Shown piece after piece: positions 1-36,844 of a stretch of 36,844 nucleotides of DNA. The DNA is from Deltaproteobacteria bacterium (GTDB taxonomy: Bacteria; Desulfobacterota; Binatia; Binatales; Binataceae). Under the pieces are notes generated by a model. That model did no database searches, was not told the DNA's origin, and saw only the letters and a program-made list of their open reading frames with translations. The stretch is from the NCBI GenBank assembly GCA_021831785.1, contig JAKBMB010000003.1, positions 1 to 36,844 of the forward strand, given 5' to 3'. The position numbers were made by a program, and so were the translations under genes. The first letter of the stretch is position 1. Every line of letters begins with the position of its first letter.

Positions 1-122
1 GGGCCGCCGTGCCCGCCACGATGCGCGGGCGCCACGCCCGCGCGACCAATGAATCATCGGCCACAGGGCGGGCACGGCGGCCCGCCCTACTACTCAAAAA
101 TTCACAAACTCTCAGCATGACA
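1..122. repeat. Dispersed palindromic repeat, copy 1 (cut by window edge)
   Basis: Positions 1-17 (gggccgccgtgcccgcc) are the exact reverse complement of 67-83. Between them lies an inner hairpin, gcgcgggcg / cgcccgcgc with a cca loop, at about 23-43. The flank at 88-122, from the ctactactc motif to the catgac motif, reappears in inverse orientation at about 8204-8240 with a single mismatch in the compared part. The same GC-rich core recurs at about 8249 and about 36740. The left part of this copy is cut off by the window start. It resembles a non-coding MITE or REP-like element. No coding frame is evident in it. Confidence 0.85.
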
Positions 123-434
123 TCCATGCCCTGCGGTCATTTATGAAGCTACTTCTAATGTAACTCGAAAGGCTCGATTTTGGCCGTCGGGCCGAGTTGA
201 ACGCTGTTGGCTCCGGCGTTATCGACGTTCTCGAGTTGCTGGTGTGTGCGGGCGAGGCGGCCTTTAGCAATGCGCACAAGCGCAGAGCAAGCGGCTGTTG
301 CTTAGTTCCGCGTCGCTCGAGTGCGCAGGCGCTATCGAGGCGCGGCTGAACGGCGATCGACGCTCGATGTACGGCGGCGGAATTTGCCGAGGCCGCGTTA
401 AGGCGGTCAAATCAAATCCGCGGGCGATTTAGAC
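123..434. other. Intergenic region, no gene seen
   Basis: No convincing coding frame is visible between the repeat and the rplS promoter. The first bases, about 119-144, resemble 8515-8540 (gacatcc...cggtcattt), so the repeat flank extends slightly into this stretch. The usual upstream neighbours of rplS (rpsP, rimM, trmD) are not here. Confidence 0.6.
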
Positions 435-462
435 TTGAGCCGAAGCTGAAAGCTACTATAAT
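435..462 (+). promoter_or_regulatory. Predicted sigma-70-type promoter of rplS
   Basis: A TTGAGC -35 box at 435-440 and a perfect TATAAT -10 box at 457-462 are separated by 16 bases. The -10 ends 26 bases before the rplS start codon, leaving a short leader with a GCGGAG ribosome-binding site at 475-480. This suggests that rplS is transcribed on its own here. Confidence 0.7.
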
Positions 463-488
463 GATGGCTCCAACGCGGAGTCCGAACG

Positions 489-836
489 ATGTCCAACCTA
501 GTGAACAAACTTGAGCAAGAGCAACTACGCGAGGGCTTGCCGGCCTTTCGCGTGGGCGACACGGTGCGCGTGCAGGTCAAGGTCGTCGAGGGCGAAAGAG
601 AGCGTACTCAGACCTTCGCTGGAACGGTGATAAGAATCAATCGCGGCGCGAACCGAACGCGCTTCACCGTGCGCAAGATTTCCTACGGCATTGGCGTGGA
701 GCGGATTTTCCCGCTGCATTCACCGCACCTGGAGCGAATCGAGGTCGTCAGCCGAGGCCGCGTCCGGCGGGCGCGCCTCTATTATATCCGCAAGCTTTCG
801 GGTAAGGCCGCGCGCATCCAAACCACGACACAATGA
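489..836 (+). CDS. rplS: 50S ribosomal protein L19
   Basis: The 115-residue product has the normal length of bacterial L19, which sits at the 30S-50S interface of the ribosome. Family hallmarks are visible: the [20 protein letters not shown] segment, the [22 protein letters not shown] stretch at about residues 42-63, and the [19 protein letters not shown] region. The C-terminus is basic, with [18 protein letters not shown]. The ATG start is supported by a GCGGAG ribosome-binding site eight bases upstream and by a strong promoter. In many bacteria rplS ends an rpsP-rimM-trmD-rplS operon. Here only rplS is seen and it has its own promoter. The next gene is convergent. Confidence 0.97.
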
Positions 837-885
837 GTCGTCGGCCGGGCGGCTTGGTGCTCGGCGTTGCTTGAGGCGGTTAGGC

Positions 886-901
886 CAAGGCCGAAGCCTT
901 G
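886..901. terminator. Short hairpin between convergent genes
   Basis: A perfect 6-bp stem, CAAGGC / GCCTTG, encloses a stable CGAA tetraloop. It lies between the ends of rplS and the convergent bactofilin gene. There is no T-run on either side, so a role as an intrinsic terminator is only suggested by its position. Confidence 0.3.
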
Positions 902-1354
902 TCAGTCGCGCCGCTCAGGGGCCTGGGGAGTCTCCGGCATGATCTCGAGGTCGCCGTTGACCTGGGCTCCTTCGCAAACTTGTAGTGAAGCGGCCGCGAT
1001 TCGCCCGGTCACGCGCGCCAGCGGCCCGAGCAGTACCTGTCGAGCGCCGCTTACGTTGCCGCGCAACTCCCCGAGCACGATCAGCCGGGGCGCTGTGATA
1101 AGGCCTTCGACACTTGCCTTCGAGTCGACCACCACGAGGTGTACCGAACTGACCTCGCCGCGAAAGCGTCCCTCAATCCGCACCGGTTCACTAAAGGCCA
1201 AGCGGCCCGACACGGTCACGTCCGGGCCGACAGCCAGCCGAGTTCTGCTGCTTGTCATCAGCATCGTGTCGTCGCTAAACCGCGCCTCATCCGAGACCTC
1301 GCCCTGCCGAGCGGCGCTGGGATCGAGTCGGCGATTTTCCGTGTCAGGCGTCAT
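902..1354 (-). CDS. Bactofilin family (polymer-forming cytoskeletal) protein
   Basis: The 150-residue product has the repetitive, valine- and glycine-rich pattern of the bactofilin beta-helix. From about residue 38, short strands alternate with turns (VGPDVTVSGRLAFSEPVRIEG, then RFRGEVSS, GLITAPRLIVLGELRGNVSG, and ARVTGRIAAASLQVCEGAQV). Bactofilins polymerise without nucleotide and serve as membrane-linked scaffolds in cell shape, stalk formation or chromosome organisation. The first 35 residues are polar and probably disordered, and the tail is short. The gene begins 30 bases after the end of the upstream ABC ATPase gene on the same strand, so the two may be co-transcribed. No M23 peptidase, a frequent bactofilin neighbour, is present. 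The family call is good but the cellular role is unknown. Confidence 0.85.
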   Translation of the reverse strand: MTPDTENRRLDPSAARQGEVSDEARFSDDTMLMTSSRTRLAVGPDVTVSGRLAFSEPVRIEGRFRGEVSSVHLVVVDSKASVEGLITAPRLIVLGELRGNVSGARQVLLGPLARVTGRIAAASLQVCEGAQVNGDLEIMPETPQAPERRD

Positions 1355-1384
1355 TCGCGCTGCATCTTCAAGCTCGCTCCCGCC

Positions 1385-2413
1385 TCAAGGTGCCGGAAAG
1401 ACGTGGCAAGCTACGGCGTGGCCTGCACCTCCAGTCTCAAGTGGAGGCTCGACCGTCTTGCAAATGTCGATCGCATAAGGACATCGCGGATGGAACCGGC
1501 ATCCGGGCGGCGGGTTCAGTGGACTCGGCACCTCGCCGGGCAAGCGAATGCGCTCGCTGCGCTCGTCAGCTTTGATCGTAGGCACCGCGGAAAGCAATGC
1601 GCGCGTGTAAGGGTGGCGAGGGTTGCGATAGATTTCGTCGCGGTCGGCTATCTCCACGATTTTGCCCACGTACATGATGGCCACGCGACGGCTGACATGC
1701 TCTACCACGCGCAAATCGTGGGCGATGAAAAGGTAGGTCAGATTCAAGCGCAACTGAAGGTCTTGCAGCAGGTTTATGATCTGGGCTTGGATTGAAACGT
1801 CGAGCGCCGAGACCGGTTCGTCGAGCACGATAAATCTAGGCTCGACCGCTAGCGCGCGGGCGATGCCGATGCGCTGGCGCTGGCCGCCGGAGAACTCGTG
1901 CGGGTAGCGCCCGAGCGCCTGCGCGTCAAGACCGACCATCTGCAGCAATTCAACGATCCGCGCGCGCTTTTCCGCGCCCCGCTTAAGCTTGTGGATTTCA
2001 ATGCCCTCACCGACGATTGAATGGACGCGCATACGCGGGTTGAGCGAGGAGTAGGGGTCTTGAAAGACCAATTGCATCTGGCGGCGTAAGTGGCGCATCC
2101 GGCGCCGGCTCAACTGCCCCAGTTCTTGTCCGTCGAAGAATACTTCTCCGGCGGAGGGCCTAATCAGGCCAAGTATGAGACGCCCCAGCGTGGACTTGCC
2201 GGAACCCGACTCACCGACCAGGCCCAGCGTTTCGCCCGGATAAATGTCGAGGTCAACATCCTCAACCGCCTTGACCGTGAGCCGGGTGCGCTTTAGCAAA
2301 CCGACGGCGCCGGCGGCGAACTCCTTGCGCAGCCGGCGAGTTCTTACCAGAGGCGCCGGCGTTGAGGCTTTGCTGTCTTCCACTGGGGAGCTATACGCGG
2401 ATGCAAGCGACAT
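1385..2413 (-). CDS. Oligopeptide/dipeptide ABC transporter ATP-binding protein (OppF/DppF type)
   Basis: The 342-residue product is an ABC ATPase of the oligopeptide/nickel importer class. Walker A GESGSGKST lies at about residues 67-75. The Q-loop is in VFQDPYSSLNP at about 116-126, the signature FSGGQRQR at about 174-181, and Walker B IVLDEP at about 195-200. The H-loop is in FIAHDL. The C-terminal oligopeptide_HPY domain is present, with [16 protein letters not shown] and conserved cysteines that bind an iron-sulfur cluster in some members. It would pair with the OppD-type ATPase encoded just upstream, whose end overlaps this start by 23 bases. That overlap indicates translational coupling. 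No permease or solute-binding protein gene is in the window, so the substrate cannot be named. Confidence 0.93.
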   Translation of the reverse strand: MSLASAYSSPVEDSKASTPAPLVRTRRLRKEFAAGAVGLLKRTRLTVKAVEDVDLDIYPGETLGLVGESGSGKSTLGRLILGLIRPSAGEVFFDGQELGQLSRRRMRHLRRQMQLVFQDPYSSLNPRMRVHSIVGEGIEIHKLKRGAEKRARIVELLQMVGLDAQALGRYPHEFSGGQRQRIGIARALAVEPRFIVLDEPVSALDVSIQAQIINLLQDLQLRLNLTYLFIAHDLRVVEHVSRRVAIMYVGKIVEIADRDEIYRNPRHPYTRALLSAVPTIKADERSERIRLPGEVPSPLNPPPGCRFHPRCPYAIDICKTVEPPLETGGAGHAVACHVFPAP

Positions 2414-3377
2414 AATGCTCAGGAGCCTTGGCTTCCAATGGCGGCTCGACCCGAGCGCAGTCGTCGATCGCGATCGGACAGCGCGGATGGAACCGACAAC
2501 CGGGCGGCGGATTAAGCGGACTCGGCACCGTGCCCGGGATCGCCCGCAGCCTGCTGCCCGGTGCGGTGCCCATCGCGGGAATCGAATCGAGCAGCGCGCG
2601 CGTGTACGGATTTAGCGGGTTGCGAAACAGTGCTTGCGCCGCCGCCCGCTCCATCACGCGCGCAGCGTAAAGGATCGTTACCTCGTCGGCGTACTCGGCG
2701 ACCAAGCCGAGGTCGTGAGTCACCAGGATCACCGAGAGGCCTAAGCGCTGCTTGAGTTCGCTGATCAAGTCGAGGATTTGCGCTTGGATCGTTACGTCCA
2801 GCGCGGTAGTCGGCTCGTCGGCGATGAGCAGGCGCGGGTTGCACGACAACGCCATCGCGATCATCACGCGCTGGCGCATTCCGCCCGACAGTTGATGGGG
2901 ATAATCGTCAACGCGCCGTTCAGGATCGGCAATTTTGACCAGCTTAAGCATCTCGATCGAGCGCTCGCGCGCCTGCTTTCGCGTGGCGCCCTGATGCAGC
3001 CGGATCGCTTCGCCGATTTGGCTGCCAACGGTGAACACCGGATTTAGCGAGGTCATCGGCTCCTGGAACACCATGGCAATTTTCGCCCCGCGCAGCCGGC
3101 GCATCTCGTGCTCGCTCAACCGGCATAGATCGATGCCTTCGAACCAGATTTGGCCTCCGACGATTTTCCCGCGCTCCGGCAAAAGCCGCATAATTGATAG
3201 CGCGGTGACGGTTTTGCCCGAACCCGACTCGCCCACGATGCACACGAGTTTCCCCGGCTGAACGACGAAGCTCACGTCGTCCACGGCCCGCACTTCGCCC
3301 TGGTCGGTGAAAAATGACGTGCGAAGCCCGCACACGCGCAGCAGCGGTTCCATCCGGTTGTTCTCATGATACACCAC
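2391..3377 (-). CDS. Oligopeptide/dipeptide ABC transporter ATP-binding protein (OppD/DppD type)
   Basis: The 328-residue product is the second ATPase of an oligopeptide-type importer. It shows Walker A GESGSGKT at about residues 49-56, the Q-loop [16 protein letters not shown], the signature [15 protein letters not shown] and Walker [15 protein letters not shown]. The H-loop is in [14 protein letters not shown], followed by the oligopeptide_HPY tail [15 protein letters not shown]. The GGMRQR signature is typical of the OppD/DppD subfamily, as opposed to GGQRQR in OppF/DppF. The start shown is a GTG. An ATG at 3353 (beginning MEPLLRV) is an equally good start and would remove eight residues. 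Upstream lies about 200 bases of non-coding sequence and then the sensor kinase, so the permease genes must be elsewhere or have been lost. Confidence 0.93.
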
Positions 3378-3579
3378 TTCGAAGGCGCTCCGATAAAGCC
3401 TCGACTACGCAAATCGACGCGCAGCGTAAACCGAACCGCGGCGGGTCTCGGGGGGCTTTTTCACGGCGCGCATTGCGGCGTTCGCCGCCGGCAGTTAATG
3501 CCGGCTGCCCATCGGACAGATACGCCTGCGCAAGACCGGGGGCCAACCCTCGACCGGCATCGGCCTGACGAAGCCGCGG

Positions 3580-6267
3580 TCAGCGATACACTACCGAGAC
3601 GCCGTCCAGATAGCGCGAAAGCGACGCGATCAGCTTTTCGAGAGCTTGCGCGTCGTTTTGCCGCGCAGCCTGCTCAAGACCGGCCCCCAGCTCGCTGATG
3701 GTGTCGAAGCCATAGCTGCCGCCTTCACCCTTAAGCGCGTGGCCCAGACGCTGCAAGCCCGCGTAGTCGCCGCCTTCCAGGGCCGCGCGCAGCAGCAGGA
3801 GATCCCGGCGTTTGTTGGCGAGAAAACCCGGGACAATCTCCTTAAGCTCGGCCGAGACCTCGATCACGGGCGCGCTGTCGGCCGGACGCGCCGGGGTCGG
3901 CGAAGGCCCGAACTTGGCGCTCGCGGTCTCCCCCAGCGCTCGCAGTAGAACGTCCTTTTTCACCGGCTTGCTCACGTGAGCATCGCACCCCGCTTCAAGA
4001 CCCGCCCGGACGTCGTCGGAAAAAGCCGAGGCGGTCAGTGCGATGACCGGAGTGGGCGCTCGCCCCTGTTCATGTTCCCATTTGCGGAGGGCCCTAACGG
4101 CCGCGTACCCGTCCATCACCGGCATCTGGTGGTCCATGAGGACCACGTCGTAGTAGGAGGTCATGAACTTGTCCAGAGCGACTTTGCCGTTCTCGGCGAA
4201 ATCAAGCTGATGACCGCTGCCTCTGAGGTAGACCTGAATCAAGAGCCGATTGTCCGCGGAGTCCTCGGCCAGCAGGATGCGCAGCGGACGCTCGGCCGCA
4301 ACTTCTCTGGGGGCAGGCGGTTGTCCGGCGGGCAGCGGACGCGGCTGGGCGACGCCCGCCATGTCGGCTACCAGACTAAGGAGATCGGCCCGCTTGATGG
4401 GCTTTATCAGCCATGTGTTCAGCCCTGCGGCACGCAAGCGGGCCAGCTTGACGTTCAGCTCGTCCGTGGTGAGCATCGGGATGGCCGGGACCGTGCCGCT
4501 CCACAAGGCAACGCCGTCAAAGACGGACCGGTCCTGATCGCACAAGATTGCCGCCGCCTGGGGCATCCGGAGGTCGACCAGCAGGCATTGATAGGGCTGC
4601 CCACTTTTTGCAGCGGTTTCGATTTTCTCCGTAATTTCCGCAGCGCTGGCGGCTTCATCGACCTTGCTGCCGCGCTCGGCAAGGAACTCGCGCAAAACGA
4701 CGCGGTTGATCATCGCGCCGTCCGCGACCAAAATTCGCAGGCCGCGAAGGTCCGGGCCTTGCGCCTGGCCGTCGGACCGCGGCTGCGCCATGAGCGAAAG
4801 CTTGAAGTGAAAGATACTGCCCTTGCTCAGCTCGCTTTCCACCCACACGGTCCCGTTCATCAGTTCGACCAGTCGCTTTACGATCGCCAGCCCGAGCCCG
4901 CTGCCCCCATACTGGCGGGTAGTCGAGGAGTCCACCTGCGTAAAGTGCGTAAAAATGACCTCCGCTTTGTCGCGCGGTATGCCGATGCCGGTGTCGGAAA
5001 CTGAAAAGTGGAGCGCGCAACTGCCGTCGTCAGGGGCAGCATCTCTGCTGACCGTGAGCACCACTTCGCCCTGGCCCGTGAACTTGATGGCGTTGCTGAG
5101 CAGGTTGAGCAGAATCTGGTACAGGCGCAGCGGGTCGCCGATAAGTTTAAGCGGTACGCTCGGCGTGATCCGGACGGCTAGCTCAAGACCTTTGCCATGC
5201 GCCGCGATCGCCAGGGTCTCAGCCGCGCGCTCGGCCAGTTCAGCCAGGTCGAACCCAATCTGCTCGAGCTTAAGCCGGCCGCTCTCGACGAGCGCGAGGT
5301 CAAGCACGTTGTTGATGAGCTCGAGCAAAAGCGTGCCGTTGGCGCGCATCACCTCGAGATTCCGGCGTTGTTCGCGGCTGAGCGGCGTCTCGTTCAGCAC
5401 ATCGGCCATGCCAAGAATGACGTTCATCGGCGTGCGGATCTCGTGCGAGATGCTCGAGAGAAACTCGGACTTAGCCCGCAGCGCCGCCATCGCTTGCTCA
5501 CGCGCATCGATGAGGTCGCTCTGCATCCGTCTGAGCTCGGCGAGGCTTTCGTTGAGCTGTCCCTGCGCGTGCTCGCGCTGGATCACTTCGCGCTGCAAGC
5601 GCTCCCCACTTTCCGTAAGCCGCCTGATGGCAAGGCTCTGCGCGCGCGAGCGCCGCATAAACCATGTGACGCTCTGGGCCAGGCCGACCGCGACCAGCAG
5701 AGCGAACCAGTGAAGCGAAGTAGCGGGATCGTTCGGCGAAATCAGCTTGTCGCTGAACACCATGGCCACCATAGCCGTGACATTCAATGCGGCCTGCCAT
5801 AGTGGAGCCCACGGCATGAGCAATGCCGTGCCGAAGACCAGCAGCATCAGCGACGCAAACAGCCGCTCGGTGCGGCCCCCGTCCAGCACGGTCATCACGC
5901 TCACGCTGACAATTATCAGAAGGCAAAGGGCAAAAGAGACGGCCTGCGACCAGCGCTTGAACCATTGCGTCCAACTCAGGGCTAGGACTACGGCCGCCAC
6001 AGCCATGTTGAACGCATGGTAGCTAACAAGAACAAAGAGAAGCTGGGGTTTTGATTGTATTTGCGATATAAGACGTATTGGTTGAGAAAGGAAAAGGATA
6101 AGCGTTGCTATGCGAACTGAACGAACGGCGAAAGTGGCGCTGTCGGGCTCAGTTTCGGGCATGTGCCAGAGCTTAGCGATTCGGCACACCAACGCGCTGC
6201 GGCGTTGACTAGCGCCGCTTGCACGGGCTTCGGCCGGAGAGCTCGAAGAAACGTCCTCGGAAATCAT
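3580..6267 (-). CDS. Hybrid sensor histidine kinase with two receivers and an HPt domain
   Basis: The 895-residue protein is a membrane-bound phosphorelay kinase with a BarA-like layout. About five or six hydrophobic segments lie between residues 48 and 204, with no obvious periplasmic sensor domain. A coiled-coil linker leads to HisKA with the phospho-accepting His275 in SHEIRTP. The ATPase domain follows, with N-box LLNLLSNAIKF at about 386-396, DTGIGIP at 425-431 and GGSGLGLA at about 454-461. Receiver 1 (about 510-635) keeps Asp565 and Lys622, but its acidic pocket reads VADGA, so the second acidic residue is missing. Receiver 2 (about 661-780) is canonical, with Asp712 in LMDHQMP. The C-terminal HPt has His843 in LGHALKGEGG. 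No separate output regulator is adjacent. The start could instead be Met36 (position 6162), since neither start has a strong ribosome-binding site. Confidence 0.93.
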   Translation of the reverse strand: MISEDVSSSSPAEARASGASQRRSALVCRIAKLWHMPETEPDSATFAVRSVRIATLILFLSQPIRLISQIQSKPQLLFVLVSYHAFNMAVAAVVLALSWTQWFKRWSQAVSFALCLLIIVSVSVMTVLDGGRTERLFASLMLLVFGTALLMPWAPLWQAALNVTAMVAMVFSDKLISPNDPATSLHWFALLVAVGLAQSVTWFMRRSRAQSLAIRRLTESGERLQREVIQREHAQGQLNESLAELRRMQSDLIDAREQAMAALRAKSEFLSSISHEIRTPMNVILGMADVLNETPLSREQRRNLEVMRANGTLLLELINNVLDLALVESGRLKLEQIGFDLAELAERAAETLAIAAHGKGLELAVRITPSVPLKLIGDPLRLYQILLNLLSNAIKFTGQGEVVLTVSRDAAPDDGSCALHFSVSDTGIGIPRDKAEVIFTHFTQVDSSTTRQYGGSGLGLAIVKRLVELMNGTVWVESELSKGSIFHFKLSLMAQPRSDGQAQGPDLRGLRILVADGAMINRVVLREFLAERGSKVDEAASAAEITEKIETAAKSGQPYQCLLVDLRMPQAAAILCDQDRSVFDGVALWSGTVPAIPMLTTDELNVKLARLRAAGLNTWLIKPIKRADLLSLVADMAGVAQPRPLPAGQPPAPREVAAERPLRILLAEDSADNRLLIQVYLRGSGHQLDFAENGKVALDKFMTSYYDVVLMDHQMPVMDGYAAVRALRKWEHEQGRAPTPVIALTASAFSDDVRAGLEAGCDAHVSKPVKKDVLLRALGETASAKFGPSPTPARPADSAPVIEVSAELKEIVPGFLANKRRDLLLLRAALEGGDYAGLQRLGHALKGEGGSYGFDTISELGAGLEQAARQNDAQALEKLIASLSRYLDGVSVVYR

Positions 6268-7239
6268 CGTGAGCAGCCGTTATGAAGGATCTCCAGCCTC
6301 CGCAGTCGCTTGACAAGGCCGGACACCAAGGCGGGAATAGCCGAGTCTTCGCCTAAACATCATTGGAACGAGGTACGAGCGAACAACACATCAGAACCTT
6401 CCAGAAAGACCTTATAGCGGCAAGTCTAAGCCGACGAATGGATTCTCATCGGGAGACAAAAGCTAAAGAACTCTAACTCCTACCCGACCGCAACTTTTAT
6501 GCCGCATGCGTGGGCATGTCATGCGGTTGCCCTGCTATGCGGCACAAGCCGAAAACGTGGGATGGGTGATGTTGCGTCTGGTCTCATGTTGGCCTGCTCT
6601 AGAGATGACGGCTAACCGTCACCGAGCGGCTATCAGGGCCCCGGGTTCCGTCGCCAATGCTCCTTTCATCGCTTATCTGCACCTTGTCGGAATTTTCCCT
6701 CGCGTATGTATGCTGGGCACTCTCTCGGCTGTCGTTTGTACCTTTGCCGGTCTGTTTTTCTCTGCGGTTGGACAGGACGCGGCACTGGGACGCGAGGGTG
6801 GCGGCGAGCATAGTGGCTTTCCTCAAGGTTCGGGAGCGCTGGAGCCTGAACAGGCGCTTGAGGCGCCAGGACAATCTTGGCTCTGCACTTGGCTTCGCGC
6901 TAGAGCGCCGAGTTGGGCACCCTGCCAGGCCCGCCGGTTGCTGCATAGCCGCCCAGCCTTGCGCGCCGCGTTTCTGCTCGCCAGCTCTCGGCCAAACGTA
7001 ACCCGGTGCGGCCGCCCTCGCCCGCCGGGGATGGCGAGACCGCCTGGCGCAACGAAGCGCCGGCGCGGCTCTCCCGCCCGCACGCGAGCGCCGTGATCCG
7101 GCCTCCCTCTTCATCGCGTGGGGTTTCGTTTCACCTGAACGTTTCTCCACGCCCCGCCGCCCGACCGCTCTGAATTGCCAGCATATCGCATCACCAAGCC
7201 GGGCGCCATTTTTAAAAGTATTAACCGGAGGACAGAAAA
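6268..7239. other. Long stretch without a convincing gene
   Basis: Nearly 1 kb separates the divergent sensor kinase and the 7240 gene. Open frames exist on both strands (for example 6506-7096 and 6599-7150), but their translations are arginine-, alanine- and proline-rich, overlap one another and have no recognisable motifs. They look like GC-driven artefacts. The part from about 6300 to 6750 is less GC-rich than the coding regions. A decayed gene cannot be excluded. Confidence 0.5.
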
Positions 7240-8076
7240 ATGGAACTGCGCCTTATTACGGCTCGTAGCGAGCGCGAGGTGTTCGAGGAGGGTCTTACTC
7301 AAGCGCGGACGCTCAAAGGCCGCGGCTTTCGGGAGAAGAACTCCTCCCGTGTGGCCCAGGTTCATCTCGCCTTTAGCGAGCTTTACGGAGTTTACGACGA
7401 AAACGGTCCCGAGCCGGACCAGATGCTTGCGGGCTTTGCGATGCATAACATGGCCCAGTTCGGCCCCACCTGCATGAGGCCGGACCTCTCCCATCTGCCG
7501 CCCGAGAACGTTTACGAGATTGGCGAGCTGTGGTCGGTGGTTAGGGGAAACGGGCTCTCACTGCGTTCGGCGCGCGCCCTGGTGACTGCGCGCGCCGGCT
7601 GTGTACTTATTCCCGGGCTCAAGGGCGCGCGAGCGCTGTTCATCTATGCGGTAAGCCGCCGCGAGGACATGAACACCATCTATCCCGAGTTCGAGCCGTT
7701 CGGCCCGCCGGTCCTCGCCTCCTACGTGGAAACTCTCGACGGCGGGGCAGTGTATCTCCAACCCTTGGTGCTCCAGAGGCACGCCCTGGTTGAGGTGTTC
7801 TCGCGATTTTGCACGCTGCGGTTCGAGACCAACAGCGACTATAGCCGGATGAGGATCCACAACCCCTTCGCAGTGGTCCACGTCGACATGAGGTTGGTCT
7901 CCAGGCATCCCGACAGCCAGCCCAGCGTCCGCGGCTTCGGATCAAACGGCCTCGGCAAATCATTTCCGCGCAGCTTCGAGAGAGTCGAGCCTGCAACCTT
8001 CTCCCATCAGGCTTTCCAGCTCGCGGGGTCGGTGCACGCGGAGGAAACGATGAAAGAGCTGTCCACGGCAGGTTGA
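7240..8076 (+). CDS. Uncharacterised protein, possible GNAT-fold acyltransferase (FeeM/LuxI-like)
   Basis: This 278-residue protein is not firmly recognised. Its start is very well supported by GGAGGA at 7227-7232, seven bases before the ATG. It is soluble, with no signal peptide or membrane segment. Residues about 45-135 resemble the acetyltransferase core used by N-acyl amino acid synthases and acyl-homoserine-lactone synthases. A strand reads MLAGFAMHNM (about 62-71) and a VYEIGELWSVVRG segment (about 91-103) looks like the family's conserved Glu strand and turn. Then comes GNGLSLRSARALVTARAG, where a cofactor-binding loop and helix would be expected. The first 35 residues are basic and the last 60 appear loosely structured. 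The resemblance is by eye only. It stands alone, with a repeat downstream and no regulator next to it. Confidence 0.55.
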   Translation: MELRLITARSEREVFEEGLTQARTLKGRGFREKNSSRVAQVHLAFSELYGVYDENGPEPDQMLAGFAMHNMAQFGPTCMRPDLSHLPPENVYEIGELWSVVRGNGLSLRSARALVTARAGCVLIPGLKGARALFIYAVSRREDMNTIYPEFEPFGPPVLASYVETLDGGAVYLQPLVLQRHALVEVFSRFCTLRFETNSDYSRMRIHNPFAVVHVDMRLVSRHPDSQPSVRGFGSNGLGKSFPRSFERVEPATFSHQAFQLAGSVHAEETMKELSTAG

Positions 8077-8158
8077 TTGGTTATTTTCCGGCTTGAAGTG
8101 TCTGTCGACTTAGCGCGAGCGCACCTTTGCTTGTCGGCCGAAGGCAATCGACTCTACG

Positions 8159-8540
8159 GCATATCTTATAAACGCTTTCGCTTTTTCCGTCATGCTGAAC
8201 CCTTCGCCTGTCATGCCGAGAGTTTGTGAATTTTTGAGTAGTAGTGTGGGCCGCCGTGCCGGCCATGATGCGCGGGCGCTACGCCCGCGCGGCCAATGAA
8301 TCGGCAGCCTGCCAAAAATTCACAGGCCCCGAGCGCAGCGAGGAATCCCAGTGGATGCCGGCTCAGGGTAAACTCCGCGAAGTATCTACGCGAAGCGAAT
8401 TGGCTGAAAGGCGATGGCAGAAGGGCATAGAATCGCTGCGCGCAGATTCTTCGCCTGGCGGCTCAGAATGACCAAAGAGGGGCGCGCGGAGTAACCAAAG
8501 AGGGGCGCTCAGGCTGACATCCGTGCTCTACGGTCATTTG
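8159..8540. repeat. Composite dispersed repeat, copy 2
   Basis: Several modules of the repeat family are joined here. About 8166-8240 carries ataaacgctttcg, a gtcatgctgaac motif and an agagtttgtgaatttttg block that matches the start of the window in inverse orientation. About 8249-8300 is the GC-rich core with hairpin gcgcgggcg / cgcccgcgc (tac variant of the arm). About 8377-8467 closely matches 36609-36700, sharing the block ggctgaaaggcgatggca. The 15-base unit ACCAAAGAGGGGCGC occurs twice, at 8471-8485 and 8494-8508. The end (8515-8540) resembles 119-144. There is no coding content. It looks like nested or recombined MITE-type elements. Confidence 0.8.
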
Positions 8541-8565
8541 CCCAACGCCGCCAGGCCCGAATGTC

Positions 8566-9501
8566 CTATGCGCGAATCGCCCAGAAAAGCCCGTAATCAA
8601 GCATGCCTAGTCTCAGGGCCCGGTAAGATTTGCGGACGTGCTCATACACGTTGTCCAGCTCGGCCCCGGTGACCCGTTTGACATAGTGCCGATACCATCT
8701 GTAAAGGGGCCAAAATTGCAGGACGCCGAGGAACAGGCAGCAGTAGTTTCGCAAGATGTCCAGGTTATGTTTGGTGGCAATTTCAGCCCTGTGCAACCTG
8801 ACCCCTAACTTCCGCAGACTGCGCAGGACAATGTAAGAGAAACTCAGCACCGCCATGCTCATCGCGGCCTGATGAATCGGCGTGCCATATCTCTTCGGCC
8901 AGCGGGACTTCAATAGTGCTTGGGCGAGAGTGCGGGGTTGGGCATTAATGGCGGAAGCCTGTGGGACGGTGCGGATCAGGTGGCGGATGGCCGCGTGCAT
9001 CAGACGGACCTTCTGCGCTGCGCGTATTCCCTTGCCCCGCGGCTGAAGACCCCCTCCCGACATCACGTCGATCACGAATTGAGTTGTCTCATAGATGCGG
9101 CGACGAACGTGCCGCTCAAGTTGTTGCGTGATGCCCAAGACTTTTGCGGCATAGTCTGTGGCGTAGGCCTCAGGCAAGCTCGCGCAGCCCAGGATGGAAA
9201 AGCCCATCATCCCGTGCTCCATGTAAACCTGCTCGCCTTTTTTGATCAGGGCCGGACGCGCCCATCTAGGCAGAATAGCGCTTCGCGCGAAGTAATCGCG
9301 CCAGGCTTTGTCAGCGCGGGCAGACAGGCGCGCTGGTTTAGCCGGCAACGGCTGGTCGTTCGTGATCAGGCCTTCCAATACGTGGCTCACTGCCTCAACC
9401 CCATGCTCCTCGAACAGTACCTGGATCGTGTGGTCAGCCAGACTGTCTCCCATTTGGCGCATCCCATTGAAAAACCCGGGTGTCCATTTGTCCTTACCCA
9501 T
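8566..9501 (-). CDS. Latex-clearing protein / MpaB-type oxygenase (DUF2236 family)
   Basis: The 312-residue product matches the rubber oxygenase/MpaB catalytic family, whose studied members bind b-type heme and cleave or oxidise hydrophobic substrates. Visible hallmarks, in order, are the GFSILGCASLPEAYA helix, the arginine-threonine motif RRIYETTQFV (about residues 134-143 from this start) and the histidine motif VRLMHAAIRHLI (about 165-176). The GTPIHQAAMSMAVLSFSYIV region and a LRKLGVRL segment follow. The C-terminal half has hydrophobic stretches but no clear signal peptide, unlike secreted Lcp. The ATG at 9501 is chosen because GGAG lies about seven bases upstream and 25 bases separate it from the previous stop. 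A TTG at 9579 would add 26 residues and overlap the upstream gene. It is probably co-transcribed with the cyclase/ATPase gene. The substrate is unknown. Confidence 0.8.
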   Translation of the reverse strand: MGKDKWTPGFFNGMRQMGDSLADHTIQVLFEEHGVEAVSHVLEGLITNDQPLPAKPARLSARADKAWRDYFARSAILPRWARPALIKKGEQVYMEHGMMGFSILGCASLPEAYATDYAAKVLGITQQLERHVRRRIYETTQFVIDVMSGGGLQPRGKGIRAAQKVRLMHAAIRHLIRTVPQASAINAQPRTLAQALLKSRWPKRYGTPIHQAAMSMAVLSFSYIVLRSLRKLGVRLHRAEIATKHNLDILRNYCCLFLGVLQFWPLYRWYRHYVKRVTGAELDNVYEHVRKSYRALRLGMLDYGLFWAIRA

Positions 9502-9526
9502 TGGGGGCTCCAGCTTCGGAGGTGCT

Positions 9527-11479
9527 TCAGACTGATTCAGCGAGCAGAATTTTGGCGTCGCGAAGGTCCGGTGTGTCAAAACCCTCGGTGAACCATTCGT
9601 AGACGTTTGCGAGCGTGACGCGGGCCTGTTCGCGTTTGCCTTGCTTTACCCGCAAGCGAGCCAGACTTATAGCGGCGCGCAACTCCCAGGACTTAGCGCC
9701 GAGGGTCGCCGCTAACTGCGCCACGCGCCGCGCCGTCGCGACTTGGTCGAGCCGCGCCGTCAGCAAGTCTTGCAAAGTGGTAGGAATCTCGAACCCCTGG
9801 GGAATGCTCGCCGGTTCGCGGCGGTCGCCTTGCTCTCTGAGCCAGCCCGACTCGAGCAGCATCCTCGTCAACTCTTCCACGAAAAGCGGTACGCCGTCGG
9901 TCTTGGTAACGATCTGGTCAACTATCTCCGGCGCGAGCGTTTTCTCCCACGCCAGCCCCTCGACCATGGTTCGCACCTCTGCGCCCGGCAAGCGGTTGAG
10001 CACAACGGCGGTCACATGGGGACGCGACTCCCAGGGCAGCTTTAAGTGCGGGCGAAAGGTCATGACCGCTAAAATCCGCGCCGCGGGTGCCAGTTGTGCG
10101 AACAAGTCGAGCAACTCCAGCGTCGAAGGGTCCGCCCAATGCAAGTCCTCCCATGCCGCTAACACCGGGTTGCGCTCTGCTTCCGCGGCGAGGAGCGCTA
10201 TCAGCACTTGAAGCGTCTTTTGCTTTTGCATGGAGGGGCTCAGTTCAAGCAGTGGGCAGCCTTCCGGATAAGGCAAGGAGAGCAGCGATGCTAAAAGTGG
10301 AACTCCCTGGTCCGGTGCAAGCCCGTACAACTTGAGCTTGCGCTCCAGCTTGACAAGCTTCTGCTGCGGAGAGTCTTCGCTACCAAACTGCAACAACTGT
10401 CGGACATGTTCGATCACAGGGTGTAACGCGGTGTTCTGATAATAAGCCAAACAGCGAAACTCTATATGGGTATGTCCCTCATGCGCGACGTGCGTTTTTA
10501 GTTCGCGCATCAGCCGTGTTTTGCCGATGCCGGCTTCGCCACTGAGCAGCACGACTTGACTCTGCCCTTGCTTTACCCACTCCCACTGCTCCAGCAGCAG
10601 CCCAAGCTCCTTGTGCCGGCCCACCATGGGCCTCAAGCTCGTCCCGCTGCTAGCATCTGTGCGGCTTTGGTCGCTCCTCTCTGCGAGCACTCGATATAAT
10701 CCTACCGGAGCCGAGATTCCCTTGAGCGGCTGAGAACCGAGACTCTGGCAAACAAAGCGCATCTCAACCAGCTTGTTCGTGACCGCGCTGATCACTACCG
10801 TGCCTGGCTGGGCCAGCGCTTCAATTCGCGCTGCGATGTTTGGAGTTTCTCCCACGATCGCCATCGATTCACGGGATCCCCCAACACCCATATCACCCAC
10901 CACCGCAAGACCGGTATGTATGCCGATGCGCACCCGCAACGGCAGTTTGCGGAGGACTTCCGTATGCTGCAGATCGGCGTTCAGCTGGGGCATTGCGGCT
11001 ACAATCCCCAGTCCGGCACATACCGCGCGCTGGGCGTCGTCTCCATGAGCTTGGGGATAGCCAAAGTAGGCCAACAGGCCGTCGCCTAAATACTTCGCAA
11101 CATGGCCCCCGAACCGAGCGATAACATTGGCGCTGCGCTTCTGATACGCGTGCATCACCTCGCGCAACTCTTCCGGGTCAAGTAGCTCGGAGAGAACGGT
11201 GGACTCGACCAAATCACAAAACATCACGGTTAACTGGCGCCGTTCCGCCTCCGACGTCATGCGCTCGGCAGTACCGGACTCGTGCTGAACTTCGTCCTGG
11301 TCCAGTGCGCTTGTCGCATCGGCCCGAGCGGCAAGCGAGGCGCCGCATTCGTCGCAGAACTTTGCCTGCGGCCGACCCTCAGCGTGGCACGATGGGCAGG
11401 ATCGAGGCAGTTGGGCACCGCAGTGCCTACAGCGCGTCGCGTCCTCTTGATTGTCGGCCCGGCATTTAGGACAAAGCAT
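9527..11479 (-). CDS. Zinc-ribbon / class III cyclase / AAA ATPase regulator, internally shortened
   Basis: The 650-residue protein begins with two zinc-ribbon units (CPKC at 3-6, CRHC at 17-20, CPSC at 28-31, CDEC at 42-45). A class III adenylate/guanylate cyclase domain covers about 80-265, with metal-binding Asp89 in FCDLVEST and Asp133 in LGDG. A STAND-like AAA ATPase follows, with VGRHKEL at 286-292, Walker A GEAGIGKT at 314-321 and a Walker B-like region in AAWEDLHWAD. Relatives usually continue with several hundred residues of TPR-like repeats and end in a WELRAAxSLARL...YxWFTEGFDTPDL segment. Here the ATPase part runs directly into that ending at about residues 593-596. The TPR region is therefore missing while the frame is intact. 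The real substrate, ATP or GTP, and whether it is still regulated, are unknown. Confidence 0.88.
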   Translation of the reverse strand: MLCPKCRADNQEDATRCRHCGAQLPRSCPSCHAEGRPQAKFCDECGASLAARADATSALDQDEVQHESGTAERMTSEAERRQLTVMFCDLVESTVLSELLDPEELREVMHAYQKRSANVIARFGGHVAKYLGDGLLAYFGYPQAHGDDAQRAVCAGLGIVAAMPQLNADLQHTEVLRKLPLRVRIGIHTGLAVVGDMGVGGSRESMAIVGETPNIAARIEALAQPGTVVISAVTNKLVEMRFVCQSLGSQPLKGISAPVGLYRVLAERSDQSRTDASSGTSLRPMVGRHKELGLLLEQWEWVKQGQSQVVLLSGEAGIGKTRLMRELKTHVAHEGHTHIEFRCLAYYQNTALHPVIEHVRQLLQFGSEDSPQQKLVKLERKLKLYGLAPDQGVPLLASLLSLPYPEGCPLLELSPSMQKQKTLQVLIALLAAEAERNPVLAAWEDLHWADPSTLELLDLFAQLAPAARILAVMTFRPHLKLPWESRPHVTAVVLNRLPGAEVRTMVEGLAWEKTLAPEIVDQIVTKTDGVPLFVEELTRMLLESGWLREQGDRREPASIPQGFEIPTTLQDLLTARLDQVATARRVAQLAATLGAKSWELRAAISLARLRVKQGKREQARVTLANVYEWFTEGFDTPDLRDAKILLAESV

Positions 11480-11610
11480 GCTGTGAGCCCTTGTCGCCCG
11501 TCTCAGCCGCTTATACCACGAAGAGGCATTAACGGCTATGGCGAATTTGCTCTACGCCGCATATTGAGCAGCAAAGCGTTACCGCGGTCGGTCGCAAAGC
11601 ATGGGCTGGC

Positions 11611-11834
11611 TAGTTAGCCCTGAAGCGAAAGTAACTTCATCGATGAAGACTCGGAAGTCCGCGCCCCATGCCTACGGCATACTCCAAGGGCAGCGGACCG
11701 GCTTGCGGGTTTTTGGTGCGTTGGACGTTGCCCGGTCCGCGGGCCTCGGTGGCGCGGGCGGCCCTGCCCGCGCGGGACATGGGCGGGCACCGCGGCCCGC
11801 CCCACTAAGATTTATTTTCGCTTCAGAGTTAGCT
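11611..11834. repeat. MITE-like element with imperfect terminal inverted repeats
   Basis: The left end (11611-11637, ttagccctgaagcgaaag) and right end (11807-11834, ttttcgcttcagagttagct) are imperfect inverted repeats sharing the core ctgaagcgaaa. Inside is a perfect 8-bp hairpin, gcgcgggc / gcccgcgc, at 11752-11773, and a GC-rich arm at about 11780-11803. The right half, read on the minus strand, matches about 36709-36760 near the window end. The element is about 224 bp long and non-coding, typical of a non-autonomous mobile repeat. Confidence 0.7.
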
Positions 11835-11926
11835 ATCGTGCGCTCGCGATACGTGTGCCCGGAAAAGATTTAGTCACGCATCCATCCCCGCAGGTAACGA
11901 CTCGGGCGAACGGCGGCAAGTTGCGC

Positions 11927-12092
11927 TTAAGTGTGCCCTTGCGCGGCGGCTGGCGCCGAGCGAGCCGCCCGCGCCGGCCGCCAAAGGTTGTCGAGATTGT
12001 AGGCGATCACACTGACCAAAGCCTCGCCTTCTTGGCCGGAAGGCGGGGCAGCTTCGCGGCGCGCCAACTTCGCTGCCTGCCGGAAGGAGGTT
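11927..12092 (-). pseudogene. Possible remnant of an IS1380-type transposase C-terminus
   Basis: The minus-strand frame here reads RQAAKLARREAAPPS, then EALVSVIAYNLDNLWR, then a stop at 11927-11929. The VIAYNLxNLWRR pattern resembles the conserved segment near the end of IS1380-family transposases. The expected following region (WSLTxLQQRL...KHARYY) is not recognisable, and there is no complete transposase frame nearby. It lies next to a tRNA gene and to a MITE-like repeat, which fits an old insertion site. The match is by eye over a short segment. Confidence 0.35.
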
Positions 12093-12113
12093 GAATTAGA
12101 CGGAGAATGTGTT

Positions 12114-12191
12114 TGGTGGACGCACCTGGACTCGAACCAGGGACCTCTTGCATGTGAGGCAAGCGCTCTAACCGGGCTGAGCTATGCGTCC
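12114..12191 (-). tRNA. tRNA-Val (anticodon CAC), CCA encoded
   Basis: On the minus strand a complete cloverleaf folds. The acceptor stem is GGACGCA / TGCGTCC, the D-arm is GCTC / GAGC and the anticodon stem is CTTGC / GCAAG with loop CTCACAT, giving anticodon CAC for GUG valine codons. The T-arm is CCTGG / CCAGG with loop TTCGAGT. Discriminator A is followed by an encoded CCA at 12114-12116. The mature part is 75 bases plus CCA. Confidence 0.95.
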
Positions 12192-12435
12192 ACCGTGATT
12201 CAGACCGCGCAGTTGCAACTCCGCGCTGTTACCCTAGCGCGCCCCGTGCGGCGCATGGCGGAATTATCGCGCCCCAAGACGCAAGCCGCAAGAGCGGGCG
12301 CTGCGGGCCGCGGACTCGCCGGTCCTGTCACCGAATATTCGCTTGGGCGGACCGCTGTTCGGTCGGGCATGCTCAAAGCGCAAACAGGCGCGGGTTTCTT
12401 CCACCGAGACTTCGGCCTTGCGCCAGCGCCGGCCG

Positions 12436-13674
12436 TTAATCGATAACCAGGCTGGCGAAGGAGACCGCCGAGCCGGTCGCGGGCTCGGTGGCGATGTCGT
12501 ACTTAAGCAGCCGCCCTGTGCGCCCGCGCAAAAGCTCAAGCTGCGTGTACATCGGTGACAGCCCGCAAATCCGCCGCCGGTCCCGGTCGCTTAAGATGTG
12601 AGCGAAGAAGCCGTCCGGGTCGCCCTGCTTGATAGCGTCGATAAGCTTCAAATCCTCGCGCCTCACCCATTCGAGCACCTGCGGCTCGACTCCGTGGCGG
12701 TCGCCGAACTTCCTGCCCACGTGCGCGAAATCGACGCCCGCTATGATGCAAGTCTGCCGCGTCTCGGCGCCTATCTCTTCGCGCAAAGCCTCGATGAACG
12801 CGCCCACGCGCTCATCGCGCGCCGGCGTCGTCCCGCTTTCCACCAGCGGGTGAAACGAGCCGACCAGGATCGGGGCGATCCGGTAGCCTTCGGTGCCGAG
12901 TGCCCAGGCCAGGAACAGCGCCTGAAACTCTATCGAGTGTTCGTTGCGGTGCAGCAGCTCGTCGGCAAAGAGGTCGCCGGCGCGGTAGCGGGCGTTGAGC
13001 CGCGCGACGAAGTCGCGGTCGGTCTTGACTGTGCCGAGCGGCGTGGCGTAGTCCTTCGCCGTGGCGGCGAAGAGCTGCGGACCCGCGCCGCAGTGCGCGG
13101 TCCCGAGGATAACGAACAACTCGGGGCGCTGGCGGGCAGCGACCTGCGCATAGCCGTGTGCGTACGCCGGGCCGCCGCGGCGCGGATCGATATGGGGAAC
13201 GATAAGCCCCGCCGCCGGCGCCGCGGTCGAGGCGGCAAGCGGATAGCCGGGTCCCTCGGGCGCTGCGAAGTACCGCTCGAGCTCCCGCCTTAGCTCTCCC
13301 GCCTCGCCGGCGTAACAAACGTCGGCATGCGCCGCGGGCCGACTCAAAGCCGCGCGAAATTCCTCGCGCACTTGCTCGAGACGCGCGGCAAAGCGGGGGC
13401 TTTCAAGAAAACAAGCGCCATCCAGGGTGCCGATCATTTCGCGCAGCTTCTCGCTCGGCAAAATTTCTCCCCAGCGCCGCGCGTACTCGCTTTGGATGTC
13501 GAGGAGTGAATGCTCGCCGTCAAAAAGCGCCAAGAGAAAAGACGCGCCCGCGCTGATCAGCAGCGGCTGCTCGGCCAGCCCCACAGGGTCGCGCAGGCAC
13601 AGGAAGGTGCGGCCCTGATGCTCGACCGCGAAAGCCTCTACGGGTCTGAGCTTGGGCCGTAGGCTTGAGTTCAC
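12436..13674 (-). CDS. AmmeMemoRadiSam system protein B (MEMO family) with N-terminal extension
   Basis: The 412-residue product has a C-terminal MEMO domain from about residue 118, with the CYAGEAGELRRELERYF entry helix. The metal-site histidines seen in the family are present: His161 in IVPHIDPRRGG, His194 in GTAHCG and His246 in HRNEHSIEFQ. The IAGVDFAHVGRKFGD segment follows. MEMO-type proteins resemble non-heme-iron dioxygenases such as LigB, and their bacterial function is not settled. The first 115 residues form an extra domain, including SAGASFLLALFDGEHSLLDIQ, which looks like a small winged-helix or PqqD-like fold. This makes the protein longer than the usual MEMO of roughly 270-300 residues. 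The system's other two parts, the AMMECR1 protein and a radical SAM enzyme, are not adjacent. The gene is divergent from the fumarylacetoacetase-family gene. Confidence 0.88.
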   Translation of the reverse strand: MNSSLRPKLRPVEAFAVEHQGRTFLCLRDPVGLAEQPLLISAGASFLLALFDGEHSLLDIQSEYARRWGEILPSEKLREMIGTLDGACFLESPRFAARLEQVREEFRAALSRPAAHADVCYAGEAGELRRELERYFAAPEGPGYPLAASTAAPAAGLIVPHIDPRRGGPAYAHGYAQVAARQRPELFVILGTAHCGAGPQLFAATAKDYATPLGTVKTDRDFVARLNARYRAGDLFADELLHRNEHSIEFQALFLAWALGTEGYRIAPILVGSFHPLVESGTTPARDERVGAFIEALREEIGAETRQTCIIAGVDFAHVGRKFGDRHGVEPQVLEWVRREDLKLIDAIKQGDPDGFFAHILSDRDRRRICGLSPMYTQLELLRGRTGRLLKYDIATEPATGSAVSFASLVID

Positions 13675-13816
13675 CGTCGTTTCACCCTTCGCTTCGTCAG
13701 CAGTGGAAAAAGGCGTCCGTTACCTATACAAAAAATCTTAAGGTCTCGCGCGCCGCGCCACAAGCGCATCCCGCGCTCGGGGAGCGTGGTGCTTAACCGA
13801 CGAGGATAGGCGAACT

Positions 13817-14584
13817 ATGAAAATCGTGCGCTACCGGCACCAGGATGGTGAATTCTATGGCGTTTTGGAGGACCGCGTGGTACGCCCGCTCGCCGGCCAG
13901 CTTGACGGACTCAGGCCCGTCGCCGGGGCGCGAGCGCTCAAGCTTTCCGAGGTCGAGCTTTTGGCGCCGTCTGTTCCCACCAAGATCGTCGCCGTCGGCA
14001 TCAACTATCGCGACCACGCGCAGGAGATGGGGCACGAGCTTCCGCGCGAACCCCTGCTGTTCCTCAAGCCGCCCAGCTCGGTGACCGGTCCCGAAGGGCG
14101 GATAATTTATCCGCCGCAGACCGCGCGGCTGGATTACGAGGGAGAGCTCGCGATCGTGATCGGTAAACGCGCCCACCACGTATCGGCCAAGGACGCGCGC
14201 CAACACGTGCTCGGGTTCACCTGCCTTAACGACGTCACCGCGCGCGATCTGCAGCGCATCGACGGCCAGTTCACCCGCTCCAAGGGCTTTGACACTTTCG
14301 CTCCGATGGGACCGGCGATCGCGACCGACGTTGATCCCGCCGACCTCCAAATCGAGACCCGGCTCAACGGCGGGCGCCGCCAGTTTAGCCGCACCTCTCA
14401 GCTTATCTTTTCCTGCGAGGAGCTGGTGAGTTACATCTCCCATATCATGACGCTCGAGCCCGGCGACGTGATCACGACCGGAACTCCTTCAGGCGTGGGG
14501 CCGATGAAGCCGGGCGACGTGGTCGAAGTGGAGATAGAGAAAATCGGATGCCTGCGCTGCACCGTCGCGCAGGCCGCGTCTTGA
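13817..14584 (+). CDS. Fumarylacetoacetate hydrolase family protein
   Basis: The 255-residue product is a typical stand-alone FAH-domain enzyme, a metal-dependent hydrolase, isomerase or decarboxylase acting on beta-diketone-like acids. Family landmarks are VGINYRDHAQEMG at about 60-72, FLKPPSSVTGPEG at 82-94, and the metal ligands Glu108 and Glu110 in DYEGELAIVIG with Asp139 in LNDVTARD. The catalytic-region KGFDTFAPMGP at 156-166 and TGTPSGVG near the C-terminus are also present. The layout resembles the HpcE/YcgM branch (5-carboxymethyl-2-hydroxymuconate isomerase or acylpyruvate hydrolase). No aromatic-degradation genes are adjacent, so the true substrate is uncertain. It starts 142 bases from the divergent MEMO gene. 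Confidence 0.9.
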   Translation: MKIVRYRHQDGEFYGVLEDRVVRPLAGQLDGLRPVAGARALKLSEVELLAPSVPTKIVAVGINYRDHAQEMGHELPREPLLFLKPPSSVTGPEGRIIYPPQTARLDYEGELAIVIGKRAHHVSAKDARQHVLGFTCLNDVTARDLQRIDGQFTRSKGFDTFAPMGPAIATDVDPADLQIETRLNGGRRQFSRTSQLIFSCEELVSYISHIMTLEPGDVITTGTPSGVGPMKPGDVVEVEIEKIGCLRCTVAQAAS

Positions 14585-14863
14585 GCGGACCTCAACGCAT
14601 CAAGGCCGCGAAAATTCCCCAGGGTTGATCGACGAAACTCTGCGCCCCCCGTGGGGCGCGCCACCGGCTGGCCTGCCGAGCGCGGCGCCCGCGCGCATCA
14701 TTCGCTTCGGTCAGGAGGATACGCCGCGCCGATCGCGGTCCGGCCAGGTCGGCGACCAGGCGCGGCAACCGAAACGAGCACGCCTCGCGTAACGATTAAA
14801 GAGACGGACTAACTGAGAGTCTCAAGCGGGCCTGCGGCTGCGGAAAGGAAAAGCCCGTCCCGC
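14585..14863. other. Intergenic region between convergent genes
   Basis: About 280 bases between the convergent FAH-family gene and the 82-residue unknown. Only GC-biased shadow frames are seen, with no clear hairpin with a T-run and no repeat copy. Confidence 0.5.
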
Positions 14864-15112
14864 TCATTCCCATTCGTCGCCGAAGTGGGCGAGCACGACT
14901 CGCGCCTTGAGGTACTCGAGCGTGCCGAGGTCTTCGACGACGTCCCCGCCGGCGTCGTAAAAGAACAACTCGCCATCCTTCGTGCGTCCCACGGCGATAA
15001 GACCTTCGAGCTTGTCGCGGTCTTCGAGCAGGTAATTGATGGTTTGCGCGACGCCGCGGCCTGGAATTATCGTAACTTTCGGACGGCGGGACAATTTTTC
15101 CTGCTTGGTCAT
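14864..15112 (-). CDS. Small uncharacterised protein (82 aa)
   Basis: The product is a small acidic soluble protein with a lysine-rich beginning (TKQEKLSRRPKVTIIPG), a central QTINYLLEDRDKLEGLIAVG segment and an acidic end (VVEDLGTLEYLKARVVLAHF). No known family is recognised. It is probably a real gene, because its amino-acid composition is balanced and unlike the arginine/alanine-rich shadow frames. It also lies on the same strand as rlmD, starting 70 bases after the rlmD stop. An AGAGG about 13 bases upstream of the ATG is a weak ribosome-binding site. Confidence 0.6.
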   Translation of the reverse strand: MTKQEKLSRRPKVTIIPGRGVAQTINYLLEDRDKLEGLIAVGRTKDGELFFYDAGGDVVEDLGTLEYLKARVVLAHFGDEWE

Positions 15113-15182
15113 TTTCTAGCGCTGACCTCTGCCGGGACAGCGATAACAATACACATTCAGTACCATAGGAAGGGCGCGCCGT

Positions 15183-16439
15183 TCAAGTCAAGACCGCGCG
15201 GGCGATCACTTCCACGTGATGGGTGTTGGGAAAAAAATCGAGCGCGCGCACCTGCTCGACCCGGTAGCACCGCGCGCTCAAGCGCTTAAGGTCGCGCGCG
15301 AGCGCCGGCAGGCTGCACGACACGTAGATCACGCGCTCGGCGCGCAGCTCGGCGAGCTGGTCGATCACGTCGGCCGCGCCGGCGCGCGGCGGATCGAGGA
15401 TTACCGCTAAGGGCCGATAGGCGGCTCGACGCAGGAATTGAATCGCCGTATCCGCCTGCATCGCGAGAAATCGCGCGCCTTCAAGACTCAGGCGCTGGAG
15501 GTTGCGCTCAGCGCATGCCACGGCCCAACGGTCCGCGTCAACGCCCACGACCTCGGCGCCGCGGCGGGCCGCGCAAAGAGCAAAGTTGCCCGCTCCGCAG
15601 TACAGATCCAAAAGCGAGGTTTTGGGCTCCACACGCGCCAGTTCCATAACCAGCGCGACCAGGCGCCGATTTTGCGCGTGGTTCACCTGACTAAAGCAGT
15701 CGGCGTCTACTTCGACGGCGAGCCCGGGCTCAAGTTCGACCGCGACCGTGGGATCGCCGACAACCTCGCGCGCCTCGGCTGCGCGAAGAATCACCCCGCT
15801 TAGGCCGTCGCAGCGGTCCAACAAGCGGTGGGCCATAAGGACTTCGCGGCGCCCTGGAGCGCGCCGCAGCCACAACGTCAGCACTTGGCGCGCGGCGTCG
15901 GCTGCAAGTTCCATTTCGCGGCAGCCCCGGCCGAAGTCGGACGCGGCCAGGCGCGCGAACTCGAGCTGAATTCGCGGCGCGGCCACCAGACAAGAGCCTA
16001 CTGCGACGACATCTTGCGTGCCGGGTTGATAAAAGCCGACTTCAGCGCCGGGACCGACCTGAAGCCGCAATCGCGCGCGGTAGCCGAATTCAAGCGGGGC
16101 TCGTTCAACCAAGGGTGTTTGGTCGAGGCTGATGTTCAGGGCGCGCGAAAGCTCGTCGGCGACCAGCCGAGCCTTGAGCCTAACTTGGGCGTCGTACTCG
16201 ATGTGCTGCCAATCGCAGCCGCCGCAGCGCGGGAGATAAGGACAGGGCGCCGCGCGCCGATGTATCGAGCCGCGCACCACTCTTATCGGCAAGGCTTCCA
16301 GATAATCTTTGTGCTGCCCGACGATCTGAACCTCGACCAGGTCGCCGGGAGCGGTCGCCGGGGTCAACACCGCCTTGCCGTCAAGCCGCCCGATTCCGAA
16401 TCGGCCGAAGCTCATCGCGGCGATTTCAACCAGAGGCAT
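15183..16439 (-). CDS. rlmD: 23S rRNA (uracil-5-)-methyltransferase, RlmD/RumA type
   Basis: The 418-residue protein belongs to the TrmA/RlmD/RlmC m5U methyltransferase family, which methylates uridines in 23S rRNA (U1939 for RlmD) using SAM. The iron-sulfur cysteines Cys66, Cys72 and Cys75 lie in CPYLPRCGGCDWQH, with Cys150 in VAVGSC as the likely fourth. The SAM-binding motif is LLDLYCGAGNFAL, and ILDPPRAGA is also present. The catalytic cysteine lies in YVSCSLPALARDLKRL near the C-terminus. A TRAM-like beta segment covers about the first 60 residues. Cluster-containing members may be RlmD, RlmC or a related enzyme, so the exact uridine target is inferred. The small unknown gene follows on the same strand. 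The upstream neighbour is the divergent glutamate dehydrogenase. Confidence 0.92.
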   Translation of the reverse strand: MPLVEIAAMSFGRFGIGRLDGKAVLTPATAPGDLVEVQIVGQHKDYLEALPIRVVRGSIHRRAAPCPYLPRCGGCDWQHIEYDAQVRLKARLVADELSRALNISLDQTPLVERAPLEFGYRARLRLQVGPGAEVGFYQPGTQDVVAVGSCLVAAPRIQLEFARLAASDFGRGCREMELAADAARQVLTLWLRRAPGRREVLMAHRLLDRCDGLSGVILRAAEAREVVGDPTVAVELEPGLAVEVDADCFSQVNHAQNRRLVALVMELARVEPKTSLLDLYCGAGNFALCAARRGAEVVGVDADRWAVACAERNLQRLSLEGARFLAMQADTAIQFLRRAAYRPLAVILDPPRAGAADVIDQLAELRAERVIYVSCSLPALARDLKRLSARCYRVEQVRALDFFPNTHHVEVIARAVLT

Positions 16440-16870
16440 ACGAGAGACTACGTGGGACGCCTTAGCAAATTAATGATGACCGCGCCTGCGGATCGCGCGC
16501 GCGTCTGCCGCATATACGCAAATCGTTAAACCCGATCGCCGCTCAACTTCCCCATGCCGAGCGCGACAACCGCGGGCAGGCGGGCTTGGCGGACTTAAGA
16601 AACGAAAATCTTTCTCCTCGCAATCTTCGCGGCGGCGCATCGCTAACAGTCTCCCGCGCGCCCGACCCGCGAACAGCCGCGGGCTGGCGCGCCACTCGAT
16701 CGCGCACGCCTCGGCACCATCAGTCTACCGTCGGCCGCCGGCCGCTGCCATTGGGATAGCGGGCGTCTTCGCCCGTGCATATACTTGGTTCATCGGGGGT
16801 TGCGCGCGCTGCTTCTTCGACGCCCGGCGGGCGGCCCGCGGGGAGGCGGTATCGCCCGCCGGCAAGGACC
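16440..16870. other. Intergenic region between divergent rlmD and glutamate dehydrogenase
   Basis: About 430 bases must hold the promoters of both divergent genes. No strong consensus promoter or operator palindrome stands out. An in-frame ATG at 16775 lies within this stretch, but the start at 16871 is preferred for the dehydrogenase. Confidence 0.45.
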
Positions 16871-19800
16871 ATGTACGAGGACCTGCAACGAGTACTTGAC
16901 GGTGGGTTGCCCGCCGACCAAGCCCGCCTGGCCGGGGCGCTGGCCAGGCGCCTTTTTGCGCGCGTTCCGGCGCGCAGCGAGGGGCGCTTTTCGCCGGGCG
17001 CATGCGCGGCGATAGCGCGCCACGCGTTCGACTTTCTTCTCGTCCGCAGCGAGGCCGTCAAACTGCGGGTCAGCCGGCAGGAATGGGACGGCCGCGGCTT
17101 TGCCGTCGTGGAGACGCTGACCGCCGACCGCTCGTTCGTGGTCGACACGATTCAAGAGTGCCTGCGCGAGTTCAAGCTTCCGGTGCGGTCACTGCTGCAT
17201 CCCATAGTGCGCGTCGCGCGCGACGCGCAGGGCCGCCTGAAAACCTTGGAGCAGGGAAGCGCCGACGAGCGGGCGGAATCCTTTGTCCGCGCCGAGCTTG
17301 ACCGCGAGCTTGACGCGAACGTGGCCGATGATGTGGCCGACGAGCTCAAGGCGCGGCTCGAAGATTTAGTGCGGGTGACCGACGATTTCGAGGCGATGGC
17401 TCAGCGCGCGCTTAAAATCGGCGATGAGATTATCGCGGAACACGCGCCCAGCGAAGCGCGCGATTTTATGCGCTGGCTCGCGCACGGCGGCCTAGTTTTT
17501 TTGGGCTATCGCCGCTACCAAGTCAGCAGTATCGACGGCCAACGGATGGCCGCGCTCGAGCCCGGCTCCGGCCTGGGGATTTTACGCGCCGAGGCGCACT
17601 CGCGCTTTACGCGGCCGCGGCCGACCGACGAGCTGGGTCCGGATACGCTTAAGGTTTTGTTCGAGGAGCCGGTCCCTTTTGTCAGCAAGACCCGCGCGAA
17701 ATCCAGTGTGCATCGCCGGCGCGCGATGGACGACATCGCGATCAGGCGGGCGAACGCGCAGGGTACGGTAATCGGCTTCGACCGCTTCCTCGGCTTGTTC
17801 ACCTCGAAGGCTTATTCCGAGGAGCCGCAGCAGATTCCGATCGTCGGACAGAAACTGGCCCAAGTGCTGGCGGAGGAGAAGGCCATCCCGGGCTCGCACG
17901 ACTTCAAGACGCTGCTGGCGGTGCTCAACACCTTCCCGAAAGAAGAGTTGTTTCGCGCCTCGGTGGAAGAGCTGCGCGGCCAATTGACCTTGGTCGCCGA
18001 CTTCGCAGACGAGAACGCGGTCGAGCTGGCAGCTTGCGCGGACCGGGCGCGGCAGATGCTGGTGGTGCTCGTCGTGATGGGGAGCAAGCGCTATTCCGCG
18101 GAGCTCTACGAGAAGATCCGCGACACCTTGTCCTTCAGACTCAAGGCGCCGCCGATCTACGGCCATCTGGTCGCAGCGAGCGAGGATTACACTGCCCGCC
18201 TTCATTTTTGCTTCCCCATGCCTCGAGAGGCGGCGGTGGACTATGCCGCGCTGCGGGCCGAGGTGGCGGACCTCACTCGCACCTGGGAGGAACGGCTTAA
18301 TGACGAGCTCGCGGCGCGCCACGGCCAAGCGCGCGGACGCGAGCTCGGGGCGCGCTATTACCGCGCGTTCAGCGCCGACTACCGCGCCGCCACTACGGTC
18401 GGCCGCGCCGCGGACGATATCGCGCGAATCGAAGCGCTGCTCGCGCGCCGCGACCTGGACGTCGAGGTCGTGCCGACCTGCGCCGGACGCGAGTACCTTA
18501 GCGAGCTGCGCGTGTACGAGGTGGGACAGCCCGTGGCCCTGGCCGACCTGCTGCCGCGGCTGCAGAACTTCGGCGTGCGCGTGCTTTACGAGAACGCGCA
18601 TGAACTGCGCCTGGCGGGCCGCGACCCGATCTTCGTGCAGGTGTTCGCGGTCCAAACCGCCGACGGCCGGCCGCTGAGCGCAACCGCGGGCGTAACGCTC
18701 TTATCGGAGGCGCTTGGTGCGCTAAAGCAGGGGCTGACCGAAGACGATCCGCTCAACGCGCTGACGCTGCAGGTGGGCCTCTCTTGGCGCGAAACGGCCC
18801 TGCTGCGCGCCTATCTCGCCGTGGCGCTGCAGATGAAGCTCGGGCCGACATCGGAGAGCCTCAGGCGGGTGGTTCTCGGTCATCCCGAGTTGGTGCGCCT
18901 TTTGATCGACCTATTCAACGCCCGCTTGGACCCGGATACCGATGCGCGACCCGAGCAACTCGCCCATCTGCGCTCGAGCTATCTTAAAGCGCGCGACCTG
19001 ATCGACAGCTTCGCCGACGATCTGATAGCTCGCAACCTGCTGGCGCTGGTCGAGGCCACGGTGCGCACCAATTATTTCCGCCGGCCGCCGGAGCCGCACA
19101 TCTCGCTCAAGTTCGAGAGCCGGCGGATCGCCAACCTAGCCGACGTGGCGCCGATGTACGAACTCCACGTGATCAGCCCGGCGATGGCCGGATGTCATCT
19201 GCGGGCGGGACCGATCGCGCGCGGGGGCATCCGTTTCAGCGAGCGCCCCGACGACTACCGGGTCGAGATTCTCGGCTTGATGAAGACCCAGACGGTCAAA
19301 AACGCAATCATCGTTCCGATCGGCGCGAAGGGAGGCTTCGTTGTCAAACCGCGCAGCCAGCGCGCGTCCGCGCAGCGCGAGGCGGCGGAAGCCTACCAAA
19401 CGCTCATCGGCGCGATGCTCGACCTTACGAACAACGTCGTCGACGGCCGCGTGGTTGCTCCCGAACGCGTCAAGGTGCTGGATGACGACGGCCCGTATCT
19501 GGTCGTGGCCGCGGACAAAGGCACCGCGACATTTTCCGATCTCGCCAACCGGCTGGCGCGAGAACGCGGATTTTGGCTCGACGACGCGTTTGCCTCGGGT
19601 GGCGAGCATGGCTACGACCACAAGCAACTCGGCATTACCGCGCTCGGCGCCTGGGAGTCGGTCAAGCGCCATTTCCGCGAGCTGGGACGCGACCCGCAGC
19701 GCGGGGCGCCGATCACGGTAGTCGGAATTGGGGACATGTCGGGCGACGTGTTCGGCAACGGGCTTCTGCAGTCGGCCAATGTAAAGCTGATCGCCGCGTT

Positions 19801-21649
19801 CGACGCGCGCTACATTTTTATCGATCCCGACCCGGACCCGGCGCAAAGCTACCGCGAGCGCCGGCGCCTGTTCGAACTGGCAAACTCCAAATGGGCTGAC
19901 TACGACGTGCGGCTGCTAAGCCGCGGGGGCGGCGTCTGCTTGCGCTCGCACAAGGAGATCGCGCTGAGCGCCGAGGCCAAGTCGGCGTTAGGGGTAGAGG
20001 CCGATACGCTCGACGGCGAGGCATTGGTGCGCGCCGTGCTGCGCGCTCCGGTCGACCTGCTTTACAACGGCGGCATCGGAACCTACGTGCGGGCGAGCGA
20101 CGAGACTGACGCCGAGGTCGGCGACCATGCCAACGACGCCTGCCGCATAAGCGCGCGCGAACTGCGCGCCAGGGTGGTGGTTGAAGGCGGCAACCTCGGG
20201 CTCACGCATAAGGCCAGGGTGGAGTACGCGCTCGCTCACGGCAAGATCAATACCGACGCGATCGACAACTCAGCCGGCGTCGATATGTCCGATCACGAAG
20301 TGAACCTCAAGATTCTGCTCGCGCCGCTGGTGAAAAAGGGCGAGCTGGGCCTTGAACAGCGCAACCGCGCGTTGAGAGACGCAACCGCCGAGGTCGTCGA
20401 GCAGGTGTTGGAGGACAACCGCCAGCAGGTCTTGCTGCTCGGCCTTGAAGAGGCGCGAAGCCGGGTGCATCCGATACGCTACGGCGACTTGATCGCCGAG
20501 CTTGAGCAGCGCGGCGTTTTGCGCCGCGATGTTGAGGCGCTGCCCTCGCGCGAAGAAATCGAACAGCGCCGCGCCAGGATGGTGGGGTTGACCCGGCCGG
20601 AACTGGCGGTGCTGGTCGCCTACACCAAACTTGATTTGATCCGCGAGCTGGAGGGTTCGCGGCTCCTCGATTGGGACGACCCGTACCTGGTGCGCCGCTT
20701 TTTGGCGCCGTATTTTCCGCCCTCGATCGGCGCGCGTTTTGCCCCGCAGATTCCCGGCCATCAACTACGCCTTCAGCTCGCCGCAACGCGCGCCGTCAAC
20801 GAGATGGTCGGCGTCATGGGTGCGCTGCTCGCCTTTGACTTGAGCCGCAGCTACGGTGTCGCGCAGGCCCAGGCGGTGCGCGCCTGGGTGGCCGCTTCCG
20901 AGGTGGTCGGCCTAGGCGCGCGCGCGGCAGAGCTGCGCTCAAGGGCCGGAGAGGTTTCGGTTGAGGCCGAGTTCAAGGCGCTCTTAGCGTTGGAAGCTTC
21001 TTGCGTCAAGGCTTGCCGCTGGATTCTTCTCGTCCCCGAGCGCGAAACCGCGCCTTCGTCCTTGGTCAGCCGATTTGCTCGACCGGTGGGGCAATTAATC
21101 GACGTCTTCGAGAATTATCTAACCGGCTCGGAGCGCGAGCATTTCGAAGCCGCCTACCGCGAGCTCAAACGAGCAGGCCATCGCGAGCAAATAGCGCTTG
21201 ACCTTGCGCGGTTGGCCTTCGTCGAGCATCTGTTGATGGTAACCGCGCTGGCTCTGGAGCGCCATCTTGATCCGGGCCACGCCGCGGCGGCCTATTTCGG
21301 CCTGGTCGGCGAGGTGGATTTCGGCATGCTCGAGGGCGCGCTTGAGGCGCTCGACAGCGACGACCCATGGGAGCGGCGCGCGGCGCGCGAGCTGCGCGAA
21401 GATTTGCTGCGCGCGCGCTGCGCGTTGGCTCGCGCGGTTCTGGCCGAAGCGGCCAACGGCGATTGGGCCTCGCGTCTGCGCGTGATCCTGCGCCAGTCCG
21501 AGCGCGGCTTCGCCCAAACGCGCGAGTTGCTGGAGCGGCTGCGTCATACTCCAGCGGCGGGTCTGGCGCCGCTTCAAGTGGCGATACGGGTCGTGGGCAA
21601 GCTTTGCGCGCCTAAGCTAGAGACCGTCGCAGGGCCCACGCGCGCTTAG
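16871..21649 (+). CDS. Large NAD-dependent glutamate dehydrogenase (GDH-1600 class)
   Basis: The 1592-residue protein matches the very large bacterial NAD-GDH class, which deaminates glutamate to 2-oxoglutarate and ammonia and mainly serves glutamate catabolism. The N-terminal half contains ACT-like regulatory regions. The catalytic core is around residues 780-1180 and shows RAGPIARGGIRFSERPDDYR, KTQTVKNAIIVPIGAKGG with the catalytic-region lysine, GIGDMSGDVFGNGLL as the dinucleotide site, and VVEGGNLGLTHKARVEYAL. The C-terminal part is helical. The ATG at 16871 (MYEDLQRVL) is chosen because AAGGA lies just upstream. The earlier ATG at 16775 would add 32 arginine/proline-rich residues. The gene stands alone and converges on rimI. 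Confidence 0.95.
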   Translation: MYEDLQRVLDGGLPADQARLAGALARRLFARVPARSEGRFSPGACAAIARHAFDFLLVRSEAVKLRVSRQEWDGRGFAVVETLTADRSFVVDTIQECLREFKLPVRSLLHPIVRVARDAQGRLKTLEQGSADERAESFVRAELDRELDANVADDVADELKARLEDLVRVTDDFEAMAQRALKIGDEIIAEHAPSEARDFMRWLAHGGLVFLGYRRYQVSSIDGQRMAALEPGSGLGILRAEAHSRFTRPRPTDELGPDTLKVLFEEPVPFVSKTRAKSSVHRRRAMDDIAIRRANAQGTVIGFDRFLGLFTSKAYSEEPQQIPIVGQKLAQVLAEEKAIPGSHDFKTLLAVLNTFPKEELFRASVEELRGQLTLVADFADENAVELAACADRARQMLVVLVVMGSKRYSAELYEKIRDTLSFRLKAPPIYGHLVAASEDYTARLHFCFPMPREAAVDYAALRAEVADLTRTWEERLNDELAARHGQARGRELGARYYRAFSADYRAATTVGRAADDIARIEALLARRDLDVEVVPTCAGREYLSELRVYEVGQPVALADLLPRLQNFGVRVLYENAHELRLAGRDPIFVQVFAVQTADGRPLSATAGVTLLSEALGALKQGLTEDDPLNALTLQVGLSWRETALLRAYLAVALQMKLGPTSESLRRVVLGHPELVRLLIDLFNARLDPDTDARPEQLAHLRSSYLKARDLIDSFADDLIARNLLALVEATVRTNYFRRPPEPHISLKFESRRIANLADVAPMYELHVISPAMAGCHLRAGPIARGGIRFSERPDDYRVEILGLMKTQTVKNAIIVPIGAKGGFVVKPRSQRASAQREAAEAYQTLIGAMLDLTNNVVDGRVVAPERVKVLDDDGPYLVVAADKGTATFSDLANRLARERGFWLDDAFASGGEHGYDHKQLGITALGAWESVKRHFRELGRDPQRGAPITVVGIGDMSGDVFGNGLLQSANVKLIAAFDARYIFIDPDPDPAQSYRERRRLFELANSKWADYDVRLLSRGGGVCLRSHKEIALSAEAKSALGVEADTLDGEALVRAVLRAPVDLLYNGGIGTYVRASDETDAEVGDHANDACRISARELRARVVVEGGNLGLTHKARVEYALAHGKINTDAIDNSAGVDMSDHEVNLKILLAPLVKKGELGLEQRNRALRDATAEVVEQVLEDNRQQVLLLGLEEARSRVHPIRYGDLIAELEQRGVLRRDVEALPSREEIEQRRARMVGLTRPELAVLVAYTKLDLIRELEGSRLLDWDDPYLVRRFLAPYFPPSIGARFAPQIPGHQLRLQLAATRAVNEMVGVMGALLAFDLSRSYGVAQAQAVRAWVAASEVVGLGARAAELRSRAGEVSVEAEFKALLALEASCVKACRWILLVPERETAPSSLVSRFARPVGQLIDVFENYLTGSEREHFEAAYRELKRAGHREQIALDLARLAFVEHLLMVTALALERHLDPGHAAAAYFGLVGEVDFGMLEGALEALDSDDPWERRAARELREDLLRARCALARAVLAEAANGDWASRLRVILRQSERGFAQTRELLERLRHTPAAGLAPLQVAIRVVGKLCAPKLETVAGPTRA

Positions 21650-21751
21650 CCGCCGAAGCCTGCCAAAAGGAGCGCGCCGCTGCTCGGCGGCTCAACGCTC
21701 CCGGCGCCGTTCGCCGGCTGGCGGCATGCTTGGGAGGACTTGGTAGTCGGG

Positions 21752-22210
21752 CTAGGCGGTCAGGCGCCGTTCCATCACTACCGCATCCTCGCCCGGCCCG
21801 TAATAATTTCTGCGCAAGCGCCGCTCCTCGAATTGGAATTTGCGGTAGAGACTTCGCGCGGCCAGATTCGTACGCCGCACTTCCAGCGTAATGAATCGAG
21901 CGCCCTTGACCCGGGCCTCGGTCAGGGCCCAGGTCAAAAGGCGGCTGCCAATCCCGTTGCGGCGCAGGTCCGGATGCACCGCGATGTTGAGAACATGGCA
22001 TTCCTGGGCGATGAGCCAGCGGCACAAGAAGCCGATGGTGTCGGAGTTTACCCGCGCTACCGCGAGCCGCGAGAACGGCAGCGTCAACTCGCGCTCGAAA
22101 GAACCCTGACTCCAAGGTTGGGAGAAACACAAGCGCTCGATGCGGACGATATCTGCGAGATCATCGTGCCTGGCGTCGCGAATCTGAACTATTGTAAGCG
22201 CGTCGCCCAT
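21752..22210 (-). CDS. rimI: Ribosomal protein S18-alanine N-acetyltransferase RimI
   Basis: The 152-residue GNAT enzyme acetylates protein N-termini, classically that of ribosomal protein S18. Typical RimI features are IERLCFSQPWSQGSFEREL near the start, HVLNIAVHPDLRRNGIGSRL (core strand and acetyl-CoA loop RRNGIG), LEVRRTNLAARSLYRKFQF, and the terminal RRNYYGPGEDAVVMERRL with the conserved tyrosines and VVM segment. The length is normal. In many genomes rimI sits beside tsaB. Here tsaB is absent and the gene is isolated between the dehydrogenase (convergent) and a divergent lipoprotein. A GCAGG / CCTGC inverted repeat lies immediately before the start codon and overlaps the place of the ribosome-binding site. 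Confidence 0.92.
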   Translation of the reverse strand: MGDALTIVQIRDARHDDLADIVRIERLCFSQPWSQGSFERELTLPFSRLAVARVNSDTIGFLCRWLIAQECHVLNIAVHPDLRRNGIGSRLLTWALTEARVKGARFITLEVRRTNLAARSLYRKFQFEERRLRRNYYGPGEDAVVMERRLTA

Positions 22211-22519
22211 CGCAGGAGTCCCCTGCAGCGCAGGCCGCAGCGCCTAGCCGTGCCTTGGGGGGGTCCAAACCGCGCTTGGCCACCGGACATATTAGCGATT
22301 TCGCCGCACCCGCGTGAAGCACCGAACTAAAATTCGCGCGCGGAGCCGCGATGCGGGTGGGCCGCAAACTTGGGCCTGCCGAGGCGCACGGCTTACTCGC
22401 AGTGCCGGCAAGCTTGCGTCGTTGCGCTAGATTTGCCAGTATTGGCGCGGTCGGATGAGGGAGCTAACCGGCGTTAGCGCTATGAGGCCGAGTTAATGAC
22501 TCAACAGGAGGTGCTTCGG
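22211..22519. other. Intergenic region between divergent rimI and lipoprotein
   Basis: About 310 bases with no convincing coding frame. The last part carries the AGGAGG ribosome-binding site (22506-22511) of the downstream lipoprotein gene. No other clear signal is seen. Confidence 0.5.
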
Positions 22520-22804
22520 ATGAAGAGCTCGTCGGTCAGTCTGCTCGCGGCTTTGGGGGTGACAACACTGCTTGCCGCGTGCGGGCCAAACATGCAGGAA
22601 ATCAACCAAGCTACGGTGAGAGCTAAGGCAGGAGCGGACAACGCGGAGGCAGCCGCCAACCGTGCGGCCCAGGCCGCGCAGAGCGCGCAAGCAGCGGCGC
22701 AGCGCGCTGAGCAGCAGGCGGCTAGCGCGGAAGACGCAGCGCGCAGGGCTCGCGACGCCGTGGCGCGCCTTGAAGCCGCGTTCAGAACCTCGGTCCTAAA
22801 GTAA
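22520..22804 (+). CDS. Alanine-zipper lipoprotein 1 (Lpp-like)
   Basis: The 94-residue product starts with a classical lipoprotein signal, MKSSSVSLLAALGVTTLLAA, followed by Cys21 (lipobox LAAC). The mature part of about 73 residues is a single alanine-rich helix. Ala, Gln, Glu and Arg are spaced in heptads (AAANRAAQAAQSAQAAAQRA, EQQAASAEDAARRA), the pattern of alanine-zipper coiled coils such as Lpp. The ATG at 22520 is chosen over an earlier in-frame ATG because AGGAGG lies eight bases before it and the signal peptide begins there. A similar lipoprotein is encoded at 25383, beyond groEL. It probably sits in the outer membrane as a structural trimer. A C-terminal lysine is present, as in Lpp, but its linkage to peptidoglycan is unproven. 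Confidence 0.85.
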   Translation: MKSSSVSLLAALGVTTLLAACGPNMQEINQATVRAKAGADNAEAAANRAAQAAQSAQAAAQRAEQQAASAEDAARRARDAVARLEAAFRTSVLK

Positions 22805-22855
22805 CCACAAGGATTCCTCGGTTCCGGCCGGATTAGGTTGGTTAGGGGAATAAGG

Positions 22856-22886
22856 AAAAGGCGGAGAGATGCTCTTTCCGCCTTTT
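22856..22886. terminator. Bidirectional intrinsic terminator
   Basis: A perfect 10-bp stem, AAAAGGCGGA / TCCGCCTTTT, encloses an 11-base loop. The A-run and T-run flank the GC-rich stem on both sides, so it can end transcription in both directions. It lies between the ends of lipoprotein 1 (plus) and the convergent unknown membrane protein (minus), exactly where such a signal is needed. Confidence 0.75.
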
Positions 22887-22900
22887 GGCCTGCCGCGCGT

Positions 22901-23362
22901 TTAGTTGCCCGCGCTGGGCAGAGCGGGGTGCCGAGTGACCCCTTCGGTGCGGTCAGGATGCTTGGCGGCCTCGACCAGCAGTTTCCGTACGCGTCGGCGC
23001 AACTCTCCGTCGCGCTCTATCTTTTCTTCGATTTCTCTGAGCGCGCCGACGGAGAGTCCCTGTTGCATAGCCGCGCGCTCGATTGACAGGCTGTGGTCGC
23101 GTTGCATGGCGGCATAAACGCGAACATAAACCTCGACCTTCGCCGCCGGCACCTGCTTCATGTCGGCCGATGGTTCGGCTCGGGCAGCCTCAATTAAGGC
23201 CGAAAGCGTGCGCCTAAAGCCGGACGCCGGCTGCGCCTGATGCCGAGCGACTAAGGCCCGGTAACCGAGAAAGACCCCGGCCATCGCGGCGCACGCGCCG
23301 GCCGCACCGGCTACGAGCAGACGGCGCCAGCCTGTTCTTTGGTGGCTGGTTACAGTGTTCAT
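22901..23362 (-). CDS. Uncharacterised single-pass membrane protein
   Basis: The 153-residue product is not recognised. A basic N-terminus (SHQRTGWRR) precedes one hydrophobic segment at about residues 14-35 (LLVAGAAGACAAMAGVFLGY), so it is probably anchored in the inner membrane. The rest is predominantly helical and charged, with EVYVRVYAAMQRDHSLSIE, GLSVGALREIEEKIERD and ELRRRVRKLLVEAAKHP. The SLSIERAAMQQGLSVGALRE stretch looks like a small helix-turn-helix-like or helical-bundle motif, but no family is claimed. It ends at the bidirectional terminator and is divergent from groEL, with 181 bases between the starts. Confidence 0.65.
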   Translation of the reverse strand: MNTVTSHQRTGWRRLLVAGAAGACAAMAGVFLGYRALVARHQAQPASGFRRTLSALIEAARAEPSADMKQVPAAKVEVYVRVYAAMQRDHSLSIERAAMQQGLSVGALREIEEKIERDGELRRRVRKLLVEAAKHPDRTEGVTRHPALPSAGN

Positions 23363-23543
23363 CTGTCAGACCCCGGCTCTTCCGGATTCTTAGCATGTAC
23401 AGCGCCGCTTACCCAAGCGGTGCCGGCTTGCAAACTTGGGAGCGATGATTAACTTTGCGGCGAGATATTGCGCGCGCACGATAAATTCGGACGTGTATTT
23501 CTCGTCTAACAGACGGTCCGCAGGGAGGTGAAAGTAGGAACAG

Positions 23544-25211
23544 ATGCCGGCTAAAGTGGTTGAACTCCACGAGCGAGCGCGCGCCGGAATAGTCGCCGGC
23601 GCTTCGATGGTTACCGAGGCGGCGCGGGTAACGCTGGGCCCCAAGGGACGCAACGTTCTCATCCAGCGCAGCTTCGGTGCGCCCTTGATAACCAAGGACG
23701 GCGTTACCGTGGTCAAAGAGCTCGAGTTCGAGGACAAGTTCGAGAATTTAGGCGCGCAACTGATTCGCGAAGCGGCGCAGAAGACCCAAGACGTGGCCGG
23801 GGACGGCACGACCACCGCCACGGTCCTCACACGAGCTATTTTGCGCGAGGGCATACGCCTGCTGGCCGCCGGGGCGGCGCCAATGGAGCTTAAACGGGGA
23901 ATTGATGCCGCGGTGAAGAAGGTCTGCGAACATTTGCGGCGCGTGGCTAAGAGCGTCAATGATCCGCGCCAGATGGAGCACGTCGCGACCGTCGCCGCTA
24001 ACGGTGATGAGTCAATCGGTTCGATCGTCGCCCAGGCGATGGGAAAAGTCGGCAAAGAAGGCGTGATCACCGTCGAAGAGGCGCGCGGCCTTGAGACCAC
24101 GCTCGAGTTGGTCGAGGGAATGCGCTTCGACCGCGGCTATCTATCGCCCTACCTCGTCACCGATGCCGAAAAGATGACGGCCGAACTGGAGGACGCGCTG
24201 GTTTTACTTCACGAAAAGAAGATTGCCAACCTGCGCGAATTGCTGCCCCTGCTCGAACGCGTGGCGCGCGAGGGGCGCGCGCTGCTGGTGATCGCCGAGG
24301 ATGTGGAAGGCGAGGCGCTGGCGGCGCTGGTGGTCAACAAATTGCGCGGGATGCTTAAAGTGGCGGCGGTCAAGGCGCCGGGTTTCGGCGACCGGCGCAA
24401 AGAGATGCTCGAGGATATCGCTACCCTCACCGGGGGCAAATTGATCGCCGAGGAGTTGGGCCTTAAACTTGAGCAGGTCAAGCTCGATAGTCTGGGCCGA
24501 TGCCGTCGCGTAACCATCGACAAGGACAATACGACCATCGTTGGCGGCGCGGGCAAAAAACGAGATATTCAGGCGCGCATTGAGCAGATTCGCGCGCGCA
24601 TCAAGGAGACCACCTCCGATTACGATCGCGAGAAGCTGCAAGAGCGCTTGGCCAAGCTGTCCAGCGGAGTTGCCGTGATCCGGGTCGGGGCCGCCACCGA
24701 GCCGGAACTCAAGGAGAAAAAGGCGCGGGTCGATGACGCCGTCAACGCGCTCAAGGCGGCGGTCGAAGCAGGCGTTGTACCCGGCGGCGGCGTAGCGTTG
24801 GTGCGCGCGCAAAAGCAGGTGGACGAACTCGACCTGAGCGGCGATCAAAAGTCCGGCGCTCAGATCGTGCTGCGCGCCCTCGGCGAACCGCTAAAGCAAA
24901 TCGCCTTCAACGCCGGACACGACCCGGCTGTGGTTTATCACAAGGTCGCCGAGGGCAAAGGCGATTTCGGCTTCAACGCCAATACTGAAACCTTCGAGCG
25001 GCTGGAGTCGGCCGGCGTAATCGATCCGGCCAAGGTTGTTCGCACGGCGCTACAGAACGCAGCCAGCGTCGCTTCTTTGCTCATTACCACCGAGGCGTCG
25101 ATCGCGGAACGGCCGAAGAAAAAAGCACCGCCGCCGGCGCACGCGCACGGACATGGTGGGATGGGTCCGCACGGCGAAGGGCTCGACGACTTCGGCGATG
25201 AGGGTTTCTGA
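23544..25211 (+). CDS. groEL: Chaperonin GroEL (Hsp60), stand-alone copy
   Basis: The 555-residue product is a full-length group I chaperonin subunit, an ATP-driven protein-folding cage. The ATP-binding loops [10 protein letters not shown] (about 31-40) and [13 protein letters not shown] (with Asp87) are intact. The ATPase aspartate is Asp398 in [19 protein letters not shown], followed by VVPGGGVAL. The tail differs from the common GGM-repeat ending. After KKKAPPPA it is rich in His and Gly ([14 protein letters not shown]) and ends in acidic DDFGDEGF. No groES precedes it, and no CIRCE-like inverted repeat is obvious in the 181-base upstream region. This suggests a secondary or separately regulated groEL, or one that uses a GroES made elsewhere. 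An AGGAA at about five bases and a GGGAGGTGA further upstream support the ATG start. Confidence 0.95.
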
Positions 25212-25382
25212 GTTATCGCGAGAGCCTGAGATGGTATGGGTCCATAACAGACAGGCTGGTCAGGTCTCTCCTGTGCTAACTAGTCTTTGCCCTTGCAAGC
25301 GCGTTGTCTTTGTGCAAGGATTGCAACGAACGAATTTCTGCACCTTTGGGTGTCCGCGGAAACTTCAAGGAGGGGTTAGGGA

Positions 25383-25751
25383 ATGACAAACGGGTTGATC
25401 AAACGGACCTCAGCATTTGTCGGAGTGGCTGGAACGGCGCTGGCGCTAACGCTGCTGGCCGGATGCGCGTCGAACAAGCCTGATCCGGCGCAAGAGGCGA
25501 TGAACGCGGCCAGCCGCGCCGACCAGGCAGCTTCGCGCGCGGACGCCGCCGCATCTCAAGCCCAGCAGGCAGCAGCACAAGCGCAGGCTGCGGCCAGCCG
25601 CGTTGAGCAGGCTGCAAATGACGCGCGCGCTGCGGCTGAACGCGCCGAGGCTATCGCGGAGAAGACCGCCGCTTCCGCGCCACGAAAGGGCATGCGTCGT
25701 ATGCGCCGCCGCCATCACTCAGCCCATAAGTCGTCCGGGTCAAGCTCGTAA
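25383..25751 (+). CDS. Alanine-zipper lipoprotein 2 (Lpp-like, basic C-terminus)
   Basis: The 122-residue product has a lipoprotein signal peptide ending in the lipobox LAGC with Cys28. A helical alanine zipper follows, with ASRADQAASRADAAASQAQQ, AAAQAQAAASRVEQAANDAR and AAERAEAIAEKTAAS. It closely resembles lipoprotein 1 (22520) in signal peptide and heptad pattern, so the two are likely paralogs. Unlike lipoprotein 1, it ends in a strongly basic His/Arg/Ser tail (RKGMRRMRRRHH...). Such a tail could bind peptidoglycan, lipopolysaccharide or nucleic acid, which is only inference. An AAGGAGG lies upstream of the ATG. The gene starts 171 bases after groEL on the same strand. Confidence 0.85.
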   Translation: MTNGLIKRTSAFVGVAGTALALTLLAGCASNKPDPAQEAMNAASRADQAASRADAAASQAQQAAAQAQAAASRVEQAANDARAAAERAEAIAEKTAASAPRKGMRRMRRRHHSAHKSSGSSS

Positions 25752-26317
25752 GACGAACTCAGATACGGCCTTTGGGCTGTCCGGTCTGCTGCCTTGAACC
25801 GGAGCCTCCGGTAAGTGCAGTCGTTCTATTGTTTCGCGCCGCGAAACAAGGCTCCTTCGAATGATTTAATATGGAGGGCCTTGTCTTCGCGGCGTGATTG
25901 CCTGAGTGACTGCGGACAGTAGACTTACGGGGCAGGTTCCACGATTCCTGGGCCAAGCTGGCTGCGCTTTCGAGCAGCGTAGCGCTAGGAGAGTGGCGCT
26001 TTTGGTGGTCTGTTTAGCCAGGATGCCTCGCGTCGCAATGGTACGCGACAGTACCGCCGGCTAAGGCGCGCTCGGTAGCGGGCAGGCGCCAATTTGAACG
26101 AAGAAGTGCGCTCTCGAATGCCTAGACCCATCTAGGCGCAACACAGGCCGCTTCGAAATAAGTGCGTGCTAGATTCAGAGAAGCGCAGCCTATTACGCTT
26201 CCCCACGTTCGGTGCTCGCATCAATTTACCTAGGAAAATTATCGCGCATGCGCCAAGCTGATCTCGCCGATGGTCTGTGACCAGTCGGTGATATGACGCT
26301 GCGGATCGAGCGCGAAG
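25752..26317. other. Intergenic region with hairpins, no gene seen
   Basis: About 565 bases separate the convergent lipoprotein 2 and cupin genes. Two hairpins lie near the lipoprotein end, at 25798-25812 (ACCGGA / TCCGGT) and 25829-25849. The remainder has no convincing coding frame, repeat copy or RNA gene. Confidence 0.5.
25829..25849. terminator. Perfect 9-bp hairpin downstream of lipoprotein 2
   Basis: TTGTTTCGC / GCGAAACAA with a GCC loop forms a perfect 9-bp stem about 78 bases after the lipoprotein stop. There is no T-run after it, so a transcription-ending role is only possible. Confidence 0.35.
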
Positions 26318-26749
26318 CTACCGCAGCGCGCGCGGCCTGTCGCGGCGCGCGTTGACGATGCAGAGAAAGCCGAATTTTTCGCCCTGGTCGGCGCTGAGCT
26401 GATGAGGTTCGTCGGGGCCGATATAGACCGCATCGAACGGCACTATCTTGTGGCGACGCCCGCCGACACGCACGATTGCGCAGCCGGTCATCGCAATCAC
26501 GACATGCGCGTGATGATGGCGTTCAAGGCTTGTAAACCCGCCGGGCTCTAGTTCGAAGTAACGCAGGTGAAAGGCAACTTGCTCACCCATTTTGCCGACC
26601 AGCACCTGGCGTGAAGCGCCGCAAAACTCCCCGCCACGGTGGGGCGTAGCTTTATACGGCTCGAGCTCAATCCGGCCCCATCTAAAGCCGGCGCGAAAAC
26701 GCCTGACGGTTGGCGGCCGCTTGACGCCTGTGGGTCTGGAGCTACGCAA
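26318..26749 (-). CDS. Cupin-domain protein
   Basis: The 143-residue product is a single small cupin barrel. Motif 1 is seen in ELEPGGFTSLERHHHAHVVI, with the metal-binding histidines and glutamate in ERHHHAH. Motif 2 is seen in VPFDAVYIGPDEPHQL, with the last histidine ligand. The start shown is a TTG, because homologous-looking sequence (RRFRAGFRWGRIELEPYKA) extends upstream of the first internal ATG. The gene lies 27 bases downstream of the alcohol dehydrogenase stop and is probably co-transcribed with it. Small cupins can be isomerases, dioxygenases or ligand sensors, and the function here is not known. Confidence 0.8.
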   Translation of the reverse strand: MRSSRPTGVKRPPTVRRFRAGFRWGRIELEPYKATPHRGGEFCGASRQVLVGKMGEQVAFHLRYFELEPGGFTSLERHHHAHVVIAMTGCAIVRVGGRRHKIVPFDAVYIGPDEPHQLSADQGEKFGFLCIVNARRDRPRALR

Positions 26750-26776
26750 GTTTTTGAAAGTCCCCGACGAGCGATC

Positions 26777-27853
26777 CTAACTACCATCTGACGCCGCTCG
26801 GGTTGCGCGCTTGGCGTCATCAGCAGTTTTATCCGTTTCGAAGGTGACGACCACTTTCAGCGCCTCGGGCTTTTGCGCGCTAAGATACGCCTGCGCGACC
26901 TGCGTGAGCGCAAATTGATGCGTAACGAGCTGTGTTGCTCGCACCACCCCGGCTTCGATAAGCCGCAGTGCCTGGCGCGTGTCGTCGGGGCCGCATGAAT
27001 AGCTTGGCACGATTCGGGTTTCGTTGAAGTAAAGGTCGTATGGGGATATCTCCAGCACTTCACCCGGCGGTCCTGGCGTGAACTGGACGACGGTCGCGCC
27101 CTTTCCCGCGGCTGCGATGCCCGCGCGCAGCGCCGCTACGGTGCCGGGTCCGACAATCACCACATCGGCCATCGCCCCTTCGGTTGCCTCGTTCACCTGT
27201 TCGACCAGGTTGTCAGCCGCGACGACCAGGCCGACATCGGCGCCGAATTCCCTGGCGCGCGCCGCGCGCTGGGCGAACAGGTCGGCGCCAATCACTAGGC
27301 CGGCGCCAAGATGGCGGGCCAAAGCGCAGTTGATCATTCCCATCACGCCCAGACCCATCACCAGTACCGTCTCGCCCGGCTTGAGACCCGCGCGGCGCAG
27401 AGCCTTGACCGCGCACGCTACGGGCTCGATCAGCACGCCGTCAAGGTCGCTTAGGTTGTCCGGCAATCGCAGCGTGTCGCGCTGATTAGCGGGGGCGACG
27501 ATGAAATACTCGGCCATCCCGCCCGGCTCGAGCTTGCTTGCACGCCAGGTCGCGCACTGAACATACTCGGCGCGCCGGCATGGCGCGCAACTCCAGCAGG
27601 GCGCGTGGTGATGGATGAACACGCGTTCGCCTGGCCGAAAGCCGCGGGCATGCACGCCGGTCTCTGCGACGACTCCGACCGGCTCGTGGCCGAATACAAG
27701 CGGCGCTTTGCGCCGAATATACCACGGCAAAAAGTCGCTCGAGCAGATACCGCAGGCACGTGTGCGGACTAAAATATCGCGCGGGCCGGGCTTAGGCCGC
27801 TCGACCGTCTCGACGCGGATATCGCCGAAGTCATAAACCCTTGCAACCAGCAT
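26777..27853 (-). CDS. Zinc-dependent alcohol dehydrogenase (MDR family)
   Basis: The 358-residue product is a medium-chain zinc alcohol dehydrogenase, of the sorbitol/threonine dehydrogenase kind. Catalytic-zinc ligands are Cys37 in CGICSSD and His56-Glu57 in GHEPVG, with Glu143 in LIEP. Structural-zinc cysteines are Cys86, Cys89, Cys92 and Cys100. The Rossmann motif is GLGVMG at about 167-172. It probably oxidises a secondary alcohol or polyol with NAD(P). The substrate cannot be read from the sequence. It is the first gene of a likely two-gene operon with the cupin protein, which suggests action on the same small molecule. The ATG at 27853 gives a normal family length. Confidence 0.9.
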   Translation of the reverse strand: MLVARVYDFGDIRVETVERPKPGPRDILVRTRACGICSSDFLPWYIRRKAPLVFGHEPVGVVAETGVHARGFRPGERVFIHHHAPCWSCAPCRRAEYVQCATWRASKLEPGGMAEYFIVAPANQRDTLRLPDNLSDLDGVLIEPVACAVKALRRAGLKPGETVLVMGLGVMGMINCALARHLGAGLVIGADLFAQRAARAREFGADVGLVVAADNLVEQVNEATEGAMADVVIVGPGTVAALRAGIAAAGKGATVVQFTPGPPGEVLEISPYDLYFNETRIVPSYSCGPDDTRQALRLIEAGVVRATQLVTHQFALTQVAQAYLSAQKPEALKVVVTFETDKTADDAKRATRAASDGS

Positions 27854-28014
27854 CGTTTCAACGCCAATTTGCGGCGAGCACCGGCGCTTGTCAATCCGTC
27901 GTTGGCTGACTTTGCGCGCAAGCGATTCGCTTTCGTCCGCCCCCTCATCCGAGCGCGCGTGCTCACCGGTTGTTATGCCGCGCGGCGATGGAGGGTCTTT
28001 GATTCCGGCCTCGC

Positions 28015-28761
28015 TTAGCCTGCTGCCTCGCCCGCACGGCGCATCAGGGTCAAAAACTCGCGATTTCCCTTGGCCCCGGCAAGCGGCGAGTCAATCGCGC
28101 CGACTACCTGAAGACCGACCGTCCGAGCGAAACTGAGCACACTGTCGCGGGCCTCGATTCGCAGCTCCGGCTCGCGCACCACTCCGCCTTTGCCCACTTT
28201 GCCTTTGCCCACTTCGAACTGCGGCTTGATTAAGGCGATAATCTCTCCAGGCCGTCCCATCAGCCGCAACACCGCCGGCAGCACCAGTGTCAGAGAGATG
28301 AAGCTGACGTCGATCGTCACCAGGTCCGGCACGAACGGGAGATCCGCGGGCCCAACGTAACGGATGTTGATGCGTTCACGCACTACCACGCGCGGATTGC
28401 GCCGCAGGTGCATCGCAAGCTGTCCGTAACCGACATCGAGCGCGATCACCGATGCCGCGCCGCGGCGCAAGAGCACGTCGGTGAATCCTCCGCTGGAGGC
28501 GCCGATGTCGAGTGCCAGCCGACCGGTCGGGTCAATTGCGAAATGCTCCAGGGCGGCGAGCAGCTTATAGGCCGCCCGGCTGGCGTATGCGTCCGCGGTT
28601 TGGAACACCTCGATACGGCTGGTCGGGTCAACCGCGAGGTCGGGCTTCGCCGCCGGCCGCGAATCCACGCGCACGCGGCCCGCAAGAACCAGGCGGCGCG
28701 CCTGCTCCCGACTGTGCGCCAGCCCGCGGCGCACGATTTCGACGTCAAGTCGCGCGCGCAT
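28015..28761 (-). CDS. tlyA: TlyA family rRNA 2'-O-methyltransferase (hemolysin A-like)
   Basis: The 248-residue product has an N-terminal S4 RNA-binding domain (MRARLDVEIVRRGLAHSREQ, ARRLVLAGRVRVDS). A FtsJ-type methyltransferase domain follows, with Lys66 in SRAAYKL, SAM motif LALDIGASSGGF at 82-93, TIDVSFISL and ALIKPQFEVGKGKVGKGGVV, which is diagnostic for TlyA. Family members methylate 2'-hydroxyls of 16S and 23S rRNA cytidines. Haemolysin activity is a historical label. The start at 28761 is chosen because the S4 domain begins there. A longer frame to 28863 would add 34 poorly conserved residues. It follows xseB on the same strand at a distance of about 257 bases. The order xseB then tlyA is common, but the usual ispA and dxs between them are absent. 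Confidence 0.9.
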   Translation of the reverse strand: MRARLDVEIVRRGLAHSREQARRLVLAGRVRVDSRPAAKPDLAVDPTSRIEVFQTADAYASRAAYKLLAALEHFAIDPTGRLALDIGASSGGFTDVLLRRGAASVIALDVGYGQLAMHLRRNPRVVVRERINIRYVGPADLPFVPDLVTIDVSFISLTLVLPAVLRLMGRPGEIIALIKPQFEVGKGKVGKGGVVREPELRIEARDSVLSFARTVGLQVVGAIDSPLAGAKGNREFLTLMRRAGEAAG

Positions 28762-29018
28762 GGTAAGGGCGCTTGGCTGCCAGACGCCGGTTGCCGGCGC
28801 GGCCGTCTCATCAGATACACTGACCCCGCAAAGCTGCGGGCGCGCCGTGTGCCTGCGGGGCAAAGCCGCCTGGCGTGCCTGCCTGCGTCAGCGACGGTCT
28901 CCCTTTTTCGATGCGACGTTCAACAAGGCGCTGGCCCCGCGCCCTTGCGTTGAGCATATATCGCCGAGCTTCATCGGGCTAAAGAGCGGACGACCGCCAG
29001 GCAGCGCAAGACACGCGC

Positions 29019-29294
29019 TCAGAACACCGGCTCCTCGTCGTCCGCGGGGCTCTCTTTGGCCTCGGCCGGGGCGACCAAAGGGGTTGTGCGCAGCTCGCCC
29101 TGCGCATCGCGAACCAGGACCTCGACCTTCTTTTCGACCTCATCGAGGCGCTGATTGAGCCGCTTTACCAGCCCCACGCCGCGCTCGAAAGCTGCGATTG
29201 ACTCCTCCAGCGGCAGCTCGCCGGAATCGAGACGATCCACGATGGCCTCCAGCTCTTTGAGATCGTCCTCGAATTTTCGCTTCTCGTTGGCCAT
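29019..29294 (-). CDS. xseB: Exodeoxyribonuclease VII small subunit
   Basis: The 91-residue product matches XseB, the small subunit that several copies of which bind XseA to form the single-strand-specific exonuclease VII. The family signature is clear: FEDDLKELEAIVDRLDSGEL, PLEESIAAFERGVGLVKRLN, then QRLDEVEKKVEVLV. The tail beyond about residue 70 is acidic and variable. The ATG at 29294 is chosen because AAGGAA lies just upstream. A frame reaching 29402 would overlap the end of hpnR. xseA is not in the window. The gene starts 76 bases after hpnR on the same strand and is followed by tlyA. Confidence 0.93.
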   Translation of the reverse strand: MANEKRKFEDDLKELEAIVDRLDSGELPLEESIAAFERGVGLVKRLNQRLDEVEKKVEVLVRDAQGELRTTPLVAPAEAKESPADDEEPVF

Positions 29295-29370
29295 CGCTGG
29301 TTCCTTGCGGCCTTGGTTTCTTGCCTGCCTGAAGCCCGACGCCTTGCGTTCGGCGGGACCGATCGCGCTG

Positions 29371-30849
29371 TTAGGCGTTTGCCGCTCGCGGGTCATGGAC
29401 ATAGAGTTCGGCGCGCGGGGGCATCACGCCGGCGCGCCGCGGCGGCCGGAGCGCGTATCGCACCGGCCGGAAGTGCTCCTCGTACTGCCGTGTAGCATTA
29501 TATACCTTGTTGAACTTCCACAGCATGCGCACGAAATTAGTCTGGCCCTGCGCCAGCAAGCGAGCGGCAATTCCCGCTGTTTGCCTGAGCGCAGCGACGC
29601 CCAGATGCTTGCGGTTGAGCACGCCCTGGGTCTTGACCAGCTCCTGGTAAAACTTGTGGAGCGGCAAACGGGTCGGCAGCACTGCATGCTGAATGTCGAA
29701 CAACCGATAGTCAAGCGTGGTCAGTCGGCGCGACTCGGTGTGCCAAAGCTCGGTGCCCGGATAGGGCGTGGCCACGGTCAGATGGACTATTTCCGGAATG
29801 CTCAGCGCCCATTCGCGGACTACCTCGAACCGGCGCGTATCCCAGTCGGGATCGGCGATGAGATTGATGGCGACGGTGAAACCGAGCTCCCGCGCCACTT
29901 CAAGCGCCTCTAGATTGGTGTCAACGTGGGCGCGCTTGCGATGGGCCTTGAGCCCCTCCTCATCGATCGCCTCAAGCCCCAAAAACATGTAAAGCAGGCC
30001 AAGCCGGCGCCAGTAAGCGAAGACCTCGCGGTTGCGGCAGAGCACGTCGGTGCGGGTCTCCAGGTAGTACGCCTTCTTGACCTTGCGCTTTTCCAGTGCG
30101 CGGCCGATTGCAAAGCCGTGCTCGGGATGAATAAAGGCGACATCGTCAACGATAAAGACGTTTGGCTCCTGTATTCCGGCCAGCTCCTCGGCCGCCGCCT
30201 CGGGTGACGATTGCCTATAGCTGCGGCCGTAAAAAGTCCACGCGCTGCAGAACGAACAGTCCCACGGACAGCCCCGGGTAAACTCGGCGGAAGCGCACGG
30301 GTCGAGCACGCCGATAAAGTATTTATGCCGCCGGCGTGCCAGATGGCGCGCGGGAGGAAACCGATCGAGGTCCAACAAAAGCGGCGGCGGCGGTCCGCTG
30401 CCTTCGACGGTCACCACGCCGGGCACTTTGCCAAGCTGGCGATCGCCGAGCGCCTCCAGCAGTATCGGTGTGGCCAGCTCGCCTTCGCCGCGCAGGACAC
30501 AATCGATAGCGCCCGTGCCGTGCTCCAAAAGCTCCTCGGCGACAAACGAAGCGCTGTGGCCGCCGACAAACACAAAGCAGTCGGCGCGCGCATTTTTGAT
30601 CGCCTTGGCCAAATCAATGATTTCGGGAACGTTTGCCAGGTAGTTAACCGAAAACCCCACCGCGTGGGGCCTGAACTCCTCGATCTCGCGCCAGAGGTCG
30701 CTATGGCTGAATATCTGCAGGTCCAGCAACCGCACCTCATGGCCCGCAGCGAGCGCCGCCGCCGCCACTCGTTCCACGCCGATGGGCTCCAGCCGCAGGT
30801 AGATCTCGCTGTACATCAAAGGACTCGGATGAACTAGGAGCAGTTTCAT
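29371..30849 (-). CDS. hpnR: Hopanoid C-3 methylase, B12-binding radical SAM enzyme
   Basis: The 492-residue product closely resembles HpnR of methanotrophs, which methylates C-3 of the hopanoid A-ring. The characteristic N-terminus MKLLLVHPSPLM...EIYLRLEPIG is present. A cobalamin-binding-type domain covers about 25-150. The radical SAM domain follows, with Cys194, Cys198 and Cys201 in TRGCPWDCSFCSAWTFYGRS, VFIVDDVAFIHPEHGFAIG, and ATPYPGTELWHTESRRLTTL. The C-terminal region LPTRLPLHKFYQELVKTQG and NRKHLGVAAL is typical of the family. A GAGGTGG ribosome-binding site precedes the ATG. The product would make 3-methylhopanoids, known membrane lipids and geological biomarkers. No squalene-hopene cyclase or other hpn genes are in the window, so hopanoid synthesis must be encoded elsewhere. 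Assignment rests on remembered family motifs. Confidence 0.9.
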   Translation of the reverse strand: MKLLLVHPSPLMYSEIYLRLEPIGVERVAAAALAAGHEVRLLDLQIFSHSDLWREIEEFRPHAVGFSVNYLANVPEIIDLAKAIKNARADCFVFVGGHSASFVAEELLEHGTGAIDCVLRGEGELATPILLEALGDRQLGKVPGVVTVEGSGPPPPLLLDLDRFPPARHLARRRHKYFIGVLDPCASAEFTRGCPWDCSFCSAWTFYGRSYRQSSPEAAAEELAGIQEPNVFIVDDVAFIHPEHGFAIGRALEKRKVKKAYYLETRTDVLCRNREVFAYWRRLGLLYMFLGLEAIDEEGLKAHRKRAHVDTNLEALEVARELGFTVAINLIADPDWDTRRFEVVREWALSIPEIVHLTVATPYPGTELWHTESRRLTTLDYRLFDIQHAVLPTRLPLHKFYQELVKTQGVLNRKHLGVAALRQTAGIAARLLAQGQTNFVRMLWKFNKVYNATRQYEEHFRPVRYALRPPRRAGVMPPRAELYVHDPRAANA

Positions 30850-31345
30850 TGGCCACCTCTTCGGGGCTGCCTCTTTCTGCTCTCCCCACGCGGTGAAAGC
30901 AACCGGCGCCGGCCGTAATGCCGAGACGGTCGAGCGATTTCGCTTTGCGCCAAAGGCTTCGGCCGGAACCTCAACCGGACTGCCAGGATTAAGGCCTCAT
31001 CCGGTTAAGTTTTACCTATTAAACCATATGCGCGGCGCATGCGCATAGCGGACACGCAAGGCTCAAGCCGCCCTTGCTCTGGCCGACCGCGCGAGGATGC
31101 GTGCCGTATGGCGACGCGCGCGTCCGCGGCCTCGCGCCCGCAACGCCGCCGCAGAGCGCTATCCCACCCCGGCGCGTCAACCGGCTCCGGGCCCTCGGCG
31201 GGCGCGTAGCAGGGGTACCGGGGCGTATTTGCCGCCGGCCGGCGCGGGCGTTTTTTTGGGAGCCGCGCTTTGGAGCTTCCTTGGGAACTTTGCCTTCGTC
31301 GGGTTTTGACTTCCGGCGCCGAGACTACGCTATCGCCGCGAGGGG
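30850..31345. other. Intergenic region, no convincing gene
   Basis: About 500 bases precede hpnR and follow the GlcG-type gene on the same strand. Plus-strand frames at 31074-31373 and 31097-31309 are arginine/proline-rich. The latter ends in a hydrophobic stretch (GVFLGAALWSFLGNFAFVGF), which is suggestive of a membrane-protein remnant but not convincing. A GC palindrome followed by a run of seven Ts lies at about 31229-31257, but no plus-strand gene precedes it. Confidence 0.45.
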
Positions 31346-31762
31346 CTATTTTAGCGCTTCCAGCGCAGCTTGAACCGCCGCCATGTCTTGCTCGACGGAA
31401 CCGCCGCTCGCACCCATCGCGCCGATAATCGCGCCCTCGAATCGAAGCGGAAATCCGCCGCCGAAAGCCGCGATCCGCGGCATGTTCGGAATTCCCGCGA
31501 CCAGCGAAGGGTCATGCTTGATCAGGTTGTAGAAGTCATGAGTTGGAATTCCGAACAGCGCGGTGTACGCCTTGTTCTGCGCAATCTCCGAGCACAGGAC
31601 GGGCGCTCCATCCATGCGGCAGAACGCCTTGAGGTTTCCTCCCTCGTCGAGCACGGCGATCGCCAACGCAACGCCAATTTCTTTGGCCTTAGCTGCGCCT
31701 TGTTCGATCATCTTGAGCGCCATCTCGCTCGTTATGCCGACCGTTTTTCGCACCTTTTCCAT
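31346..31762 (-). CDS. GlcG/HbpS family (DUF336) heme-binding-type protein
   Basis: The 138-residue product has the DUF336 fold signature. MALKMIEQGAAKAKEIGVAL is followed by AIAVLDEGGNLKAFCRMDGA, then SEIAQNKAYTALFGIPT, RIAAFGGGFPLRFEG and IGAMGASGGSVEQDMAAVQA. The family includes HbpS, a heme-binding regulator, and GlcG of the glycolate operon. Many members are small cytoplasmic proteins of unknown function next to oxidoreductases. An AGGGAGG ribosome-binding site is well placed upstream of the ATG. There is no glycolate oxidase next to it, so the role is unknown. Confidence 0.88.
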   Translation of the reverse strand: MEKVRKTVGITSEMALKMIEQGAAKAKEIGVALAIAVLDEGGNLKAFCRMDGAPVLCSEIAQNKAYTALFGIPTHDFYNLIKHDPSLVAGIPNMPRIAAFGGGFPLRFEGAIIGAMGASGGSVEQDMAAVQAALEALK

Positions 31763-32236
31763 AGGCAGACCTCCCTGACGAAATCCGCGCGCTGCATCCT
31801 CGCGCGCTTTATTCTATCCGGCGACGTTCGAAACTCCCCAAGCGCCGCGCCTCAACAAATTACGCCGCGCGCGTCCTCGAGCAGCAAACACGTGAGCGTG
31901 CTGGGCGCCCGGAGCGAGCGCGCGGCGTCGCGCCTAAAGCTAAAATTAGACCTGTAGCTGGCCTGTCGGCAAGCCGCGACGTTGCCGAAGAACCCCGTTC
32001 CACGCCGCGCGCGTGTTGGGTCGCGTGCGCGAAGAACCCCATGCGCGCAACCTTGCACCGCGCCGGCGCTGCCGGCACTGGCTGGCTTCGGCGCCCGCGT
32101 GGCGTATAGGCGAGTTGAGCCGCCGACAGTGATAACATGAGAATATGGGTAGTTCTGCGCGGCGCGGCGAAATCATTTGTCCAAGCCGTCTCAGCCCGCA
32201 AACGAGGCTTCAAACCTAAGGATTCAAGGTCGAACG
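31763..32236. other. Intergenic region between divergent genes
   Basis: About 470 bases hold the promoters of the divergent GlcG-type and metallo-hydrolase genes. No coding frame, repeat copy or clear operator was recognised. Confidence 0.45.
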
Positions 32237-33232
32237 ATGCATGCAAAAATCGTCGAGGTTCTTGGCGGAATCTACAAGATAGTCTTGCCGTTGCCGATGC
32301 GGCCCTCGCAGGTCAATGTTTACCTGATCGATTGCGCGCAAGCGTTGGCGCTCATCGATACGGGAATGAACACGCCGCAGAGCCTGGACACGCTTAAAGC
32401 CGCGCTCGAAACCCTCGGCCGTCGAATCGAAGACCTCGACGTCATCATCGCGACCCATTATCACGTGGACCATTTCGGCGCGTCGGCACCTTTGCGCCAG
32501 CGCAGCGGAGCGCGGGTTTACATCCACCGCGAAGACGCCGCGCGGGCGCAACGAATGGCGTCGTTGGCCGCAACGCCGATTACCGATCGACCTCAGTCGC
32601 TGGCCTTTTTCGCGATGCACGGCTTTCCGCTAGAGCGCTATCCGCCGGATACGATGCGCCCGAGCTGGATGGGTACCGAGGGCTACAAGCCGGTCCTCGA
32701 GCCCGATGAGTTTCTCAGCGACGGCGACGTGATCGAGATCGGCTCGCGCCGGCTCAAGATTATCTGGACGCCCGGGCATTCCGACGGACACTGCGTGGTC
32801 TATCTGGAGCGCGAGCAGGCCCTCATCGCGGGCGATCATTTGCTGCCGACGATCACGCCCCACGTGGGGCTATACCCCGAGGGCGCCGCGAATCCCCTGG
32901 GTGATTTTCTCGCCTCGCAGCACAAGGTGCAGGATTTGCCGGTCCAGGCGGTGCTGCCGGCGCACGGCGAGGTGTACGCCGACCTGCACCATCGCGTCGA
33001 CCAGTTGCTCGAACATCACCGCCGCCGCCAAGACAGAATGCTTGGCCTTGTCCAAAAGAGCCCGCGCACCGCATTCGAGGTCGCCGAGCGGGTCTTCGGC
33101 GACCGGCCGCGGCCGGTTTTTCATGTCATCGCTGCGACCTGCGAAACCCTGGCTCATCTGGAGCTGGCTTTTCTCGAGGGCAAGGCGCGCAAGGTCGAAC
33201 GGGACGACCGAGTTTTGTTTCAGGCGATTTAG
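32237..33232 (+). CDS. MBL-fold metallo-hydrolase (LACTB2/GloB-like)
   Basis: The 331-residue product is a metallo-beta-lactamase-fold hydrolase. The zinc motif HYHVDH (His74, His76, Asp78, His79) is intact. WTPGHSDGH supplies the next histidine, AGDHLLP the bridging aspartate and LPAHGEVY the last histidine. The C-terminal 70 residues (HHRRRQDRMLGLVQKSPRTA) form a helical winged-helix-like extension seen in the LACTB2-like branch. Such enzymes hydrolyse thioesters, esters or nucleic acids, and the substrate cannot be told. The ATG at 32237 is chosen because AAGG lies upstream and homology-like sequence begins there. A TTG at 32177 would add 20 residues. The following MFS gene starts 215 bases later on the same strand. 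Confidence 0.88.
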   Translation: MHAKIVEVLGGIYKIVLPLPMRPSQVNVYLIDCAQALALIDTGMNTPQSLDTLKAALETLGRRIEDLDVIIATHYHVDHFGASAPLRQRSGARVYIHREDAARAQRMASLAATPITDRPQSLAFFAMHGFPLERYPPDTMRPSWMGTEGYKPVLEPDEFLSDGDVIEIGSRRLKIIWTPGHSDGHCVVYLEREQALIAGDHLLPTITPHVGLYPEGAANPLGDFLASQHKVQDLPVQAVLPAHGEVYADLHHRVDQLLEHHRRRQDRMLGLVQKSPRTAFEVAERVFGDRPRPVFHVIAATCETLAHLELAFLEGKARKVERDDRVLFQAI

Positions 33233-33447
33233 AGCCGTGTCCACAGAGGCGCGGCGAACAAGTCTCGGCGCGCTGTAATGCATCATGAGACCGCGGGCAC
33301 GCCGCGACTTGCTTCGTGCTGCTCCTCACGGCGGCCCGGGGCCGAGATAGATGAGCGCGCGCATCAGGCAGCGCGTGTCCGCTTTACGCCCTCTCGGAAA
33401 GCTGTCAGCATTCTACGAGACTGCCATACCGCCTGGGGGATGGTTTT

Positions 33448-34689
33448 ATGCCTGGATGGTTCAGGGGGCTTTCCGTCGAGGAGCGCCGGGTATTTTGGGC
33501 GTGCTTCGCCGGCTGGGCGCTCGACGGCATGGACGTGCAGATTTACAGCTTCGTCATGCCGGCCCTGATCGGGCTGTGGAAACTCAGCAACAGCCAGGCC
33601 GGAATGCTCGGCACGGCCGCGCTTTTGCTTTCGGCGCTCGGCGGGTGGTTCGCCGGGATGTTGGCCGATCGCTTCGGCCGCGTGCGCGTGCTGCAGGTGG
33701 CGATCGTCTGGTACGCGCTGTTCACTTTCCTTAGCGGTCTGACCAACTCGTTCTCACAGTTGCTGATCGTACGCGGCCTGCAAGGCTTGGGCTTCGGCGG
33801 CGAATGGGCCGCGGGGTCGGTCCTGATGGGCGAGGTGATCGACGCTCGTCATCGCGGCAAGGCGGTAGGCGTGGTACAAGGCGGGTGGGCGATAGGCTGG
33901 GGCGCCGGCGCGATCGCCTATATAGTGGTGTTCAGTCTGCTGCCCAACGAATGGGCCTGGCGCGTGATGTTTTTCCTCGGCATCTCGCCGGCGGCGCTGG
34001 TGATTTACATTCAGCGCTACGTGAGCGAGCCGCGGGTGTTCGAGGCAACCCGGCGCGAGGTGGCGGCACGCAGCGAGAGAGTCAATTTTTTGGAGATTTT
34101 CTCCCCGCCACTTTTGGCGACAACGATTCTCGCCGCGCTGCTAGTCGCGGGCGCGATGGGCGGCTACTACGCGCTCACCATCTGGCTGCCGACCTATCTC
34201 AAGACCGTGCGGCACCTCTCGGTCTTCAACACCGGCGCTTATCTGGCCGTGATCATCGTCGGCTCGGCGCTCGGCTACTTTTGCGCCGCCTATCTCACCG
34301 ACGGAATCGGCCGGCGCCGCACGTTTTTCCTCTTCGCCGTCAGTTCCGCGCTGATCGTACTGCTCTACACCTACCTGCCGGTCAGCAATGGAACGATGCT
34401 CGTGCTCGGCCTGCCGCTTGGGTTTTTCGCCTCGGGCATCTTCAGCGGCATGGGCCCGTTTCTCACCGAGCTTTTTCCCAGCCGCGTGCGCGGGTCGGGC
34501 CAGGGCTTCTCATATAACTTCGGGCGCGGCGTAGGCGCTCTGTTTCCGGCGCTGGTCGGGTATCTGAGCGCGTGGATGCCGCTAGGCCAGGCGATCGGCG
34601 TCTTCGCCATCGGAGCCTACGCGGTTTTGATCCTGGCCGCGCTGCCGTTGCCCGAGACGCGCGGCAAGCATCTGGAAGTTTACAACTAA
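33448..34689 (+). CDS. MFS transporter (AAHS/sialate-type symporter family)
   Basis: The 413-residue product has about 12 membrane segments. It shows the first-helix pattern WALDGMDVQIYSFVMPALIG and motif A in GMLADRFGRVRVL between helices 2 and 3. RGLQGLGFGGEWAAGSVLMG and RHRGKAVGVVQGGWAIG are typical of the aromatic acid:H+ and sialic acid symporter groups. The likely role is proton-driven uptake of an organic acid. A second motif-A-like YLTDGIGRRRTF lies in the second half. A GGGGGA ribosome-binding site precedes the ATG. It follows the metallo-hydrolase and precedes an efflux-type MFS gene on the same strand, but gaps of about 200 bases make a single operon uncertain. Confidence 0.9.
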   Translation: MPGWFRGLSVEERRVFWACFAGWALDGMDVQIYSFVMPALIGLWKLSNSQAGMLGTAALLLSALGGWFAGMLADRFGRVRVLQVAIVWYALFTFLSGLTNSFSQLLIVRGLQGLGFGGEWAAGSVLMGEVIDARHRGKAVGVVQGGWAIGWGAGAIAYIVVFSLLPNEWAWRVMFFLGISPAALVIYIQRYVSEPRVFEATRREVAARSERVNFLEIFSPPLLATTILAALLVAGAMGGYYALTIWLPTYLKTVRHLSVFNTGAYLAVIIVGSALGYFCAAYLTDGIGRRRTFFLFAVSSALIVLLYTYLPVSNGTMLVLGLPLGFFASGIFSGMGPFLTELFPSRVRGSGQGFSYNFGRGVGALFPALVGYLSAWMPLGQAIGVFAIGAYAVLILAALPLPETRGKHLEVYN

Positions 34690-34945
34690 AGCGACAGCGG
34701 CGCTTTTTCAAACGCGCGGCTGCGCCACGGCGCACAGCACACCGGCCCGCAAACGGCGCGCTCGCCGTTTCGGCGCGCGCTGCGGCCGCGTATAATGAGG
34801 CGCTGCAGGACGCGGAAAGACTCGACGCCGCGGGTCCGCGGGCGCGCCGGACGAAAAAGCGACTCCGGTTGAGGCGCGCGCCGTGAAGCGCTTCAGGCCC
34901 GCCGCCGCGCGCTCGGTTCGAGACTTTAGCCGCGCGGCGCTCAAG

Positions 34946-36538
34946 ATGTCCGCCACCGCTTCGCAGAACCTCTCTCAGCAGGAAAGATCGTCGGCGCGCA
35001 AATGGCTGGTCGCGCTCGCCGTGATGCTCGGCGCGACGCTCGAGGTGCTCGACACCACGATCGTCAATGTGGCGCTGCCCTACATGCAGGGCAGCTTCGC
35101 TGCCAGCCGCGACGAAATCACCTGGGTGTTGACCAGCTACCTGGTGTCCAACGGCATCATGATTCCGATGACCGGGTGGATTTCCTCCCGCTTCGGGCGC
35201 AAGCGCTACTTTCTTATTTCGGTCGCTGTGTTCGTGCTGGCCTCCGGCCTTTGCGGCGCGGCGCAGTCACTGGGGGAAATGGTCGTCTTTCGTTTGCTTC
35301 AGGGCGCGGCGGGCGCGGCGATGATCCCTTCGTCGCAAGCGATTTTGATGGAAACCTTTCCGCCCGCCGAGCACGGCATGGCGATGGCGGTGTGGGGCGT
35401 CGGGCTCATGGTCGCGCCGATCATGGGGCCCACGCTGGGCGGCTGGATAACCGTTAACTGGTCGTGGCGCTGGAACTTTTACGTCAATCTGCCGACTGGG
35501 CTGCTGGCGGCGTTGATGGCTTATTTGTTCGTCGAAGATCCGCCCTACCTGCGTCGTCAGGCCAGCCGGCTGCAGACCGATTACTTCGGCATCATCTTTT
35601 TGGTCCTATGGCTCGGCCTGTTGCAAATCGTGCTCGATCGCGGCCAGCGCTCCGATTGGTTCGACGCGTCCTGGGTGTGCTGGTTCGCGGTTATTTCCGG
35701 CGCCGCGATGGTGCTGTTGATAATTCAGGAGCTGCGTTTCCCGAATCCGATCTTGGACCTGCGCATCATGGCGGTCCCGGTGTTCGCGGTGGCGGTGGCG
35801 CTCGCGGTGGCGTTGTACATCTCCTTGTTCGGCATCAATTTGCTTAACCCGCTGTATACGCAGGAGCTGATGGGCTATGACGCCTGGGCGGCGGGCAGGA
35901 CGGTGGCCCCGCGCGGGATTACCGCCATGATGGGCCTGCTGATCACCGCGCAACTGTCGCGCCGCGGCTTCGACACGCGCCCGCTCCTCGGGATCGGCTT
36001 CTTATGCATAACGTTGGCGACCTGGAGAATGTCCCAGTGGAATCTCGACCTGAGCATGGGGGCGATGCTGGGCGCGATACTGCTGTACGGCTTCGGCAGC
36101 GGGATGTTGTTCCCGGTGCTCTCGGCAACCTCGCTTTCGTGCGTGCCGCGCGAACGCATGGGATACGCCGCCAGCTTGTACAATATGGTGCGCAACACCG
36201 GCGCCGCGGTCGGCGTGTCCATGGTCAGCAACCTGCTGCAAAGTCTCGAGCAGGTTCATCAGTCCTACCTAGTGGCGCACGTCAGCGCTATCGACGCCTG
36301 GCGGTTGACCCATCAAGGCTTCTACGCTCCCGGCTCGCCTCTGTTCGACATCACGCGGCAGTTGACTACCGGCCAGAAGCAGGCGCTGGGCCTGGTCTAT
36401 AACACGGTCCAGACCCAGGCCTCGCTGCTCGCCTACACCGACATCTACCGGCTGCTTGCCGCGATGACGCTCGTATGCATCCCCGGCTTCCTGATTCTCA
36501 AGCGGACGGTGGGCATGACCGGCCCCGGCGCGCACTAA
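34946..36538 (+). CDS. DHA2-family (EmrB/QacA) drug efflux MFS transporter
   Basis: The product (530 residues from this start) has about 14 membrane segments and the DHA2-family hallmarks. VLDTTIVNVALPYMQGSF lies in helix 1, WVLTSYLVSNGIMIPMTGW in helix 2, RFGRKRYF is motif A, and RLLQGAAGAAMIPSSQAIL follows. WGVGLMVAPIMGPTLGGWI is motif C, followed by NWSWRWNFYVNLPTG. It probably exports drugs or other hydrophobic compounds using the proton gradient. No EmrA/HlyD-type adaptor is adjacent in the window. The start is uncertain: a GTG at 34883 with GAGG eight bases upstream would add 21 basic residues. Repeat sequence begins a few bases after the stop codon. Confidence 0.9.
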   Translation: MSATASQNLSQQERSSARKWLVALAVMLGATLEVLDTTIVNVALPYMQGSFAASRDEITWVLTSYLVSNGIMIPMTGWISSRFGRKRYFLISVAVFVLASGLCGAAQSLGEMVVFRLLQGAAGAAMIPSSQAILMETFPPAEHGMAMAVWGVGLMVAPIMGPTLGGWITVNWSWRWNFYVNLPTGLLAALMAYLFVEDPPYLRRQASRLQTDYFGIIFLVLWLGLLQIVLDRGQRSDWFDASWVCWFAVISGAAMVLLIIQELRFPNPILDLRIMAVPVFAVAVALAVALYISLFGINLLNPLYTQELMGYDAWAAGRTVAPRGITAMMGLLITAQLSRRGFDTRPLLGIGFLCITLATWRMSQWNLDLSMGAMLGAILLYGFGSGMLFPVLSATSLSCVPRERMGYAASLYNMVRNTGAAVGVSMVSNLLQSLEQVHQSYLVAHVSAIDAWRLTHQGFYAPGSPLFDITRQLTTGQKQALGLVYNTVQTQASLLAYTDIYRLLAAMTLVCIPGFLILKRTVGMTGPGAH

Positions 36539-36542
36539 AGCC

Positions 36543-36695
36543 CATCTCATAAACGCTTTCGGGTTCTCCGTCATGAACGCTTTTGCTTTCTCTGTCATGC
36601 TGAACGAAGTGAAGCATCTACGCGAAGCGATTTGGCTGAAAGGCGATGGCACAAGGGCATAGAATCGCTGCGCGCAGATGCTTCGCTGCGCTCAG
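36543..36695. repeat. Composite repeat, copy 3: tandem units plus long inverted repeat
   Basis: Two diverged 24-base tandem units, starting aacgctttcgg (36552-36575) and aacgcttttgc (36576-36599), both end in gtcatg. They are followed by an inverted repeat with 33-base arms, 36600-36632 and 36663-36695, which match at 28 of 33 positions when one is reverse-complemented. The 30-base spacer contains ggctgaaaggcgatggc. The arms and spacer closely match 8377-8467. Transcribed, it would form a very long hairpin just after the efflux gene, so it may also act as that gene's terminator. Confidence 0.8.
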
Positions 36696-36702
36696 AGCCT
36701 GT

Positions 36703-36844
36703 AAATTTTTAGCCCTGAAACGAAAATCAATCTTAGTAGGGCGGGCCGCCGTGCCCGCCATAATGCGCGCGCGCCACGCCCGCGCGGCCAATGACCACCC
36801 ACCGACCGGGCTGGCACCGCGGCCACAGGGCGGGCACGGCGGCC
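36703..36844. repeat. Dispersed palindromic repeat, copy 4 (cut by window edge)
   Basis: The flank agccctgaaacgaaaatc (36711-36728) matches the ends of the MITE-like element at 11611-11834. The GC-rich core beginning gggccgccgtgcccgcc, its inner hairpin region cgccacgcccgcgc, and the closing arm ggcgggcacggcggcc (ending at 36844) match copy 1 at the window start. A roughly 20-base insertion or divergence is seen in the middle. The element is cut by the window end. Confidence 0.85.

Follow-up and report, generated by a model that had tools for sequence, protein, structure and literature searches.

The repeat at positions 8154–8539 of the analyzed stretch of DNA (36,844 nucleotides; hereafter, the window) is very probably built of non-autonomous mobile elements nested in three layers, in which an insert, Z, lies within a backbone element, F1, and a REP, either single or as an inverted pair (REPIN), lies within Z. 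According to the mechanism that we propose, F1 would be a MITE mobilized by an IS5-family DDE transposase, and Z, a second MITE, would have landed at CTC[A/G]G, mostly with a 3-base duplication, entering the left arm of F1 in the window and the right arm in other copies; a REP layer of the RAYT-associated kind would sit in the Z core. We observed the anatomy of the locus with its inverted ends, short flanking duplications, uninterrupted sites, and a single backbone order, together with IS ends matching those of F1 and a RAYT gene flanked by REPs. These features support, in substance, a preliminary description of the window, which had proposed a family of short non-autonomous elements inserting into each other. 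Read in this way, the mosaic becomes a readable record of successive insertions whose layers are ordered by uninterrupted sites; we infer both this order of events and that transposases did the moving. The locus also adds a description of REP–RAYT and IS5-type MITEs in a family, Binataceae, of the uncultured phylum Ca. Binatota.

The repetition is real and far above chance. A BLAST search of the own 3.68-Mb draft genome (34 contigs) with the 376-base query 8165–8540 returned 95 matches, several of which can be pieces of one place, and the second best had E = 1.9e-123. Queries from the right and left window ends returned 87 and 78 matches, respectively, where one place may again give several pieces. 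The blocks from which the region had been said to be assembled were all recovered: the GC-rich core of the window ends (8248–8329 versus 1–82, 71%, ungapped, with 36743–36824 being 82% like 1–82), an inverse copy of the left flank (64–122 versus 8209–8267, 59 nt, 92% complementary), the 90-base block (8363–8454 versus 36595–36686, 92 nt, 88%), and an end resembling 119–144, where direct reading found GACATCC[GA]TGC[TC]CT[AG]CGGTCATTT in both. The blocks recur elsewhere in the genome and do not share one fixed order. Their order and direction indeed differ between copies, as the preliminary description had stated, but the aligned F1 backbones keep a single order and it is Z that moves; the boundaries, originally set at 8159–8540, were adjusted to those of the F1 backbone. 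Coordinates are collected in Table 1. The counts of ends, pairs, and REPs given below mostly concern loci that were fetched because they matched composites, and the whole-genome counts are the 95, 87, and 78 BLAST matches, the 126 Z termini, and the Y1, PF13340, and PF13358 profile matches.

Table 1 Predicted mobile-element features of the window.
Feature	Position	Strand	Remarks
Backbone MITE F1, split by Z at 8220–8329	8154–8539	+	Single-order alignment with other F1 copies
F1 left terminal inverted repeat	8154–8175	+	CTACGGCATATCTTATAAACGC; 18/22 bases as CTAGAGCCTATCTCATAAACGC; direct reading
Left duplication copy CGA	8217–8219	+	
MITE Z, 110 bp	8220–8329	−	Ends GAGTTTGTGAATTTTTG and, inverted, GGGCCTGTGAATTTTTG
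Degenerate REP (GTAG head and imperfect GC-rich palindrome) in Z	8241–8264	+	Window copy read by eye
Right duplication copy CGA	8330–8332	+	
F1 second part, contains the 90-base block	8333–8539	+	Last ~16 bases (ATGAGACTACTTCTAG in other copies) missing
Part of another Z, contig starts inside	1–111	+	REP/inverted REP core
Right end of another F1	112–161	+	Ends ..GGTCATTTATGAAGCTACTTCTAA; direct reading
Another F1, left part including the 90-base block	36535–36694	+	
Z in F1 after GCGCTCA, cut by contig end	36695–36844	+	

The composite lies between two convergent predicted frames, 7240–8076 (+), which had no Pfam match, and 8566–9579 (−), which matched MPAB_Lcp_cat (E = 4.8e-7), and the F1/Z/REP locus implies no host function. 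Both window ends break inside Z. By a hand count with the places listed, an F1, Z, or REP match occurs no more than 150 bases from 20 of the 68 contig ends, and the palindromes therefore probably help to fragment the draft genome.

By side-by-side reading, the F1 consensus begins CTAGAGCCTATCTCATAAACGC and ends GGTCATTTATGAGACTACTTCTAG, and imperfect inverted arms (TCATNC[TC]GAGCG...CGCTCAGNATGAC) lie inside it. F1 shows the hallmarks of a MITE: it is short, carries no transposase gene, and has terminal inverted repeats in common with a local IS. The fetched own-genome loci contained 33 left-end and 18 right-end matches, which include internal, spurious, or IS ends; removal of one of the 13 pairs, a duplicate reading of L151, left 12 complete copies, with inner lengths of 163–452 bp. 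CTAG, at which target and element are indistinguishable, flanked both sides of four and at least one side of 11 of these 12. Once Z was removed, the window F1 aligned in a single order with L004, L007, L014, L121, L148, L150, L151, and L155 at 80–86% identity over 104–269 aligned bases, and at lower identity with L006 (79.5%), L059 (76.0%), and L049 (62.5%); this alignment took in 11 of the 12 complete copies, L030 being left out. Some copies lack middle parts of the backbone (L148, L155, and L059), and L006 and L049 were scored as carrying no Z by pattern, yet both bear a REP core with other arms. The RNA fold of the F1 block 8333–8460 was no better than that of shuffles (z = −0.66), and we do not present the arms as a hairpin. 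One F1 copy without Z (L004:1417–1712) bears the octamer AGATCCTG on both sides; the left one abuts the outer side of the TCTCATAAA motif and the right one follows CTTCT, where other copies have CTAG edges. In another genus (G026), the 21-base arm sequence at window positions 8329–8349 gave 15 matches and the exact Z end pattern gave none; the arm repeat seems to be more widespread than Z.

Z has 17-base inverted ends (GAGYYKGTGAATTTTTG) and, in the window, lies between CGA and CGA within an inverted-repeat arm of F1. At ≤1 mismatch, the Z terminus pattern occurs 126 times in the whole genome (61 forward, 65 reverse; positions seen for 100 of these places), and the reversed control gave 0. Pairing of ends at ≤2 mismatches in the fetched loci, by which the more degenerate copies were dropped, yielded 36 complete copies with sharp, constant boundaries: GAG comes first in 28 of them and stands at the opposite end in 24. 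An earlier pairing at ≤3 mismatches was rejected for its false inner ends (47 pairs, 23 with matching triplets, shuffled mean 12.8). The short duplications that had been proposed as a check were seen at Z: identical 3-base flanks border 27 of the 36 copies (shuffled mean 21.0, p = 0.0017, a test weakened by the near-constant target), namely TCA/TCA in 23 and TCG/TCG in four (CGA in the window). The remaining nine pairs are unequal, three of them with TCA on the left and TCG on the right. Every copy with TCG on the left also has TCG on the right (4/4: the window, L121, L126, and L028); the window, L121, and L126 look related, and the four probably represent about two independent insertions. Folded as RNA, Z forms a long hairpin (−56.7 kcal/mol, z = −4.58).

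The preliminary description had left it open whether the elements insert or recombine. Insertion is supported, and recombination is not needed at 8154–8539, although a few copies elsewhere appear chimeric. Homologous recombination or template switching between dispersed repeats, in place of transposition, might build such composites from arms that are palindromic and repeated, and the chimeric look of L034 and L069, as well as Z size classes (74 to 381 bp) that differ by palindromic segments, would fit it. This origin is nonetheless highly improbable given the Z boundaries, which are sharp in the 36 complete copies, including 17 without an arm-type flank; the single order of the F1 backbone and the existence of uninterrupted sites likewise speak against it. 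An uninterrupted paralogous site was found for 11 of the 36 Z copies, some of them weak (e.g., L148, E = 4.8e-4). For the window Z, 12 unique aligned sequences were found, which overcount places and reduce to at least five distinct ones when those sharing a 22-mer are merged; for its sister copy, L121, the site is uninterrupted at eight places, four of them weak. In L069, the F1 left part starts at CTAG of a Z-like sequence, and F1 therefore seems to have entered Z also, with insertion running both ways.

We also weighed whether the composite is one modular element with optional blocks that moves as a unit, like pneumococcal BOX. The composite of contig C25 (L002/L121) has Z at the same position as the window, with 92% identity over 305 bases, and the F1+Z composite itself may have been copied (L121 and the window). 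However, the layers also occur separately: Z without a visible end of F1 or of a further family, F2, by reading (L103, L107, L108, and L111), F1 without Z (L004 and L014), and REPs without F1 or Z, both in tandem and beside a RAYT gene. These separate copies speak against a modular element as a complete account, which we regard as very unlikely.

Z itself varies internally. In one size class (204 bp in several copies), the REP core contains a ~29-base unit, GGAGCCTGT[TC]CTGAGCGAAGCCGAAGAAT (L051, L052, L053, L054, L056, L057, L062, and L063), a variant of which lies inside the decayed IS of L086; this unit is possibly a fourth layer. The long variants L035, L038, L068, and L102 are extended by a segment bearing a hairpin of its own (GGAGCGCGAATTACGAAGCGTAATTCGCGCTCC; in L102, the start alone was seen).

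Under the nested reading, the innermost layer is a GC-rich core of the form GT[AG]G followed by GGCGGGC CGCCGT GCCCGCC. The fetched own-genome loci contain 102 unique cores of this type, 91 of which are preceded by AGTGG or AGTAG (control 0) and 50 of which have an inverted partner within 100 bases. In these loci, fetched for matching composites, 73 of the 102 lie near a Z end; the other 29 do not by the same test, some being Z variants with other arms. REPs outside Z occur in tandem in L006 and L075. Three Y1 matches were found in the genome, and the two tested (L031 and L032) are RAYT by NCBIfam. The RAYT of L032 (contig C10; REP_Tyr_transpos, 85.9 versus a cut-off of 80 bits) has close variants of the Z-core REP on both sides, the nearest of which are inverted around the Y1 domain (1384, +; 1918, −), with a further REP at 1968 (+). 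The predicted frame 1429–1959 shares its first codons with the REP at 1918, which lies outside the matched residues 39–160. No such REPs were detected at the other two Y1 loci, L031 and L033, at ≤3 mismatches. Judged by sequence, the Z core is thus a REP or a REPIN of the kind tied to a RAYT of the same genome, and this RAYT presumably moved the REP.

The target of Z, CTC[A/G]G, occurs in the inverted arms of F1. An arm-type right flank, G[ACG]ATGAC with one mismatch allowed, follows 19 of the 36 Z copies versus 8 of 233 CTC[A/G]G sites in the window; Z is thus enriched in arms, and copying of whole composites may account for part of this. When the interior was used to orient the copies, C was the central base of the target triplet in 33 of the 34 that could be oriented; it was so in all 16 of those lacking an arm-type flank. 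Z lies in the right arm in L007, L150, and L151 and, in the opposite direction, in the left arm in the window and L121. Because the F1 arms are mutually inverted and Z lands one way per target, Z appears in opposite directions, and its entry into either arm explains the apparent reshuffling at 8154–8539. A fixed direction relative to the target is unexpected for a symmetric DDE element; directional landing, if true, would imply an asymmetric transpososome or a single-strand step. To our knowledge, neither has been described for IS5-type elements. If it holds, directional targeting by Z is a testable oddity for DDE elements.

Such behavior raises the alternative that Z was moved by a single-strand Y1 transposase (IS200/IS605 or RAYT-like), which would place it one way, 3′ of CTC[A/G]G, with Z's own copy of the pentamer at the other end and no duplication. 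The fixed direction in 33 of 34 copies, the strong pentamer preference, the three Y1 matches in the genome, and the long-hairpin fold of Z are all consistent with this. Against it, TCG/TCG borders all four copies with TCG on the left, and no Z end was found at ≤2 mismatches in the fetched flanks of the three Y1 genes; F1 ends were likewise absent there, and a RAYT was rejected as the direct mover of Z or F1. Furthermore, two loci from other genera of the family (L135 and L138) carry Z-type ends around different interiors, flanked by TGA on either side, their right ends differing from the Z end by two mismatches. The 17-base inverted ends were thus kept while the interior was replaced, as enzymes that recognize terminal repeats would require. 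We consider a Y1 origin of Z improbable. A more elaborate version of the nested reading would cast Z as a MITE specialized for same-direction landing in the inverted arms of other MITEs, with older repeats as safe landing pads and REPINs riding inside Z, a three-tier chain of mutually unrelated double-strand DDE and single-strand Y1 mechanisms amplifying in one locus; it is conceivable but doubtful.

The preliminary description had named RAYT/Y1 and DDE transposases as possible helpers, and candidates of both kinds are present: the RAYT of L032 and an IS5-family DDE element. A profile search placed PF13340 at two places in the own genome (three rows), L085 and L086, both bounded by facing TAGAAGCAGTCTCATAAAT-type ends ~815 to 890 bases apart; in L086, the right end differs in its outer part. 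At both places, as in L166 from a relative, the transposase lies between IS ends of the type CTAGAAGCAGTCTCATAAAT, which resemble the right end of F1, CTAGAAGTAGTCTCATAAATGACC. PF13340 matches occur in 6 of 41 family genomes. Among eight relatives' loci tested for F1-type IS ends at ≤3 mismatches, such ends were found on both sides of L166, on one side of L164, L167, L169, L170, and L172, and on neither side of L165 and L168. The transposase exceeded the cut-off with PF13340 in L166 (86.2 bits) and with PF01609 in L085 (57.8 bits); NCBIfam NF033580 (IS5_3) gave E = 4.4e-29 and 1.1e-25, its partial frames scoring below the cut-off (101.8 and 90.7 versus 110 bits). The own IS copies look decayed, with a stop inside the match in L085 and a match split between frames in L086, and the copy in L166 has overlapping reading frames. 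On the strength of the matching ends, the transposase of an IS5-family IS probably moved F1.

IS630 was rejected as a helper of F1 or Z: none of the six PF13358 matches in the genome has clear F1 or Z ends. L088 (IS630) shows weak F1-like matches on both sides (2 mismatches), and F2 ends fit it better. The F2 repeats (L012, L013, L036, L042, and L109) have ends like CTAGTGTG[GA]TGTCCCGCAAATAACTTGACG, start at CTAG, and carry Z; 25 F2 ends were counted in the fetched loci. F2 ends flank an IS630 transposase domain in L089 (903–2069; 3 mismatches each), where the frame passes the IS630 model, and in L088 (4 mismatches each); L090 is another locus listed with these two under F2. F2 looks like an IS630-type MITE; IS630 is accordingly a candidate helper for this family rather than for 8154–8539.

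For Z, the helper would be an IS1031-like DDE enzyme. In eight genomes, the loci retrieved for PF01609 matches contained no transposase bounded by Z ends, and the search via PF13340 in 41 family genomes, which likewise brought no Z helper to light, led to the F1-type ends on six of the eight relatives' loci tested. A GTDB scan with a Z-end pattern, which demanded C or T after the end and thus missed elements with another next base, returned 11 stretches (five in MAGs of the same family), none with a second Z end nearby, and in none of them did Z ends enclose an IS1031-type transposase. Exact matches to the Z end pattern occur in 9 of 41 family genomes, the own included, and are absent from the single same-genus genome, and a 137-base Z query matches 7 of 57 genomes, again including the own. 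In MAG BP7.bin41, from another genus, repeats with an unrelated-looking order carry a Z-type end attached to another body (CGG[CT]ACGGACGTT...; L137, L144, and L146), and these copies are 93–94% alike. Loci of three genomes from the window's family (G020, G024, and G060) show complete identity, over 1663–3015 bases, to records named Candidatus Binataceae JOPF038, Candidatus Binataceae JOPF020, and this MAG, which carries the label Deltaproteobacteria.

Our narrow text searches, which were not made by sequence, found no published description of the F1 and Z families, and one full-text search for transposases and repeats in Binatota found no paper. The available portion of a review of prokaryotic MITEs (PMC10969869) contains neither "nested" nor "mosaic". 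The nesting of MITEs and the presence of REP dimers within palindromes are nevertheless already known, and the F1/Z/REP nest consists of ordinary element classes. Judging from an excerpt on ISLrh (end GAACCTGTCTAGTATCT; PMC12016507), the IS1031 subgroup of the IS5 family makes TNA duplications. The 17-base ends there start GAACCTGT, similar to GAGCCTGT in Z, and TCA on both sides of 23 of the 36 Z copies resembles the 3-base TNA duplication; in contrast to IS1031, the window Z has CGA and not TNA, the direction of Z is fixed, and no transposase with Z ends was found. RAYT genes with REPs on both sides, inverted, are a described arrangement (PMC2817692, as excerpted), and REPINs have been defined as inverted REP pairs (PMC3116915, as excerpted). 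The present repeats share with these systems a GT(A/G)G head with an imperfect palindrome, inverted pairs, and a REP-flanked RAYT (L032), but differ in that 73 of the 102 REP cores, in loci fetched by composite match, lie near MITE ends with terminal inverted repeats. GTAG-15 dimers within long palindromes of A. variabilis, as outlined in the accessible text of PMC3733652, are similar in placing REP dimers in longer palindromic repeats; here, unlike there, the outer palindrome combines MITE features with a target of its own and lies, in turn, within a second MITE. Finally, BOX, RUP, and SPRITE of Streptococcus pneumoniae are, in the portion available of PMC3049150, composites whose internal modules vary. 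The repeats described here differ from them in ends, host phylum, and helpers; one of the layers is a RAYT-tied REP, and one MITE lands in a fixed direction within another MITE's arms.
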